Position numbers and translations under genes: made by a program
Shown: positions 1-64,000 of the stretch, one piece after another
Layout: every line of letters begins with the position of its first letter
Numbering within the stretch: position 1 is the stretch's first letter
The notes under the pieces: model-generated
Told to the model about the DNA's origin: nothing
Seen by the model: the letters and a program-made list of their open reading frames with translations, nothing else
Databases searched by the model: none
Source of the DNA: an uncultured Pelagibacteraceae bacterium
GTDB lineage: Bacteria > Pseudomonadota > Alphaproteobacteria > Pelagibacterales > Pelagibacteraceae
DNA length: 64,000 bases
Assembly: GCA_902634775.1 (NCBI GenBank)
Contig: CACPLG010000001.1
Location: forward strand, 1 to 64,000
Direction: 5' to 3'

Positions 1-10
1 CTTTTCATTG

Positions 11-796
11 TTATAAAAACTTACATATTGTTTTGGTGAGAAGAAAGTCGAAATTTTTATTAAAATCTAATTCGTTGTCTTTAGAAAATTTTTGAAAAAA
101 TTGATGTGCTTGCATCCTCCTTTTCCACCAATTTTTAGAAAACTTATTAAATCTCGAAGACACATTAGAAACAGTTTTTCTATAAAAAGTTAAATTTTCA
201 TTTATTATTTGAAAGTCTTTTAGAATATATTTAGAAAATAAACAAATTCTTAAATCTAACCAAACATCAGTAAATTCTTTGTAGGAAACCATTTTTAATA
301 ACTCATTAAAGCAATCTTTTCTTATTGAAATACAACTAGTGGGATGAATATATGGCCAATATGTTTTGAAAATTTTGTTTTTTGTTTTATCTGAAAAAAC
401 ATTGTTATTCTCAACGATTAGCGGATAGTCAAAAACTATTTTTGCTTTTTTATTATTCTCAAAGTAATCAACTATTTTTTCAATTTTTTCTTTATTAAAA
501 TAATCATCACTGTCTAACAAAAAAATTAACTCTCCTTTACTAATTTTGATTGCTTCTTTAAAAGCGTTTAATTGGTTCAATGAACCAAATTTAGTTTGAA
601 TTTTATTTTCAATAATCTTGACATTTGTGAATTGTTTAATGATATCCAGAGAGTTATCTGATGAATTATCATCAAAAAAAATTATCTCTAAATTTTTATA
701 AGTTTGTGAATTTAGAGACTCAATACATTGTTTAATATATTGTGAACTATTATAGTTAGCTATCAATATGGATGCTAAAATATTTTTTTGAACCAT
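11..796 (-). CDS. Family 2 glycosyltransferase
   Basis: A 261-residue GT-A fold glycosyltransferase, probably adding a sugar during surface polysaccharide or LPS synthesis at the cytoplasmic face of the inner membrane. The N-terminus has the GT2 opening pattern (SILIANYNSSQYI, about residues 9-21), the first nucleotide-binding aspartates in FFDDNSSDNS, and the metal-binding DSDD near residue 95. There is no membrane segment. The gene is complete; its stop lies at 11-13. Its start overlaps the end of the upstream epimerase gene by 22 bases, so the two are probably co-transcribed. Donor and acceptor cannot be told from sequence. The family call is firm and the pathway is inference. Confidence 0.88.
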   Translation of the reverse strand: MVQKNILASILIANYNSSQYIKQCIESLNSQTYKNLEIIFFDDNSSDNSLDIIKQFTNVKIIENKIQTKFGSLNQLNAFKEAIKISKGELIFLLDSDDYFNKEKIEKIVDYFENNKKAKIVFDYPLIVENNNVFSDKTKNKIFKTYWPYIHPTSCISIRKDCFNELLKMVSYKEFTDVWLDLRICLFSKYILKDFQIINENLTFYRKTVSNVSSRFNKFSKNWWKRRMQAHQFFQKFSKDNELDFNKNFDFLLTKTICKFL

Positions 797-1719
797 CTTA
801 TATTTGTTTTCAAAATTTTTTTTAAATCTAAATACTTAGGTTTATAATTTATAAATTTAGATATATCATCTCCTGATTTAATAATTTGAGTAATACTCTC
901 CTTTTTGTTTATCTGTTTAATTTCATACTTTGGTTTAATTTTCATTATTTTTGAGAGTGCCTCTAAAACTTGAAAATTTGAATATTGTTTCTTATTTGAT
1001 AAATTAAATATATAGAAATTTTTCTTAAACTTTTTATAATTATTTATAACAGCTATATTTATATTAGAAACATCATTAACGTGCATATAACTTCTTCGGG
1101 GATAGACTTTTTTCCTAAAGTCATAAAATAATAAATTTTTTTTCTTTTTTAGAATATTTTTGTAAAAAAAAGGGACAATACGACTTATAAAATTATTTTT
1201 TTCACCTAATTTACCAGATGGATCTGATCCTATTATATTGGGATATCTCAATATAATTACTTTAAAGTTTTTTGAGGAGATTTTTTTTAAAAATCTTTCT
1301 AATTTTAATTTATAATTTGAATATGGTGACAAATTTTTTTTTAATTTATTTCCTTCAAATACTGATAAAGAGCTTGAAAAAATAAAGTATTTAATACTTG
1401 TTTTCTTTAGTAACTTGATAAATTTCAACTGAAATTTGAAGTTTTTATAATATTTTTTTTTATTATTTATACTTTCTCTTACGCATGTAAGTGCCGCAAG
1501 ATGTAAAATAGTGTTAATTTTTTTATCTTGTATAAGTTTTTGAGTTTTTCTCTCAGAGACATTTAGTATTTTGTAATTTGAATATTTTTTTGCAAAATTA
1601 TTACCCCTTGATAAGTCATCTATTACATAAGCTTTTTTTTTATTTCTGTTAAAAATATTCTTGGCAGTGAAAGATCCTATGTAACCTAAACCACCTGTGA
1701 TAAGTAGGTTAATTTTCAT
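775..1719 (-). CDS. NAD-dependent sugar epimerase/dehydratase (GalE-like SDR)
   Basis: A 314-residue extended short-chain dehydrogenase/reductase that most likely epimerises or dehydrates a nucleotide sugar. The Rossmann fingerprint GGLGYIGS sits at residues 9-16, followed by an acidic stretch VIDDLSRG that binds the NAD ribose, and the catalytic YxxxK occurs in SPYSNYKLK near residue 140. It overlaps the downstream glycosyltransferase, which supports a shared surface-glycan role. The protein is very lysine-rich, as is usual for AT-rich genomes. UDP-glucose 4-epimerase is the closest known theme, but substrate specificity cannot be assigned from this sequence. Confidence 0.85.
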   Translation of the reverse strand: MKINLLITGGLGYIGSFTAKNIFNRNKKKAYVIDDLSRGNNFAKKYSNYKILNVSERKTQKLIQDKKINTILHLAALTCVRESINNKKKYYKNFKFQLKFIKLLKKTSIKYFIFSSSLSVFEGNKLKKNLSPYSNYKLKLERFLKKISSKNFKVIILRYPNIIGSDPSGKLGEKNNFISRIVPFFYKNILKKKKNLLFYDFRKKVYPRRSYMHVNDVSNINIAVINNYKKFKKNFYIFNLSNKKQYSNFQVLEALSKIMKIKPKYEIKQINKKESITQIIKSGDDISKFINYKPKYLDLKKILKTNIRWFKKIF

Positions 1720-1730
1720 AAAGTATATAA

Positions 1731-3632
1731 TTACAAACTCTTTAAGATATTATTTTTTATAAGATCTTCTTTTATTTCATCTAAAATCGCTGGATCATCT
1801 ATAGTTGCAGGCATTTTGTAATCTTCTTTATCAGCAATTTTTCTAACAGTTCCTCTTAAAATTTTTCCCGATCTTGTTTTTGGAAGTCTCTTTACAATTA
1901 TAGCAATTTTAAAAGCTGCAACGGGACCAATTTTATTTCGCACCATCTGAATACATTCTTTTGAGATACTATCATTGTCTTGACTTACACCAGATTTTAA
2001 AGTTAGTAACCCAATAGGTAATTGACCTTTGAGTTTATCAGCAATTCCAATTACTGCACACTCTGCGACAGATTTATGCTCTGACAAAACTTCCTCAATC
2101 GCACCCGTTGAAAGTCTATGGCCAGCAACATTAATTATATCATCTGTTCTTGACATGATCCAAATGTAGCCATCTTCATCAATGTGCCCAGCATCGTATG
2201 TTTGGTAAAATCCATCATAGTTTGACATGTAATTTTCTTTGTATCTTTTATCAGCATTCCATAAAGTAGGAAAAGTTCCCGGGGGCAGAGGTAGCTTAAC
2301 TACTATGTCACCCATCTCATTTGCTTTTGCGATAGTTTGGTCTGGTTTAATTATCTTTACATCGTACCCTGGAACAGCTTTACATGCAGAGCCATATTTT
2401 GTTTTCATCATTTCTATTCCAGTGCAATTAGAGCTTATTGCCCAACTTGTTTCTGTCTGCCACCAATGATCAATGACTGGAACCTTAAGTAAATTTTCAG
2501 CCCATTTAATTGTATCAGGGTCAGCTCTTTCTCCAGCTAAAAATAATGACTCGAAAGAACTTAAATCATATTTTGAAAAAAATTTTCCCTCTGGATCCTC
2601 TTTTTTAATAGCTCTAAACGCAGTAGGTGCAGTAAATAAAGATTTAATCTTATAGTCTGAAATTATTTTCCAGAATGCACCAGCGTCAGGAGTACCCACT
2701 GGCTTACCTTCAAATAAAACAGTTGTACAACCTTTAAATAAAGGTGCATAAACAATATAGGAGTGACCAACGATCCAACCAATATCACTTGCAGACCACC
2801 AAACGTCACCTTCATCTATGTTATAAATATTTTTCATTGTCCATTTGAGAGCCACTATGTGGCCCCCAATATCTCTTACAATTCCTTTGGGCACACCTGT
2901 GGTACCTGAAGTATAAAGAATATATGCATATTCATTTGAATTCATTTCCACACAATCTGTATCTTTTGCGTTTGACAAAGATTCATCCCAACTAATTTCT
3001 TTTGGCGCGTTCAGTTTTATTTCATGGCCTTTTCTCTGAAAGAATATGACTTTTTCAATCGAATGTTTGGCAAGTTTTAGGGCCCCATCTACGAGCGGTC
3101 TATATTCTACTGTTCGTCCAGGTTCAAAACCACAAGACGCGGTTATTAATATTTTTGCTTTGCTGTCGTCTATACGACTTGCTAGCTCATTAGAAGCAAA
3201 TCCCCCAAAAACAACTGAGTGTATAACCCCAATTCTGCCACAGGCTAACATAGCAACAACTGCTTCAGGCACCATAGGCATATAGATGATAGCTCTATCA
3301 CCTTTTTGAAGTCCTTGATTTTTTAAAGCTCCTGCAAACTTTGAAACTTTTGACCTTAATTCATTATAAGTGAACTTTGCTTTATTACCTGTAATTGGAC
3401 TATCGTAAATTAGTGCAGTTTTTTCTCCTAAACCGTTATCAATATGGAAATCTAAAGCATTGTAGCATGTGTTTGTAGTTCCATCCTCAAACCATTTGTA
3501 GAATGGGGGATTAGTTTTATTTAAAATCTTAGTTGGTTTTTTAAACCAGAATATATCCTCTGATATTTCCCTCCAAAATTCTTCCGGTTTCGTTAAAGAT
3601 TGGTTGTAAATTTGCTCAAATTTCTTACTCAT
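1731..3632 (-). CDS. prpE: Propionate/acetate-CoA ligase (PrpE/Acs family)
   Basis: A 633-residue AMP-forming acyl-CoA synthetase that activates propionate or acetate to the CoA thioester through an acyl-adenylate. Visible motifs are the phosphate-binding YILYTSGTTGVPKG (about residues 237-250), the substrate region HWWQTETSW, and the C-terminal TRSGKILRG containing the catalytic lysine that acetylation usually controls. Length and N-terminal pattern (FWREISEDIFWFKKP) look more like PrpE than Acs, but the two are hard to separate without a tree. It ends 11 bases before the epimerase start codon on the same strand and may be read through into the sugar genes. Confidence 0.9.
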   Translation of the reverse strand: MSKKFEQIYNQSLTKPEEFWREISEDIFWFKKPTKILNKTNPPFYKWFEDGTTNTCYNALDFHIDNGLGEKTALIYDSPITGNKAKFTYNELRSKVSKFAGALKNQGLQKGDRAIIYMPMVPEAVVAMLACGRIGVIHSVVFGGFASNELASRIDDSKAKILITASCGFEPGRTVEYRPLVDGALKLAKHSIEKVIFFQRKGHEIKLNAPKEISWDESLSNAKDTDCVEMNSNEYAYILYTSGTTGVPKGIVRDIGGHIVALKWTMKNIYNIDEGDVWWSASDIGWIVGHSYIVYAPLFKGCTTVLFEGKPVGTPDAGAFWKIISDYKIKSLFTAPTAFRAIKKEDPEGKFFSKYDLSSFESLFLAGERADPDTIKWAENLLKVPVIDHWWQTETSWAISSNCTGIEMMKTKYGSACKAVPGYDVKIIKPDQTIAKANEMGDIVVKLPLPPGTFPTLWNADKRYKENYMSNYDGFYQTYDAGHIDEDGYIWIMSRTDDIINVAGHRLSTGAIEEVLSEHKSVAECAVIGIADKLKGQLPIGLLTLKSGVSQDNDSISKECIQMVRNKIGPVAAFKIAIIVKRLPKTRSGKILRGTVRKIADKEDYKMPATIDDPAILDEIKEDLIKNNILKSL

Positions 3633-3777
3633 AATAATTGACTCAAAATACTGTTATTCAAGGCTTTTTCTACGTGTTAGTTGCATTTAATTTCAAAAAG
3701 CGAGTAAAATCAACCTAAATTAGTCCTAAAAAACTCTTCTAATAACTCTTTATATTTGATATTAGGACCCCAACTTT

Positions 3778-3798
3778 GGTCTAAATTGTATTTAGACC
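3778..3798. promoter_or_regulatory. Perfect 9-bp inverted repeat upstream of proteorhodopsin
   Basis: GGTCTAAAT at 3778-3786 and ATTTAGACC at 3790-3798 are exact reverse complements separated by TGT. The site lies about 50 bases before the proteorhodopsin ATG, in the promoter or 5' leader. It could be an operator or an mRNA hairpin. The function is unknown. Confidence 0.6.
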
Positions 3799-3799
3799 G

Positions 3800-3817
3800 T
3801 AGTTTAAATTTAAACTA
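3800..3817. promoter_or_regulatory. 18-bp perfect palindrome in the proteorhodopsin leader
   Basis: TAGTTTAAATTTAAACTA reads identically on both strands. It begins one base after the neighbouring inverted repeat and ends 17 bases before the Shine-Dalgarno sequence. Chance palindromes are commoner in AT-rich DNA, but two adjacent perfect ones before a highly expressed gene suggest a protein-binding site or leader structure. Confidence 0.55.
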
Positions 3818-3834
3818 ACAAAAAACTAACTAAA

Positions 3835-3841
3835 GAGGGAG
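3835..3841 (+). promoter_or_regulatory. Strong Shine-Dalgarno of proteorhodopsin
   Basis: GAGGGAG lies six bases before the ATG at 3848. Most genes in this window lack a recognisable Shine-Dalgarno sequence, so this one marks proteorhodopsin as a strongly translated, separately initiated gene. Confidence 0.75.
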
Positions 3842-3847
3842 TTTTTT

Positions 3848-4621
3848 ATGAATAAACTAAAACTGTTTGCATTAGCAGCATTAGCTCTAGTGGGCTTCGC
3901 TGGTACGGCAAACGCAGCAGACACTGTTCTGTTAGCTACGGATGACCTTGTAGGAATATCATTTTGGTTGATTTCTATGGGTATGGCTGCAGCAACTGTC
4001 TTTTTCTTCATGGAAAGAGGTTCAGTAGCTGGTGGTTGGAAAACATCTATAACAGTTGCAGGTCTAGTAACAGGTGTTGCATTTGTTCACTACATGTACA
4101 TGAGAGAAGTATGGATCATTACAGGTGACTCACCAACAGTGTACAGATACATTGACTGGTTAATTACAGTACCGTTACAAATGATTGAGTTTTATCTAAT
4201 ATTAGCAGCGATAAGAAAAGTACCTTCAGGAATTTTCTGGAGATTACTAATCGGATCAGTAGTAATGCTAGTAGGTGGATACTTAGGAGAAGCAGGTTAC
4301 ATCAACGCTACACTTGGTTTCGTAATCGGTATGGCTGGATGGATCTACATCTTATATGAAGTATTCTCAGGTGAAGCTGGTAAAGCAGCATCTAAGAGTG
4401 GTAACAAAGCACTTGTTACAGCTTTCGGTGCAATGAGAATGATCGTGACAATCGGTTGGGCAATTTACCCATTAGGTTACATTTTTGGATACCTAACAGG
4501 TGGAATTGATGCAGCTTCATTGAACATCATTTACAACTTAGCTGACTTTATTAACAAGATCGCATTCGGTCTAGTTATTTGGGCAGCTGCAGTTTCAAGT
4601 ACACCAGCGAGAGCTAGATAA
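3848..4621 (+). CDS. Proteorhodopsin, blue-absorbing type
   Basis: A 257-residue seven-helix retinal protein that pumps protons out across the inner membrane in light. A signal peptide ending in ANAA (about residue 24) is followed by seven hydrophobic helices. Aligned to the well-studied green proteorhodopsin, all key residues are shifted by six: H81 (H75), R100 (R94), proton acceptor D103 (D97), tuning residue Q111 (position 105), proton donor E114 (E108) and the retinal Schiff-base lysine K237 (K231). Glutamine at position 105 marks the blue-absorbing form. The DxxxxxxxxxxE pattern indicates a proton pump. Codon use is richer in C-ending codons than in the neighbours, consistent with high expression. 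No retinal synthesis genes lie in this window. Confidence 0.98.
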   Translation: MNKLKLFALAALALVGFAGTANAADTVLLATDDLVGISFWLISMGMAAATVFFFMERGSVAGGWKTSITVAGLVTGVAFVHYMYMREVWIITGDSPTVYRYIDWLITVPLQMIEFYLILAAIRKVPSGIFWRLLIGSVVMLVGGYLGEAGYINATLGFVIGMAGWIYILYEVFSGEAGKAASKSGNKALVTAFGAMRMIVTIGWAIYPLGYIFGYLTGGIDAASLNIIYNLADFINKIAFGLVIWAAAVSSTPARAR

Positions 4622-4640
4622 TTAGAATTATCTTAATTTT

Positions 4641-5016
<376 letters not shown>

Positions 5017-5017
<1 letters not shown>

Positions 5018-6036
5018 TGATAAAAACAGATGCGTTAATTATTGGAGCTGGACCAACTGGTCTTTTTACTGCACACCAATTAAAATTAATTGGTTTAGAT
5101 TGTGAGATCGTTGATAACTTAGATAAAATAGGCGGACAATGTATAGAACTTTACCCTGACAAACCAATTTACGATATTCCAGCAGTACCAGAATGTACAG
5201 GTGAAGAGCTTACTAATAATTTAATTAATCAACTAAAACCATTTGATATTAAATTTCATTTATCTGAAAGAGTTGATGAAGTAAAAAAAGATGGTGACAA
5301 GTGGATTGTTAAGACAAATAAAGGAACTTCGTTTACTACACCAAATGTCATAATTGCGGGTGGAGTTGGATCATTTGAACCAAGAAAATTTTCAGTTGAA
5401 GGACATGAAAAATTTGAAAATAAATCAATTTTATATTCAATAAAGGATAAAAATATTTTTAAAGACAAAACAGTTTCAATTTTTGGTGGTGGGGATAGCG
5501 CTTTAGATTGGGCTGTTGAATTGTCAAATAATTGTAATGTTAATCTGATACATAGAAGGGATGAATTTAGAGGCGTTCAGGCAACTGTTGATAAAGTTCA
5601 TGAATTAACAAAATCTAAGAAAATAAATCTTTTTACCAAGTTTCAATTAAAAAAAATTAATGGTTCAAGTAATATTGAAAGTATAGATATTGAAGATGAT
5701 GATAAAAATATTAAAAATTTAAAAACAGACTATGTGCTAGGTTTCTTTGGGCTTATTATGCAGTTGGGGCCAATCGCAAATTGGGGGCTGAATATTGATA
5801 AAAAAACAGTTGAAGTTGATACTGAAAAATTCGAGACAAACCAAAAAGGAATTTATGCTGTTGGTGATATTTGTAACTATCCAGGGAAATTAAAACTAAT
5901 TTTATCAGGTTTCCACGAAGGGGCTTTAGCAGCAAGGGCATGTTTCAAATTAGCTAGGCCAAATGAGAAATATCGTTTTGAGTTTACAACATCTTCAAAA
6001 GCTATAAAAAACAGACTTGGCGTTAAAAGTGATTGA
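5017..6036 (+). CDS. Ferredoxin--NADP+ reductase (thioredoxin reductase-like type)
   Basis: A 339-residue FAD/NADPH flavoprotein. GAGPTGL at residues 9-15 binds FAD and FGGGDSALDWA (about residues 155-165) binds NADPH. It looks like thioredoxin reductase but has alanine and tryptophan where that enzyme has its redox CxxC, as expected for the type 2 ferredoxin-NADP reductases. Its direct overlap with the ferredoxin gene supports electron transfer between NADPH and that ferredoxin. Older annotations of such genes as thioredoxin reductase should be avoided. The 3' end overlaps the GST gene. Confidence 0.9.
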
Positions 6037-6655
6037 GCTTTTTACAGCAGATACGCCTAATGGAAAAAAGATCTCAATTATGCTTGAGGAAATTCAATAC
6101 GATTACAAAGTTACGAAGGTTAATCTGTTTAAAAATGAACAATTTAACCTTGAGTTTAAAAAGATAAGCCCATTTAATAAGATCCCTGTAATTAAAGATC
6201 ATGATAACGATAAAACAATTTTTGAGTCTGGTGCAATCTTGATCTACCTAGGTAATAAAAGTGGTAAGTTTTATGACGAAAAAAATAGAGACCAAATCAA
6301 TCAATGGTTAATGGCCCAGATGGGATATGTTGGACCAATGTTAGGTCAACATCACCAGTTTCATCATTATAATCCTGGAAAAAGTAAATTTGGGGAAGAT
6401 AGATATTTTAAAATTTCAAAGGCAATCTATAACGATTTAGATCTAAGATTATCACAATCAAAATTTTTAGCAGGTGAAGAGTACACAATTGCTGACATAG
6501 CTACATGGCCATGGATTGCTAGGCATGACTGGCATGATATCGGTTTAAAGAAATACAAAAATTTGACTAGATGGTATAATGATATTGCAGGAAGAGCAGC
6601 GGTTATCAAAGGTTACGATTTTATGAATAAAGGAGAAAAAATACCCTCCCCTTAA
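6029..6655 (+). CDS. Glutathione S-transferase family protein (YghU/YfcG-like)
   Basis: A 208-residue thioredoxin-fold plus all-helical GST. I chose the GTG at 6029 because it gives MIELFTADTPNGKK, the usual start for the YghU/Ure2p-like branch. A TTG at 6017 would add four residues. The TPNG motif provides the glutathione-contacting asparagine, and FESGAILIYLG is the GST region that binds the gamma-glutamyl group. Members often act as disulfide reductases or peroxidases. It overlaps the ferredoxin reductase by 8 bases and so belongs to the same redox operon. It ends 4 bases into the convergent dksA gene. Confidence 0.88.
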   Translation: MIELFTADTPNGKKISIMLEEIQYDYKVTKVNLFKNEQFNLEFKKISPFNKIPVIKDHDNDKTIFESGAILIYLGNKSGKFYDEKNRDQINQWLMAQMGYVGPMLGQHHQFHHYNPGKSKFGEDRYFKISKAIYNDLDLRLSQSKFLAGEEYTIADIATWPWIARHDWHDIGLKKYKNLTRWYNDIAGRAAVIKGYDFMNKGEKIPSP

Positions 6656-7071
6656 ACATCACTTGCGTAAACTTTTTCCTCTTTTTCATGTTTTTCTTGA
6701 GCAGAAATACTTAATGTTGCTACAGGACGAGCAATTAATCTCTTAATTCCAATTGGTTCACCTGTATCTTCACAGAAACCATATGTTCCATCTTTAATTC
6801 TTCTTAGCGCAGCATCGATTTTAGATATAAGTTTTATCTGTCTATTTATAGCTCTCATCTCAACATTTTTGTCAGTGTATGAACTTGCTTGATCTACAAT
6901 GTCTGCTGATGTGCTATTGTCATCCATTGAGCTATTATATAGAGCTTCGTTATTTGATCTTATAAGATCTTTCTTCCACTCCGATAATTTGTTTTTAAAA
7001 AACAGCTTATGTTTCTCACACATATATTTTTCTGATTCTTTTGGAACGTAGTTTTTTGAAATTTTAACCAT
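6652..7071 (-). CDS. dksA: DksA/TraR family RNA polymerase regulator, zinc-free type
   Basis: A 139-residue secondary-channel regulator that, with ppGpp, retunes transcription of ribosomal and amino-acid genes. The coiled-coil tip motif DxxDxA needed for activity is intact (D57, D60, A62), and the C-terminal globular part contains GEPIGIKRLIARPVATL. Only the first of the four zinc cysteines remains (C100); the others are T103, S121 and A124. Single-cysteine and cysteine-poor DksA proteins are known from other proteobacteria and keep the fold without zinc. It is convergent with the GST gene and preceded by a near-consensus promoter. Confidence 0.9.
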   Translation of the reverse strand: MVKISKNYVPKESEKYMCEKHKLFFKNKLSEWKKDLIRSNNEALYNSSMDDNSTSADIVDQASSYTDKNVEMRAINRQIKLISKIDAALRRIKDGTYGFCEDTGEPIGIKRLIARPVATLSISAQEKHEKEEKVYASDV

Positions 7072-7092
7072 TTTAATTTCTAAAGCGCTCGC

Positions 7093-7120
7093 AGTATATT
7101 CAGCAATTAAATGGTGTCAA
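7093..7120 (-). promoter_or_regulatory. Sigma-70-type promoter of dksA
   Basis: On the minus strand TTGACA (7120-7115) and TATACT (7098-7093) are separated by 16 bases. The predicted start falls about 15 bases before the dksA ATG. The -35 box lies in the loop of an inverted repeat formed by AATTAAATGGT and ACCATTAATT (7105-7132). Confidence 0.65.
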
Positions 7121-7151
7121 GAAACCATTAATTGTATAAATATATAGATAT

Positions 7152-8471
7152 ATGTTTAAAAAAAAGAACATAAGTAATTTATTCTATCTTTTTTTAATTG
7201 CACATTTATTTGTTTGGACTTTGATTCCCTCAATAACAAATAATAATTTACCATTAGATACAATAGAAGCATTAGCCTGGGGTAGTAATTTAGATTGGGG
7301 ATATAACAAGCATCCACCAGTGAGTGCTTTCTTCGTTGAATTTTTTTATTTTTTCTTTGGAAGCAATGACATTGCATATTATTTTTTAAGTCAAATTTTT
7401 GTAATACTAGCTTTCTATATTGTATGGGTATTTTCAAATGAATTTTTTCAAAATAAAACTCTAAGTTTTTTTTCTGTTTTAATTCTAGAGGGAATATACT
7501 TTTACAATTTTACTACGCCAGAATTTAACGTAAACGTTTGCCAATTACCTTTTTGGGCTCTTACGGTTTACCTTTCATGGAAATTATACATGAAGAAAGA
7601 CACAAATACTGTAATACTAATTTTGTTAGGTGTTACAGCTGCAATTGGTTTCTTAACAAAGTATTTGTTTGCTTACTTACTTTTATCAGTAGTAATGATT
7701 TTTGCCTATGAGTTTTTCATAACAAAAACTAGGAAAATAGATTTTAAACATTATTTACCAATTGAAATATTTTTTGTTTTATTAGTCCCTCACTTAATTT
7801 GGCTTTTTCAAAATGATTTTATAACAATTAAATATGCTTTTAATAGAGCAGGACAAGTAGATTATAGTTTTTTAAATCACCTCAAGTTTCCAATTATATT
7901 TTTGATAAAACAAATTGGAATATTAATTCCTTTTTTTGTTCTTTGTTATTTTATAATTAAAAAAATAAAAATAAGATTAGATTTAAAAGATAAAAAAAAA
8001 TATTTTATTTTACTCATAAACTTTCTTCCAATAGTTTTAATGTTTGTAACTTCAGTAGTAACTGGCTCAAAAATAAGAACAATGTGGATGACACCTTTTT
8101 ATCTTTTTTTCGGTGTTCTTATTTTAAGTATGTTTGATATTAAAGATGACGAACAAACGTTTAAAGAATTTTTTAAACCATTTTTAATTTTGTTTTTATT
8201 ATCTCCAATTACATATGGTCTGGTCTCACTCATTTATGAAGATAAAAGAACTGACTATAGGGGAAAGGTTGAAGCTGATAAAGTTCTTCAAGTTTGGCAA
8301 AAAGATTTTACGGAGTCAATTAATGTAGTTTTAGGAGATGAGTGGCATGCAGGCAATATATCTTACCACATGGAAGGAAGGCCTGTCTGGCTTGGTGAAA
8401 TAAACCAAAAAAATGTTGATTTACTAAATGTCTATATTTGTACTAAAAAAGTTTGCGTAGGTTATAGATGA
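7152..8471 (+). CDS. ArnT/PMT-like membrane glycosyltransferase (GT39/GT83 type)
   Basis: A 439-residue polytopic membrane protein with about ten hydrophobic helices. The N-terminal loop carries the acidic pair typical of lipid-linked GT-C enzymes (NLPLDTIEALAWGSNLDWGY) and a KHPP motif near residue 57, both characteristic of the dolichyl-phosphate-mannose/ArnT superfamily. Such enzymes move a sugar from a polyprenyl-phosphate to lipid A or protein on the periplasmic side. The next gene encodes a DPM1-like enzyme that would make the lipid-linked donor, and the two overlap by 4 bases (ATGA). The sugar is unknown. Confidence 0.85.
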   Translation: MFKKKNISNLFYLFLIAHLFVWTLIPSITNNNLPLDTIEALAWGSNLDWGYNKHPPVSAFFVEFFYFFFGSNDIAYYFLSQIFVILAFYIVWVFSNEFFQNKTLSFFSVLILEGIYFYNFTTPEFNVNVCQLPFWALTVYLSWKLYMKKDTNTVILILLGVTAAIGFLTKYLFAYLLLSVVMIFAYEFFITKTRKIDFKHYLPIEIFFVLLVPHLIWLFQNDFITIKYAFNRAGQVDYSFLNHLKFPIIFLIKQIGILIPFFVLCYFIIKKIKIRLDLKDKKKYFILLINFLPIVLMFVTSVVTGSKIRTMWMTPFYLFFGVLILSMFDIKDDEQTFKEFFKPFLILFLLSPITYGLVSLIYEDKRTDYRGKVEADKVLQVWQKDFTESINVVLGDEWHAGNISYHMEGRPVWLGEINQKNVDLLNVYICTKKVCVGYR

Positions 8472-9334
8472 AAAAAATAATAATCTTAATTCCAGTTTAT
8501 AACGATTGGCAGTCTCTTGAAAAACTTGTTGAAGATATAAATTTGAAGGTAAAAAACATTAATTGTAAGTTCTCAATTTTTATAATTAATGATGGTTCAA
8601 CTGAGAAATATGACGATAAAAAATACTCTACTGAGGAAATCAAAGTTGAAGTTATCAGTTTATTAAAAAATGTTGGTCATGCTAGATCAATTGCGACTGG
8701 TTTGAAATATATTTATGATAAAGAGGATTTTGACTATGTAATTCCAATGGATGGTGACGGGGAGGACAGACCTGATGAAATTACTAAATTTATTGAAAGC
8801 ACAGATTATTACTTTGAAAAAGCTATAGTTGGTGAAAGAATAAAAAGATCTGAAGGATCAGTTTTTACCTTTTTTTATGTAATCCATAAATTTTTGACAT
8901 ATTTCTTTACTGGAAAAAATATCAAATTTGGAAATTTCACCTGTTTACCTAAATCAGTGGTTAAAAAGTTTATCATAGAAAAATCTTCCTGGAATAGTTT
9001 TTCTGGATCGCTTGTTAAAATTGAAAAGAGTTTTGGATCTATTAAATCAACTAGAGGCAAACGTTATTTTGGGCCATCGAAAATGAGTTTTTTAAATCTA
9101 GTTAAACATAGTTTATCTATTATCTCTGTTTTTAAGCTTAATGTTACTATAAGATCAATTTTATTTTTTGTAATTTATTTTGCCATCATAAATAAAAATA
9201 TTTCCTTAATTACTATCTTTCCTTTACTTCTTCTTGTTTTGTTTTTATTTATCATTTTCAATTTATCCAATAGAGAAAACATTAAAGAATTCGATGCTTC
9301 ACTCTCTAACATTGGGGATGTACGTCCGCACTAG
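8468..9334 (+). CDS. Polyprenyl-phosphate glycosyltransferase (DPM1-like GT2)
   Basis: A 288-residue GT2 enzyme. The N-terminus [13 protein letters not shown] and the acidic [14 protein letters not shown] (about residues 95-108) are typical of polyprenyl-phosphate mannosyl/glucosyl transferases, and two C-terminal hydrophobic segments (about residues 225-265) anchor it. It likely charges undecaprenyl-phosphate with the sugar used by the coupled GT-C enzyme upstream. The 3' end overlaps the convergent umuC gene by 4 bases. The donor sugar cannot be read from the sequence. Confidence 0.88.
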
Positions 9335-10611
9335 TTTGCTAGTATTTTAGGCAAAGAATAAAAATCTGCAGTATCGATTTTTGAGGAATATTGTCTTCTC
9401 ATACTCCATTTTTTATTTATCCCTGCACTTGCCAAGCTAATTGTTGATCTTCCATACCTGTAGTTAGTACTATCAATAGATTGCATTAAATTTTTGATCT
9501 TCTCGTCTTTTGTAGACTTAAACAAACTATTTCCTTTTTCAGAGTCGGATAAACCTGACAAAATTATACCAGCTTTTTGATACTTGAATCCATCTTTGTA
9601 TATTAGATCAAGACCTGTAAGAGCGTTTTTAACTATTTCAATACTATTATTTGTGGCAATAGGAAAATCGATTGTCTTTGAATTTGAATAGAATATACCT
9701 TTATTTTGAAAAGGACTTGTTCTTATAAAAACTGTGATAGACTTAGAGACTAGTGACTCGGATCTAATTTTTTCTGCTGCATTTAAACAGTAGCTTGTTA
9801 CAGACTCTTTCAGTTCTCTGAGTTTTTCTACTTTCTTTCCAAATGATCTCGATACACAACAACTTTTTCTTTTTGCTTGTTTAGTTTCAATTTCAATACA
9901 AGGAACACCTCTAAGCTCCATAGCAGTTCTTGAACTAAGAACGTTTTTTGTTTTTTTAATCCAAGTATTTGAAGCATTCTTTAATTGTTTTGCATTATAA
10001 ATTCCATTTTTGATATAAAACTTTGATAGTTGTTTTCCAACTCCCCATATATCTCTTACTTCAACTTTTTCTAGTATTGGGTCTAAGTCCTTAATATTGA
10101 CCAAGCTTACAACACCCGACTTTTGTTTTTTTGCTATATGATTTGCAACCTTGCTTAAAGTTTTAGTCTCAGCTATTCCGATACTAGTTGGTATACCAGT
10201 CCACTGTAAAACAGTGTTTCTAATTTCTTTACCAACATCCTTTACGTCTTTGTCCGAAAAATTAGATAAATCTAAAAAAGCTTCATCAATAGAATAAACT
10301 TCTATTTTTGAGTTAAATCTTTTTAGTGTTCGCATTACTCTTCGTGATATGTCCCCATATAGAGAATAGTTTGAAGAAAATACCTGAACATTATTTTTTA
10401 TAATAATATTTCTTGCTTTAAAATAAGGCTCTCCCATTTTAATCCCCAGGGCTTTAGCTTCGTTAGATCTTGATATTATACACCCGTCGTTATTAGAAAG
10501 AACTACCACAGGTAGCCTTCTTATTTTTGGGTTGAATAATCTTTCACAAGAAACATAGAAAGAATTACAATCTATCAATGCAATTTTTTTAGTATACAGA
10601 GTGGATGACAT
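9331..10611 (-). CDS. umuC: DNA polymerase V catalytic subunit UmuC
   Basis: A 426-residue Y-family polymerase for error-prone bypass of DNA damage. The palm starts with [15 protein letters not shown] (metal aspartate near residue 14), continues with [18 protein letters not shown], and contains the catalytic [11 protein letters not shown] near residues 102-112. A helix-hairpin-helix region follows, and the C-terminal domain is full length. It overlaps umuD by 23 bases, so the pair forms a standard umuDC operon. No recombination or mobile-element context is visible. In a streamlined genome a dedicated mutagenic polymerase is a notable retention. Confidence 0.97.
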
Positions 10612-10984
10612 AAGTTACGACCCCCCAAACAAAAACATCTGCTTCTTCATTTATTAAAATTCTATCCTCAAATTTTTTAGATCCAGAGGTTAGAAATTGT
10701 TTATCTTTTTCTTTGACAAAACTTTTAACAACAAGTTCGTCGTGAACATTCGCTATAACAGTAGAAAAGTTTTTAGGCTTTAGGCTTTTGTCTACAACTA
10801 ATAGATCTCCATCATAAATTCCAGCATTGACCATAGATTTTCCCTGCACCCTAATTATAAATGTTGCAGGAACATTCTTTATGAGGTGAACATTTAGATC
10901 TATGTCTTCCTCAATGTAGTCTGTAGCTGGCGAAGGAAAACCTGCTCCAGCTTTGTGTAAATAATAGGGTATAGTTAGCTTCAT
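10589..10984 (-). CDS. umuD: UmuD, self-cleaving S24 peptidase subunit of polymerase V
   Basis: A 131-residue LexA-fold protein. RecA-stimulated cleavage should occur at A14-G15 in AGAGFPSP, and the serine-lysine dyad is S50 (GKSM) and K87 (VVKSF). These match C24-G25, S60 and K97 of the E. coli protein with a constant offset of 10, so the N-terminal arm is shorter. Cleavage would produce UmuD' and activate UmuC for translesion synthesis. The gene starts 5 bases after an SOS-type operator and is first in the operon. Confidence 0.95.
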
Positions 10985-10988
10985 AAAT

Positions 10989-11003
10989 GTTCTTATTTTG
11001 TTC
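10989..11003 (-). promoter_or_regulatory. SOS (LexA) box of umuDC, GAAC-N7-GAAC
   Basis: On the minus strand GAACAAAATAAGAAC matches the alphaproteobacterial LexA operator GTTC-N7-GTTC exactly (read here as its complement). It spans the predicted transcription start region, ideal for repression. It shares GAACAAAAT with a similar site before recA. No lexA gene lies in this window. Confidence 0.8.
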
Positions 11004-11011
11004 TTTTGTAA

Positions 11012-11040
11012 TTAATAACCTAATAAATCGATATAGTCAA
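11012..11040 (-). promoter_or_regulatory. Sigma-70-type promoter of umuDC
   Basis: On the minus strand TTGACT (11040-11035) and TATTAA (11017-11012) are separated by exactly 17 bases. The SOS box begins 8 bases after the -10 element. Confidence 0.72.
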
Positions 11041-11049
11041 ATAGGTTGT

Positions 11050-11118
11050 ATTTTGAGTCTGAAATTGAATCAAAAGTGAATCAAAACGAGAACACTGAAA
11101 CTACATTTTGATACGTTG
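11050..11118. repeat. Cluster of TGAATCAAAA-type repeats between umuD and the GFA genes
   Basis: Two exact 10-base direct repeats TGAATCAAAA occur at 11066-11075 and 11077-11086, an 11-base period. An inverted near-copy TTTTGAGTC starts at 11051 and another, ATTTTGATAC, lies near 11106-11115. The arrangement resembles an operator array bound by a helix-turn-helix regulator. The target gene is unknown; the divergent genes are umuDC and the GFA pair. Confidence 0.45.
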
Positions 11119-11152
11119 TGGATAACTTTTACAAGGGATAGACTAAAAAGAG

Positions 11153-11527
11153 ATGAAAAAATTAACGTGCCACTGTGGAGAGATAGAAATAAAAATAAAA
11201 TTAAAAGAAAAATCAAATGATTATTACAGATGCAACTGTTCTATTTGTAAAAGAAAAGGCTCCATAACAACAATAGTGGATAAGAAAAATTTAGAAATAA
11301 TTAAGGGTGCAGGAAAAATTAAATTTTACCAATTCAATACAAAAGCTGCAAAGCACTTTTTTTGTTCTGTTTGCGGAATAAACACTCATAATTTAAGAAG
11401 GAGTGATCCAAATACATATGGAGTAAACGTTGGGTGTTTGGAAGATATGTCGACTAAAGAATTATTTGAACTTAATGTAAGAGTAAATGATGGCAAAAAT
11501 CATAAAATGGATAAAATAGAAAAATGA
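11153..11527 (+). CDS. GFA/CENP-V fold zinc protein, first copy
   Basis: A 124-residue member of the glutathione-dependent formaldehyde-activating enzyme fold. Zinc ligands are visible as C6/C8 (CHCGE), C27/C29/C32 (CNCSICKRKG) and C71/C74 (FCSVCGINTHN), the full set for two zinc sites. Most family members are not proven formaldehyde enzymes, so only the fold is secure. It overlaps a paralogous gene by 4 bases, forming a tandem duplication of about 45-50 percent identity by eye. The location upstream of glycerate kinase does not define a role. Confidence 0.85.
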   Translation: MKKLTCHCGEIEIKIKLKEKSNDYYRCNCSICKRKGSITTIVDKKNLEIIKGAGKIKFYQFNTKAAKHFFCSVCGINTHNLRRSDPNTYGVNVGCLEDMSTKELFELNVRVNDGKNHKMDKIEK

Positions 11528-11895
11528 TAAAAAAATTAAAGTGTCACTGTGGTGAAGTTGAAGCTGAAGTAAAGATACCTGAAACAGGTATTGAAAAATT
11601 CATGAGATGTAATTGCTCTTTATGTAAAAGAAAAGGATACATAATTGGCGTAATAGGAGAGAACGACTTTAAATTAATTAAAGGTGAAAAAATGTTAAAG
11701 CTTTATCAGTATAATACAAAAGTTGCTAAACACTATTTCTGTTCTATATGTGGTATTCATACTCACAATAGACCAAGAATTAATCCAAAAATTTACGGAA
11801 TAAATATCGCATGTATTGACGACATAGATACTTTTGCTTTAAAAGATGTTCCAGTCAATAATGGTGAGAACCATCCATTAGACCAAAAAAAATAA
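11524..11895 (+). CDS. GFA/CENP-V fold zinc protein, second copy
   Basis: A 123-residue paralogue of the preceding gene with the same cysteine pattern (CHCGE, CNCSLCKRKG, FCSICGIHTHN). The ATG lies inside the end of the first copy (ATGA overlap), so the two are translated as a coupled pair and may form a hetero-oligomer. Differences cluster in the loop after the CKRKG motif. It ends one base before the glycerate kinase gene. Substrate is unknown; a glutathione- or thiol-adduct chemistry is the family-based guess. Confidence 0.85.
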   Translation: MIKKLKCHCGEVEAEVKIPETGIEKFMRCNCSLCKRKGYIIGVIGENDFKLIKGEKMLKLYQYNTKVAKHYFCSICGIHTHNRPRINPKIYGINIACIDDIDTFALKDVPVNNGENHPLDQKK

Positions 11896-11896
11896 T

Positions 11897-12826
11897 ATGC
11901 AAAATTATAAAGAGTGTTTCGAAAAAGTAAGAAAAGATTGTGTAAAATATATACAGTCACAAGAAACAAAAAAAGAAAAGTTTAAAAACAAAGATCAAAT
12001 GATAAAATCCCATATAATTCCTTTATGTTTTTGGATTAACAAAAAAAGGAAAAATAAAAAAACTTTGCTGGTGGGTCTTGCAGGAGGTCAAGGTACTGGA
12101 AAAACAACAATTTCAACTTTATTAAGATTAGTACTTATCAAGTATTTTAAATTACAAGTTTTCAAAATTTCTATAGATGATTTTTATAAAACTAGAAAAG
12201 AAAGAATTCTATTGTCAAAAAATAGACATCCCTTGTTACTTACAAGAGGGGTTCCAGGTACGCACGATATACAATTAATGATTAACCTTTTAAAGAAAGT
12301 CAAAAAAAGTACATTTAGATCAATTAACGTTCCAAAATTTGACAAATCAATTGATGATAGGTGTAAAAAAAATAGTTGGTTTAAATTAAAAAAGAAACCA
12401 GATATTTTAATTTTGGAAGGTTGGTGTGTTGGTGCTAAACCTGAAGGTGGTAGATCTTTAAATAGACCAATAAATATTCTAGAAAAAAATGCAGACAAAA
12501 AGAAGATTTGGAGGAGTTATGTTAATAATCAACTTAAATTGAAATATTCAAAACTCTTTGATCAATTAGATAGTCTGTTATATTTAAAAGCCAAAAATTT
12601 TAAATTGTTAAAACGATGGAGATTGAAACAAGAAAAAAAACTAAAAATGAAAAGTGGAACTAAAAAAAACTCTAAGATAATGAATGAGAAAGAAGTCGAA
12701 ACTTTCATGATGACTTATCAAAGAATTACTCAAAACATGTTTAAACATGCTCCAAAATATTCTTCAGCGGTTATTGATCTTAATGAAAATCATCAAATTA
12801 AAAAGGTAAGATTTAAACATGCTTAA
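11897..12826 (+). CDS. D-glycerate 3-kinase (GLYK type)
   Basis: A 309-residue P-loop kinase resembling plant-type glycerate 3-kinase, which makes 3-phosphoglycerate from D-glycerate. The Walker A motif GLAGGQGTGKTT lies at residues 60-71, preceded by a helix-rich N-terminus, and the ISIDDFYKT segment and ILEGWCVGAKP (about residue 172) are hallmarks of this family. It is unrelated to the GarK and GckA kinases. The 3' end overlaps tolC by 8 bases. In SAR11 such a kinase would link glyoxylate/glycolate or serine-cycle intermediates to central metabolism; that part is inference. Confidence 0.88.
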   Translation: MQNYKECFEKVRKDCVKYIQSQETKKEKFKNKDQMIKSHIIPLCFWINKKRKNKKTLLVGLAGGQGTGKTTISTLLRLVLIKYFKLQVFKISIDDFYKTRKERILLSKNRHPLLLTRGVPGTHDIQLMINLLKKVKKSTFRSINVPKFDKSIDDRCKKNSWFKLKKKPDILILEGWCVGAKPEGGRSLNRPINILEKNADKKKIWRSYVNNQLKLKYSKLFDQLDSLLYLKAKNFKLLKRWRLKQEKKLKMKSGTKKNSKIMNEKEVETFMMTYQRITQNMFKHAPKYSSAVIDLNENHQIKKVRFKHA

Positions 12827-14123
12827 TTTTTTAAGAATAACAATTTTAATTTTATTTTTCTCTATACAAAATTCATATGCTGCAGATTTTTACAAAGCAT
12901 TACAAGACGCTTATTTGAGTAACCCTGAGCTAAATGCAGAGAGAGAAAACATCTTAGTTTCAGAAGAAGATTTAAAAATATCAAAAAGTGAGTTTTTACC
13001 TTCCGTTACAATTACAGGCACTAAAAGTGAGGCGACCACTAAAAAATTAACAGATCGTGATGGAACTAGTGCTGCTATTACTGATGTAGATACCGAAACA
13101 CAAACCGTCACGATAGAGCAAAAAGTTTTTCAAGGTTTAGGTGGAAAAGCAGAACTTGATAAAAGTAAAATTGGTATAAATTTAGCAAAAGCAAAATTAT
13201 TAAGGAAAGAACAAGAAGTTATATTAAGTGCAGCTGAAGCTTTTACAGGAGTTATTTTAGCTAACAAGAAATTTAAAATAAATAAAGAAAACTTAGATTT
13301 ATTAGAAAGACAAGTAGAAACTGATCAAAATAGACTTGAAAGTGGAATAATAACTTTAGCAGATTTAGCTCAATCTGAATCATCTTTAGCTGGAGCACAA
13401 GCACAATTTATCAACTCCCAAAATGATTTAGTTACCGCCAAACTTCTTTATGAAAAAATTATAGGCCCACTTAATGATATTGAAAGTTTAAGTGAAGATG
13501 TAAACATAGAATTTGATATTCCAACATCCCTTCAAAACGCTATTCAAATTTCAAAAGGGAATAACCCAGATCTTACCATTGCTAAACTAGAGTATGACCA
13601 ATCTGAAAAGGATGTTAAAATTGCACTTTCAGAATTTTCACCTTCAGCAACTATTTCAGCTAAGTCTTCAAAATCAGATGACTTTAGCTCATCGTATGAT
13701 GAAAGAGAACAAGAGACAGTAAGTGCTGAAATTTCTTGGCCAATATTTCAAGGAGGAAAAAATTCAGCATCTCTTGAAAGGAGCAAGAATTTACAAAATC
13801 GAAAACAATTACTTTTAGATAATGCTGTTAGAACTAATGAAACAAGCGTTGCAAGCGCTTGGTCTAAGTTTCAATCTTCAGATAGTTTGTTATCTTCAGT
13901 TCGTGCGCAGGTGAAAGCCGCAGAAATTGCTCACGAAGGGATAACAGTTGAATATGAAACTGGACTTGGAAGAACCACTCTTGATGTTATTCAATCAAAT
14001 ACAATTCTTTTAACGGCTAAAATCAATTTAGCTAATTCAGAAAGAAACCTCCTATTGTCACAGTTAGAGCTTTTAAAATCAGTAGGTCTTTTGAACGCAA
14101 AATATCTCAATATTATTAAGTAA
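12819..14123 (+). CDS. tolC: TolC-family outer membrane efflux protein
   Basis: A 434-residue protein with a signal peptide (residues 1-21, cut after SYA) and two TolC repeats rich in amphipathic helix. Repeat one begins YKALQDAYLSNPELNAERENI, and the second covers about residues 220-420 with GNNPDLTIAKLEYDQSE. It would form the trimeric outer membrane channel for tripartite export. No inner membrane pump or adaptor gene is adjacent, so it probably serves several systems. It is co-directional with recA but separated by 97 bases that hold the recA promoter. Confidence 0.93.
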   Translation: MLNFLRITILILFFSIQNSYAADFYKALQDAYLSNPELNAERENILVSEEDLKISKSEFLPSVTITGTKSEATTKKLTDRDGTSAAITDVDTETQTVTIEQKVFQGLGGKAELDKSKIGINLAKAKLLRKEQEVILSAAEAFTGVILANKKFKINKENLDLLERQVETDQNRLESGIITLADLAQSESSLAGAQAQFINSQNDLVTAKLLYEKIIGPLNDIESLSEDVNIEFDIPTSLQNAIQISKGNNPDLTIAKLEYDQSEKDVKIALSEFSPSATISAKSSKSDDFSSSYDEREQETVSAEISWPIFQGGKNSASLERSKNLQNRKQLLLDNAVRTNETSVASAWSKFQSSDSLLSSVRAQVKAAEIAHEGITVEYETGLGRTTLDVIQSNTILLTAKINLANSERNLLLSQLELLKSVGLLNAKYLNIIK

Positions 14124-14145
14124 TTTAGAGCTTTTTATTTAATCC

Positions 14146-14173
14146 TTGCCAATGAGAACAAAATGTGTACATT
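14146..14173 (+). promoter_or_regulatory. Predicted recA promoter
   Basis: TTGCCA (14146-14151) and TACATT (14168-14173) are 16 bases apart. The SOS-type box at 14156-14170 fills the spacer and touches the -10, as expected for a repressor-controlled promoter. Confidence 0.5.
14156..14170 (+). promoter_or_regulatory. SOS-type box of recA, GAAC-N7-GTAC
   Basis: GAACAAAATGTGTAC matches the GAAC-N7-GNAC form reported for alphaproteobacterial damage genes and shares its first nine bases with the umuDC box. It lies 50 bases before the recA start codon. Confidence 0.68.
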
Positions 14174-14220
14174 TAAAAGCATGATTCGTATGTTAACAAT
14201 TAATAAAAAAGAGGCATCAA

Positions 14221-15345
14221 ATGACAAAAAATAACTTAAAAGTGGTCAAAACCGCGAAAGATAAAGACTTGGAAAATAAAGAAAAAAATAAAGCTTTAGA
14301 CGCAGCTATCAGTCAAATTACTGATAATTTTGGAAAAGGTTCTGTAATGAAGCTTGGCCAGAAAAAAGCTATGGATATAGAGTCTATCTCTACAGGCTCT
14401 TTAAGCTTAGATTTAGCTTTAGGTATTGGTGGATTACCGAAAGGAAGAATTGTCGAAATTTATGGTCCAGAGTCTTCTGGAAAAACAACACTTGCTCTTC
14501 AAGTAGTCGCTGAAGCTCAAAAATCTGGGGGAATATGCGCATTTGTTGATGCAGAGCATGCTTTAGACCCAGTATATGCAAAAAAATTAGGTGTAAATAC
14601 AGAGGAATTATTAATTTCTCAACCTGATGCTGGTGAGCAAGCACTCGAGATAGCAGATACACTTGTTAAGTCAGGTTCTATTTCTGTAATAGTTATTGAC
14701 TCAGTTGCAGCATTAACACCAAGAGCTGAAATTGAAGGGGACATGGGTGATCATCACGTAGGTCTTCAATCAAGATTAATGAGTCAGGCATTGAGAAAAT
14801 TAACTAGCTCAATATCAAACACAAACACAATGATGATTTTCATTAACCAAATCAGAATGAAAATAGGTGTTATGTTTGGAAGTCCTGAAACTACATCAGG
14901 TGGAAATGCATTAAAATTCTACTCATCTGTAAGAATGGACATTAGAAGAATTGGTGCGATAAAAGATAAAGATGCAATCATTGGTAATTCTACAAGAGTT
15001 AAAGTTGTTAAAAACAAAGTATCTCCACCATTTAAAGTAGTTGAGTTTGATTTAATGTATGGAAAAGGAATTAGTAAAGTAGGTGAATTAATCGACCTTG
15101 GTGCAAAAGCAGAGATAGTTGAAAAATCTGGCGCTTGGTATGCATACAAAGGTGAGAAAATTGGTCAAGGAAGAGAAAATGCCAAAATCTACTTAGAACA
15201 AAATCCAAAGGTTGCCGCTGAAATAGAGATGGCAATTAGAGAAAAAGCAGGTGTGATTACTAAAAAAATTGAAGGTAACCCACTTGATCAGGAAAAAATA
15301 GAAGCGAGCCAAAAAGAAGAGACTCCTCCTGTAAAAAAGAATTAG
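14221..15345 (+). CDS. recA: Recombinase RecA
   Basis: A 374-residue strand-exchange ATPase and SOS coprotease. The Walker A motif GPESSGKTT lies near residues 80-88, the L1/L2 DNA-binding loops are in [18 protein letters not shown] and [15 protein letters not shown], and [14 protein letters not shown] is intact. The N-terminal extension of about 30 residues is rich in lysine and lacks the usual short helix start, which is common in alphaproteobacteria. RecA filaments would also trigger cleavage of the UmuD encoded about 3 kb upstream. A terminator follows. Confidence 0.99.
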
Positions 15346-15368
15346 CTAAATAGTCATTATTAGTTAAG

Positions 15369-15395
15369 AAAAGGCGCTGTAACAGGCGCCTTTTT
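15369..15395 (+). terminator. Intrinsic terminator after recA
   Basis: AAGGCGCTGT pairs with ACAGGCGCCTT (one bulged G) around a single-base loop and leads into a T tract. Confidence 0.9.
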
Positions 15396-15442
15396 CCCCT
15401 TAAGATTATAGACATCATTTAAAAAAGCTGTATTTTAAAAAT

Positions 15443-18109
15443 ATGGCTCAAAAAACCTTAAATGAAATAAGAAATACTTTTCTCAAATATTTTGAGAAAA
15501 ATGATCATAAAATAGTTGAGTCTAGCAACCTTGTTCCAAACAACGACCCAACGTTGATGTTTGCCAATTCTGGAATGGTTCAATTCAAAAATGTTTTTAC
15601 TGGATTAGAGAAAAGAGATTACAAAAGAGCTACCACTTCTCAAAAATGCGTTAGGGCAGGTGGAAAACATAACGATTTAGAAAATGTTGGATATACCCCA
15701 AGACACCATACATTTTTTGAAATGCTCGGAAACTTTTCTTTTGGGGATTATTTTAAAGAGAGAGCAATAGAGCTTGCATGGAATTTGATAACTAAAGATT
15801 TTGGATTAGATAAAAATAGACTTTATTTTACTGTTTTTAATGAAGATGAAGAAGCATTTAAACTTTGGAAAAAAATATCAGGCTTAAATGAAAATAAAAT
15901 AATCAAAATTTCTACTTCAGATAATTTTTGGTCAATGGGTGAAACAGGTCCATGCGGACCATGTTCTGAAATTTTTTATGATCACGGAGATCATTTAAAA
16001 GGTGGGCTTCCTGGAAGCAAAGACCAAGATGGCGATAGATATATTGAGATTTGGAACTTAGTTTTCATGCAATATGAACAGGTTTCAAAAGATAAAAGAA
16101 TAGATTTACCTAAACCTTCAGTAGATACAGGTATGGGTCTTGAGAGAATGGCAGCACTTCTTCAAGGTACACATGACAATTATAAAACAGATCATTTCTT
16201 AAAATTAATAAATTCAATTTCAGAAACTGTAAAAGTTAAACCAAACGAAAATAATTTATCAAGTTTTAGAGTGATAGCTGATCACTTAAGAGCAAGTTCA
16301 TTTCTACTTGCTGAAGGAGTTTTACCTTCTAATGAAGGAAGAGGTTATGTCCTCAGAAGAATTATGAGAAGAGGAATGAGACACTCACATTTACTAGGAT
16401 CTAAAGAACCAATTTTTTTTAATATTTTCAAAACTCTTTTAGATGAAATGTCTCAAAATTATCCAGAGTTAAAAAGGGCAGAGTCACTTATCAAAGAAAC
16501 CTTGAAAATGGAGGAAGAAAAATTTTTGGTTTTATTAGAAAGAGGCATGAAAATTCTGGTTGATGAAATCTCAAAAATAGACAAGGTTCTTCCTGGAGAA
16601 GTTGCTTTCAAACTTTATGATACTTACGGATTTCCGTTAGATTTAACTGAAGATATTCTTAAGAACAAATCTCTCAAAGTAGATAACACAAAATTTGATG
16701 AGATGATGAAAAAAAGCAGAGAACTTGCAAAAAAGAATTGGAAGGGTTCAGGGGATAGTTCAGTCAGTGAAATTTGGTTTAATCTAAAAGAGAAAATCGG
16801 TCCTACTGAATTTTTAGGTTATGAGACTAATCAGGCTGAAGGTAGTGTTACAGCAATAATTAAAGATGATAAAGAAATTCAACAATTGAAAGAAGGCGAA
16901 GAAGGACAAATTATTTTAAATCAAACCCCCTTTTATGGTGAATCTGGTGGTCAGGTTGGTGACAAAGGCACGATAACTTCGGGTGAAAATGAATTTGAGG
17001 TAACTGATGTTCAAAAAAAAATAGGAAACTTATTTGTACACTTTGGTAAAGTTTCAAAAGGATCAATTAAACTTAAAGATAATGTTGAATTAAAAATAAA
17101 CACAGAAAGACGTCAAAACATAAGAGCATATCACTCAGCAACGCATTTATTACATGAGTCTCTTAGAAGAACTTTAGGAACACATGTAATGCAAAAAGGA
17201 TCATTAGTTGCGCCGGACAGATTAAGATTTGATTTTAGTCATATGAAACCAATTACCGATGAAGAAATGAAAAAGATTGATGAAAATGTAAATAAATTTG
17301 TAAACTCAAAGACAGAGGTTGTTACACGATTAATGACACCTGAAGAGGGAATTGAACAAGGAGCGATGGCTTTATTCGGAGAAAAATATGGAGATGAAGT
17401 TAGAGTTGTGTTTATGGGTGAAGAAGGTTACAAATATTTTTCAACAGAACTTTGTGGTGGAACACATGTAAAAAACACTGGTGAGGTTGGTCAATTTAAA
17501 GTAGTCAGTCAGTCATCAATAGCAGCAGGTGTTAGACGGGTTGAAGCATTAAGAGATAAACAACTTGAAGAATATCTAAAGTCAAAAGATAAGATGTCGA
17601 GTTTGTCTTCTCAAAAAAATGAAGAAACTATCAAATCATTATCAAGTGAAATCACTAAGCTTGGAGGAAAACCAATTAAAAAATCTGAAGATCTTAAAAC
17701 TACTATTAAGGAGCTGACAAAACAATTAGAGGAAATAACAGTAAAGAGTATTTTATCAGATAAGAAAAAAAATATTGTTAAAGATCAAAATATTGAAAAG
17801 ATAAATATAAGATTTCAAAAAATAGATGACTTACCTTTTAAAGAATTAAGAAGACTTATTGATCAAGGCAAGAAAGATATCAAAGAGGGAATTGTAGTTA
17901 TATATGCAATTAAAGATGATAAAGTTGGTTTAGCAGTAGGAGTTACAGACTCTTTAACCAAAAAGTACGATGCAATAAAATTTGTAAAATCTGGTTCAGA
18001 AATTCTTGGTGGAAAAGGCGGTGGAGGTAGATCTGATTTTGCTCAAGCTGGCGGAGTTCATTCAAATAAAATAGAAGAAAGTTTTGAAAAGATTAAAAGC
18101 TTAATTTAA
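15443..18109 (+). CDS. alaS: Alanine--tRNA ligase
   Basis: An 888-residue class II synthetase that charges tRNA-Ala. The catalytic half starts with [15 protein letters not shown] and includes [14 protein letters not shown] and the motif 2 region; the editing domain has the zinc-binding [10 protein letters not shown] and [10 protein letters not shown]; the C-terminal C-Ala domain ends with the glycine-rich [16 protein letters not shown]. Full length for the family. Its 3' end overlaps the convergent icd gene by 9 bases with no terminator between them. Confidence 0.99.
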
Positions 18110-19315
18110 CTTCTTTTTTAAATTTCCATCAATTGAATCAAGAAATTGATTTGTAGTTAAGTACTTTTGATTTGCATCAATTAAAATTGCTAAATCTTTG
18201 GTCATTGATCCAGTTTCAACACAATCAATACAAACCTTTTCTAACGTATTTGCAAATTTTATTAGCTCATCATTTGCGTCTAATTTTCCTCTATGAGCAA
18301 GTCCTCTAGTCCATGCAAAAATTGATGCTATAGGATTTGTTGAAGTTTCTTTTCCTTGTTGGTGCATTCGAAAATGTCTCGTTACAGTTCCATGAGCAGC
18401 TTCTGCTTCCATTGTTCTTCCATCTGGTGCGAGCAAGACACTTGTCATAAGTCCAAGAGAGCCATATCCCTGAGCAACAGTATCTGATTGAACGTCGCCA
18501 TCATAGTTTTTACAAGCCCAAATATATTTACCGCTCCACTTCATTGCGCAGGCAACCATGTCATCTATAAGCCTATGTTCATAGGTTAATTTATTTTTTT
18601 CAAATGACGATTTAAATTCTTTTTCAAAAACACCTTGAAATATATCTTTAAATCTTCCATCGTAAGTTTTTAAAATAGTGTTTTTTGTTGAAAGGTAAAC
18701 TGGCCACTTTTTAATCAAACCATAGTTAAAACAAGATCGAGCAAAATCTTCTATTGATTTATCTAAATTGTACATCGACAAAGCCACCCCTGATCCAGGG
18801 AAATTAAATACTTCATAATTTTTGGTATCTTTGCCATCTTCAGAAGTCCATTTTATTTCAAGTTTTCCTTTACCAGGAACTTTAAAATCGGTTGCTCTAT
18901 ATTGGTCACCAAATGCATGTCTTCCAATGATTACAGGATCAGTCCATGATGGTACCAGTCTTGGAACATTTTTACAAATAATGGGCTCTCTAAATACAGT
19001 TCCTCCAATGATATTCCTAATTGTACCGTTTGGAGATCTCCACATTTTTTTTAAATTGAATTCTTTTACTCGTGCTTCGTCAGGTGTAATTGTTGCACAC
19101 TTAATACCCACACCATTCTTTTTAATTGCATTCGCACAATCAATGGTTATTTGATCTGAGGTATCATCTCTGCTTTTCATACCAAGATCGTAATATTCAA
19201 TACCCAAATCTAGATAGGGTAATATCAGTTTATTCTTTATAAACTCCCAAATTACTCTTGTCATTTCATCGCCATCCAACTCGACGATTGGGTTTTTGAC
19301 CTTAATTTTGCTCAT
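18101..19315 (-). CDS. icd: NADP-dependent isocitrate dehydrogenase (eukaryote-like type)
   Basis: A 404-residue TCA-cycle enzyme converting isocitrate to 2-oxoglutarate. The N-terminus [18 protein letters not shown] and the substrate motif [21 protein letters not shown] are those of the homodimeric type II enzymes found in eukaryotic cytosol and mitochondria and in many alphaproteobacteria, rather than the E. coli type. The NADP segment [11 protein letters not shown] is present. It stands alone on the minus strand, convergent with alaS and divergent from psd. Confidence 0.97.
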
Positions 19316-19391
19316 ATTTATGTATAAATCTTAGTAATTGAATTTCTGCTTTTTATATACATATTAATCAGAAATTATCAAATAAAGGATT

Positions 19392-20039
19392 ATGATAGAT
19401 AAAGTTTTTCCGAAAATACATAACGAGGGTTATAAATTTTTAGTAATCTTTGGACTTGGAACACTTGTTTTATATTTAATAAGTGGTTTCTTAGGTTTAA
19501 TAGGTGTTATTCTTACAATATGGGTTTACTATTTTTTTAGAGATCCAGAAAGATTTCCAATAAATGATGAAAATTATCTTGTAAGTCCGGCTGATGGATT
19601 AGTGATAAAAGTAGAGGAAGTTAATGGTCCTTCTGAACTTTCCTTAGATAATAAAAAATTTACCAAAGTAAGCGTATTCATGAATGTTTTCGATTGTCAC
19701 GTAAATAGAATTCCATGCAGTGGTGAAATTGAGGAAATTTTATATAAACCAGGCAAATTTTTAAATGCATCTCTAGACAAAGCCAGCGAAGATAATGAGA
19801 GAAATTATTATAAAATAAAAAATAGTAATGGTGATCAGGTTGTAGTTGTTCAAATTGCTGGTTTGATTGCTAGGCGTATTGTTACTGAGACAAACAAAGG
19901 AGAAAAACTAAACCAAGGTGATCGGATAGGAATGATTAGATTTGGTAGTAGGGCAGACATTTATTTTGAAAATTACAAACCTTTGGTAAAAGTAAACCAA
20001 AGAGCAGTAGCTGGTGAGACATTAATTGCAAAAAAATAA
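19392..20039 (+). CDS. psd: Phosphatidylserine decarboxylase, short form
   Basis: A 215-residue proenzyme that makes phosphatidylethanolamine from phosphatidylserine. Two hydrophobic stretches near residues 15-50 anchor it, and the self-cleavage serine lies in RFGSRADIYF near residue 188, generating the pyruvoyl group. The short length matches the PSD-A type used by many alphaproteobacteria and archaea. It is followed directly by pssA, which supplies its substrate, giving a two-gene phospholipid operon. The 3' end is one base from the pssA ATG. Confidence 0.95.
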   Translation: MIDKVFPKIHNEGYKFLVIFGLGTLVLYLISGFLGLIGVILTIWVYYFFRDPERFPINDENYLVSPADGLVIKVEEVNGPSELSLDNKKFTKVSVFMNVFDCHVNRIPCSGEIEEILYKPGKFLNASLDKASEDNERNYYKIKNSNGDQVVVVQIAGLIARRIVTETNKGEKLNQGDRIGMIRFGSRADIYFENYKPLVKVNQRAVAGETLIAKK

Positions 20040-20040
20040 A

Positions 20041-20838
20041 ATGGAACAACAAAATAAAAATTTCAAGTTAGTTGCGAACAAAAAAACAAGATCAATTTTA
20101 CCTAATATGTTTACACTAGTAGGCGTGTGTATAGGCTTAACGTCTATTAAATTTGCTTTTGATGGCAGCTTTGGTTTTGCAGTGCTAGCAATTTTAGTTG
20201 CGGGTATTATAGATGGTCTTGATGGAAGAATTGCAAGACTTATCAAAGGAACATCTGAAGTTGGTAAAGAACTAGACTCATTAACAGATGTTATAAGCTT
20301 TGGGGTTGCTCCTGCTTTTATAATGTATTTTTGGTCCTTAAATAATCTTGGAAGAGTAGGGTGGTTAGTTTGTTTGATTTATGTAATTTGTGTCGCTTTA
20401 AGATTGGCGAGATTTAATATTACCTCTAATACAAACGCAAAGTGGAAAGATAACTTTTTTGAAGGCGTCCCTTCGCCGGCTGGAGGTATTTTAGTTTTAT
20501 TTCCATTAATTTATAGTTTTAGTGAATTTCAACTTTTTTCATTTGAAAACAAATATCTAGTCCCTGGTTTTTTTATTTTAACTTCAATATTATTAATCAG
20601 CAAAATACCAACTTACTCTTTCAAAAAGATTGTAGTCCCTAGAAGATTAACAATCTTTTTATTATTTACGTTAATTTTATTTTTTGGGTTGTTATTAATC
20701 TATACTTATAACGTTATAGTAATATCAACTTTAATATACTTACTTCTTATACCAATTAGCTTTTTCCATTTTCGTAAACTGTCCAAAAAATTTAGCCATG
20801 TTAATCAAGATGGTGAAGATCAAGAAGATGTCCTTTAA
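20041..20838 (+). CDS. pssA: CDP-diacylglycerol--serine O-phosphatidyltransferase
   Basis: A 265-residue integral membrane enzyme that makes phosphatidylserine. The CDP-alcohol phosphotransferase signature D-G-x2-A-R-x8-G-x3-D-x3-D is exact in DGRIARLIKGTSEVGKELDS and the following aspartate. Eight or so hydrophobic helices follow. I used the ATG at 20041, immediately after the psd stop; an in-frame TTG at 20026 would overlap psd. The gene ends directly against the next cistron, whose ATG begins at 20839. Confidence 0.95.
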   Translation: MEQQNKNFKLVANKKTRSILPNMFTLVGVCIGLTSIKFAFDGSFGFAVLAILVAGIIDGLDGRIARLIKGTSEVGKELDSLTDVISFGVAPAFIMYFWSLNNLGRVGWLVCLIYVICVALRLARFNITSNTNAKWKDNFFEGVPSPAGGILVLFPLIYSFSEFQLFSFENKYLVPGFFILTSILLISKIPTYSFKKIVVPRRLTIFLLFTLILFFGLLLIYTYNVIVISTLIYLLLIPISFFHFRKLSKKFSHVNQDGEDQEDVL

Positions 20839-21753
20839 ATGAAAACAAAAGCTATAGTTTCTTTAGCAGATGAAAAGTATTTTGATTTATTAATTGAATT
20901 AATTGACTCAATTAAAAAGAAAACCGAGAGCAAAGATATAGCAATTTGTGTACTAGATGCAGGAATGAATGATAATCAAAGAGAACAATTAAAAAACAAG
21001 GTTGATGAAGTTACAAAAGCAGAGTGGGATATTGAAGTTTCAAATTTAAAAGTAATGGGAAAAGAATGGCTCAAAAGTCAAGTGTCTCGAGCATTTCTGC
21101 CAAGATATTTTCCAAATTATGAAAAGTATCTTTGGATAGACTGTGATGCATGGGTCAATGATTGGAAGTGTGTAGAATTATATTTCAAAGCATGTGAAAA
21201 AGGAAAATTAGGAATAACCCAAACAATGGGCCCAGGCTACAAAGTAATATCAAAAGTTAAATGGTTACTTGGAAAATTAGCGATTGTTAAAAGCCAAAAT
21301 TTCAAACATGCTCTTTCATCAAATATTGATATATCAAAATCAAGAAAACTTGCGTTTGCACCTCATATTAATATTGGTGTATTTTCACTTCAAAAAAATT
21401 CACCATGTTGGGAGGTATGGCAAAAAAATCTAAGACAAACTTTGAAAAGTGGAAAAATTTTTGGTTCAGAAGGGCTAGCAATAAATCTAAGTGTTTACAT
21501 AGACGAAGTAGACACAGAATTTTTACCTTTAAATTGTAATTGGATTGCAAGCAACCTACTTCCAAAATACGATAGCAACCAAAAAACATTTGTGGAGCCT
21601 TACTTACCAAATAATAAAATCGGTATCATGCACTTAGCTGCAGGAATTTGGAAAGATAATGTCGATATGAGATTGGATAAAAGCGTAAAAATTGATATTT
21701 ATAATCTTCAAGATCAAAAAGAACTTAAAAGTTTAAGGTTTAACTATAATTGA
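20839..21753 (+). CDS. GT8-like glycosyltransferase
   Basis: A 304-residue soluble protein whose order of motifs resembles glycosyltransferase family 8. It has an N-terminal strand AIVSLADEKYFDLLIELI, a DxD-type metal motif in YLWIDCDAWV (about residue 108), a conserved PHINIGVFSL region and a late HLAAGIWK histidine. It would transfer a sugar from a nucleotide donor. It lies between phospholipid genes and rlmE, so a surface lipid role is possible but unproven. The stop overlaps the TTG start of rlmE. Confidence 0.72.
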   Translation: MKTKAIVSLADEKYFDLLIELIDSIKKKTESKDIAICVLDAGMNDNQREQLKNKVDEVTKAEWDIEVSNLKVMGKEWLKSQVSRAFLPRYFPNYEKYLWIDCDAWVNDWKCVELYFKACEKGKLGITQTMGPGYKVISKVKWLLGKLAIVKSQNFKHALSSNIDISKSRKLAFAPHINIGVFSLQKNSPCWEVWQKNLRQTLKSGKIFGSEGLAINLSVYIDEVDTEFLPLNCNWIASNLLPKYDSNQKTFVEPYLPNNKIGIMHLAAGIWKDNVDMRLDKSVKIDIYNLQDQKELKSLRFNYN

Positions 21754-22361
21754 AAAAAAATAAGATTTCTAAAAGCTGGGTTATAAGACAGAGAAGAGAT
21801 AAGTATGTTCGTCAATCAAAGTTAGAAGGTTATAGATCGAGAGCAGTATATAAACTAAAAGAGTTAGACGAAAAATTTAAAATTGTTAAAAATAATTTAA
21901 GTATTTTAGACATAGGTTCTGCACCTGGAAGCTGGACACAATATCTATCTGAAAAATCAAAAGGCTCAAAAATAATGTCTATTGATCTTAAAGAAGTTGA
22001 AAAAATAAAAGACGTTTATCATGTTGTCGGTGATTTTTTGGATAATGAAAACCAAAAAATAATTACAGATTATTTTCCAAAAAAAATAGATCTTGTAGTC
22101 TCTGATATGGCGGTTAATACCACTGGCAATAAAAATTTAGATTCAATTCAAACGGGTGAACTTTCTTTAACAGCAATGCACTATGCTGTTGATATGCTGC
22201 GACCAAAAGGAATTTTTCTATCGAAAATTTTTATGGGTTCAACATTTAATGAAATTGTTGAAAATGCAAAAAAAAACTTTAAAGAAAGCAAAATCTTTAA
22301 ACCACCCTCTAGTAGAAAAGATTCGAAAGAAAGCTTCATCATCTGTAAAAATTTAAGATAG
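21750..22361 (+). CDS. rlmE: 23S rRNA 2'-O-ribose methyltransferase RlmE (FtsJ)
   Basis: A 203-residue SAM-dependent methyltransferase that modifies U2552 of the ribosomal A loop. Motif I is LDIGSAPGSWTQYLS near residues 51-65, the catalytic aspartate lies in VVSDMAVNTTG, the lysine in FLSKIFMGS and the glutamate in KESFIICKNLR, completing the K-D-K-E set with the basic N-terminal SKLEGYRSRAVYKL. The start is TTG, overlapping the previous stop (TTGA). No methionine start would keep the conserved N-terminus. Confidence 0.96.
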   Translation: MKKNKISKSWVIRQRRDKYVRQSKLEGYRSRAVYKLKELDEKFKIVKNNLSILDIGSAPGSWTQYLSEKSKGSKIMSIDLKEVEKIKDVYHVVGDFLDNENQKIITDYFPKKIDLVVSDMAVNTTGNKNLDSIQTGELSLTAMHYAVDMLRPKGIFLSKIFMGSTFNEIVENAKKNFKESKIFKPPSSRKDSKESFIICKNLR

Positions 22362-22398
22362 TCACTTTTAAATTTTCAGGAATCGTATATAAATTATT

Positions 22399-23475
22399 AT
22401 GGATCCTATAAAAGAAGCGCTCACCTTTGATGATGTTACTTTAGCACCAAAGTATTCTTCTGTTCTTCCTTCCGAAGTAAATACATCTGTCAAACTGTCA
22501 AAAAACTTAAATCTTAAAATACCTTTACTTTCGTCCGCCATGGACACAGTCACAGAGTCTAAAATGGCTATTGAAATGGCAAAGGCAGGGGGCATTGGAG
22601 TTATTCACAGAAATCTTTCCATTAGTGATCAAATATTAGAAATAAAAAAAGTTCAAAAAAAAGGGGTAGTAGTTGGAGCAGCAGTTGGGACTAATGATAC
22701 CGAACTATCTCGTGCAGAAAAAATTATTAGGTGTAAAGTAGATTTGATTGTTGTGGATACTGCGCATGGCCATACTAAAAGAGTGGCAAATATAATTAAA
22801 TTTATAAAAAGAAAAAAATCGAGCAAGACATCTCTGTGCGCCGGAAATATAGCTACAGCCGAAGCAGCAAAATTTTTATGCAAACTTGGAGTAGATATAG
22901 TAAAAGTAGGAATTGGACCAGGATCGATTTGTACAACTAGACTTGTTGCAGGTATTGGTGTTCCTCAGTTAAGTGCATTACTAGATGTAAAAAAAGGTTT
23001 AAACAAAAATGTTAAAATGATTTCAGATGGCGGAGTTAAATTTTCTGGAGATATTGCAAAAGCACTTGCTGCAGGTGCAGATGCGGTAATGGTAGGATCA
23101 ATGATCGCTGGTACCAATGAGGCTCCAGGTAAAATTATAAAAAAAAATGGAAAGTTATTTAAACTTTTCAGGGGAATGGGTTCAGTTGGAGCAATGAACA
23201 AAGGGTCTGCTGACAGATATTTTCAAAAAAAACAAAAGGATAGTTCAAAATATGTTCCAGAGGGAGTAGAAGGTTTAATTAAATATAAAGGCGACGTATC
23301 TAAGATAATTTTTAAACTTATTGGAGGACTTAAATCATCGATGGGCTACTTGGGTTCTAAAAATGTAATTAATCTAAGAAATAAACCAAGATTTGTTAAA
23401 ATTACAAAAGCCGGATTTTATGAGAGTATGGTTCATAGTATAGATGAGGTGAAAAAAACCAGCCAATATTTATGA
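22399..23475 (+). CDS. guaB: IMP dehydrogenase lacking the CBS (Bateman) module
   Basis: A 358-residue enzyme of GMP synthesis (IMP to XMP). The catalytic cysteine C178 lies in GIGPGSICTTR and the flap arginine-tyrosine pair R273-Y274 in GSADRYFQ, both diagnostic of IMP dehydrogenase rather than GMP reductase. Usual enzymes are about 490 residues with two CBS repeats after residue 90; here RNLSISDQILEIKKVQKKG passes straight to VVVGAAVGTND, so the regulatory module is absent. The reading frame is intact. It overlaps the next small gene by 4 bases, with guaA beyond it, so the guanine nucleotide branch is clustered. Confidence 0.94.
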   Translation: MDPIKEALTFDDVTLAPKYSSVLPSEVNTSVKLSKNLNLKIPLLSSAMDTVTESKMAIEMAKAGGIGVIHRNLSISDQILEIKKVQKKGVVVGAAVGTNDTELSRAEKIIRCKVDLIVVDTAHGHTKRVANIIKFIKRKKSSKTSLCAGNIATAEAAKFLCKLGVDIVKVGIGPGSICTTRLVAGIGVPQLSALLDVKKGLNKNVKMISDGGVKFSGDIAKALAAGADAVMVGSMIAGTNEAPGKIIKKNGKLFKLFRGMGSVGAMNKGSADRYFQKKQKDSSKYVPEGVEGLIKYKGDVSKIIFKLIGGLKSSMGYLGSKNVINLRNKPRFVKITKAGFYESMVHSIDEVKKTSQYL

Positions 23476-23906
23476 GGAATATAACTAAATTATTTTTAAT
23501 TTTATTGTTTTTTAAAACAACTGCTTATGGTTCGGAAAATTTTTATGACCAAGCAGTAGATAAATTCAATGATAAAAAATTTGATGATTCAAAATTTTTG
23601 TTTCATAGAAATATTGTATTTAACCCTACAGACGCCAAATCTTATTTATATTTAGCTAAGATTTTCAATTCTGAAAAAAACCAGAAAGAAGAAGAAAAAA
23701 ATTTGAATACTACTCTTCTACTTGAACCAAATAATGAAGAAGCAATTTATATGCTTATACAAATTAATCTTGATAAATCAAATTTTTCTAAAGCAAATGA
23801 ATTGTTAACAAAACTAGATATAGTTTGTAAGGATTTTTGCTCCAAAAAAAAAGAAATTAAAAAATCACTCCAAAATCTTGAAGCAAAAAATGAAAAAAAA
23901 CAGTAG
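23472..23906 (+). CDS. Exported TPR-like protein between guaB and guaA
   Basis: A 144-residue protein with a signal peptide (residues 1-20, cut after TAYGS) and two or three tetratricopeptide-like helical repeats ([61 protein letters not shown]). It is likely a periplasmic scaffold or an interaction partner, not a nucleotide enzyme. Its start overlaps guaB by 4 bases and its end overlaps guaA by 17, so it is locked into the operon. No function can be assigned. Confidence 0.75.
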
Positions 23907-25449
23907 AGCTAAGAAAATTCTTATAATTGATTTTGGTTCTCAATATACTCAATTAATTGCAAGACGTGTTAGAGAGCTTGGTGTATTTTCTGAAATATCA
24001 AATCATAAACAAATTAAAAAAGTTAATGTGGAGGAACTGTTTGGAATTATTTTATCAGGTGGTCCTTTAAATGTTTATGAAGATAAAAAAATAAATTTTA
24101 ATAAAAAGATTTTAAACTTGAAAGTTCCTATTCTAGGTCTTTGCTTCGGCCATCAGTTAATCTCAAGACATTATGGTGGCAAAGTTATAACAGCAAAAAA
24201 TAGAGAATTTGGTTTAGCTACTTTAAAGAAAAAATTAAACTCTAAATTAACCAAAAACTTTTTTGATAACCGTAAACAAAGGAATGTGTGGATGAGCCAT
24301 GCAGATCACGTAACAAGACTACCAAAAGGTTTTAAAGCAGCAGCATCAACAAAAGGTTCAAAATTTACAATAATTGAAAATGATGTAATCAAGAGATATG
24401 GTGTTCAATTCCATCCTGAAGTAACTCACACAGAAAAAGGAATTTTATTACTTAAAAATTTTGTTTTTGGAATATGCAAGTCAAAAAAAAATTGGTCAAC
24501 AGATCATCAAAAAAAAACATTAATAAAAAATGTCCAAAATCAAATTGGTAATAAAAAAATAATTTGTGCATTGTCTGGAGGTGTAGATAGCAGTGTTGTG
24601 GCACAACTATTAAACAAAGCAGTTGGTAAACAATTACACTGTATATTTGTTAATACAGGATTGTTAAGACTTAATGAGGAAAAACAAGTAGTAAATACTT
24701 TTAAAAAAAAACTAAAAATGAATTTGATATACGTAAATGCAGCAGATGAATTTTTAAAGAAATTAAACAATATTACGGAACCTGAGAAGAAAAGAAAGAT
24801 AATTGGAAATCTATTTGTCAAAATTTTTGAACGCTATGCAAAAAAACTTAAAAATGTGAAATTTTTAGCCCAAGGGACCTTATACCCAGATTTGATTGAA
24901 AGTAAGTCAGTGACTGGAAGTCAAACATCTAAAATTAAATCACACCATAATGTTGGTGGATTACCAAAAAAAATGAAATTGAAATTGTGCGAACCATTAA
25001 GATTGCTTTTTAAGGATGAAGTAAGAAAACTTGGAATAAAATTGAATTTATCTAAGGATATAATTAGTCGTCACCCATTTCCAGGGCCAGGATTGGCAAT
25101 AAGAATGCCAGGCAAAGTCTCGAAAGATAAAATAGAAATATTAAAGCAGGCAGATAATATTTTTATTTCTGAACTTAAAAAAGAAAAATTATATGATAAA
25201 ATTTGGCAAGCATATGCTGCTTTGTTACCGGTAAAAACTGTTGGTGTTATGGGCGATAATAGAACTTATGAGTATATTTGCTTGTTAAGAGCAATAACTT
25301 CTCAAGATGGTATGACAGCAGATTTTTTTGATTTTCCTAAAAATTTCATACAAAATGTATCTAATAAAATTATTAACAACATTAGAGGGATAAACAGAGT
25401 AGTGTATGATGTTACTTCAAAACCACCAAGCACTATTGAATTAGAGTAA
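23890..25449 (+). CDS. guaA: GMP synthase (glutamine-hydrolysing)
   Basis: A 519-residue fusion of glutamine amidotransferase and ATP-pyrophosphatase domains that turns XMP into GMP. The class I amidotransferase nucleophile is in LGLCFGHQL with its histidine-glutamate in FHPEVTHT, and the ATP loop is [12 protein letters not shown] near residue 220. The C-terminal dimer domain ends in [10 protein letters not shown], the family's usual end. I chose the ATG at 23890 over an upstream TTG. The stop overlaps the panB start by one base. Confidence 0.98.
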
Positions 25450-26225
25450 TGAACAATAAAATAAAAAAAATTTTAAAGAAAAAAAATAAATCTAAGATTG
25501 TTTGCCTTACAGCATATTCAAAAAATATTGCCGAAATAATTGATGATCATGCAGATATAGTTCTAGTTGGAGACTCTCTTGGATCTGTCCTTTATAATTA
25601 TGATACAACAAGAAAAGTAAGCCTTAATATGATGATTGAACATACCAAAAGTGCTAGAATGGGTGTTAAAAAAAGTCTTTTAGTAATTGACCTTCCTTAT
25701 AATACCTACAGAAATAAATCTGAAGCACTTAAAAATTCTAAAAAAGCAATTAAAGAGACAAAATGTGATGCTGTCAAAGTCGAGGGGGGAACAAGGGTTA
25801 AAGAAATAGTAAAACATTTAGTCAAAAATAAGATACCCGTATTAGGCCATATTGGTATAACTCCACAAACAACAAAAGGAAAATTTAGGTCTAAAGGTAA
25901 AAATGAAAAAGAAATAAGAAAACTTTTAAAGGATGCTCGAGATTTAGAGCAAAGCGGGGCTTTTGGAATGGTTTTAGAATGTATTTATAGCGATATCTCT
26001 AAACAAATAACAAGTGCAATTAATATACCAACAATAGGAATTGGCGCTTCAGTAAATTGTGATGGCCAGGTTCTTGTAACTGATGATTTAATTGGTTTGA
26101 ATGAAACGAAATTTAGGTTTGTTAAAAAATTCGGGAATATAAAGAAAGACATTAAAAGTGCAGTTATAAAATATAAAAACTCAGTAAAACAAAAAAAATT
26201 TCCCTCTAAAAAAAACAGTTATTAA
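25449..26225 (+). CDS. panB: 3-methyl-2-oxobutanoate hydroxymethyltransferase
   Basis: A 258-residue TIM-barrel enzyme that adds a hydroxymethyl group from methylene-tetrahydrofolate to ketoisovalerate, first step of pantothenate synthesis. Motifs include VLVGDSLGSVLYNYDTTRKVS (metal and ligand aspartate), DLPYNTY and VKVEGG, and GHIGITPQ. It is translationally coupled to guaA. No other pantothenate gene is in the window, and SAR11 genomes are known to have gaps in this pathway, so the presence of panB does not show that the cell makes vitamin B5. Confidence 0.93.
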   Translation: MNNKIKKILKKKNKSKIVCLTAYSKNIAEIIDDHADIVLVGDSLGSVLYNYDTTRKVSLNMMIEHTKSARMGVKKSLLVIDLPYNTYRNKSEALKNSKKAIKETKCDAVKVEGGTRVKEIVKHLVKNKIPVLGHIGITPQTTKGKFRSKGKNEKEIRKLLKDARDLEQSGAFGMVLECIYSDISKQITSAINIPTIGIGASVNCDGQVLVTDDLIGLNETKFRFVKKFGNIKKDIKSAVIKYKNSVKQKKFPSKKNSY

Positions 26226-26232
26226 TTAAGAA

Positions 26233-27423
26233 CTACCTTTGCTGTCTTGTCCTAAATTTACCTTTGCTAACCTCTTTTTCTAAAAATGTTCCAAAAGCAT
26301 CACCATTTATATCAAATTCAACATTTGTAGCCCCCTCATAGTCAATTTTTTTTCCCTTTTTTAGAAGTTTTAAACCTTTAGCAATCTCGCCTGGATAGAT
26401 TTTGGTACCTGGAGAATTACTCACTGACATAATATTTTTAGATAAATTATTATTTGATTTAAAATATTTTTCCTGCAAGGCAAGAACGATAACTGCCGCT
26501 GCATCGTAAGACTCACCGATAAATGGTCCTGAAGTATTAATGTTATTTTTTTTGGCAATTCTATAAAATGAGTTAATATTTTTAGTATTTGAACCTGAAA
26601 TTATTCCAAATGAATTATTAATTAATTTGCCGAACTCTTTTTCGGTAGATTCATTTATCATCCTATCCGATAAAATAAATTTTTCGAAAGCACCTGAGTC
26701 AAGAATTGACTTAATTAATCTTTCCCCATCTTGTTCAATTTCAGTAAAAATTGCAACAGCGTCTCCTCCTGCAGCAGCTAAGACTGATACTTCATTTGAA
26801 AGATCAGTTTTATTTATCTTTATGGGTACGCTTACAGTAATCTCTACATTGCTATCAGTAAGTGTTTTTTTAAAATTTTTCTCAAGTTCTTTTCCATAAT
26901 TTGTGTCTTGGAATGAAACTGCAATTCGTTTGATGCCCTTATCTTTTGAAATTTTAGCTAAAACTTCACCATCCCTATTACTTGGAGTAGTAGTTCTAAA
27001 AAATAAGTTTTTTTCATCTAACATTGACAACAAAGGAGTGGTAGCCGATGGAGAAATCATAGGAATATTTTTTTCGTTAGCCGACCCCAAAAGAATTCCT
27101 TCAGATATTCCAGGGCAGGCAGCACCAATGATTCCAATAATATTATTTTCATTAATTGTTTTGTTTACTGATTTAATGTTGGACGTGTCACATTTTGTAT
27201 CTATTTTAATTGAATTGACTTTTTCCTTACCATTTAAAAATATTTTTGAGGAATTCGCCTCTGAAACTGCCAACTCTGCTGAAGACACCATACTTGGAAC
27301 AATAGATTCTGTTGGACCAGTAAAACCAAGAGCTATACCGATTGTTATTTCATTCGCCTGAATTTCTGTTTGATTTCCTATGAAACAGAATAAAAAAAGG
27401 ATACTTAGAATTTTTTTTCTCAT
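26233..27423 (-). CDS. Periplasmic solute-binding protein (LivJ/amide-urea type)
   Basis: A 396-residue type I periplasmic binding protein. A signal peptide (residues 1-23) is followed by ITIGIALGFTGPTESIV, the usual entry of branched-chain amino acid and amide-binding proteins, and by two alternating alpha/beta lobes (VIGAACPGISEGIL, PMISPSATTPLLS, FIGESYDAAAVIVLAL). No permease or ATPase gene is adjacent, so it is an orphan receptor or works with a transporter elsewhere. It faces panB convergently with 7 bases between them. Confidence 0.85.
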   Translation of the reverse strand: MRKKILSILFLFCFIGNQTEIQANEITIGIALGFTGPTESIVPSMVSSAELAVSEANSSKIFLNGKEKVNSIKIDTKCDTSNIKSVNKTINENNIIGIIGAACPGISEGILLGSANEKNIPMISPSATTPLLSMLDEKNLFFRTTTPSNRDGEVLAKISKDKGIKRIAVSFQDTNYGKELEKNFKKTLTDSNVEITVSVPIKINKTDLSNEVSVLAAAGGDAVAIFTEIEQDGERLIKSILDSGAFEKFILSDRMINESTEKEFGKLINNSFGIISGSNTKNINSFYRIAKKNNINTSGPFIGESYDAAAVIVLALQEKYFKSNNNLSKNIMSVSNSPGTKIYPGEIAKGLKLLKKGKKIDYEGATNVEFDINGDAFGTFLEKEVSKGKFRTRQQR

Positions 27424-27471
27424 GATTAGGTAAAATAAAAATATGCCATGATTAATACTTTTTCAATTAGG

Positions 27472-28326
27472 TTATTTTACCTTTTGAATTAAAAACACAG
27501 ATCCAATTACAATTATTCCTCCTAAAGTCATTATCAAACTAGGGATTTCATTAAATATTATAAATGTTTGGATTAATCCAAATACAGGAAATAGAGCATA
27601 AAAGGGAAGAACTTTTCCAACTGTATAAAACTTATATAAGTAAAACAAAGACATATGGGCGCCTATTGAAACAATTAAACCAGAGTAGATTATAAAAAAC
27701 CACATATCTAGCTGAATGTTCTTTAGAATAATCATTGTATTTCCCTCAAAGAAAAATGATAAAAGTATTAATACAACAAATCCAATAGATGCCATGAAAA
27801 AATTCGTAGTTACGATGCTTAACTTATTTGTATCTCTACTAGCTACATTTGCAATAGCGTAAGAGAATGCCATTAGAGCTGTGAGCACAAGTGCAAAAAT
27901 GTTGTTTATTAACTCTGGATCAAAACCAATAAAAATTATCCCCAAAAAAGATGTAATTACAAAAAACCATTTTTGAAAACTAAATTTTTCATTTAAGAAA
28001 AAATTACTTAAAATAATTGCAAATGGAATAGCAAGCTGAGAACCTATTATAACGGGTGAAACTATATTAGACTCCTGTAAAGATAGATAAGTGAAACCTG
28101 TAACACCAACCCCCATTGAGAAAGAAAAAATAAATAAAGATTTCAAATTTTCTTTAGGGATCTTAAAATCAAAAAAGGGTAATAAACAAATTACGACTAC
28201 CAACATTCTAAGCGATCCAAAAAGTAAGGGTGGTACATTTGTGTTTAAGACAAGTTTTCCAAAAACAAAGGCACTTCCAAATAGTGCCATGATTAATAAA
28301 ATTAATAAGTAATGTTTAATAGTCAA
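27472..28326 (-). CDS. EamA/DMT family transporter
   Basis: A 284-residue membrane protein with ten predicted helices in two five-helix EamA repeats (about residues 5-130 and 140-282), typical of drug/metabolite transporters that move amino acids, metabolites or nucleotide sugars. The opening LLILLIMALFGSAFVFGK and the final segment ending GGIIVIGSVFLIQKVK are characteristic. It starts 57 bases from the divergent isomerase gene. Substrate cannot be predicted; the divergent position hints at export or import of a compound from the osmolyte cluster. Confidence 0.88.
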   Translation of the reverse strand: MTIKHYLLILLIMALFGSAFVFGKLVLNTNVPPLLFGSLRMLVVVICLLPFFDFKIPKENLKSLFIFSFSMGVGVTGFTYLSLQESNIVSPVIIGSQLAIPFAIILSNFFLNEKFSFQKWFFVITSFLGIIFIGFDPELINNIFALVLTALMAFSYAIANVASRDTNKLSIVTTNFFMASIGFVVLILLSFFFEGNTMIILKNIQLDMWFFIIYSGLIVSIGAHMSLFYLYKFYTVGKVLPFYALFPVFGLIQTFIIFNEIPSLIMTLGGIIVIGSVFLIQKVK

Positions 28327-28383
28327 AAAAATCCAATTTTAAAATGATTTATAGAATGACATTCATATTTTTTAAGTTATCCT

Positions 28384-29136
28384 ATGTCAATTAATATGAA
28401 TTCAAAAAAGATTAAAGCTCAATTTGCAAAAGAGACTAACCCAAAAGTGGGTTTAATTGTTTTATCGACCGACAACATGATAGAAAAAGATTTCTCAAAA
28501 GTCTTAAGTGATAAACCAGTAGATTTATATGTTAATAGGATTAAAAATTATAATCCTGTAACAGCTGAAAATTTAAAAAAAATGTCAGAAAACATTACTT
28601 CAGTTGCGGACAACATATTACCCGGTGAAAAAGTGGATTGTGTTGTTTTTGGATGCACATCAGGAACAATAGTTTCTGGTTTTGATAATATAAAAAAAAA
28701 AATTAATTTAGCTAAACCAAATGCTTTAGTTACAGCTCCAAGCACTGCAGCTTTAAATGCCCTTAAGAAAAAGAATATTAAAAGAATATCTGTAGTCACA
28801 CCATATATTAAGTCTTTAAATGATGATGTTGTAAATTTTTTTAAAGAAAATAACTTTGATATAGTTTCAAATACATATTTTGATATTGAGTCAGATGTGG
28901 ATATTGGAAAAGTAGATCAAAATAAGCTATTTGAGATATTATCAGAAATTGATCATAATCAAGCTCAGGCGCTATTTGTTTCTTGTACTTCATTACCAGT
29001 TTTAAACATAATTGAAAAACTTGAAAAAAAATTAAATATGATTGTGTTATCAAGTAACCAAGCACTAATTTGGGAAACTCTAGAAAAAATAAATGAGAAT
29101 AAATCTGTAACTGGATTTGGAAGCTTATTTAATTAA
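28384..29136 (+). CDS. Asp/Glu racemase superfamily, maleate isomerase/EutA-like
   Basis: A 250-residue member of the two-cysteine racemase/arylmalonate decarboxylase/maleate isomerase superfamily. The catalytic cysteines are C91 in VFGCTSGT and C201 in VSCTSLPV, each leading a lobe. EutA proteins of this type occur in ectoine catabolic clusters beside the ectoine hydrolase, and the next gene here is exactly such a hydrolase, 8 bases downstream. That context favours an ectoine-related role over true maleate isomerisation. The exact reaction of EutA in ectoine use is unsettled. Confidence 0.8.
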   Translation: MSINMNSKKIKAQFAKETNPKVGLIVLSTDNMIEKDFSKVLSDKPVDLYVNRIKNYNPVTAENLKKMSENITSVADNILPGEKVDCVVFGCTSGTIVSGFDNIKKKINLAKPNALVTAPSTAALNALKKKNIKRISVVTPYIKSLNDDVVNFFKENNFDIVSNTYFDIESDVDIGKVDQNKLFEILSEIDHNQAQALFVSCTSLPVLNIIEKLEKKLNMIVLSSNQALIWETLEKINENKSVTGFGSLFN

Positions 29137-29144
29137 TTTTATAT

Positions 29145-30311
29145 ATGAATTTCACAGTCAAAGAATATAAAAATCGTTTTAAAAAAGTTCAATCAGAAAT
29201 GCAAAAAAAAGGAATTGAACTTCTTATTTCACAGGATACTGCAAACATAAACTATTTGACAGGATATGATGCTTGGTCTTTTTATTATTCTCAATGTGTA
29301 ATAGTTCATGTGAATTCTGATGAGCCCCTATGTTTTGTTAGAGCTCAGGATGCTGGCGGGGCTTTTATAACTACCTACCTTAAAAAGGAAAATATTATTA
29401 TTTATGATGAAAAATATATTCATACCTGGCCGACTCATCCATATGATGCGTTAGTTGATTTAATAAGGAAAAAAAAGTGGGATAAAATTAATATAGGAGT
29501 TGAAATGGATGCTCATTATTTCACAGCTTATTGTTATGAAAAGTTAAAAAAGGGTTTGCCAAATGCAAAAATTTTAGACTCTGAGAGATTAGTCAATTGG
29601 GTAAGAGTAGAAAAATCCATCGCTGAAATTGAATATATGAAAAAGGCAGCAACTATTTCTGAGATGGCGATGAAAACTGCAATGGAAACAATAAGTCCAG
29701 GTGTAAGACAATGTGATGCTGTTGCTGAAATTCAAAGAACTTTATTTAGAGGTACCCCAGAATATGGTGGTGAATATGCAAGTATTGCAACTTTACTTCC
29801 TACTGGAAAAGGAACATCAGCTTCACATTTAACTGCAAGCGACAAAAAATTTGTTAATGGGGAAGCAACAATTATTGAGTTATCAGGTACTTATAAAAGG
29901 TATCATGCTCCAATGGCAAGGACAATACACTTAGGAAAACCAGATCAAAAAAAACTTGATGCTATGAAAGCAACTAATGAAGCTCTAGAGGAGGGTATTA
30001 ATGCTAGTAAACCAGGTAATACCGCTAATGATGTTGCGGAAAAATTTTGGGGAGTCTTGGATAAGTATAAAATTAAAAAAGAATCTCGAACAGGTTACTC
30101 TATAGGTATTGGGTATCCACCAGATTGGGGCGAACATACTTTAAATATTTACAAAGGAGACATGACTGAATTAAAACCTAATATCTGTTATCACATGATT
30201 GCTGTTATGCAATTTGGTAATTGGGGTGTTGAGTCATCAGAGTCTATAAGGATAACTGAGAGTGGAAATGAACTTTTATGCAATTTTTCAAGAGATTTAC
30301 ACGTAAAATAA
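29145..30311 (+). CDS. doeA: Ectoine hydrolase-like M24 peptidase-fold protein (DoeA/EutD)
   Basis: A 388-residue pita-bread fold protein with an N-terminal creatinase-like domain (about residues 1-140) and a C-terminal M24 domain. GYSIGIGYPPDWGEHT and CYHMIAVMQFGNWG are the sequence features I associate with DoeA/EutD, which opens the ectoine ring. The usual M24 metal ligands are mostly missing: the first aspartate position is glutamate in ELSGTYKRYHAPMART, the second aspartate is lost, and the histidine motif is GIG. It is preceded by an EutA-like gene and followed by Pot-type transporter genes, supporting a compatible-solute role. DoeB, DoeC and DoeD equivalents are not next to it. Xaa-Pro dipeptidase activity is unlikely. 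Confidence 0.8.
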   Translation: MNFTVKEYKNRFKKVQSEMQKKGIELLISQDTANINYLTGYDAWSFYYSQCVIVHVNSDEPLCFVRAQDAGGAFITTYLKKENIIIYDEKYIHTWPTHPYDALVDLIRKKKWDKINIGVEMDAHYFTAYCYEKLKKGLPNAKILDSERLVNWVRVEKSIAEIEYMKKAATISEMAMKTAMETISPGVRQCDAVAEIQRTLFRGTPEYGGEYASIATLLPTGKGTSASHLTASDKKFVNGEATIIELSGTYKRYHAPMARTIHLGKPDQKKLDAMKATNEALEEGINASKPGNTANDVAEKFWGVLDKYKIKKESRTGYSIGIGYPPDWGEHTLNIYKGDMTELKPNICYHMIAVMQFGNWGVESSESIRITESGNELLCNFSRDLHVK

Positions 30312-30353
30312 GTTCTTGAAATAGATCTCAACAAATGTTTTAAACCTTATCTT

Positions 30354-31442
30354 ATGTCAAAGAACTTAGATTTTGTTAAATTCGATAAAGTTGACAAAAG
30401 TTATGATGGAAAAGTACTTGTTGTTAAAGATTTAAATCTAGATATTGCTGAAGGCGAGTTCATAACGATGTTAGGGCCATCTGGATCAGGTAAGACAACT
30501 TGTTTGATGATGTTAGCTGGTTTTGAAACCCCTACAAATGGAGAAATTTATTTAGATAAAAATCCAATTTCAAATATACCCCCACACAAAAGAGGAATAG
30601 GAATGGTCTTTCAAAACTATGCCTTGTTTCCTCATATGACAGTATATGAAAATTTAGCCTTTCCTTTAAAGGTAAGAAAATTTCAAAAGGACGAGATTGA
30701 TAAAAAAGTAGATAAAGCTCTTTCAATGGTATCGCTATCTGGTTTTGAACATAGAATGCCAGGACAGTTATCTGGTGGTCAACAACAAAGGGTAGCGGTT
30801 GCGAGATCTTTGGTGTTTGATCCTCAACTAGTTTTGATGGATGAGCCACTTGGAGCTCTAGATAAAAATTTAAGAGAGAGCATGCAGTATGAAATTAAAC
30901 ATATTCATGAAAGCATTGGGGTTACGGTAGTCTACGTAACACATGATCAAAGTGAAGCATTAACAATGTCTAATAGAATAGCAGTGTTCAATGATGGAAA
31001 AGTTCAACAACTTTCATCACCAGACAAATTATACGAAGAACCGGTAAACTCTTTTGTAGCTGAATTCATTGGCGAGAATAATACTTTTGCAGGACAAGTA
31101 ACCAACATGTCTGGTAAAGCATGCAAAGTTAAGCTTAATGATGGAACAGAAATAGTTGCAAATCCAATTTCAGTTAAGTCAAATGGAGACAAAACTACTG
31201 TATCTCTTAGACCAGAGCGGGCCTTAATTAACACAAAAGAAAAAATGGACAATAACTTTAAAGGAAAGATTGAAGAAGTTATTTATCATGGAGATCATAC
31301 TAGAGTAAGACTTGATCTACTCGGAAACAAAGAATTTATATTAAAAGTACCTAATAGCTCTGCCAATATGGATATTAAAATGGGCAACCAAATTAATGTA
31401 AGTTGGAATAGCCATGATGCTAGAGCTTTAGATCCAAAATAA
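30354..31442 (+). CDS. potA: Spermidine/putrescine-type ABC transporter ATPase (PotA-like)
   Basis: A 362-residue ATP-binding subunit. Walker A is GPSGSGKTT near residue 40, the signature is LSGGQQQRVA, Walker B is LVLMDEPLGALD, and the C-terminal TOBE domain covers about residues 285-360. The organisation matches the Pot/Fbp/opine group of importers. It begins 42 bases after the M24 gene and precedes the binding protein and two permeases, forming a complete importer. Polyamine, or a related cation such as a betaine or ectoine derivative, are the family's substrates. Confidence 0.93.
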   Translation: MSKNLDFVKFDKVDKSYDGKVLVVKDLNLDIAEGEFITMLGPSGSGKTTCLMMLAGFETPTNGEIYLDKNPISNIPPHKRGIGMVFQNYALFPHMTVYENLAFPLKVRKFQKDEIDKKVDKALSMVSLSGFEHRMPGQLSGGQQQRVAVARSLVFDPQLVLMDEPLGALDKNLRESMQYEIKHIHESIGVTVVYVTHDQSEALTMSNRIAVFNDGKVQQLSSPDKLYEEPVNSFVAEFIGENNTFAGQVTNMSGKACKVKLNDGTEIVANPISVKSNGDKTTVSLRPERALINTKEKMDNNFKGKIEEVIYHGDHTRVRLDLLGNKEFILKVPNSSANMDIKMGNQINVSWNSHDARALDPK

Positions 31443-31503
31443 ACCTCAGGTTTAATTTTCAATTATTTAATAAAATAAAGCCCTATTTTAGCCAAATGTC
31501 AGG

Positions 31504-31532
31504 TTGACTCCTACTACATATCTTGCTGTAAT
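31504..31532 (+). promoter_or_regulatory. Strong sigma-70-type promoter of the binding-protein gene
   Basis: TTGACT (31504-31509) and TGTAAT (31527-31532) have the ideal 17-base spacing. The binding protein thus has its own promoter inside the transporter operon. Confidence 0.75.
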
Positions 31533-31555
31533 TAGATTTTATAAAACGTTTAAAC

Positions 31556-31560
31556 GGAGG
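31556..31560 (+). promoter_or_regulatory. Shine-Dalgarno of the Pot binding-protein gene
   Basis: GGAGG followed by a four-base AATA spacer and the ATG at 31565. Like proteorhodopsin, this highly expressed gene has a clear ribosome binding site where its neighbours do not. Confidence 0.8.
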
Positions 31561-31564
31561 AATA

Positions 31565-32680
31565 ATGAAAAAACTAAGTAAATTGTTACTAGTTCTATCT
31601 TTTGCACTTTCTATCAGCTCATCAGCATTTGCAGTTACAGTTGCATCATGGGGTGGAGCTTATACAGAGTCACAAAAGCTAGGATATGGTGACCCTACTG
31701 CTAAGAAACTTGGTGTACCGATCAATTGGGTCGACTACTCAGGTGGATTATCAGAAATTAAAGCACAAAAAGAGGCTGGCAAAATTACGTGGGATATAAT
31801 TGACGTATTTGCTATGGACACTATCACTGGATGTGACGAAGGTTTATTTGTTGAATTTGATTTTGACAAAGACTTCCCAGCAGCTCCAGATGGTACAAAA
31901 GCAAGTAAAGACTTCTTTGCTCCAATGCCAAGTAAATGTGCTGTAGGAAACATTTTATATTCTTGGAACTACGCGTACAACACAAAAAATGTAAGCGGAA
32001 CACCAAAAACTATAAAAGACTTCTTTGACACTAAAAAGTTTCCAGGAAAAAGAGCTATCTACAAAAGCGCTTTAACAAATTTAGAGATTGCTTTAGCTGC
32101 AGATGGTATTAAACCAGGAAAAGGTGGAAAGAAAATCTACAAAGCTCTTAACACAGAAAAAGGTGTTAACAGAGCAATGGACAAAATCAAAGCATTATGC
32201 ACAGACCCTAACGGTGGATGTGTATTTTGGTCAGCAGGTGCTCAACCACCAGAACTATTAGTTTCAGGTGAAGTTGTTATGGCAACTGGTTGGAACGGAA
32301 GATTCTTCAACGCTGAAATCGGTGAAGGTGCTCCAATCAAACAAGTTTGGGATGGTCAAGGTCTTGACTACGAATATTTCGTATTAGTTAAAGGTGGACC
32401 AAACGAAGCTGATGCTAAAAAAGCACTAGCGATGATGACAAGTACAGAAGGTTTAGCAGGAAGTGCAAAATACATTGCATATGCACCTTGGAGAAAATCA
32501 TCACTTAAAGTTATGGCAGCAGGTGAGCCATGGTACAAAGACGGTAAGACTAACATGGTACCACAAATGCCAACTGCGCCAGCTAACACTAAAAATTACT
32601 TCTTAGTAGATCCATTATTCTGGGCTGATAACGGCACAGAGCTTGGAGAAAAATGGGAAGCAATGAAAGCTGGTCTATAA
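31565..32680 (+). CDS. potD: Periplasmic spermidine/putrescine-type binding protein (PotD-like)
   Basis: A 371-residue type II periplasmic binding protein with a signal peptide (residues 1-23, cut after SAFA). It starts TVASWGGAYTESQKLGY, the pattern of the PotD/polyamine, opine and related binding proteins, and contains VPINWVDYSGGLSEIK and a WSAGAQPPELLVSGEV ligand region. Codon use shows many C-ending codons, strong Shine-Dalgarno and promoter, so it is probably one of the most expressed proteins here. The ligand may be a polyamine or another small cation; ectoine metabolism genes just upstream make a compatible solute an alternative. A terminator follows. Confidence 0.92.
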   Translation: MKKLSKLLLVLSFALSISSSAFAVTVASWGGAYTESQKLGYGDPTAKKLGVPINWVDYSGGLSEIKAQKEAGKITWDIIDVFAMDTITGCDEGLFVEFDFDKDFPAAPDGTKASKDFFAPMPSKCAVGNILYSWNYAYNTKNVSGTPKTIKDFFDTKKFPGKRAIYKSALTNLEIALAADGIKPGKGGKKIYKALNTEKGVNRAMDKIKALCTDPNGGCVFWSAGAQPPELLVSGEVVMATGWNGRFFNAEIGEGAPIKQVWDGQGLDYEYFVLVKGGPNEADAKKALAMMTSTEGLAGSAKYIAYAPWRKSSLKVMAAGEPWYKDGKTNMVPQMPTAPANTKNYFLVDPLFWADNGTELGEKWEAMKAGL

Positions 32681-32716
32681 TTTTAAGTTTTAAAGACTAA
32701 AATTATATATTATATT

Positions 32717-32746
32717 AAGGGCGGTTATTTTTAGCCGCCCTTTTTT
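32717..32746 (+). terminator. Intrinsic terminator/attenuator between potD and potB
   Basis: AAGGGCGGTTA pairs with TAGCCGCCCTT around a TTTT loop, followed by six T. The potB ATG begins only 5 bases downstream, so it probably limits expression of the permeases relative to the binding protein. Confidence 0.9.
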
Positions 32747-32750
32747 ATTT

Positions 32751-34004
32751 ATGAGCAGTGAAACAGGAAAAATTTTAACGACAGACGGCATACCTCTTGA
32801 GGTAAGTCTAAAAAAAGCTGAAAGAAAAAATAAAATTAAAGCATTTCTTTTAGTAGCTCCTCTATTACTCTTTTTGCTTATTACATATATTTTCCCTATC
32901 GGTGACATGCTCATGAGAAGTGTGGATGATAAAATGGTTACCGAGATGTTGCCAAAAACATATAAGTCAATGGAAAAATGGGATGGTAAAGAATTACCAC
33001 CAGAAGAAGTTTTTGAATCTTTCTATTTGGATTTTCAAAAACTTGTTGAGGAAAAAAGGGATGGAAAACTTTCTACACAATTAAATTATACCAAGAATGG
33101 ATTTAAAAGTATTTTAAAAAAATTACGAAGAAAAGCTAAAAATTTTGAGGAAGGAAATTATAAAGAACAAATAATGGCTGTTCACCAAAGATGGGCAGAC
33201 GTTGAATATTGGCGAGCCATACAAAGACGTGCCCCAGCTTATACAAGTCAAAAATATTTAAAAGGAATTGACATGTATAAAAATGAAGAAGGTAATATTG
33301 TAAATGTAGAAGAAGATCGAAGAATTCATAGGATTTTATGGCTTAGAACTTTAGAGATAGCTTTCTTTGTAACTCTTTTATGTTTTTTAATGGCTTACCC
33401 AATAGCCCATTTACTTGCTACTTTGCCAATGAAATATAGTAACCTATTAATGATTTGCGTTCTTCTTCCATTTTGGACATCACTATTAGTAAGAACTGCA
33501 AGTTGGATGATACTCCTACAACAACAAGGAGTTGTTAACGATTTTTTTGTTATGATAGGACTAGTCGCAGATGATAACAGACCAGAAATGATGTTTAATA
33601 AAACCGGAACTTATGTAGCAATGACACAAATATTATTGCCGTTTATGGTTTTACCTTTGTACAGTGTAATGAAAACAATATCCCCAAGTTTGATGAGAGC
33701 TGGAAAATCTTTAGGAGGAACCCCATTCATTGCTTTTTGGAAAGTATACTTTCCTTTAACGATACCAGGTATTGGGGCAGGATGTTTATTGGTGTTTATT
33801 TTGGCGATTGGATACTACATTACACCTGCATTAGTGGGTGGCGCATCAGGAACTTTAATTAGTAACCAGATAGCCTATCATATGAAAAGTACATTAGATT
33901 GGAGCTTTGCGTCTGCAATGGGACTAATGTTACTTGCAGGAGTTTTAGCAATTTATTGGGTCTACAACAAACTTGTTGGAGTAGATAATATAAAACTAGG
34001 ATAA
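32751..34004 (+). CDS. potB: ABC transporter permease with periplasmic insert (PotB-like)
   Basis: A 417-residue inner membrane permease. TM1 is at about residues 30-52 and TM2-TM6 begin near residue 200; the intervening residues 58-196 form a lysine- and glutamate-rich soluble insert that ordinary PotB proteins of about 285 residues lack. The ABC coupling segment is SLGGTPFIAFWKVYFPLTIPG. Long PotB-like permeases with this insert are known in alphaproteobacteria. It begins 5 bases after a terminator T tract without a Shine-Dalgarno sequence and ends 2 bases before potC. Confidence 0.9.
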   Translation: MSSETGKILTTDGIPLEVSLKKAERKNKIKAFLLVAPLLLFLLITYIFPIGDMLMRSVDDKMVTEMLPKTYKSMEKWDGKELPPEEVFESFYLDFQKLVEEKRDGKLSTQLNYTKNGFKSILKKLRRKAKNFEEGNYKEQIMAVHQRWADVEYWRAIQRRAPAYTSQKYLKGIDMYKNEEGNIVNVEEDRRIHRILWLRTLEIAFFVTLLCFLMAYPIAHLLATLPMKYSNLLMICVLLPFWTSLLVRTASWMILLQQQGVVNDFFVMIGLVADDNRPEMMFNKTGTYVAMTQILLPFMVLPLYSVMKTISPSLMRAGKSLGGTPFIAFWKVYFPLTIPGIGAGCLLVFILAIGYYITPALVGGASGTLISNQIAYHMKSTLDWSFASAMGLMLLAGVLAIYWVYNKLVGVDNIKLG

Positions 34005-34006
34005 TT

Positions 34007-34861
34007 ATGGCATTACCAAAGTATACTGAGACACGTTATAGAGTTTGGCACTACTTCTATATTACTATTTGCACATGCGTATTTTTCTTTTTAATCGCGC
34101 CTCTGTTCGTGATATTTCCATTATCTTTTAATGCTGAAGAATTTTTAAGTTTTTCTGAAGGAATGAAAAACCTTGATCCTGATGCATTTTCTTTAAGATG
34201 GTACAAAGATATGATCTACGGGACGAAAAATCCATGGGGTCTTGCAGCAAAAAATAGTTTTATAATTGCAATATTTGCTACCTTAGGGTCAGTTATTCTT
34301 GGAACTGTAGCGGCGCTCGGATTAAGTAGCAGACATATGCCATATAAGGGATTAATCATGGCTACTTTAATATCACCGATGATAGTGCCATTAATCATTT
34401 CTGGTGTTGCAATTTTTTTCTTTATGGCAAAGGCAGGACTTGCTGCTACGCATACAGGAATTGTATTAGCGCACATTATTTTAGGAACACCTTTCGTTGT
34501 TATTACTGTAACAGCAACTTTATCAGGCTTTGACCACAGTGTTACACGAGCCGCATCAAGCTTAGGTAGCGATCCAGTAAATACATTTATGAAAATTACA
34601 TTACCATTAATTCTACCAGGAGTAATATCTGGAGGCTTGTTTGCTTTCGTTACATCTTTCGACGAAGTTGTTGTGGTTTTATTCTTAGCTGGTCTAGAAA
34701 ATACAACAATTCCAATTCAAATGTGGACCGGGTTAAGAGAGCAGTTAAGCCCAACAATATTAGCTGTTGCGACATGTTTAATAATTTTATCTACATTAAT
34801 TCTTGTTACAGCTGAGCTATTAAGACGAAGATCTGAAAGGCTCAGAGGAATAAATAGATAA
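34007..34861 (+). CDS. potC: ABC transporter permease (PotC-like)
   Basis: A 284-residue permease with six transmembrane helices and the coupling motif SSLGSDPVNTFMKITLPLILPG near residues 185-205. It pairs with the longer permease upstream to form the membrane channel. The C-terminus ending LRRRSERLRGINR is basic and cytoplasmic. It is separated from potB by 2 bases and from the beta-oxidation gene by 3, so the importer is complete and the following enzyme is likely co-expressed. Confidence 0.93.
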   Translation: MALPKYTETRYRVWHYFYITICTCVFFFLIAPLFVIFPLSFNAEEFLSFSEGMKNLDPDAFSLRWYKDMIYGTKNPWGLAAKNSFIIAIFATLGSVILGTVAALGLSSRHMPYKGLIMATLISPMIVPLIISGVAIFFFMAKAGLAATHTGIVLAHIILGTPFVVITVTATLSGFDHSVTRAASSLGSDPVNTFMKITLPLILPGVISGGLFAFVTSFDEVVVVLFLAGLENTTIPIQMWTGLREQLSPTILAVATCLIILSTLILVTAELLRRRSERLRGINR

Positions 34862-34864
34862 AAA

Positions 34865-37087
34865 ATGGAAATCAAAAAGGTTGTTGTAATAGGCTCTGGA
34901 ACTATGGGTAGTGGAATCGCTGCTCATTTATGTAATGCGAATGTACCAGTTACTTTATTAGATCTTACGACTGACATAAGCACTAAGGCAAGAGAGCGAA
35001 TACATAAATCAAGACCGCCATTATTAATTGATAAATCAAAAATTGATAATATTAAAGTTGGCAATATCAACGATGATTTTAACGTTGTAAAAGAGGCAGA
35101 CTGGATAGTCGAAGCTGTGGTTGAAAGAATAGATATTAAACATCAAATTTATAAACAAATCTTTGATAATAGAAAGGATGGAGCTATTGTTTCATCTAAT
35201 ACTTCCTCAATTCCAATTAAAATTCTATCCGAAAATATGACTGATGAGCAAAAAAAAGATTTTTGCATAACACACTTCTTCAATCCAGTTAGATACATGG
35301 GTTTGTTAGAAATAGTAAAAAATGAAAATAATGATTTAAAAAAAATTAATTCTTTGAAAGTCTTTTGTGAAAAAGAACTTGGTAAAGGAGCCATTGTTTG
35401 TAACGATACGCCAGGTTTCCTTGGTAATAGGGTAGGAGTTTATGCAATGCAAGTTGCTATGACTGAAGCATTTAAAATGAAATTGACCATTGAAGAGGCT
35501 GATGCAGTTTTTGGAAGACCTATTGGAATACCTAAAACTGGAGTGTTTGGTTTATATGATCTAATTGGAATTGATTTGATGGCAGATGTTTTAAAAAGTT
35601 TTGTAAAAGAACTTCCAGAAAATGATAAATTTAAGGAGGTCGCTAAAGAAATACCACTTGTAAAAAAATTGATCGAAACTGGTTATACTGGAAGAAAAGG
35701 TAAGGGTGGTTTCTATAGAATGAAAAAATTAGAAAACCAAAAAATTTTGGAGGCAATTAACCTTCAAACAGGAGAATATTCTGAGTCTAAAAAAATTGAT
35801 CTTAAAATTGATACTGTGAACCTTAACACTATTATTAACAGGAAAGACAAATACGGAGAATATGCTTGGTCAGTAATTTCTCAAATTATTAAATATGCAT
35901 CATCTTTAGTTCCAGGTATAACTGATAAATTCAATGACATTGATGAAGCTATGAGATTAGGATTTAACTGGGCTATGGGACCCTTTGAAATGCTTAAATC
36001 AATCGGTGTAAAAAATTTTTTCAATCGTGTTGATGAATTTAAGGGAAACAAATTTTTAGAGGAACTTTCAGTAAAAAAAGATGAAAACTTTTATGGTGAA
36101 AGACAAATTTACACCGAAATAGAAACACTTGGCAAGGTCAAGCCTAAAGCTTTGAGTTTAGATAAAAACAATTCAGCAGAGATTTACAGGTTTAAAGATT
36201 TTAACATTGTAGAGTTTACCACTAAAGCATGTGCACTAGATTACGACTCTATGGATAGTTTAAAAAAAGCAACAGATAAACCTCTGATCATTATAAATGA
36301 AAGTATGCAATTTTCTGCTGGTGTTAATTTGTCATATACAATGGACTTCGCTGAAAAAGGGGATTTTAAATCTATAGAAAAATTTATTAAATATTTTCAA
36401 GATACTTGTAAACAACTTAAGTATTCAAAATTTCCTGTTGTCTCAGCACCCTCTGGGCTTACTTTAGGTGGTGGATTTGAAGTAATGGTTCAAAGCAATT
36501 TTGTAACATCTCACACAAATATAGTAGTAGGTTTAGTAGAGACAATGGTTGGACTTGTACCCGCTGGCGGTGGATGTAAAGAGATGCTGTGGAGATGGGC
36601 TCAAAGCGAGGAGTCCAAGAAAGATTTAGATTTTGCACCACTTAAAGTATTTGAAATAATAGGTTATGGAAAAACTGCATCTTCTCCAATTGAAGCCGAA
36701 CCCCTGAAATACTTGTTACCAACTGATAAAAAAATAATGAATAGGAATAGCTTATTTTCAGAGGCAAAAAAAGTTATAGAGGAAAATAAAAATTTTAAAC
36801 CAAGTAATGAGTGTACTTTTAAATTATCGGGAAAATCAGTAAGAGAAAAAATGTTTAAAACTTTGGATAAACTTTATAATGATAAAATTATCTTTGATCA
36901 TGGTATGACAGTAGGAAAAGAACTTGCAAATGTTTTAAGTGGTGGTGATACGAATTCTGAAAAAACATTGACTGAGGATGATATTTACAAATTAGAACTA
37001 GACTCTTTTATGAGATTGATTCAAAATAAAAAAACTCAAGATAGAATTAAGCATACATTGTCTACTGGCAAACCTTTGGTCAATTAG
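34865..37087 (+). CDS. 3-hydroxyacyl-CoA dehydrogenase/enoyl-CoA hydratase, FadN domain order
   Basis: A 740-residue bifunctional beta-oxidation protein. The NAD-binding dehydrogenase domain comes first (GSGTMGSGIAAHLC at residues 10-23, NTSSIPI and HFFNPVRYMGLLEI), then a second dehydrogenase C-terminal domain, and a crotonase domain at about residues 430-650 (FSAGVNL, SGLTLGGGFEVMV). This order is that of Bacillus FadN, not of E. coli FadB where the hydratase leads. The start is 3 bases after potC. It may process an acyl-CoA formed from the imported compound, or serve general fatty acid turnover. Confidence 0.9.
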   Translation: MEIKKVVVIGSGTMGSGIAAHLCNANVPVTLLDLTTDISTKARERIHKSRPPLLIDKSKIDNIKVGNINDDFNVVKEADWIVEAVVERIDIKHQIYKQIFDNRKDGAIVSSNTSSIPIKILSENMTDEQKKDFCITHFFNPVRYMGLLEIVKNENNDLKKINSLKVFCEKELGKGAIVCNDTPGFLGNRVGVYAMQVAMTEAFKMKLTIEEADAVFGRPIGIPKTGVFGLYDLIGIDLMADVLKSFVKELPENDKFKEVAKEIPLVKKLIETGYTGRKGKGGFYRMKKLENQKILEAINLQTGEYSESKKIDLKIDTVNLNTIINRKDKYGEYAWSVISQIIKYASSLVPGITDKFNDIDEAMRLGFNWAMGPFEMLKSIGVKNFFNRVDEFKGNKFLEELSVKKDENFYGERQIYTEIETLGKVKPKALSLDKNNSAEIYRFKDFNIVEFTTKACALDYDSMDSLKKATDKPLIIINESMQFSAGVNLSYTMDFAEKGDFKSIEKFIKYFQDTCKQLKYSKFPVVSAPSGLTLGGGFEVMVQSNFVTSHTNIVVGLVETMVGLVPAGGGCKEMLWRWAQSEESKKDLDFAPLKVFEIIGYGKTASSPIEAEPLKYLLPTDKKIMNRNSLFSEAKKVIEENKNFKPSNECTFKLSGKSVREKMFKTLDKLYNDKIIFDHGMTVGKELANVLSGGDTNSEKTLTEDDIYKLELDSFMRLIQNKKTQDRIKHTLSTGKPLVN

Positions 37088-37736
37088 AAATCTCAGGTAA
37101 CATCCTTAAAGAATTAATAAAGTCAGGCCGCAACACATACTCAGACTTATTTCCGGATTTAATTTTTGTTAATGCTGCAAATCCATGAGTTACATTTCCA
37201 AGCGGAGTGTACTCACCTTCAAATAAAGGCGCGTCTGAAAGAAGTATAAAAAATTCGCTATCCTCCATGTCTCCATTTTTACTTTTCGCAAATCCAACAG
37301 AACCTTTTTTAAAATCAAATGGTTTACCTTTTTCTGGTTTAATCAAACTGTATTTTGATTTACCGCTACCAATATAAGTGTAATTTATACTTCCTTTTTT
37401 GCCAAATTCTAAATCTCCCGCTTGGACTAAAAAATTTTCTACAACACGATGAAAAGCTACATCATCATATTCTTTGTTAGCTATCATATTTTTAAATCTC
37501 GCAACTGCATTGGGTGAGACCTTAGGTAAAAGTTCGATTATAACATTTCCACAATTTACATTCATGACAACAATATTTTCTCTATTCTCAAAAGTAAGTT
37601 TATCAATTTTAACATTTTCTACAAAAAGACATTTATTTTTTATCAATACAAAAGATGAGAAGGCAAAGATTGCCAATAAAATCAAAAAAATAAGTAAAAT
37701 TTTTTCAGATTTACTTTGTTTTATTTTTGTAAGCAT
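37080..37736 (-). CDS. Membrane-anchored cyclophilin-type peptidyl-prolyl isomerase
   Basis: A 218-residue protein with an N-terminal membrane anchor (about residues 13-30, positive-inside) followed by a cyclophilin domain. VMNVNCGNVIIELLPKVSPNAVARFKNM opens the domain, DVAFHRVVENFLVQAGD is the active-site region carrying the conserved arginine, and DSEFFILLSDAPLFEGEYTPLG follows. It should speed proline isomerisation during folding of periplasmic proteins. It is encoded together with a putative periplasmic protease just upstream (9 bases apart), convergent with the FadN-type gene. Confidence 0.9.
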   Translation of the reverse strand: MLTKIKQSKSEKILLIFLILLAIFAFSSFVLIKNKCLFVENVKIDKLTFENRENIVVMNVNCGNVIIELLPKVSPNAVARFKNMIANKEYDDVAFHRVVENFLVQAGDLEFGKKGSINYTYIGSGKSKYSLIKPEKGKPFDFKKGSVGFAKSKNGDMEDSEFFILLSDAPLFEGEYTPLGNVTHGFAALTKIKSGNKSEYVLRPDFINSLRMLPEISN

Positions 37737-37745
37737 TTTTAAAAT

Positions 37746-38477
37746 TTATAAAGATTTTTTAATATTTAACATTCCTTCTTTTATAAAAATTACTTTTTTA
37801 TTAAGAATTTTGTCTAAGTTTATAACTTCGGAAACATATTTTTTCCTAGAATTGATAAAGGAAAAGGTTTCAGCCATGTCCTCTGATATTGAATATTTTG
37901 CATATTCTGAAAAGAAACCATTAGTATTACTAAGTTTCACCAGACTATACGCCTCTGGATTTGTTGAACTACCAGAGTAATAAAAATTTGGATTATTAAA
38001 TTTAGCCCAAACTGTATCTGGGAAAAATTTTTTATAATTATTTTCTACAATATGAAATACTTCATGATGAATTACTCTTTCAAAATCATCATCGTTTGTA
38101 TTGATATTTAATAAAATTGTTTCCATCTCTGGGTTAGCAAAACCAAGAGCATTAATTTCACCAACTTTTAATTCCTCGCATAAAACGATATATTTAAGTT
38201 TAATTTTTTCAAAAAATTCCTTTTTAAAAATATTAAACTCATTTTTAGTTTTTATATATTTTTTCTCAACTTTATAGTTATTTGATTTTTTACAGCTAAC
38301 ATTATTTATTCCTGAATTAGTAACGAAGTCTTTTTTAGGGGTAAGGTATCTCAAATTATTTTCTTTATCTATTTGATAGATCTTCAGATTAGGTATTTTA
38401 ATTAGTTCATAGATTTGGTCAGCTTTAGACTGAAAAATTGTGAAGAATAATAATAATATTAAAATATTTAATTTCAT
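37746..38477 (-). CDS. Putative secreted zinc metalloprotease
   Basis: A 243-residue protein with a signal peptide (residues 1-19). It carries HHEVFHIVENN near residues 133-143, an HExxH zinc signature, followed about 45 residues later by conserved acidic residues in SISEDMAETFSFI, resembling the gluzincin third ligand. This is consistent with a small periplasmic metallopeptidase. I do not recognise the family, so activity is inferred from the motif alone. It lies directly upstream of the cyclophilin gene on the same strand. Confidence 0.68.
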   Translation of the reverse strand: MKLNILILLLFFTIFQSKADQIYELIKIPNLKIYQIDKENNLRYLTPKKDFVTNSGINNVSCKKSNNYKVEKKYIKTKNEFNIFKKEFFEKIKLKYIVLCEELKVGEINALGFANPEMETILLNINTNDDDFERVIHHEVFHIVENNYKKFFPDTVWAKFNNPNFYYSGSSTNPEAYSLVKLSNTNGFFSEYAKYSISEDMAETFSFINSRKKYVSEVINLDKILNKKVIFIKEGMLNIKKSL

Positions 38478-38528
38478 TTTTTGAATATAAACATATTAGA
38501 ATTTAATATCATATGGTACATTAAAGAA

Positions 38529-38654
38529 ATGAAAAAAAAGAAAAAGAGAGAGTCAGATCCTAAATCAGTTCCAAATCTTTTTACTAGTAAATATATTGTA
38601 TATTATTACGGGTTTTTTTGGACAGTGCTTATATCGATTGTTGTATTTTCGTGA
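38529..38654 (+). CDS. 41-residue single-helix membrane microprotein
   Basis: An ATG-started ORF too short for ordinary ORF lists. It encodes a strongly basic N-terminus (MKKKKKRESDPK) followed by one hydrophobic segment (YIVYYYGFFWTVLISIVVFS). Its TGA stop overlaps the GTG start of the agmatinase-family gene in GTGA, a classic coupling arrangement, and no other promoter or ribosome site is visible for that gene. That linkage is the main reason to believe it is translated. It could be a leader peptide or a small membrane protein. Confidence 0.6.
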   Translation: MKKKKKRESDPKSVPNLFTSKYIVYYYGFFWTVLISIVVFS

Positions 38655-39613
38655 AAAAAAAAAATAAAAATCCTATCCAACCTGTAAGTGGAACAGTAGT
38701 TCCTAGGTTTGCTGGTCCGAGTACTTTTGCAAGGTTACCAGAGTTAAGAGATGTAGAAAGTTGCGATGTAGCAATTGTTGGTATTCCTTTTGATGCAGGC
38801 ACAAGCTATAGACCAGGCGCAAGATTTGGTCCCCAAAGCATAAGACAGGCTTCAAGGCATTTAAGAACTAACTACCACCCAAATTATGATGTTGAACCAT
38901 TTAAAGTTCAGCAAGTTGCTGACGCTGGGGATATTACTTGTAATCCATTTAATATTGATGAAGCAATAAAACAAATAGAAAAAGGAGCTTACGATTTACT
39001 TAAAAAAACTGGGAGAATTATAAGTATGGGAGGAGATCATACGATAGCATTTCCACTTTTAAGAGCAATCAACAAAATAAATGGAGGACCGGTAGCACTT
39101 GTTCATTTCGATGCTCATTTAGATACATGGGATACTTACATGGGCGCTCCTTATACTCATGGAACACCTTTTCGTAGAGCTAGAGAAGAAAATTTATTTT
39201 TAGATGATGCATCAATGCACGTTGGTATAAGGGGACCACTCTACAGCAGAGATGATCTTAAAAACGATGAAAGTTTTGGATTTAAAACAATTCATTGCGA
39301 TGAATTTCAAAGCGAGGGAGTTGATAAAATTGTTCAAAGAATAAGAAAAAGAGTAGGCGACAATCCATTATATTTATCAATAGATATAGATGTACTTGAC
39401 CCAGCATATGCACCAGGTACGGGAACACCTGAGATAGCAGGTATGTCTACAAGAGAAATGGTAAACGTAATAAGAGGATTATCGGGAATGAAACTGATTT
39501 CAGCGGATGTTGTAGAAGTCTCCCCTGCTTATGATCACGCTGAGGTAACATCACTAGCCGCAGCAACAATAATCTATGAAATTACTAATTTATTTGCAAA
39601 AGTAAAAGGATAA
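38651..39613 (+). CDS. speB: Agmatinase/guanidino-acid ureohydrolase family
   Basis: A 320-residue arginase-superfamily enzyme. All three manganese motifs are present: GGDHTIAFP, FDAHLDTWD and SIDIDVLDPAYAPGTGTPE. Family members hydrolyse agmatine, guanidinobutyrate or guanidinopropionate to urea plus amine. I chose the GTG at 38651, which overlaps the stop of an upstream microprotein gene, over a TTG at 38618. An aldehyde dehydrogenase gene follows after 14 bases, compatible with polyamine or guanidino catabolism. Substrate choice within the family is uncertain. Confidence 0.88.
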   Translation: MKKKNKNPIQPVSGTVVPRFAGPSTFARLPELRDVESCDVAIVGIPFDAGTSYRPGARFGPQSIRQASRHLRTNYHPNYDVEPFKVQQVADAGDITCNPFNIDEAIKQIEKGAYDLLKKTGRIISMGGDHTIAFPLLRAINKINGGPVALVHFDAHLDTWDTYMGAPYTHGTPFRRAREENLFLDDASMHVGIRGPLYSRDDLKNDESFGFKTIHCDEFQSEGVDKIVQRIRKRVGDNPLYLSIDIDVLDPAYAPGTGTPEIAGMSTREMVNVIRGLSGMKLISADVVEVSPAYDHAEVTSLAAATIIYEITNLFAKVKG

Positions 39614-39627
39614 GTTAATTTCTCGTC

Positions 39628-41064
39628 ATGTCTGACAAAAAAAAATTTTATATTAACGGTAAATGGGTTTTACCGAAAAGTAATAAAAGCATTAAAGTAA
39701 TTAATCCAGCAACCGAAGATGTATGTGCGGAGATATCCTTAGGATCAAAAGAAGATGTTAATGATGCAGTTTTGTCCGCAAAAGATGCTTTTAAAACATG
39801 GGCATTCTCATCAAAAAAAGAAAGATTAGAACCATTAGAAAAATTATATGAATTATATAAAAAAAGATGGTCAGATATAGCCGGGACCATAACTACAGAA
39901 ATGGGAGCTCCAAAAGATTTTTCAACTAAACTGCAAGCAGGAACTGGCGCAGCACATATTAAAACTTTCATTAGATATCTTAAAGAATTTGACTTTGAGA
40001 AACCTCTAGGGGAGCATGCAAAAAATCAAAGACTTATTTATGAACCTAAAGGTGTATGTGCTTTAATAACACCTTGGAACTGGCCAATGAACCAAACTTG
40101 TTTGAAAGTGATGCCTGCTTTAGCGTCAGGTTGCACTATGATACTAAAACCATCTGAAGTAGCACCATTATCAGCAATGATATTAACAGAACTAATTGAT
40201 GAAGCAGGTTTTCCACCAGGAGTTTTCAATTTAGTTAATGGAGATGGCGCAACAACTGGAGATGCTTTAACAAGTCATCCAGATATAAACATGATCTCAT
40301 TTACAGGATCAACAAGAGCTGGGGCTTTAATATCGCAAAATGCTGCTAAAGATTTCAAAAGAGTTAGTCTTGAACTTGGTGGAAAAGGAGCAAATATAAT
40401 TTTTAAAGATGCAGACCCTGAAGCTATCGAGAGAGGAGCTTTGAGATGCTTTAGAAATTCGGGACAGTCATGTAACGCTCCAACAAGAATGCTTGTCGAA
40501 AAAAGTATGTATGACGAGGCGGTCGAAAGAGTAAAAAAATTTACAAATAGCATGAAAGTTGGAGATCCTAAAAAAGAAGGTGAACATATCGGTCCAGTAG
40601 TATCTGAAGTACAGTACGAAAAAATACAATCACTTATTCAAAAAGGTATTGATGAAGGTGCTAAACTTGTAGCAGGAGGAGTTGGAAAACCTGATGGAAT
40701 AGATAAAGGTTACTTTGTTAAACCTACAGCCTTTGCCGACGTTAATAATCAAATGGAAATTGCAAGAACTGAAATTTTTGGTCCAGTGCTTTCAATTATA
40801 TCCTTCGAAAACGAGGAAGAAGCAATAAGAATTGCAAATGATACTGATTACGGTCTAACTAATTACATTCAAACAAAAGATAAAGAAAAAGCCAATAGAG
40901 TTGCGAGAAGACTTAGATCTGGAATGGTAGATGTTAACGGAGCTGGTATAGCAGTCGATGCCCCATTTGGAGGGTTCAAACACTCTGGTATAGGTCGTGA
41001 GGCAGGAAAAGAAGGCTTATTAGAATTTTTAGAAGTTAAATCAGTTGGAGGATGGGCTAATTAA
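39628..41064 (+). CDS. NAD(P)-dependent aldehyde dehydrogenase
   Basis: A 478-residue class I/II aldehyde dehydrogenase. The catalytic glutamate is in SLELGGKGANII, the cysteine in FRNSGQSCNAPTRML near residue 290, and the NAD-binding ITPWNWPMNQTCLKVMPALASG is intact. Next to a ureohydrolase it may oxidise an aminoaldehyde such as 4-guanidinobutyraldehyde or 4-aminobutyraldehyde, but the family also covers many other aldehydes. It overlaps the convergent ArgE-type gene by 8 bases. Confidence 0.88.
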   Translation: MSDKKKFYINGKWVLPKSNKSIKVINPATEDVCAEISLGSKEDVNDAVLSAKDAFKTWAFSSKKERLEPLEKLYELYKKRWSDIAGTITTEMGAPKDFSTKLQAGTGAAHIKTFIRYLKEFDFEKPLGEHAKNQRLIYEPKGVCALITPWNWPMNQTCLKVMPALASGCTMILKPSEVAPLSAMILTELIDEAGFPPGVFNLVNGDGATTGDALTSHPDINMISFTGSTRAGALISQNAAKDFKRVSLELGGKGANIIFKDADPEAIERGALRCFRNSGQSCNAPTRMLVEKSMYDEAVERVKKFTNSMKVGDPKKEGEHIGPVVSEVQYEKIQSLIQKGIDEGAKLVAGGVGKPDGIDKGYFVKPTAFADVNNQMEIARTEIFGPVLSIISFENEEEAIRIANDTDYGLTNYIQTKDKEKANRVARRLRSGMVDVNGAGIAVDAPFGGFKHSGIGREAGKEGLLEFLEVKSVGGWAN

Positions 41065-42247
41065 ATTTTGATTTTTCTTTAACACCGTCTAAAAATTTAA
41101 GGCATTTTTTCAATTCTTCTAACTTAATAAATTCATCAACTTTGTGCGCTTGTTCAATTGATCCAGGACCACAAACGACTGTGCTAATCCCAATTTCTTG
41201 AAAAAGGCCTGCCTCTGTACCAAAAGACACAACCTCACGTGAATTATCTCCAGTAATGCTAGATACTAATTCACAAGCTTCCGAATTTTTTTCTCTATCA
41301 AAACCTATGATTTCTCCGATTACTTCCTTTCGTATATCAGATTTTGGATAAACTTTTTGCATTTCTGGAAGTAGTTCTTTCTCTATGAATTTATCTATTT
41401 CGTTATTAACAAATACTCCATCCTCTTTTACAACTGGTCTTAATTCCCAATCAACCTTACATTTGTCAGCAATTACATTTCTAGCAATTCCACCTGAAAT
41501 ACCTCCTATTTGTAAAGTAGTATATGGTGGATTGAATACAGAATTTTTAGGTTTTCTTTTTTTTAAAACTTCTCTTAATTGCATAAGTTTTTGAATAAAT
41601 TTCGAAGCATACTCTACTGCATTAACTCCTTGTTCAGGCTGTGAACCATGACCAGCAAGACCATAAAAATGTGTTGTGTATTCATAACAACCCTTGTGAG
41701 CATCAATTATTTTCATACTAGTTGGTTCTCCAACAATACACAAAGAGTCTTTTATATTTCTTTTTTTTAATTCATCTATTAAAAGGGGCGCTCCTTGGCA
41801 CGCTGTCTCTTCATCAAAGGTAAAAGAAAAATGGATATCTCGATCTAATTTTTCAGAGGAAAATACTGGTGCATAGGCTAACACACAAGCTAAAAAACCC
41901 TTCATATCACACGATCCTCTTCCAAACAATTTCCCATCCTTAATTGTTGCTTTAAAAGGGTCTGTTGACCAACTTGTTGTTACAGGCACCACATCAGTAT
42001 GACCCGAAAAAATTATAGATTTTTTTCCATTCCTTTTTTTTGATTTTAAAGTTGAAAATAGGTTCACTCTTTTTTTATCATTATCAAATACTTTAAATGA
42101 TGATGCTCCGAGATCATCTAAAATTTTTTCACAATAATTTATAATTGAGTTATTATCTTCACCTGAAATAGTTTTAAATCCTATCAAATCAGAGAGGATT
42201 TTAATTGAATTGTTGTATAATTTATCTGAATTATTTTCTGTACTCAT
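41057..42247 (-). CDS. argE: Acetylornithine deacetylase-like M20 metallopeptidase
   Basis: A 396-residue zinc amidohydrolase. Metal ligands are in IFSGHTDVVPV, GRGSCDMKGF and TFDEETACQGAP, and the dimerisation domain lies at about residues 185-290. ArgE removes the acetyl group of N-acetylornithine to give ornithine. Other M20 enzymes act on different acylated amino acids, so the name reflects family resemblance. N-acetyl-diaminobutyrate deacetylase of ectoine catabolism belongs to another family, so this gene is not an obvious replacement. It is a single gene on the minus strand. Confidence 0.87.
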   Translation of the reverse strand: MSTENNSDKLYNNSIKILSDLIGFKTISGEDNNSIINYCEKILDDLGASSFKVFDNDKKRVNLFSTLKSKKRNGKKSIIFSGHTDVVPVTTSWSTDPFKATIKDGKLFGRGSCDMKGFLACVLAYAPVFSSEKLDRDIHFSFTFDEETACQGAPLLIDELKKRNIKDSLCIVGEPTSMKIIDAHKGCYEYTTHFYGLAGHGSQPEQGVNAVEYASKFIQKLMQLREVLKKRKPKNSVFNPPYTTLQIGGISGGIARNVIADKCKVDWELRPVVKEDGVFVNNEIDKFIEKELLPEMQKVYPKSDIRKEVIGEIIGFDREKNSEACELVSSITGDNSREVVSFGTEAGLFQEIGISTVVCGPGSIEQAHKVDEFIKLEELKKCLKFLDGVKEKSKFN

Positions 42248-42274
42248 TCGTAAAAAGAATTATATATTAATTCC

Positions 42275-42616
42275 ATGAAAGAACAAATATCCTATGATCA
42301 ATTTGATAAGATAGATTTAAGAATCGGTACTGTAATTTCAGTCAAAAAAAATGAAAAAGCTCGAAAACCTTCACTAGTTGTAAAGGTTGATTTTGGAAAA
42401 GAAATAGGCATAAAACAATCTTCTGCCCAAATTACACATTATTATAATGAGGAAAATTTGAAAGATAAACAGGTTATTGGTGTCTGTAATTTTGCAGAAA
42501 AAAATATTGCTGGAATTGTTTCCCAGGTTTTAATACTTGGTGCAATAGACCAAGAAGGAAAAGTAGTATTGCTTCATCCTTCTCAGAAAATTGAAGACGG
42601 GTTACCGGTAGCTTAA
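42275..42616 (+). CDS. csaA: CsaA-like tRNA-binding OB-fold protein
   Basis: A 113-residue single-domain protein. YDQFDKIDLRIGTVISVKKNEKARKP opens the OB fold, and VIGVCNFAEKNIAGIVSQVLILGA is the tRNA-binding core shared with the EMAP II and MetRS C-terminal domains. CsaA of Bacillus binds tRNA and helps secreted proteins. The gene is divergent from argE with a 27-base gap, so both promoters must sit there or inside the coding parts. Confidence 0.88.
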   Translation: MKEQISYDQFDKIDLRIGTVISVKKNEKARKPSLVVKVDFGKEIGIKQSSAQITHYYNEENLKDKQVIGVCNFAEKNIAGIVSQVLILGAIDQEGKVVLLHPSQKIEDGLPVA

Positions 42617-42705
42617 TTTGTTAGTAAATTTGCGACAAATGATAAATTTATTTAATTATTTTATTATGTTATGTCAGCTTACTTTTTACTCAAAAATAAT
42701 TTGAT

Positions 42706-45375
42706 ATGAAACCAGGAAATAAAAACTCTTATAAATCACTTACTTCGATTAACATTAATGAAAAAGAATATAATTATTTTTCTTTAAAAATTGCAGAACA
42801 AAATGGTTTAAAAGGTATAGTAAAACTTCCAAAATCATTAAAAGTTTTATTAGAAAATTTATTGCGGTATGAAGATGGTAAGACAGTCACCAAAGATCAA
42901 ATTCTTGCTTTGCAAAAGTGGTTAAAAGATAAAAAGTCTGAGACAGAAATTGCATATAGACCTGCTAGAGTACTTTTACAAGACTATACAGGAATACCTG
43001 CAGTTGCAGATTTAGCCGCTATGCGTGAGGCTGTTAAAGAAAAAAATAAGGATCCACAAATAATTAATCCATTGTCATCTGTTGACTTAGTAATCGACCA
43101 TTCGGTACAAGTCGATAAATTTTCAACACCAGACTCATTAAAAAAAAATGTAGAGATTGAATTCCAGAGAAATGCTGAAAGATATTCTTTTTTAAAATGG
43201 GGTCAACAAGCTTTTGATAATTTTAGAATAGTTCCACCAGGGACTGGGATATGCCATCAAGTTAATCTTGAGTATCTTTCTAAAGTAGTATGGAAAGAAA
43301 AATTTGATGATAAAGATTACATTTTTCCAGATACTTTAGTAGGAACTGATAGTCATACTACCATGGTAAATGGTTTGTCTGTTCTTGGATGGGGAGTAGG
43401 AGGTATAGAGGCTGAGGCTGGTATGCTGGGGCAACCTATTTCTATGTTAATACCTGAAGTAATTGGTTTTGAAATAACAAATAGACTTCCAGAGGGCACA
43501 ACAGCTACAGACTTAGTTTTGACAGTTGTCAAAATGTTGAGGGATAAAGGGGTTGTTGGAAAGTTTGTGGAATTTTATGGAGAGGGACTTAAAAATTTAA
43601 CTTTAGCTGATAGAGCAACTATAGCTAATATGGCTCCAGAGTATGGAGCAACTTGTGGTTTTTTTCCGATTGATGACGAGACTTTAAAATATTTAGAATT
43701 CTCTGGCAGAGACAAAAATCAAGTAGAGATAGTTAAAAGATATGCAAAAGAACAAGGGTTATGGGTAAGTGACGATATAGTTTTTACTGATACTCTTAAG
43801 TTAGACATGTCTACTGTTGTTCCAACCATCTCAGGGCCTAAAAGACCTCAAGATAAAGTTTTGTTAACAGAGGCTTCAAAAAATTTTGATTTAAATTTTA
43901 AGAATATTACTAAAAGAGATACATTTTCTACTTCAAAAGTTGATGGGACAGATTATGAAATCAAAGATGGTTCTATTTTAATAGCCGCAATCACTTCGTG
44001 TACTAATACATCAAATCCTAATGTATTAATTGGCGCAGGTTTGCTTGCAAAGAAAGCTTGTGATCTTGGATTAATGACAAAGCCTTGGGTAAAAACTTCT
44101 CTTGCACCAGGATCTCAAGTAGTTACAGATTATTTAGAAAAGGCTGGGTTGAACGTTTATTTGGATAAGTTAGGGTTTAATCTTGTTGGCTATGGTTGCA
44201 CAACTTGTATTGGTAACTCTGGTCCATTGCCTGAAAATATATCCTCAGCTATACAAAAAAATAATATTTATGCTGTTTCAGTTCTATCTGGTAATAGAAA
44301 TTTTGAAGGGAGAATTTCACCATTGATTAAAGCTAATTATTTGGCATCACCACCTCTAGTAGTAGCCTATGCAATTGCCGGACATATGAAATTTGATTTT
44401 TATAAAGATTCGTTAGGAAAATTCAAAGATGGAAAAGATATTTTCTTAAAAGACATTTGGCCGTCTAATAAAGAAATTGAAAATACGTTAAGCAATTCTC
44501 TAAACGCAGATATGTTTATAAACAGATACTCAAATGTATCTAAAGGACCATCACAATGGCAAAATATCAAAACAAAAGAAAGCAGCATTTATGAATGGGA
44601 TGACAATTCAACTTATGTAAAAAAACCTCCATTCTTTGATAATCTTAAAGATAGCCCAGATGGATTTAAAGATATTATAAACGCAAGACCCTTATTAATT
44701 TTAGGAGATATGATTACGACAGATCATATTTCACCAGCTGGCTCTATTCAAAAAGAAAGTCCTACAGGCGATTATTTTATGAAAAATCAAGTTTTACAGA
44801 AAGATTTTAATTCTTACGGTTCTAGGAGAGGCAATCATGAAGTAATGATGAGAGGAACTTTCGCAAATATAAGAATTAGAAATGAGATGGCACCAGGGAC
44901 TGAGGGAGGGTTTACTAAACTTTATCCAGAAGAAAAAATAATGCCAGTTTTTGAAGCAGTAGAGGAGTATAAAAAAAGAAAAACTGATTTAATAGTTATT
45001 GGTGGTAAAGAGTATGGAACAGGCTCTTCAAGAGATTGGGCAGCTAAGGGTACAAAACTTTTAGGAGTAAAATCTGTATTTGCTGAAAGTTTTGAGAGAA
45101 TTCATAGATCAAATTTAATTGGGATGGGAATATTACCATTGCAATTCATAGATGGCATGGACAGAAAAAAATTAAGTCTTAAAGGTTCAGAAATTATTTC
45201 AGTAAGTGGAATAGAAAATGGGTTAAATCCTGGAGATAAATTATCTGTTGAATTCAAGTATCAAAATGGAGAAATAAAAAAAATCAAAATGCTGTGTAGA
45301 ATTGATACTAACAATGAGTTGGAATATTATAAACATGGCGGAATTCTTCAATACGTTTTAAGAAATACAATTTAA
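42706..45375 (+). CDS. acnA: Aconitate hydratase A
   Basis: An 889-residue 4Fe-4S TCA-cycle enzyme interconverting citrate and isocitrate. The cluster cysteines are in SCTNTSNPNVL (about residue 433) and GCTTCIGNSGPLP, and the C-terminal swivelling domain contains KEYGTGSSRDWAAKG. Length and architecture match AcnA/IRP rather than AcnB. The 89-base region upstream separates it from csaA. The small membrane TPR-like gene starts 2 bases after the stop. Confidence 0.98.
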   Translation: MKPGNKNSYKSLTSININEKEYNYFSLKIAEQNGLKGIVKLPKSLKVLLENLLRYEDGKTVTKDQILALQKWLKDKKSETEIAYRPARVLLQDYTGIPAVADLAAMREAVKEKNKDPQIINPLSSVDLVIDHSVQVDKFSTPDSLKKNVEIEFQRNAERYSFLKWGQQAFDNFRIVPPGTGICHQVNLEYLSKVVWKEKFDDKDYIFPDTLVGTDSHTTMVNGLSVLGWGVGGIEAEAGMLGQPISMLIPEVIGFEITNRLPEGTTATDLVLTVVKMLRDKGVVGKFVEFYGEGLKNLTLADRATIANMAPEYGATCGFFPIDDETLKYLEFSGRDKNQVEIVKRYAKEQGLWVSDDIVFTDTLKLDMSTVVPTISGPKRPQDKVLLTEASKNFDLNFKNITKRDTFSTSKVDGTDYEIKDGSILIAAITSCTNTSNPNVLIGAGLLAKKACDLGLMTKPWVKTSLAPGSQVVTDYLEKAGLNVYLDKLGFNLVGYGCTTCIGNSGPLPENISSAIQKNNIYAVSVLSGNRNFEGRISPLIKANYLASPPLVVAYAIAGHMKFDFYKDSLGKFKDGKDIFLKDIWPSNKEIENTLSNSLNADMFINRYSNVSKGPSQWQNIKTKESSIYEWDDNSTYVKKPPFFDNLKDSPDGFKDIINARPLLILGDMITTDHISPAGSIQKESPTGDYFMKNQVLQKDFNSYGSRRGNHEVMMRGTFANIRIRNEMAPGTEGGFTKLYPEEKIMPVFEAVEEYKKRKTDLIVIGGKEYGTGSSRDWAAKGTKLLGVKSVFAESFERIHRSNLIGMGILPLQFIDGMDRKKLSLKGSEIISVSGIENGLNPGDKLSVEFKYQNGEIKKIKMLCRIDTNNELEYYKHGGILQYVLRNTI

Positions 45376-45377
45376 TA

Positions 45378-46019
45378 ATGTCTGAAGATATAGAAATAAT
45401 TAATCAAAATACAAGAATTGAAAAAATTAAAAATTTTTTTTCTAATAACTACAAAAAACTAATCGGTGGAATAATACTTATATTATTATTTCTATTTTTA
45501 TATTTTGGTTACCTAGAATACAAAAAAAGACAAAAAGCTGAAATTGCTGAAATTTATAACCAAATTACTCTAAAAGAATTAACAACAAAAGATGTTGGCG
45601 ACATTAAAAGATTAATTGAAATTATAGAAAAGAAAGATCCAGTTTATTCTGCATTATCATTATACTTTATTGTTGAAAACAAGTTGGTGAATGACCAAAA
45701 AAAAATTAATAATTTTTTTGATTTAGCAATAGATTCTCAAATAGAAAATGAACTTAAAAATCTCATTATTTACAAAAAAGCTTTGTATAATTCAGATATT
45801 GTATTAGAGAATGAATTACTTGAAATATTAAATCCTATACTAAAATCTGAGAGTGTATGGAAATCTCATGCACTTCTTCTTATGGCTGATTATTTTGCCC
45901 ATAATAAAGATCTGATAAAATCTAAAGATTTTCTGGAAGAGATCTTAAATTCTGAGATAGCTAATAAAGAAATTAGATTAGAAGCAGAAAGAAGGCTTAA
46001 GAGGAGCTTTGGTGGTTAA
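45378..46019 (+). CDS. Membrane-anchored TPR-like protein (YfgM/DUF2133-like)
   Basis: A 213-residue protein with a short basic cytoplasmic tail, one transmembrane helix (about residues 27-50) and a periplasmic helical domain resembling the TPR_21 proteins found upstream of bamB in many proteobacteria (YfgM, an ancillary SecYEG chaperone). It overlaps bamB by 8 bases, preserving that ancestral gene order. The usual der GTPase gene does not follow bamB here. Role as an envelope-protein chaperone is inferred from neighbourhood and topology. Confidence 0.8.
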   Translation: MSEDIEIINQNTRIEKIKNFFSNNYKKLIGGIILILLFLFLYFGYLEYKKRQKAEIAEIYNQITLKELTTKDVGDIKRLIEIIEKKDPVYSALSLYFIVENKLVNDQKKINNFFDLAIDSQIENELKNLIIYKKALYNSDIVLENELLEILNPILKSESVWKSHALLLMADYFAHNKDLIKSKDFLEEILNSEIANKEIRLEAERRLKRSFGG

Positions 46020-47307
46020 AAAATATTTTTATTTTGTTTTATTTCTGTCTCTTATTAACTGTTCACTGAATCCAAATTCAAAGTTTTGGACAAAAGAAAA
46101 AAAAATTCTTGTTGATAAAAGCTCGGAAACAATATCATTAATAAAAAAAAATAAATCCTTAAATGAATTTAATCAAAATTTTAAAATTTCGCTTCCAAAA
46201 AATTTGAAACAAGAACTTAACCAACAACTAAATAATGATGGATATATAAATTTTGATGCAAATCTTGAAAAAATCTCAAAATTCAATTTTAAAAAGATAA
46301 ATTCATTTTCAAATTTTGAGCCTGAAATATTATTAGACAAAAACAACTTATTTTATTTTGATAGCAGCGGGTCTATTGTAAAATTTAACAGTAATTCAGA
46401 TTTAGTATGGAGAATTAACCACAACTCTAAACCAGACAAAAAGTTACAACCAATATTATTTTTTGGCATAAGTGAAGATAATTTGTTTATCGCTGATAGT
46501 ATCGCAAATTATTACGTAATTAACAAAAATAACGGTGAACTTAAGTGGAAAAAAAAACACTCCTCATCATTCAACTCACAAATAAAAATTTTTGATAAAA
46601 AAGCTTTAGTCATTGATATGGAAAATCAACTAAGATGTTTTTCTATAGAAACAGGTGAATTAATTTGGTCAGTCAAAACTCAAGGATCTATTTTAAGATC
46701 TCAAAAAAAACAATCTTTAATCTTAAATAAGGGCAGAGTCTATTTTAGTAATTCTATAGGCGATGTAACTGCAGTTGATATTCAAAGTGGAAAAATAATT
46801 TGGCAAACTCCCACTCAATCAAATATTACTTTTGCCAGCACATATTTCCTTAAATTATCTGATATAGTGTCTGACGAAAAATCAATTTTTGTTTCAGACA
46901 ACAATAACCAATTTTTTTCAATTGATTTATTGTCAGGCACTATTAATTGGAAACAAGATTTAAGTTCTGAGCTAAGATCAGCATTAATTGGTGATTATTT
47001 AGTTACAATTTCTGACGATGGTTTACTTATAGTCATGAATAAAGAAACTGGCCAGATTATAAGAATTAACGATCTGCTTAAAAATATTAAAGAGAAAAGA
47101 AAGAAGAATTACCAGCCAATAGGTTTTTTGATTGGAAAATTTAACATTTATGTTTCAACGAATAATGGAAGAATCTTAGTGGTGAATTTTAAAGAAGGTA
47201 AAATTGAAAAAACATTAAAATTAGATAATAATAAACTTCAAAGACCTGTTTATTTTAATAAAAGTTTATATATTGCAAAAGATAATTCGATCATTAGATT
47301 AAAATAA
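46012..47307 (+). CDS. bamB: BamB-like outer membrane assembly lipoprotein
   Basis: A 431-residue beta-propeller with several PQQ-type repeats (NLFYFDSSGSIVKFNSNSDL, NYYVINKNNGELKWKKKH, RCFSIETGELIWSVKT, VTAVDIQSGKIIWQTP). The N-terminus is a lipoprotein signal with cysteine about residue 19 (SLINC); the asparagine before the cysteine is atypical. BamB supports the BAM complex that inserts outer membrane proteins. The start is GTG at 46012, overlapping the upstream gene; TTG at 46009 is possible. The stop overlaps the next ATG by one base. Confidence 0.85.
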   Translation: MVKKYFYFVLFLSLINCSLNPNSKFWTKEKKILVDKSSETISLIKKNKSLNEFNQNFKISLPKNLKQELNQQLNNDGYINFDANLEKISKFNFKKINSFSNFEPEILLDKNNLFYFDSSGSIVKFNSNSDLVWRINHNSKPDKKLQPILFFGISEDNLFIADSIANYYVINKNNGELKWKKKHSSSFNSQIKIFDKKALVIDMENQLRCFSIETGELIWSVKTQGSILRSQKKQSLILNKGRVYFSNSIGDVTAVDIQSGKIIWQTPTQSNITFASTYFLKLSDIVSDEKSIFVSDNNNQFFSIDLLSGTINWKQDLSSELRSALIGDYLVTISDDGLLIVMNKETGQIIRINDLLKNIKEKRKKNYQPIGFLIGKFNIYVSTNNGRILVVNFKEGKIEKTLKLDNNKLQRPVYFNKSLYIAKDNSIIRLK

Positions 47308-47735
47308 TGTTTCTTAAAATTCTCGAAAAGCTAGGAAAAAAAAAAGTTGTCTTAGACAGAGGACCTTCCCACCCTCAATTTGAAAAAGCAAAACCTTGGA
47401 TGAACAGATATTATCTTATTTTTCGACATAGACCCAAGTGGTTCCCTTTTAATATTTTAATACATGAAATGTTAGACGATGATCATGGAGAAGGAGTTCA
47501 CAATCATCCATTCCCATTTATGACAATCATATTAAGAGACGGATATTATGAAACTTTAAAATCTGGAAGATTCTGGAGACCAGCAGGATATATTGGTTTT
47601 AGATCTGCTAATACTCATCATAGAATTGATATTAAACCTGGGACAAAGCCTCTTACTTTATTTATAGCAGGGCCATATGGACTAAGAAAAGGACCAAGGT
47701 CTGAGTATGGAATTGATTTTAAAACTAAAAAATGA
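47307..47735 (+). CDS. Small cupin-like protein of unknown function
   Basis: A 142-residue soluble protein with a histidine-rich beta core: DDDHGEGVHNHPFPFMTIIL and, about 35 residues later, FRSANTHHRIDI, which looks like the two metal-binding motifs of a single-domain cupin. The N-terminal KKVVLDRGPSHPQFEKAKPW is unusual. It is coupled to bamB (TAATG) and overlaps yjbQ by 4 bases. I do not recognise a named family. A metal-dependent dioxygenase, isomerase or sensor are all possible. Confidence 0.6.
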   Translation: MFLKILEKLGKKKVVLDRGPSHPQFEKAKPWMNRYYLIFRHRPKWFPFNILIHEMLDDDHGEGVHNHPFPFMTIILRDGYYETLKSGRFWRPAGYIGFRSANTHHRIDIKPGTKPLTLFIAGPYGLRKGPRSEYGIDFKTKK

Positions 47736-48151
47736 AGCAAAAATTTTTTGAATTAAAATTAAAAACAAACGGACAAAAATTATATAATTTTACAGATCAA
47801 ACTGTAAATTGGATCAACGAAAATTCTTTTAATGATGGAATTTTAAATTTAAGCATTCAACATACAAGTGCCTCCCTGATTGTCCAGGAAAATGCTGATC
47901 CAGATGTTCAAACAGATTTATTAAATTATTTTGATAAATTAGTTCCTATGGATGAAAAATCTTATATTCATAAATCAGAGGGCAAGGATGACATGCCCGC
48001 ACACATTAAATCCGCTCTAACAAATAATCAAATTTCTCTTAGTGTAAAGAAAAGGGAATTATTGTTAGGTACATGGCAAGGAATTTATTTGTTCGAGCAC
48101 AGAATTGAAAGTCAAGAGAGAAAAATTATTCACCATTTTATAGGCGATTAA
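47732..48151 (+). CDS. yjbQ: YjbQ/UPF0047 family protein
   Basis: A 139-residue protein of the YjbQ fold. SIQHTSASLIVQENADPDVQTDL and LGTWQGIYLFEHR are the two conserved blocks of the family, with histidines that coordinate a metal in solved structures. A few members show weak thiamin phosphate synthase activity, but the physiological role is not settled. It overlaps the cupin-like gene upstream by ATGA and the convergent downstream gene by 4 bases. Confidence 0.9.
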   Translation: MKQKFFELKLKTNGQKLYNFTDQTVNWINENSFNDGILNLSIQHTSASLIVQENADPDVQTDLLNYFDKLVPMDEKSYIHKSEGKDDMPAHIKSALTNNQISLSVKKRELLLGTWQGIYLFEHRIESQERKIIHHFIGD

Positions 48152-48594
48152 ATGTGAGGATCGTATGCCCATTGTAAAATAGCTTGCCTCTGTCTTCTTC
48201 TGCAAGTTAAATTTCCCTTTTCGCAATTTTTTTCAATAGCAGTCACATGTCTCCTAAAATTTTTCCATCTTTTAATTTGAGTTATATCTACACTCGGTAT
48301 TCTTCTACCCATTGAGAATCTACAATACCATTGGAACCAACCCAATGGATCTTCTTTGAATATCCACCCTTTCTCAATCCAGTGTTCTCTGGAAAGTCCA
48401 GCTTTCACCTTAAATCTATTTATATTCACATCAAAAGTCTTACTCAGTTTAGCTTTTACAAACCAATTTTTTGGATACTCTTTAATGTTATTTCCAAAAT
48501 AAGATCCGCCAAAAACTCCTAACTCAAGCATTTTTTTTGGGGAAAGTTCCGGTTTAAATAATCTATAAATCTCTGCGTCGCTTAATTTTTTCAT
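48148..48594 (-). CDS. Conserved Arg/Trp-rich protein of unknown function
   Basis: A 148-residue protein without signal or membrane segment. It is rich in tryptophan and arginine, with GLSREHWIEKGW, DPLGWFQWYCRF, QIKRWKNFRRHVTAIEKNC and a final RRRQRQAILQWAYDPHI. I have seen a similar C-terminal signature in conserved hypothetical proteins from other bacteria and eukaryotes, but I cannot name a function. The pattern suggests nucleic acid or nucleotide interaction, which is speculative. It lies 4 bases before the ammonia-lyase gene on the same strand. Confidence 0.7.
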   Translation of the reverse strand: MKKLSDAEIYRLFKPELSPKKMLELGVFGGSYFGNNIKEYPKNWFVKAKLSKTFDVNINRFKVKAGLSREHWIEKGWIFKEDPLGWFQWYCRFSMGRRIPSVDITQIKRWKNFRRHVTAIEKNCEKGNLTCRRRQRQAILQWAYDPHI

Positions 48595-48598
48595 ATAA

Positions 48599-49735
48599 TT
48601 AAATCAATTTTTTTCCTTCACTTAATAACTTCTGGTAAAGATCTATATCTGCAGATCCCTCACAACCTATTAATAATATATTTGAATTTCCATTTATTCC
48701 TAGGGCGCTCTTCGCTTCTTCAGTATTACAACATGAAATTAAACTTGTGATACCGGGTGTTGAACATTCGCCTCCTTCAATTGAAATATCACTTAATACT
48801 TTATCTGCTAACATTGCTACAGTCTGTGAGACGAACTTATCTGAAACACTTATACAATTATTTACAGAATTTTTTAGTATTTGCCATGGGACTAATGATA
48901 CATCTCCACAAGACATGCCACCCATTATACTTTCTTTCTTAATATCTACACTTGTAGGAGTATTATTTTCAATACTCTGCATTACACAATTTGCATTTTC
49001 AGGTTCAACAATAATAATTTTTGGCACCTTTTTAAAATAATTAGCTACACCTGCAACTACACCTGCGGCCATACCCCCGACACCAGCTTGTAAAAAAATA
49101 TGTGTGATATATTCATTAGTTTGAACTGAAATTTCTTTTATCATTGTCGAATATCCAGCCATTGTAAGTTTTGGAACGAGTTCGTAATCCGGCCATGCAA
49201 CATCTTGAATAATTTCCCAATTATTTTTTTTTGACTCTTTCTTACAAACATTAAGAGAATTCTCATAATTTCCTTTAACTCTGATTACTTCAGCATTCAA
49301 ATTTCTCATTTCTTCAGCTCTTGTTTCACTTACATTTTCACTAATAAAAATTTTACAATTTAATCCCAAATTTTTTGCTCCCCAGGCGACTGATTTACCA
49401 TGATTTCCCGCTGTAGCTGTTGAAACCGTAATATCTTTTCTCCCTTTAGTTATTTTTTCTACAGCATAAGCGCCACCAAGGGCCTTAAAAGATTTGAGGC
49501 CAAATCTCTTAGATTCATCTTTGTAAAATATATTTTTTAACTCTAATTCTTTAGAAAGTTTATTTAAACTTTCTAATGGGGTAGGTTGATATTTTTGCCA
49601 TTTTGAAATTGTTTTATAAGCATCTTGTAATAAATCACTATTTAAGATTTTTAATATTTTTGAACGATCAAATTCAAAATTTTTATTATTGATAAACTTT
49701 GTAAATTTTTGATTCAGGTATAGATTTTTCTGCAT
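48599..49735 (-). CDS. PLP enzyme of the diaminopropionate ammonia-lyase/threonine dehydratase fold
   Basis: A 378-residue fold II PLP enzyme. The PLP lysine is in RFGLKSFKALGGAYAV near residue 82, the asparagine loop in STATAGNHGKSVAWGAKNLG, and the phosphate-binding glycines in QAGVGGMAAGVVAG. The RFGLKSFKALGG form and QDVAWPDYE resemble diaminopropionate ammonia-lyase (YgeX) more than IlvA. It would deaminate a beta-substituted amino acid to pyruvate or another oxo acid. Substrate is not proven by sequence. Confidence 0.82.
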   Translation of the reverse strand: MQKNLYLNQKFTKFINNKNFEFDRSKILKILNSDLLQDAYKTISKWQKYQPTPLESLNKLSKELELKNIFYKDESKRFGLKSFKALGGAYAVEKITKGRKDITVSTATAGNHGKSVAWGAKNLGLNCKIFISENVSETRAEEMRNLNAEVIRVKGNYENSLNVCKKESKKNNWEIIQDVAWPDYELVPKLTMAGYSTMIKEISVQTNEYITHIFLQAGVGGMAAGVVAGVANYFKKVPKIIIVEPENANCVMQSIENNTPTSVDIKKESIMGGMSCGDVSLVPWQILKNSVNNCISVSDKFVSQTVAMLADKVLSDISIEGGECSTPGITSLISCCNTEEAKSALGINGNSNILLIGCEGSADIDLYQKLLSEGKKLI

Positions 49736-49814
49736 TTGTTTAAATAGTAAGAAACTATAAGGTAACTCTTAGGCTAGACTAAATCAAATAATTAGTGCAT
49801 AGAGATTATCATAT

Positions 49815-50831
49815 ATGTCTAAAATTATTATAATTGGTGCTGGTGCAATGGGCTCGGCTTTCACGATCCCTTGTATTGAAAATGGCAATGATGTTACCTT
49901 AATTGGTACTCACCTCGAAAATAATTTAATTGATGAAATTTCGAAATCGGCTCATCCTGCATTGAAAGTAACTTTGCCCAAAAAACTCAAACTTGAAAAA
50001 TTTGAAAAAATTAAGGATTATTCAGATGCCGATCTAATTGTATGCGCGGTAAGCTCTCCAGGAGTTGATTGGTTTATTGACCAAATTTCTCAAATGGAAA
50101 GTAAGAAACTTAATATAGTTTTATTAACCAAGGGTTTGAGTATCGAAGCAGGGAAATTAATAACCATTTCTTATAAGATTAAAAATGAACTTAAAAAAAA
50201 TGGTTTTGATGATGTGGTCGTATCAGCAATAAAAGGACCATGTCTTGCCGCTGGGCTGGCAAATAAAATTAGGACAGGCACAGTAATTGCAAGTGAAAAC
50301 AAAGTCACAGCAAATTTAATACAGAAAATAATAACAACTGAATATTATTCGACAGAGACATCAGAAGATGTAATGGGAGTAGAATTTTGCGGTGCAATTA
50401 AAAATATCTATTCTATGTTAATCGGTGCCTCTGAAGGTTTAAGTAACCCAATTGCACCTGAAAGTATAAAATCAAAATACTTTTTGAATACCTCAGCATC
50501 TTTAATTCATCGCTCAATTTCTGAGATGGTAAAATTTGTCAAATACTTTGGTGGCAATGAAACAACAGTTTATGGACTTGCTGGTTTGGGGGATCTTTAT
50601 GTAAGTGCCATAGGTGGGAGAAATAGTCAAATGGGTAAATATTTAGGACAAGGAACTTTATATAAAGACGCTAAAGAAAAATTTATGAAAGATATTACTG
50701 TTGAAGGTGCGCAGTTAGCACTTGAAATTGGTCCAATTCTTTTAAAGGAACTTAAAAAAAATGAATTTCCTTTAATGTTCAACATACTTGAGACTATCTG
50801 CAATAATAAGAAATTAAGTATTAATTGGTAA
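49815..50831 (+). CDS. gpsA: Glycerol-3-phosphate dehydrogenase (NAD(P)+), GpsA family
   Basis: A 338-residue cytosolic dehydrogenase making glycerol-3-phosphate for phospholipids. The Rossmann motif GAGAMGSAF lies at residues 7-15, the catalytic lysine in EFCGAIKNIYSM, and the conserved GLAGLGDLYVSAIGGRNSQMG near residue 255. The middle motif KGPCLAAGLANKIRTG is divergent from the SGPSFAxE of standard GpsA, so a related 2-hydroxyacid-type substrate is possible. The 3' end is 1 base from the convergent fhs gene. Confidence 0.85.
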   Translation: MSKIIIIGAGAMGSAFTIPCIENGNDVTLIGTHLENNLIDEISKSAHPALKVTLPKKLKLEKFEKIKDYSDADLIVCAVSSPGVDWFIDQISQMESKKLNIVLLTKGLSIEAGKLITISYKIKNELKKNGFDDVVVSAIKGPCLAAGLANKIRTGTVIASENKVTANLIQKIITTEYYSTETSEDVMGVEFCGAIKNIYSMLIGASEGLSNPIAPESIKSKYFLNTSASLIHRSISEMVKFVKYFGGNETTVYGLAGLGDLYVSAIGGRNSQMGKYLGQGTLYKDAKEKFMKDITVEGAQLALEIGPILLKELKKNEFPLMFNILETICNNKKLSINW

Positions 50832-50832
50832 A

Positions 50833-52521
50833 CTAAAAAAGTCCCTCAACTTCACCTTTTTTATTTAGCTTAATATTATTAGCCGCAGGAACTTTGGGTA
50901 GACCAGGCATTGTCATAATAGATCCACAAACAACTACAATAAACTCAGCTCCAGATGATAATCTCACTTCTCTTATTGGAATTTCGTGATTTGATGGAGC
51001 TCCTTTTAACTTTGGATCTGTTGAAAAACTATATTGGGTTTTAGCTATACAAACAGGTAAACTCTTGTAGCCGTTATTCTCAAAAACTTTTAGTTGTTCT
51101 TTTACATCTTCGTTCGCTGTAATTCCATGGCCTCTGTAAATTTCTTTAACGATTTTTTCAATTTTATCCCAAAGATTTAAATCATCTTTATATAAAAGTT
51201 TGAAACTACTTTTTTTTGAGTCTTTACATGTTTTGACTACTTTTTTAGCCAAATCAGTTGCGCCTTTTCCTCCCATTGCCCAGTGTTTACATTCACTAAC
51301 CTGAACACTCATATCTTTACAAAAATCAAGAACAACATCTATCTCTTTTTTGGTATCTAGAGCAAAATGATTAATTGCTACAATTGGTTCTAATCCAAAT
51401 TTTTTAATATTTAAAATATGCCTTTCTAAATTAACTAAACCTTTTTTTAAAGAGTCTGTGTCTTCTTTTTTAAGATTTTCTTTTTCTACACCTCCATGCA
51501 TCTTTAATGCTCTTATAGTCGCAACAATCACAACACAGCTGGGTTTTAATCCAGCCTTTCTACATTTAATATCTAAAAATTTTTCAGCACCAAGGTCTGC
51601 ACCGAACCCTGCTTCAGTAACAACATAGTCAGATAGCTTGAGAGCTGCTGTTGTAGCGATTACAGAATTACAACCATGAGCAATATTAGCAAATGGACCT
51701 CCATGAATAATAGCTGGGTTATGTTCTAAGCTTTGAGTAACATTAGGTCTAATTGCCTCTTTTAAAAGAACAGTCATTGGTCCTTGGGCATTTAAATTTT
51801 TTGCAAAAATTGGCTGACCATCTTTGTTGTAAGCTATGGTTATATTTCCAATTTTTTTTTCTAAATCATTCAAGTCTTTAGCTAAACAAAAAATTGCCAT
51901 GACCTCAGACGCAACAGTTATATCAAAACCGTCTACTCTTTTAAAATCTTTTGCAACACCGTTGGTATTAATGTCGATAAATCTTAATGCACGATCGTTC
52001 ATATCCATTACTCTTTTCCAAACTATTCTTTTTTCATCAAAATTAAGTGTGTTTCCCCAGTAAATATGATTGTCAATCATTGCAGACAATAAATTGTGTG
52101 CAGATGTAATTGCATGAAAGTCTCCAGTGAAATGGAGATTTATTTGTTCCATGGGAACAACTTGAGCATACCCGCCACCAGCAGCTCCGCCTTTCATACC
52201 AAAAGAAGGGCCGAGACTAGGTTCTCTTAGACAAACGATTGATTTCTTGCCAATTTTATTTAAACCGTCATTTAAACCAACAGAGGTTGTAGTCTTACCT
52301 TCGCCAGCTGGTGTTGGTGTGATAGCTGTAACAAGAATAAGATGACCATCTTTTTTCTTTTTAAGTTTATTTAAAAAATCAAAATTTATTTTTGCTATGT
52401 GTCTTCCCATAGGGCTGAAGGCACTTGGGTTATCAGGAACATTTATTTTTTTTAAAATTTTTGAAATTGGTTTTAGTTTGCAGTTTCTAGCTATTTCTAT
52501 ATCAGATTTAATTTTTTTCAT
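50833..52521 (-). CDS. fhs: Formate--tetrahydrofolate ligase
   Basis: A 562-residue ATP-dependent enzyme that makes 10-formyl-tetrahydrofolate from formate. The ATP loop [16 protein letters not shown] is near residues 68-83 and the core [16 protein letters not shown] and [14 protein letters not shown] are intact. SAR11 uses folate-bound C1 units from methylated compounds for energy and biosynthesis, so Fhs may work in the reverse, ATP-yielding direction. It complements the GcvT/MetF pair at the right end of the window. Confidence 0.97.
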
Positions 52522-52616
52522 TTACGTCGTTTTTCTGCGTATTTATACTTTATTTGTTCACTTTAAAAGAAATAAATTACAATGGACATTTAATTATTTA
52601 ATACATATCTTGAAGT

Positions 52617-53726
52617 ATGAAAAAAAATTTCCGGTTTTTTGATAATAGACAAAAATATCTCCTTTTTGTAACCACAACTAATGAAAAAAATAAAATTGCT
52701 GATGCTTTAAAACCACTTGTTCAAAATTTAAAACCTAAAAACCCTGCATTAAAAATTTTTGATGCCGGAATGGGAGACGGCTCTTTACTAATGAGCGTGA
52801 TGAGGCAATGTCATCAAAAAATGCCTAACATACCACTGCTGGTTTCTACAAAAGAAATAAGTATGGAAGATGTAAGACTAGGTCTAGAGAAGCTCCCTGA
52901 TAGATTTGCTGAACATAAAAATACTGTTTTTGTTATTTCAAATTTAAATTATGTTGAGTCAACTTCTTTAAAATCAAGAAATATAAAAAAACAAAAAAAA
53001 ATGAATTGGAAAGTTGTAAAGTTAAAGGGAAACTCATCTTTAGATTTTTCAAATCAATTAAGGAAACTAAATCAAGAATTTTTAGCTAAAAAATGGCAAG
53101 TTGAAACAAATCCAAAAACAGGTACATCAACTTATAAAGAACCATCTGTAATTGTAATCTATAGGAAAGATCAAGAATTCGTGCTGCAAGATGTAATACC
53201 AAAAAAAAATAATGGGAAAACTGATTATGATTTAATTATTGCATCCCAACCTTATAGGTCAAGAGTTACTGCAGAAAAAAAGGTAAAATACGTGATTGAA
53301 CCTATGATCAAATCTTTAGCAAAAAAAGGAAAACTTGTTGTAGTGCATGCCTGTGGTGGGGATCCAGCAAACAAGATAGTAAAAAAAATATGGCCTAAAG
53401 AAAATCCATTTCCATATTTATACTCGTCTATTGAAAAATATATTAAGTCAAATTCAGATAAGTCTTTTTTAAAAACTCTTAAGTTTCATAAAGTAAAAAA
53501 AATAAGCTACGTCTTGCGTGCTTTGCCTAATGAAATTAGCGGTGGAATAGCTACTTCGTTAATATTTTCTGCTTGGAATGCTGCCGTTTACGTAAATCAA
53601 ATATCAGATGAACAAATAATGAGTGCAGAAAAACATAAGAATTATCAAAAGGTTGTCCAAAACGTTGTAAATAAACATAGAGGTTTACACTTTAAAAACG
53701 AATTATTTGTAATAGAAAAAAAATAG
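52617..53726 (+). CDS. Unassigned methyltransferase-like protein
   Basis: A 369-residue soluble protein. IFDAGMGDGSLLMSV (residues 47-61) resembles SAM-binding motif I, YDLIIASQPYRS near residue 208 motif IV, and GKLVVVHACGGDPANKIVKK near residue 235 a motif V/VI strand. A lysine-rich insert (residues 120-185) separates the two halves. I do not recognise a known family. The arrangement suggests a class I SAM-dependent methyltransferase on a small metabolite or tRNA. It is divergent from fhs and stands alone. Confidence 0.65.
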   Translation: MKKNFRFFDNRQKYLLFVTTTNEKNKIADALKPLVQNLKPKNPALKIFDAGMGDGSLLMSVMRQCHQKMPNIPLLVSTKEISMEDVRLGLEKLPDRFAEHKNTVFVISNLNYVESTSLKSRNIKKQKKMNWKVVKLKGNSSLDFSNQLRKLNQEFLAKKWQVETNPKTGTSTYKEPSVIVIYRKDQEFVLQDVIPKKNNGKTDYDLIIASQPYRSRVTAEKKVKYVIEPMIKSLAKKGKLVVVHACGGDPANKIVKKIWPKENPFPYLYSSIEKYIKSNSDKSFLKTLKFHKVKKISYVLRALPNEISGGIATSLIFSAWNAAVYVNQISDEQIMSAEKHKNYQKVVQNVVNKHRGLHFKNELFVIEKK

Positions 53727-53837
53727 TTGTTTTTTTTCAACTTCAGTTCGAAATTTTAATTTTTTTATACACTCAAATTGATCAGTCATTAAAACTTTTA
53801 TTTATTGTATAAATTTTGAAAGATCGTATTAGAGACG

Positions 53838-54047
53838 ATGTTTAATAAAACATTTTTTTTTATCGCTGTATTCTTAATGCTAGCTAGTTGTTATCAATCA
53901 ACTGCTTCATTAATTGGTCCAACAATAACATTAAGAACCTCTGGTAATCTAGCTCAATCTGCTCTTTCTTACTCTGTAAATGAGTCAGTAAAAAAAATTA
54001 CAGGGGATTACCCTGCCGAACACATTAAAAGAAGATTTAAAGAGTAA
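53838..54047 (+). CDS. 69-residue lipoprotein
   Basis: A small exported protein. The N-terminal MFNKTFFFIAVFLMLASC is a lipoprotein signal with a good lipobox (LASC), making the mature protein about 51 residues. The rest (TLRTSGNLAQSALSYSVNESVKKITGDYP) is amphipathic and uncharged in the middle. No function is known; it may be an outer membrane or periplasmic accessory protein. It has its own 111-base upstream region and is convergent with the GNAT gene. Confidence 0.72.
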   Translation: MFNKTFFFIAVFLMLASCYQSTASLIGPTITLRTSGNLAQSALSYSVNESVKKITGDYPAEHIKRRFKE

Positions 54048-54050
54048 AAA

Positions 54051-54506
54051 TCATACGCTTATTTTCATATAACAAGAATTTGGATCATTTTTATAATGAC
54101 TAAACGGATCACAGTCTTTAAAGCCACAAGATTTAAATAATTTTCTTGCAGGTTCAAAAAATTTGCCTGATCCAGTCTCAATAAAAATATTTTTTAAACC
54201 AATGTCTTTAGATTTTGATATCAAAACTGAGATAATTTTTTTACCATAACCTTTTTCTCTAAATTTATCATTTACCCTGATAGATTTAAATTCACCATGG
54301 TTTTGATTCAAAATTTTTATTGCTCCGCACCCAATGAGGTCTTCATCTTCCCAAATACTCCAAAACTTTATTGTTTTATTTTTAAGCCCTTCTATATCAA
54401 GAACATGAGTACTCCCAGCTGGAGAAACAGATCTTAATTCCGTAAAGTGTTTTTTCAAAAGTTCATTTACTTTTATGTCGTCAAAGTTATTTTCAATTGC
54501 TTTCAT
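54051..54506 (-). CDS. GNAT family N-acetyltransferase
   Basis: A 151-residue acetyl-CoA-dependent acetyltransferase. The acetyl-CoA motif A region is IRVNDKFREKGYGKKIISVLI with the characteristic R/Q-x-x-G-x-G/A-like REKGYGKK, and GCGAIKILNQNHGEFKS forms the preceding strands. It resembles the small PhnO/YitH-like GNATs. Substrate is unknown. It precedes the metal-dependent hydrolase by 6 bases on the minus strand. Confidence 0.85.
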   Translation of the reverse strand: MKAIENNFDDIKVNELLKKHFTELRSVSPAGSTHVLDIEGLKNKTIKFWSIWEDEDLIGCGAIKILNQNHGEFKSIRVNDKFREKGYGKKIISVLISKSKDIGLKNIFIETGSGKFFEPARKLFKSCGFKDCDPFSHYKNDPNSCYMKISV

Positions 54507-54512
54507 TGGTAC

Positions 54513-55556
54513 CTAAAAAATATCTTTTAAGTTTTTAAACTCACCTATCTTAAAGATAATAGCTTCATTGCTTTTAAAACCATATTTTTTTGCATTTTCT
54601 AAAAATCTTTTCCGAGGCTCCATTATCGGCTCTAATGATAAAACGAAAGTTCCCCAATGCATTCCAATAACTTTTTTACTGCCCAAATCTTTGGCGACCT
54701 GCAGTGCTTCTTCAGGGTTTGTATGGTAAATAGATTTATCAAACATAGGTTTGAAATTATAAGCGCCAATATTAATAATAGTAAGATCAATTGGCCCAAA
54801 TTTTTTACCTATTTCTTTATAAATATTTCCATAACCAGTATCGCAAGCAAACAAAATTTTCTTATCTTTATATTCAATTAAAAAACTACCCCAAAGAGTT
54901 TTATTAGTATCTGTTAAACTTCTTTTTGACCAATGAACTGCAGGTAGCATGGTTATTTTTAAATCATTTTTTTTTATTGATTGATACCAGTCAATTTCGT
55001 TTACATTTTTATAATTATTTTTTGTAAAATATTTTCCAAGTTTAAGAGGAACGATTACTTTTGCATCTTTGTAGGGAAATTTTCTAATCGTATCCATGTC
55101 TTGATGATCATAGTGATTATGTGTCAGCAAAAATAAATCAATTTTTGGAATTTCATTTAAATTCAAAGCTGGTTCAACATATCTTTTAGGTCCAAAAATT
55201 AGCGGTCCTGCATTTTTCGAAAAAACTGGATCTGTTATAATAGTTGTTTTACCAAGTTTAATTAAAAAGGTTGCATGGCCAATCCAGCCAATATAATCGC
55301 CATCTTGTTTCGAAGTTAAACTTTCTAATACATCTTCTTTTTTCAAAACATGATCTTCCGGAACTGAAATATCTATTTTTTTTTTCTCTTTATTAAAGGT
55401 AGAGTATGAAAATTTTACATTATCACCTCTTATTGGGGAGCCTTCAGGGTTTCTAAAGGTATTGTCTGGCAAATGGTGATAGGGCTTTTTATCCATAGAA
55501 TTTATATTCGAAAATATGAAACAACAGAAAACTAAAACTATAAGATTTTTAATCAT
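54513..55556 (-). CDS. Metallo-beta-lactamase-fold hydrolase (NAPE-PLD/UlaG-like)
   Basis: A 347-residue protein with a signal-like N-terminus (residues 1-20). The MBL-fold metal motif THNHYDHQD (HxHxDH) is near residues 145-153, followed by FACDTGYGNIY and IGMHWGTFVLS, the pattern of the NAPE-phospholipase D/L-ascorbate-6-P lactonase branch. Periplasmic phosphodiesterase action on a lipid head group would fit, but is inferred. Its start overlaps the end of purK by 8 bases. Confidence 0.82.
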   Translation of the reverse strand: MIKNLIVLVFCCFIFSNINSMDKKPYHHLPDNTFRNPEGSPIRGDNVKFSYSTFNKEKKKIDISVPEDHVLKKEDVLESLTSKQDGDYIGWIGHATFLIKLGKTTIITDPVFSKNAGPLIFGPKRYVEPALNLNEIPKIDLFLLTHNHYDHQDMDTIRKFPYKDAKVIVPLKLGKYFTKNNYKNVNEIDWYQSIKKNDLKITMLPAVHWSKRSLTDTNKTLWGSFLIEYKDKKILFACDTGYGNIYKEIGKKFGPIDLTIINIGAYNFKPMFDKSIYHTNPEEALQVAKDLGSKKVIGMHWGTFVLSLEPIMEPRKRFLENAKKYGFKSNEAIIFKIGEFKNLKDIF

Positions 55557-56604
55557 TGATCTTATTGATTTCTGTAAAATGTCCCATTTTTCTTTTTTCT
55601 TTAATTTCCTTTTTTAAATAATCGAAAAAAAATTCATTATTTTGTAATTTTTTTCCTTTAAATTTTATTATTTCTTTACCCAGAATATTTGTCATTTCTG
55701 CATTGTAAAGTTTTAATATTTTTATCTTTTCGAGACCACAAACTGCTCGAATATGGTTTTCGAATTGACTTACGTTGTGCGAATTAATTGTCATATGACC
55801 AGAATTATGTACTCTGGGTGCGATTTCATTTACTAACAAATTGTCTTTATCATCTATAAAAAATTCTACACATAAAGTTCCTACATAATCTAATTTTTCA
55901 CTTATTTTTTTTGCATATTCAATAGATTGAGAAAAATGTTCCTTACTTATGTTAGCTGGAATTTTTGAAACTCTTAATATTTGGTCCTCATGTCTATTTT
56001 CAAAGGGCTCATATATTTCATATTCATTTTTTTTAAATCTTGTAACTATTACAGAGATTTCTTTTTTTAAATTTACCAATTTTTCTAATATATAATTTGT
56101 ATTTTTAGAAAGACTGATGCTCTTACAGTCTTCAAGGTTATTTAATTTAAACTGACCTTTACCATCGTAACCAAGAGTGGCAGTCTTTAACATTGCAGGT
56201 AAAAGATCTGCATTTGACATCAAATCCTCTTTTTTACTAACTTTTTTATATTCAGTAGTTTTTATATTTTGATTATTCACAAAATCTTTCTCTAAAATTC
56301 TATTTTGAACGATCTTATTTATTTGAGGTTTTGGCAAAACTTCTTTTATCGAGTTAAGTTTATCCAAAATATCAAATGGAATATTCTCAAATTCAAAAGT
56401 AATTTTATCTACCTTTTTTGCAAAGTAATTAATTTTTTCACTATTGTTATAATTTGAAAAAATAAATTCATCTGAGAAATCTTTTGCAGGTGAAACTGGG
56501 TCATCACTCCATACAATTGTATAAATATTCAATTTTTTCGCAGCCATACAAAGCATGCTTCCTAACTGTCCGCCACCCAAAATACCAAGATTAATTTTCT
56601 TCAT
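55549..56604 (-). CDS. purK: 5-(carboxyamino)imidazole ribonucleotide synthase
   Basis: A 351-residue ATP-grasp enzyme of purine synthesis that carboxylates AIR. The N-terminal GILGGGQLGSMLCMAAKKL, the ATP-grasp core PAMLKTATLGYDGKGQFKL and the VNEIAPRVHNSGHMTINSHNVSQFE segment are those of PurK. It is followed by the MBL-fold hydrolase (8-base overlap) and preceded by purE (3-base gap), forming a purEK operon. Confidence 0.96.
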   Translation of the reverse strand: MKKINLGILGGGQLGSMLCMAAKKLNIYTIVWSDDPVSPAKDFSDEFIFSNYNNSEKINYFAKKVDKITFEFENIPFDILDKLNSIKEVLPKPQINKIVQNRILEKDFVNNQNIKTTEYKKVSKKEDLMSNADLLPAMLKTATLGYDGKGQFKLNNLEDCKSISLSKNTNYILEKLVNLKKEISVIVTRFKKNEYEIYEPFENRHEDQILRVSKIPANISKEHFSQSIEYAKKISEKLDYVGTLCVEFFIDDKDNLLVNEIAPRVHNSGHMTINSHNVSQFENHIRAVCGLEKIKILKLYNAEMTNILGKEIIKFKGKKLQNNEFFFDYLKKEIKEKRKMGHFTEINKIND

Positions 56605-56607
56605 TAA

Positions 56608-57096
56608 TTATTTTGGTTTTTTTTTCACTGATTTTGTTTGTTTAATTCTAAGTTTTACCAAGGAATTTTTTATTTTTTTGTCAGTTATTCCAAGTATAGA
56701 TGCAGCATATAGCGCAGCGTTAATTGCACCATCTTTCCCTATTGCAACAGTTCCAACGGGAATACCTTTAGGCATTTGAACTATTGACAATAAACTATCA
56801 AGCCCTTTTAATTTTTTACTTTCAATTGGAACTCCAATGACTGGGACAGTTGTTAAAGAGGCAATCATACCAGGTAAATGGGCAGATCCACCAGCACCAG
56901 CAATTATAACTGAATAGCTCTTCTCTGATTCCTTTGCAAATTCATAAAGTCTTTTTGGTGTTCTGTGAGCTGATACAATCTTTACATCAAAACTAATCTT
57001 TAAACTCTTTAAAATTTTAACACAATCTTTCATCGTTGAGAAATCAGATTTACTACCCATTACAATTGCTATTTTATGATACATTTTAAGTTTCAT
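56608..57096 (-). CDS. purE: N5-CAIR mutase
   Basis: A 162-residue enzyme that moves the carboxyl group in N5-CAIR to give [23 protein letters not shown] is the mutase start with its active serine, [13 protein letters not shown] holds the catalytic histidine, and [24 protein letters not shown] is the core. A lysine-rich tail follows. Forms an operon with purK. An ATG at 57084 is a possible alternative start four residues in. Confidence 0.97.
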
Positions 57097-57144
57097 TTAT
57101 GTATTTATTATCAGAAATATAATAAGTATTATATAACTAAACTT

Positions 57145-58113
57145 ATGAATTTCAAAATTGACAACCTACAATATTGCAAATGGGACAGGTCTGTTTTTGA
57201 AATCAATCGTGAGGCTGGTCTAGACGCAGTTCACGTCACAATAGTATATCATGAAGATTTTGACGAATTACAACAAAGAATATTAGAATGGAAAACACAT
57301 TTCAAAAATAATGGTGATTTAATTTTTTTAGGAAAAGATTTTAGAGATATTGAGAAAGCAAAAAAAAATAAAACAACTGCGATATTTTTTGGATTTCAAA
57401 ATTGTTCACCAATTGAAGATGATATAAACCTTATTGAAAAAGTTCATGAACTTGGCTGTAGATTTATGCAACTTACTTATAACAACCAATCTTTGTTAGC
57501 TTCTGGTTGCTACGAAAAAATTGATAGTGGTGTTACTAATTTTGGTAAAGAAGCGATAAAAGAAATGAACAGAGTAGGGGTAGTTGTTGACATGTCTCAC
57601 TCGGGCGAAAAAAGTACCTTTGATGCAATTGAACTAAGCCAAAAACCGATAGCTATAACTCATTCTAACCCAAATTTTTGGCATAAAGCAAAACGAAATA
57701 AGTCTGACGATTTGCTCAAAACATTATCTCAAAGTGGGGGTATGTTAGGATTTTCTCTTTACCCTCATCATCTAAATAATAGTTCAAATTGTAAATTAGA
57801 TGATTTTTGTGAAATGGTTGCAAGAACTGCTGAAATAATGGATGTAAAGAATCTTGGGATTGGTTCAGACTTGTGTTTGAACCAGCCAGATGAGATTGTA
57901 GAATGGATGAGGAATGGAACTTGGACAAAAAAAAAAGTTTACGGCGAAGGGACAGCCAATAATGTAGGCTTCCCTGAACAACCTAGTTGGTTTAAAGATG
58001 CTAGGGGATTTGAAAATATTGAAAATGGATTAAAAAAAATTGGATTTAATTCAGATGAAATTAATGGGATACTGGGAAACAACTGGTATAATTTTTATAA
58101 AGGTATTAATTAA
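57145..58113 (+). CDS. M19 (renal dipeptidase-like) amidohydrolase with degenerate metal site
   Basis: A 322-residue TIM-barrel protein of the membrane-dipeptidase family. VDMSHSGEKS and AITHSNPNFWH give the two downstream metal histidines (H152 and H173), and GIGSDLCLNQ keeps the substrate-binding aspartate. The N-terminal HxD pair is replaced: the IDGHND-type segment reads IDNLQY, and the bridging glutamate position is Q85 in FGFQNCS. It may be a non-hydrolytic or altered-specificity member. I chose the ATG at 57145. Its stop overlaps the next start (TAATG), so it heads a four-gene operon. Confidence 0.8.
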   Translation: MNFKIDNLQYCKWDRSVFEINREAGLDAVHVTIVYHEDFDELQQRILEWKTHFKNNGDLIFLGKDFRDIEKAKKNKTTAIFFGFQNCSPIEDDINLIEKVHELGCRFMQLTYNNQSLLASGCYEKIDSGVTNFGKEAIKEMNRVGVVVDMSHSGEKSTFDAIELSQKPIAITHSNPNFWHKAKRNKSDDLLKTLSQSGGMLGFSLYPHHLNNSSNCKLDDFCEMVARTAEIMDVKNLGIGSDLCLNQPDEIVEWMRNGTWTKKKVYGEGTANNVGFPEQPSWFKDARGFENIENGLKKIGFNSDEINGILGNNWYNFYKGIN

Positions 58114-59774
58114 TGCAAATTGAATTAAGAGACCCTAAAAAAATAATGAAATTAAAGCGTCTTGGTTCTTTTCACCAATCAAAACTTTCATTTTTGAGAT
58201 CTTTTTTGAGAGAGTTTAACTCCTGGGATTATAAAAGGGAATTATTCGAATTAGATAATGATGGATATGGTGTTGCTGTTTACTCTTTTATAAAAGAGCA
58301 AAGAAAATACTCCCTAGTTTGTTTTGCAAACAAATTAGACGATAACGAAAGATCAGATAGGGTTATAGCTACAAAATGGGATGCATCATTTACTTTGTAT
58401 GATGGCATACCAACAAAAAAGGACATTGAAAGATTATCATTAAATGTTCCGAGACAAGAGATAGGAAGAATGACATATAAAGAATTGACTCTATCTAGAG
58501 CAAACAAATCAATGAGAGCCTTTAATTATGTTGTAGAATGTTTATCGAATGGCAATCAACCGTCTACTAAAAAGTTATCTGAAATAGGATATCTATACAG
58601 AACTACTGCAGTATATGGATCGGGTAAATTTGGTCTAGCTGATCGGTTTAGAATAAAAAATAGACCGGAGATACATGGGCCCTTTAGACTAGAAATGATG
58701 TTGGTATATTTTGTAAGACAATTTACAATTGATCAAGTCAATTTTATCTCAAAAAATAAAAATCCGAGAAAAGCTATTGAACTGGATAAAAATATTGCAA
58801 GAAGTTTAGGTATTGGAAATTCTACTGGATTAGGAATGGCACCGTTTATAGTCAATCATCCAATACTTCTAAATAATTGGATATTAGCAAGAGAAACTGC
58901 CTTAAAAAAAATAAGGGAGATTAAAGATGTAAAACAAGAAGACTTCAATTATTTTTTTGAATGTCTTAAGAATTCTATAAATAATATAAATAATTGGAAT
59001 ACAGATAGTGATTATCAAAAAGAAAAAATAAAAAATCTAAAGATAGATCTGGTCAAATTCATTAAATATTTAGAACAAGAATTCGATAAAAAAAAAGAAT
59101 ACTTATTCAATATAATTTTTAATTGGGTAGATACGAACCTAACAGAAGAGAGTATTGAGTATGTGGTCAGCTTGTTCCTTGAACCTTATGATGAAATTGT
59201 TGACCAATTAACTCCCACTATGAGCGCCGACGAAGAAAAATTTTTCAATATTCCAGTTGAAAGAAAGATTGAAGATTTACGAGCAATCATTGAAAAAAAT
59301 TATACAGAAATATTGAATATTGATTTTAATGAAGATAAAAATATTCAGAACTTTTGGTTCATTTCAAAAAATAAAGAAGAGCCAAGAGTAGCTAACAGGT
59401 TTGAAGAAATAGGATCTGAACTAGAACAACCACTAGCAATCGCTCGAGACGTTAAATCTCTTTATCTAAGAATAAAAAATCTTAAGAACAGTATGACAAT
59501 AAGTAGATTTCTTACGAACAATAACGATCTAAGACATGCTGTGAGACGAGTTTTTATGATAGAAAAATTTCCTTATTCAGAAATTCAGGATAATATAATT
59601 GGTTCAGAGTTAATGCCAATTGACATGCTTAGACTTAAACTTTCTTTTTTTGGAGCTTGTAAATTCGATCCGAGATCTGACAAATGGCTTAGAATTTGTA
59701 TGTTTCAAGGCGCTCCATTACCTGATGAGCTGAAACAATTTAACGACAATTGGATTTATAATTCATTAAATTAA
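58113..59774 (+). CDS. 553-residue protein of unknown function in the M19/DUF3726 operon
   Basis: A soluble, mostly helical protein without a signal peptide. Visible conserved-looking segments are SFLRSFLREFNSWDY (about residues 26-40), EMMLVYFVRQFTIDQVNFI, and the glycine-rich GIGNSTGLGMAPFIVNHP (residues 233-250), which could bind a nucleotide or phosphate but matches no P-loop. The C-terminal region contains VRRVFMIEKFPYSEIQDN. I do not recognise a family. Start and stop overlap both neighbours by one base, so its role is tied to the M19-like and DUF3726-like proteins. Confidence 0.75.
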   Translation: MQIELRDPKKIMKLKRLGSFHQSKLSFLRSFLREFNSWDYKRELFELDNDGYGVAVYSFIKEQRKYSLVCFANKLDDNERSDRVIATKWDASFTLYDGIPTKKDIERLSLNVPRQEIGRMTYKELTLSRANKSMRAFNYVVECLSNGNQPSTKKLSEIGYLYRTTAVYGSGKFGLADRFRIKNRPEIHGPFRLEMMLVYFVRQFTIDQVNFISKNKNPRKAIELDKNIARSLGIGNSTGLGMAPFIVNHPILLNNWILARETALKKIREIKDVKQEDFNYFFECLKNSINNINNWNTDSDYQKEKIKNLKIDLVKFIKYLEQEFDKKKEYLFNIIFNWVDTNLTEESIEYVVSLFLEPYDEIVDQLTPTMSADEEKFFNIPVERKIEDLRAIIEKNYTEILNIDFNEDKNIQNFWFISKNKEEPRVANRFEEIGSELEQPLAIARDVKSLYLRIKNLKNSMTISRFLTNNNDLRHAVRRVFMIEKFPYSEIQDNIIGSELMPIDMLRLKLSFFGACKFDPRSDKWLRICMFQGAPLPDELKQFNDNWIYNSLN

Positions 59775-60382
59775 TGAGATCCTTTAGTGAAATAGAGACA
59801 ATATCTAAGAGAGCCTCTAGAGGAGCAGGTTTCTCATGGGGTGTTTCAGAAGAAATTGGGAAGTCAGTCAGATTATTAGAGATGTTTGGTTTGCCAGGTA
59901 TCTTACACTTGAAAAACTATTTAGAGAAAATTAATAATCATAATTATCAAAAGATAACAATAATATCTCCTGACAACATTTCTAATAACATTCCTTATTG
60001 TCCAATCAGCGTAGGTGTGAATTTTTTGGATCAAGCTTATAACTTAGAAAAAATTGAAAATATAAATTTTTCAAATCTTGCTTATCCACTTTTGGTTGTC
60101 CCATTTTTATCAAGGTCATCAGAGATAATTGGTAAAAAAATTTTATTGAATTTAGAAAATTTCAAATTTTTATTTAATTTTAACCAATCTATACTTTCAA
60201 ATTTCGATAATTCACTAATTTCAAAAACAACAAACTTTTTAATTAGTTTTAATCAAAACGAGGATAGCTTTGATGGAAAAACATGGGATTCTTTATATAA
60301 AATATCGCAAAAAACTTTTGTTGATGAAACCGAAAGCTCAAAAAAAACTTCAGCTGGCGCAGGGTTGACTGATAATGACTGA
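59774..60382 (+). CDS. DUF3726-like protein
   Basis: A 202-residue protein whose N-terminal SFSEIETISKRASRGAGFSWG and following EEIGKSVRLLEMFGLPG resemble the DUF3726 family of unknown function. It ends with a small, glycine-rich tail SAGAGLTDND that overlaps the next gene. No signal peptide or membrane helix. The start is coupled to the 553-residue gene by TAATG. Function unknown; conservation of a family that travels with enzymes of methylated-amine catabolism in other bacteria is my recollection and should be checked. Confidence 0.72.
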   Translation: MRSFSEIETISKRASRGAGFSWGVSEEIGKSVRLLEMFGLPGILHLKNYLEKINNHNYQKITIISPDNISNNIPYCPISVGVNFLDQAYNLEKIENINFSNLAYPLLVVPFLSRSSEIIGKKILLNLENFKFLFNFNQSILSNFDNSLISKTTNFLISFNQNEDSFDGKTWDSLYKISQKTFVDETESSKKTSAGAGLTDND

Positions 60383-60524
60383 GATTAAAAATGACAAAGA
60401 TCATCTCGATGATTATTGTGAGGAATGTGGTAGTGAAGATGAAAGTGTTTCTCAAAATTTATTAATGTTTGGATATAAAATTTGTGCCTCTTGTAAGATT
60501 TCTAAAACAATATTTCCTATTTAA
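60375..60524 (+). CDS. 49-residue zinc-ribbon microprotein
   Basis: A small ORF that overlaps the DUF3726-like gene by 8 bases. It has two CxxC pairs at C15/C18 (DYCEECGS) and C37/C40 (KICASCKI), the classic four-cysteine zinc ribbon or rubredoxin-like knuckle, with an acidic N-terminus (KNDKDHLDD). The gene ends against the convergent YIP1 gene. The clean motif and tight coupling support a real protein. It may be a metal or redox accessory to the operon. Confidence 0.7.
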   Translation: MTEIKNDKDHLDDYCEECGSEDESVSQNLLMFGYKICASCKISKTIFPI

Positions 60525-61066
60525 GTAATATTACTAATTGGTAAACTATTTAATCTGCTCATCACAAAAGAAACAGATAGAATTGCTAACATTAAAAAAG
60601 ATAAAAAGACTATTCCAAAAGCTTTAATATTTGATTTAAAATTTAATACCTCTTTAGTTGAAATTATTAATGAGGCAAATATCCAAAATTGAGTTAAAAA
60701 AATTATTGGCATCACCAAGTCAGGAGTCAATGCTATAAATCTTAATAATCCAGGGGCATGAGCAATGCCTACTGCAATTAAAATTTTTTTAAAAGTGACC
60801 TTGGTATCTTTATCAGGAAAAATTTTGGCTCCGATTGTAAATATCAAAACTGCCCAAAAAAACCAAGTTAAGATAGCAGTTAATGCAGATAGGCTTAATG
60901 ATGTTTTGTAAAAATTGTTGGTGGCAATCGCTCCTGCGACGCCATCTAGTATCATTATAATTGCAGCAAAATAAATTGAAACTTCTGAGAAAGTCTTAAC
61001 TTCTCTATAAAGTTTTTTGTCAAGTTTAATTGATCTGAAAACTAATTCTAAAAAAAATCCAAACAT
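60521..61066 (-). CDS. YIP1 family membrane protein
   Basis: A 181-residue protein with about five transmembrane helices (SVYFAAIIMILDGVAGAIAT, LTAILTWFFWAVLIFTIGAKI and others), matching the YIP1/YdjX-type integral membrane fold. LVFRSIKLDKKLYREVKTFSE is the amphipathic lead. No enzymatic motif. Bacterial members have no established function. It starts directly after a 34-residue microprotein gene and overlaps the zinc-ribbon gene by 4 bases. Confidence 0.75.
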   Translation of the reverse strand: MFGFFLELVFRSIKLDKKLYREVKTFSEVSIYFAAIIMILDGVAGAIATNNFYKTSLSLSALTAILTWFFWAVLIFTIGAKIFPDKDTKVTFKKILIAVGIAHAPGLLRFIALTPDLVMPIIFLTQFWIFASLIISTKEVLNFKSNIKAFGIVFLSFLMLAILSVSFVMSRLNSLPISNIT

Positions 61067-61171
61067 TTATTTTCTATTTTTTTTTTGAGCATAATAGGAA
61101 ATTAATAAAGGAAAAATGATTAAAATTATACCTATAATAATGCACGTTATTAATAAAAAGGATATCGACAT
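61067..61171 (-). CDS. 34-residue single-helix membrane microprotein
   Basis: An ATG-started ORF coding for a long hydrophobic helix (MSISFLLITCIIIGIILIIF) followed by a basic tail (YYAQKKNRK). Its stop codon abuts the ATG of the YIP1 gene, so translation would be coupled. There is no Shine-Dalgarno sequence. It may be a regulatory or assembly microprotein of YIP1, or a chance ORF in AT-rich DNA; the adjacency tips the balance slightly. Confidence 0.45.
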   Translation of the reverse strand: MSISFLLITCIIIGIILIIFPLLISYYAQKKNRK

Positions 61172-61191
61172 TTAATGAGTTTAAATTTGAA

Positions 61192-61217
61192 AAAAAAGGG
61201 GGATTTCCCCCCTTTTT
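61192..61217 (-). terminator. Intrinsic terminator of the metF-gcvT operon
   Basis: GGGGG (61198-61202) pairs with CCCCC (61208-61212) around a five-base loop, flanked by A and T runs on either side. It therefore can work in both directions; it ends the minus-strand transcript and may also stop plus-strand transcription. Confidence 0.85.
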
Positions 61218-61223
61218 AAAATT

Positions 61224-62681
61224 TTATTTAGCGACTTCCCTTGTATTAGGATTGTACGACTCTGTGAAAGGTATATCAACGACTACAGCATCAACTGGAT
61301 CATTTCCTTTTTCACAATATTTCTTTGGAAGATGAATTTTAAATTTTCTCCCAACTTTACCAATTGGAAAACCGTTTTTATTTAAAGTTCCATCGAACGG
61401 TACATACCCCATCGCAATGTTAGTTCCTTTTTCTGGATGGTACCAAGGTGATGTAATAAATCCTACTGGATTTTTACCATCTTCTGAGATTAACCAAAAA
61501 TCTGGCGCATATTCTTCAATTGGTTTTCCACCTAGTTCCATACCCACTAATTGTAACTTGTAAGGTTTTCCACCAGAAGATACCTCACTTTTCATTTTTT
61601 CTAAGGCTTCTTTACCAACATAATCTCCTTGTTTCTCCCAAACACCTTTTCCAGATAATGAAACTTGATAACCTAAGTTACATTGAAATGGATTATGCTC
61701 GTTATCCATGTCCTGACCCCAAGATAAAATACCTGCTTGTATTCTTCTGTGGTGAGCAGGAGCAATAACCATAAGATTGTGTTTTTTACCAGCTTTTAAA
61801 ACTGCATTCCACATGTCCTCTGCATATAAAGTTGCATTTCTTAAATAGATTTCATATCCAGCTTCACCTGAAAAACCTGATTGTGAAATCACACAACTTC
61901 TTCCACCAACTTTTGCTTCGGCTAATCCGTAATAAGGCATGTCATCTAAATTTACTTGACCTCCAATTAAATCATTCATCAAGGCCTTTGACTTAGGACC
62001 TTGAATTTGAACTGGACACGCATCAATTTCATCTATTTCTACATTAAATCTTTTGTCAGCGTTAACACCTTGTAGATAAAGACCAATGTCACTATCAGAT
62101 AAACTAAACCAAAATTCATCTTCAGATATTCTTAATAAAATTGGATCATTTAAAACACCACCTTTGTAATTACATAAAATTACATATCTCGCACGCATTG
62201 GAGAAATTTTCGTTGCATCTCTCGTAATAACGTAGTCGGTAAATTTTTCAGCATCTGGACCCTTCACTCTTATTTGTCTTTCAACTGCTACATTCCACAT
62301 TGTTACGTGTTTTTTAATAGCTTCATACTCAACCATTGCTCCACCTTTTTCAGGTCTCACATAACCACGTGGATGATAAATTCTGTTGTAAACAGTTGCC
62401 CTCCAACATCCAGCTTTCATAGATAAATGCCAGTAAGGAGATTTTCTAACTCTTGTAGAAATTAACATTTCAACTTGAGTTGGACCACTTTGTCTTAAAT
62501 TGTAAGGGACATGTCTATCCGATTGATCAACAGCAGTAGAGTGAGAAACTTTTGAATAATCAACTTTCTCAATTATTCTACCTTTAGATTTTGGCTTACT
62601 TATTTTTTTAGATTTTACTTTAGCTACTTTTTTTGGCTTTCTTTTTTTCGAACTTACTTTTTTTTTCTTTTTTTTAGGCAT
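61224..62681 (-). CDS. GcvT/DmdA-family folate-dependent methyl- or aminomethyl-transferase with Lys-rich tail
   Basis: A 485-residue protein. Residues 1-39 hold 21 lysine or arginine residues and no recognisable fold; the rest is a GcvT-type T-protein (MWNVAVERQIRVKGPDAEKFTDYV, ILCNYKGGVLNDPILLRI with the folate-contacting region, and the GcvT_C domain ending in IVGKV). Family members include the glycine cleavage T-protein, DMSP demethylase DmdA and aromatic O-demethylases such as LigM. The upstream methylenetetrahydrofolate reductase overlaps its start by 8 bases. Together they suggest transfer of a methyl group to tetrahydrofolate and its oxidation. The exact substrate is unknown. Confidence 0.85.
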   Translation of the reverse strand: MPKKKKKKVSSKKRKPKKVAKVKSKKISKPKSKGRIIEKVDYSKVSHSTAVDQSDRHVPYNLRQSGPTQVEMLISTRVRKSPYWHLSMKAGCWRATVYNRIYHPRGYVRPEKGGAMVEYEAIKKHVTMWNVAVERQIRVKGPDAEKFTDYVITRDATKISPMRARYVILCNYKGGVLNDPILLRISEDEFWFSLSDSDIGLYLQGVNADKRFNVEIDEIDACPVQIQGPKSKALMNDLIGGQVNLDDMPYYGLAEAKVGGRSCVISQSGFSGEAGYEIYLRNATLYAEDMWNAVLKAGKKHNLMVIAPAHHRRIQAGILSWGQDMDNEHNPFQCNLGYQVSLSGKGVWEKQGDYVGKEALEKMKSEVSSGGKPYKLQLVGMELGGKPIEEYAPDFWLISEDGKNPVGFITSPWYHPEKGTNIAMGYVPFDGTLNKNGFPIGKVGRKFKIHLPKKYCEKGNDPVDAVVVDIPFTESYNPNTREVAK

Positions 62682-63402
62682 AGTTATTATCCTTTAACCA
62701 TTTGTTTGTTTCCTTAAGTCCTCCAAATGTATAAATATGAAAGTGCTCTGTATGATCTTTTAATTTATCAATTAGATCATTTGGGTCTTTAGGTTTCAAT
62801 AAATCTAGAGCCTTACTAAAATTAGATTTAAGGAAATTTATGGAATTTTTTGCACCTACAATATTAGCAAATTTTATTAAGCTTGATATTTTAAGAGGCC
62901 CAGTAATTCCAACATGTACTGGCACTGTTTGTTTAGAAATAAAATCTATGATTGGCTGAGGATCAAGTAACCACTGAGTCACTATATAATCAGCATAAGG
63001 CTTTTTGTCTTTCATAGCTTTTTCTAAATTTGAATCGGATATATCAGGACTCCCCTCGGGATGTCCAGCAATTCCTATCCTCATCTTCTCAAAATAACCA
63101 GTCTCTAAAAGTTGAAATGAGCTATCAAATTTACCAGCTGGTTCACGGCCCCCTCCAATAATTAAAGCCTGTTTAACCCCCCCGTCTTTACAGATACTTA
63201 CATACTCTTTTAACTGGCGCTCATCCTCCATTGATCTTGCTGGAAAATGAGGAATAGGGTTGAAGCCTTTCTTGACTAGTTGGACTGCTTGATTTGCTGT
63301 CTCTTTAAAATCCCCACCTGGCAACATTGTTATATATACATCTCTTAGCTCCGGTAAAGTTGCTAGGTCTGTTTTAGGCCCAATTTCTATAGAAAAATTC
63401 AT
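62674..63402 (-). CDS. Methylenetetrahydrofolate reductase-like protein (MetF family)
   Basis: A 242-residue TIM-barrel flavoprotein that interconverts methyl- and methylene-tetrahydrofolate. SIEIGPKTDLATLPELRDV opens the barrel, IPHFPARSMEDERQLKEYV and ALIIGGGREPAGKFDSSFQLLE contain the FAD/folate regions, and AGHPEGSP is conserved. It is shorter than the usual 290-300 residues, so part of the substrate lid is lost. Paired with a GcvT-type protein it fits demethylation coupled to one-carbon oxidation. It starts 76 bases from the divergent methyltransferase. Confidence 0.85.
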   Translation of the reverse strand: MNFSIEIGPKTDLATLPELRDVYITMLPGGDFKETANQAVQLVKKGFNPIPHFPARSMEDERQLKEYVSICKDGGVKQALIIGGGREPAGKFDSSFQLLETGYFEKMRIGIAGHPEGSPDISDSNLEKAMKDKKPYADYIVTQWLLDPQPIIDFISKQTVPVHVGITGPLKISSLIKFANIVGAKNSINFLKSNFSKALDLLKPKDPNDLIDKLKDHTEHFHIYTFGGLKETNKWLKDNNYA

Positions 63403-63478
63403 CTACCGAATTATTATCTATTTTTAATTTGAGTGTCTATAAAATATAATTAACAAAAATAAATTTATTAATTTAAAA

Positions 63479-64000
63479 ATGGCCCAAAAAGACATCGGAA
63501 ATAAAGTCCCTTTACATACTCTAAAGAAAGTTGAGGATGTAGCCGCTTATTATGATGAGTGGGCGCTGAATAATAAGTATGACAAAGATATGGAAGCTTG
63601 GAGTTATACTGGACCGAAAGAAACTTCCGAAACATTCAATAAATATCAAAAGAATAAGAACATTGAAATATTTGATGCCGGTTGTGGAACTGGTTTAGTT
63701 GCAGTTGAGCTAAAAAAAATGGGTTACCAAAATTTTTATGGCGCTGATATATCACAAAAATTGTTAGATTTAGCGCCGCAAGGTCTTTATAAATCTTTAG
63801 AAAGGATCGATTTAAACAAAAAATTGATATACGAGGATGATAAATTTGATTCAGTATTTTGCGTTGGAACATTTACATTTGGGCATGTCAAACCTGATGC
63901 TTTAGATGAATTTATAAGAATTACAAAAAACAACGGTTTAATTTGTTTTACAATTAATGTTGGTGTTTATAAGGATTATGGTTTTGATAAAAAGATCAAT
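63479..64000 (+). CDS. Class I SAM-dependent methyltransferase, partial (runs off the window)
   Basis: The first 174 codons of a gene that has no stop before the window edge. LHTLKKVEDVAAYYDEWA leads into motif I FDAGCGTGLVAVELKKMG, motif II NFYGADISQKLLDLA and motif IV FDSVFCVGTFTFGH, similar to the Williams-Beuren region 27-type methyltransferases. The substrate is unknown. It is divergent from metF, so a shared regulator or intergenic promoter is likely; the adjacency to folate one-carbon genes is suggestive. Confidence 0.85.
   Translation, partial: MAQKDIGNKVPLHTLKKVEDVAAYYDEWALNNKYDKDMEAWSYTGPKETSETFNKYQKNKNIEIFDAGCGTGLVAVELKKMGYQNFYGADISQKLLDLAPQGLYKSLERIDLNKKLIYEDDKFDSVFCVGTFTFGHVKPDALDEFIRITKNNGLICFTINVGVYKDYGFDKKIN

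Follow-up and report, generated by a model that had tools for sequence, protein, structure and literature searches.

A conserved three-gene cassette of SAR11 bacteria and its probable role in the catabolism of a methylated nitrogen compound

The genes for an M19-family protein, a 553-residue protein (P553) and a DUF3726 protein constitute a conserved, co-translated unit in SAR11 bacteria, which is present or missing as a block. We consider it probable (roughly 60%) that this three-gene cassette represents, in SAR11, the central part of an operon that catabolizes a methylated nitrogen compound, for which the algal metabolite homarine (N-methylpicolinate) is the likeliest candidate. SAR11 cells rank among the most numerous in the ocean and the cassette is nearly fixed in the sampled genus; therefore, the compound that it processes probably accounts for a large flux in surface waters. 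P553 and DUF3726 are two of the three cassette proteins and have no assigned enzyme activity.

Results

Organization and conservation of the locus

The window, that is, the whole stretch of 64,000 nucleotides analyzed, belongs to a genome that is 77% complete. The genes at the locus are as follows.

56608..57096, minus strand: purE, divergent, flanking the cassette on the left (ORF call)
57145..58113, plus strand: M19-family (membrane dipeptidase fold) amidohydrolase-like protein, 322 aa, cassette gene 1 (PF01244, E 4.2e-70)
58113..59774, plus strand: P553, cassette gene 2 (matches no Pfam or NCBIfam family)
59774..60382, plus strand: DUF3726 protein, 202 aa, cassette gene 3 (PF12525, E 9.9e-22)
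60375..60524, plus strand: 49-aa CxxC...CxxC zinc-ribbon-like protein with four Cys, overlapping the cassette
60521..61066, minus strand: 181-aa protein, membrane-like by eye, convergent, flanking the cassette on the right (ORF call; no Pfam match)
61224..62681, minus strand: GcvT-like aminomethyltransferase-family protein, a neighbor outside the cassette (PF01571, E 4.2e-41)
62674..63402, minus strand: MetF-like protein, 242 aa, a neighbor outside the cassette (PF02219, 20.4 bits, cut-off 24)

An earlier note on this DNA had described four plus-strand genes joined by overlaps of 1, 1 and 8 bases, with which the coordinates agree. It had assigned them, none with a secure function, to an M19-like, dipeptidase-fold protein with an altered metal site, a 553-aa protein, a DUF3726-like protein and a 49-residue protein with four cysteines, and these descriptions held in the profile searches and alignments reported here. 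A longer M19 open reading frame from position 57076 was unsupported; since the SAR11 relatives begin with MNFKIDNLQYC, the start was set at 57145.

The overlaps of the proposed four-gene operon stand, but the four-gene unit was ruled out, since the 49-aa gene is found without its three neighbors, and these without it. At the empty site of two genomes of the window's genus, the M19, P553 and DUF3726 genes are gone, and the flanks and the 49-aa gene are kept; at L228 and L229, purE and the 181-aa gene border the empty site. In L046 and L073 no 49-aa gene was found next to the cassette, and the next open reading frame lies within 25 bases, and the cassette without the ribbon gene also occurs elsewhere. 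Because the 49-aa gene is kept where the other three genes are missing, it lies outside the conserved unit and is a bystander of the site. All four of its cysteines are conserved in each of the 13 proteins aligned.

The arrangement exceeds chance: in all 80 SAR11 loci retained from the search, the M19 gene precedes P553, with an overlap of 1–3 bases in 79, and DUF3726 follows P553 in 79, the remaining locus being cut by a contig end. The 49-aa gene is present in 76 of these loci; two are cut by contig ends and two lack it. The cassette was found in 46 of the 51 genomes of the window's genus, and three of the five negative genomes look like assembly gaps. P553 relatives occur in 68 of 197 Pelagibacteraceae genomes and in 39 of 289 alphaproteobacterial genomes; viral contigs gave none.

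The GcvT-like and MetF-like neighbors

The adjoining GcvT-like/MetF-like pair had been read as a pointer to C1 metabolism. It borders the cassette in 76 of 80 SAR11 loci, and the pathway proposed below would hand a C1 unit to folate. Moreover, among ten cassette-free genomes in which purE was found, the GcvT-like gene was not found in seven, all of other genera (G098, G566, G582, G572, G565, G578 and G579); since these seven lack both, the cassette and the GcvT-like gene partly co-travel across genera. However, both genomes of the genus that have no cassette (G611 and G673) retain the pair, which weakens the C1 argument, and the GcvT-like gene is also kept in cassette-free G563. The cassette is present without the pair in L046 and L073, and islands lie between the two in L022 and L075. 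We regard it as very unlikely that the cassette genes work with this pair in SAR11 C1 metabolism. The GcvT-like protein itself scored below every NCBIfam cut-off (for instance, the DmdA model gave 241 bits where 410 are required).

The M19-family protein

The M19 profile matched over nearly its whole length at 236.9 bits (cut-off, 26). The protein shares the fold and the second half of the metal site with peptidase family M19: H152, H173 and D242 are retained. In contrast, the bridging Glu of active dipeptidases is replaced by Gln (Q85), and an invariant N-terminal D-x-L-Q stands in place of their HxD, in 20 of 20 aligned relatives. With the ligand identities, roles and register taken from renal dipeptidase, the complete two-metal site was thus not found in these 20 sequences. 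Since both the bridging Glu and HxD are replaced, the sequences suggest that ordinary dipeptidase activity is unlikely.

The nearest solved relative is the amidohydrolase chain 2i5g (E 2.5e-52), which has the same Gln in the alignment. We take 2i5g to be PA5396, encoded beside dgcAB. The link between such proteins and methylated-amine clusters in pseudomonads, suggested in the earlier note, would thus find a partial echo in the structure match; a literature search on these names returned no paper.

P553

No Pfam or NCBIfam family matched P553 at E 1 or better, and its profile reached a best E of 1.7 against solved structures. The AlphaFold model, built from 20 rather similar sequences, had a pLDDT of 63 and gave no significant fold match (Foldseek best E, 0.21; VIA-align best Z, 4.9). 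The fold was not placed because the model is too poor. Aminoglycoside-phosphotransferase N-lobes were among the tied VIA-align rows, at approximately residues 21–99; no kinase catalytic motif was seen, and nothing was drawn from a kinase-like reading. P553 and DUF3726 are naturally fused in one case, a protein of 814 aa. In Sinorhizobium and M. ciceri, remote relatives of P553 adjoin other transporters and partners, which speaks against the homarine reading.

DUF3726 resembles Ldh_2 enzymes

The DUF3726 profile scored 77.1 bits (cut-off, 22.1). Comparison of the predicted model (pLDDT 84) leads to a new observation, namely, that DUF3726 is probably an Ldh_2-fold protein lacking the nucleotide-binding part. 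The first 15 entries were all Ldh_2-type by title, with Z scores of 9.1–11.0 and a next score of 5.1. They aligned over 154–179 residues with an rmsd of 3.3–6.6 and 7–11% identity in the structural alignments. The Ldh_2 family (PF02615) includes the ureidoglycolate, sulfolactate and delta1-piperideine-2-carboxylate reductases. Direct comparison of the DUF3726 and Ldh_2 profiles with hhalign gave E 5.1e-5 and a probability of 67%, against E 0.26–0.94 for 20 column-shuffled controls.

The two families also differ. Ldh_2 dehydrogenases are about 130 residues longer; the SHG motif occurs in 27 of 35 Ldh_2 but 0 of 33 DUF3726 sequences, and T[NS]P in 34 of 35 but 0 of 33. PF12525 was the sole Pfam match, with none to Ldh_2, and Foldseek with the model returned nothing at E 0.001 or better (best, 1.3e-3). 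The SAR11 DUF3726 profile had no Ldh_2 match among solved chains, the best being an enoyl reductase at E 0.13. The copy at L166, from another class of the phylum, placed the type-2 malate dehydrogenase 1vbi first at a non-significant E of 0.57. A DUF3726–P553 profile likeness of 98.6% was put down to the fused row in the P553 alignment. We found no mention of DUF3726 in the literature searched, and the Ldh_2 link provides a first structural handle on a family without known function.

Operons outside SAR11

We read 52 loci outside the window (40 genome stretches, 9 plasmid stretches and 3 others). A recurrent operon type comprises LysR, aldehyde dehydrogenase (ALDH), M19, P553, DUF3726 and Ldh_2, with the three cassette genes as its core. 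P553 is present at all 52 loci, in 38 by selection; the other 14 were picked by DUF3726 only, and P553 is there too. DUF3726 follows P553 at 48 loci (3 of them weak matches, <50 bits), and M19 is present at 47. The operon-type ALDH occurs at 28 loci (27 at >650 bits and 1 cut by a contig end) and Ldh_2 within 8 kb at 18; their absence from 24 and 34 loci, respectively, is due in some cases to contig ends. The synteny of M19, P553 and DUF3726 is thus kept far beyond SAR11.

Genes near the operon in some of these genomes, namely betaine-class transporters and sarcosine-oxidase-type, DMGDH-like and DmdA genes, bear out the suggested link to methylated-nitrogen catabolism. BCCT transporters occur at 16 of the 52 loci and OpuA-type systems at 6; neither is in the stretch read at 30, some of these being limited by contig ends. 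Sarcosine-oxidase-type subunits with at least 60% identity to those of L175 occur at 5 of the 52 loci, L175 included, and none adjoin the window locus. With an AraC-type gene, they are found in Ruegeria TM1040 and Aliiroseovarius. They are perhaps N-methylglutamate dehydrogenase, the NCBIfam models being unable to separate Mgd from Sox. These neighbors could also be true sarcosine oxidases.

Two other readings of the cassette bear on these data. Its substrate might instead be a different betaine or N-methylated amino acid (dimethylglycine, trigonelline, a proline betaine or a gamma-butyrobetaine-like compound), or a class of them, with the transporter and the partner genes of a given genome deciding which. 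The transporters do vary by locus (BCCT, OpuA-type, branched-chain and polyamine-like ABC); single loci have DmdA, DMGDH-like, MttB-type or mandelate-racemase-type neighbors and, by eye, a gamma-butyrobetaine-hydroxylase-like one; and the best score of the operon ALDH is to 2-oxoglutarate-semialdehyde dehydrogenase, under the cut-off. However, alphaproteobacteria, Pseudomonas and Vibrio share the core together with the partners most often seen, and the gene count fits that reported for the homarine operon; we regard this reading as possible but clearly the weaker one. Less probable still, and in our judgment improbable, is a module that hydrolyzes cyclic amides or N-acylated substrates (lactam-like, hydantoin or peptide) with no specific link to betaines. 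The M19 fold and a Sinorhizobium relative that adjoins an aminotransferase and an ABC transporter are consistent with such a module, but the 22 of 52 loci that have a BCCT or OpuA-type transporter and the five loci with sarcosine-oxidase-type genes argue against it.

Candidate partners in SAR11

The window has no ALDH, Ldh_2 or LysR at the cassette. A search of 18 SAR11 genomes with the operon ALDH of G030, which sister G259 carries at 86%, found no close copy (best, 36% identity). One SAR11 Ldh_2 resembles the operon copy of L149 at 56%; it adjoins unrelated genes in the loci examined, and was not found in G000 (77% complete) or in cassette-bearing G653, G724, G738 and G740 (95–97% complete). 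Among the 77 genomes with a completeness of 90% or more and a contamination of 5% or less, with Ldh_2 matches below 180 bits (a different group) dropped, 41 have both P553 and this Ldh_2, 4 P553 only, 3 Ldh_2 only and 29 neither. Since purE and the GcvT-like gene are missing from the three Ldh_2-only genomes as well, these are probably gaps at the cassette site. All 45 P553-bearing genomes belong to one genus, so the co-occurrence is not independent evidence, and a role of this Ldh_2 as the missing partner of the cassette is suggestive only.

Discussion

Homarine as the favored substrate rests in part on the shape of the operon. Ferrer-Gonzalez et al. 2026 reportedly describe a homarine operon, homABCDER, that is shared by Rhodobacterales, SAR116 and SAR11, yields N-methylglutamate and glutamate, and involves N-methylglutamate dehydrogenase. 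It reportedly comprises five enzymes and a regulator, which ALDH, M19, P553, DUF3726 and Ldh_2 with LysR would fit by number and spread; we infer that the conserved operon may match homABCDER. Of such a six-gene set, the SAR11 window has three. Several observations speak against homarine: many of the 52 loci lack the operon-type ALDH, a nearby Ldh_2 or both transporter types, the 18 SAR11 genomes searched gave no close ALDH copy, and the SAR11 Ldh_2 that resembles the L149 copy was not found in five genomes.

In the proposed pathway, P553 with DUF3726 would open or activate the ring, and the ALDH would oxidize the aldehyde so formed. The M19 protein would then hydrolyze an N-acyl (N-formyl-like) bond, and the Ldh_2 enzyme could reduce an imine to N-methylglutamate, from which N-methylglutamate dehydrogenase would release glutamate and a folate-bound C1 unit. 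Ldh_2 enzymes include N-methyl-amino-acid dehydrogenases. SAR11, with the core alone at this site, would need a different ALDH and an Ldh_2 encoded far away, or would have to take a different path. Trigonelline, also an N-methylpyridinium carboxylate, is degraded by TgnABCD, which likewise combines ring opening with an ALDH and a reaction of the amidohydrolase type. TgnABCD uses a flavin monooxygenase; in contrast, the conserved gene set here contains none, nor any other recognized ring-hydroxylating enzyme, and P553 matches no library family.

We tentatively suggest, as a speculation, that P553 and DUF3726 might be the two subunits of a new enzyme, which would open or activate the N-methylpyridinium ring without flavin or a recognized oxygenase. 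DUF3726 might derive from an Ldh_2-type gene minus the nucleotide-binding part, with P553 as a new active site, and SAR11 would keep this enzyme and its M19 partner alone. If the substrate is homarine, the window presents a minimal gene set and shows which steps are missing at the locus.

Published passages touch on homarine use in other marine bacteria. PMC13390433 places mgdABCD beside the AraC-type gene tmaR and states that Mgd participates in homarine catabolism. According to PMC9723723, no confirmed homarine transporter is known in Ruegeria pomeroyi, and PMC12817926 describes drawdown of homarine by this bacterium within hours.

Boundary of the gene unit

The open reading frames in the window reproduced exactly the four genes at 57145-60524, and the overlaps between them, that an earlier note had given. 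Pfam assigned the first gene to M19 and the third to DUF3726 and gave no match for the second, P553 (553 aa), and none of the four, the last being a 49-aa zinc ribbon gene, matched above the cut-off in NCBIfam. The window belongs to a SAR11 (Pelagibacteraceae) genome, as P553 is up to 99% identical to copies from single cells titled Pelagibacteraceae; the host genome (G000) has a size of 890 kb and a completeness of 77%. Elsewhere in the window, a 369-aa ORF at 52617-53726 matched nothing but a transposase family, at 15.5 bits, below the cut-off of 23.

Our analysis revealed that the unit consists of three genes, M19, P553 and DUF3726, here called the cassette. Among the 80 SAR11 loci kept from the P553 search for gene order, M19 lies upstream of P553 in all 80, with a 1-3 base overlap in 79, and DUF3726 follows P553 within a few bases in 79. 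The 49-aa gene comes next in 76, and a contig end cuts 2 loci. Loci L046 and L073 carry the three cassette genes in a different setting, without the 49-aa gene beside them. In two genomes of the window's genus, G611 and G673, the site is assembled and lacks all three; it retains purE, the 49-aa gene, the 181-aa gene, the GcvT-like gene and the MetF-like gene in this order. P553 was not found anywhere in these two genomes, and M19 and DUF3726 were not found in the 6-kb stretches around the site. Since each occurs without the other, the cassette and the zinc ribbon gene are independent, and the four-gene unit proposed earlier must be abandoned.

The GcvT-like gene is also separable from the cassette, though less cleanly than the zinc ribbon gene. 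The earlier argument for C1 metabolism from the GcvT and MetF neighbours is weak: among the cassette-free genomes tested, the GcvT-like gene is missing in seven of other genera, as the argument would have it, but is present in G611, G673 and G563. The GcvT-like protein of the window (61224-62681) carries about 40 additional, lysine-rich residues at its N-terminus, and its nearest family is DmdA, with a score far under the DmdA cut-off. In two SAR11 genomes, islands of 3.4 and 4.1 kb with 25% G+C (L022:10428-13783 and L075:10428-14513) sit between the 49-aa and 181-aa genes, and, judged by eye, carry a glycosyltransferase-like gene and an epimerase/methyltransferase-like gene of 847-849 aa.

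Conservation of gene order and distribution

Gene order was read at 52 loci outside the window: 40 genome stretches, of which one (L155) is from the window's genus, 9 plasmid stretches and 3 from the P553 search. These loci are not independent, as three genomes contribute two stretches apiece and 14 stretches were picked for DUF3726 alone; three DUF3726 places (G372, G409 and G518) are left out. The conserved synteny that the earlier note had proposed to look for was found for the three cassette genes. P553 is present at 52/52 loci, 38 of them by selection, yet also at all 14 picked for DUF3726 alone; M19 is present at 47 (on the opposite strand in 3), DUF3726 after P553 at 48 (three of these weak, <50 bits), the operon-type ALDH at 28, and Ldh_2 within 8 kb at 18. 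In a Mesorhizobium plasmid, P553 and DUF3726 are fused as a single 814-aa protein. Where DUF3726 has no match, at four loci, the P553 copies are distant: measured identities to the window are 23-25%, and those to Ruegeria sp. TM1040 are 29-31%. At two of these loci, a hypothetical gene of similar size occupies the DUF3726 place. Distant P553 copies (23-25% identity) with other partners, namely an ABC transporter together with either aminotransferase and RidA or ALDH, were seen at L179:8944-12390 (Sinorhizobium meliloti pSymB) and L181:9022-11423 (Mesorhizobium ciceri). These copies form a second branch of the family, perhaps with a different substrate.

P553 occurs in 46/51 genomes of the genus and in 68/197 of the family, many of which are incomplete. 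Three more genomes of the genus are negative for P553 (G648, G706 and G716); there the sequence is probably missing, since purE and the GcvT-like gene are absent as well. The P553 profile was found in 39/289 alphaproteobacterial genomes, including that of the window, and named plasmids extend its range to Pseudomonas and Vibrio. DUF3726 was found in 21/299 genomes of the phylum, some from other classes, and in 0/14 control genomes.

Encoded proteins

In 20/20 aligned relatives, the M19 protein has neither the bridging Glu nor the HxD motif, but it retains H152, H173 and D242. We take these positions to be metal ligands, and the pattern suggests a one-metal hydrolase more than a dipeptidase.

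DUF3726 appears, with moderate support, to be Ldh_2-like. Its structure model is of good quality (pLDDT 84). Foldseek gave nothing at E <=0.001 (best E 1.3e-3), and its first 22 rows were Ldh_2-type throughout, judged by title. In VIA-align, 15 Ldh_2-type entries scored Z 9.1-11.0 (rmsd 3.3-6.6), and the next entry Z 5.1. Profile comparison with Ldh_2 gave E 5.1e-5 at a probability of just 67%, and 20 column-shuffled controls gave E 0.26-0.94. DUF3726 probably derives from Ldh_2. Neither SHG nor T[NS]P occurs in any of the 33 DUF3726 sequences, whereas 27/35 (SHG) and 34/35 (T[NS]P) Ldh_2 sequences (32 of the 35 distinct) carry these motifs; SHG alone is a weak marker, since just 27 carry it. 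The loss of both motifs suggests that DUF3726 may no longer be a dehydrogenase. P553 had no match in any library, its structure model was of a quality below use, and its alignment contains numerous almost invariant arginines.

Homarine as the probable substrate

Ferrer-Gonzalez et al. reportedly described in 2026 an operon, homABCDER, that also occurs in SAR11 and whose products are N-methylglutamate and glutamate. The conserved set outside SAR11, five enzymes and a LysR gene, appears to fit this operon, from which we infer that the substrate of the cassette is most probably homarine; the system in the window likely belongs to this operon type. The link to methylated amines made in the earlier note was therefore broadly right, but its candidate, dimethylglycine, most probably gives way to homarine. 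In the proposed mechanism, P553 and DUF3726 would act on the ring, ALDH would act on an aldehyde, M19 would act on an N-acyl bond, and Ldh_2 would act on the imine. What our study may add to this operon type is a boundary of three genes, the separability of the cassette from the zinc ribbon gene, the lack of a close ALDH among the SAR11 genomes searched, and a probable descent of DUF3726 from Ldh_2.

PMC13390433 states that mgdABCD, the N-methylglutamate dehydrogenase genes, adjoin the AraC-type tmaR in Ruegeria pomeroyi, and that Mgd was lately reported to participate in homarine catabolism (after Ferrer-Gonzalez et al. 2026). The SAR11 strain HTCC1062 has two soxBDAG-type operons, one a postulated N-methylglutamate dehydrogenase, according to PMC3160333. 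The last step of the pathway may therefore be available in SAR11.

No close counterpart of the operon ALDH was found in 18 SAR11 genomes (best identity 36%) with a query from G030, whose sister genome G259 carries ALDH at 86%. A second Ldh_2 gene, at a distant chromosomal site, is present in 41/46 P553-bearing genomes of the genus. Among the operon copies, it is closest to that at locus L149 (55-56% identity); those ranking next share 36-37%. The search found no such gene in G000 (77% complete) and none of this type in G653, G724, G738 and G740 (95-97% complete). With no close ALDH and with Ldh_2 distant or missing, either unrelated enzymes perform these steps in SAR11 or the cassette has a narrower role there.

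Neighbouring genes and transporters

Pfam and NCBIfam identified representatives of the neighbouring genes as ALDH, LysR, BCCT, OpuA-type ABC (permease, ATPase and binding protein), Ldh_2 and RidA; the best NCBIfam match of ALDH, under the cut-off, was 2-oxoglutarate-semialdehyde dehydrogenase. BCCT genes occur at 16/52 loci and OpuA-type systems at 6/52, as tallied from clustering, BLAST or record annotation. Sarcosine-oxidase-type subunits sharing 60% identity or more with the subunits at locus L175 occur at 5/52 loci including L175, a count that excludes weaker matches (27-39%) at six more. The order in Ruegeria sp. TM1040 is soxB, soxD, soxA, soxG, AraC-type, LysR, ALDH, M19, BCCT, P553, DUF3726 and Ldh_2, and that in Aliiroseovarius crassostreae is the same except that BCCT is last. 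On a 262-kb plasmid of Phaeobacter inhibens DSM 17395, the operon directly adjoins genes whose annotation is DMSP demethylation (L173:14873-20313). The L073 cassette adjoins a protein scoring above the DmdA cut-off, and its other neighbours, judged by eye, resemble M24, MFS, RidA, gamma-butyrobetaine-hydroxylase and enolase-superfamily proteins. M24-type genes (creatinase/aminopeptidase P-like, by eye) flank the cassette at L215:238-1404 and L073:3990-5270, two otherwise dissimilar loci.
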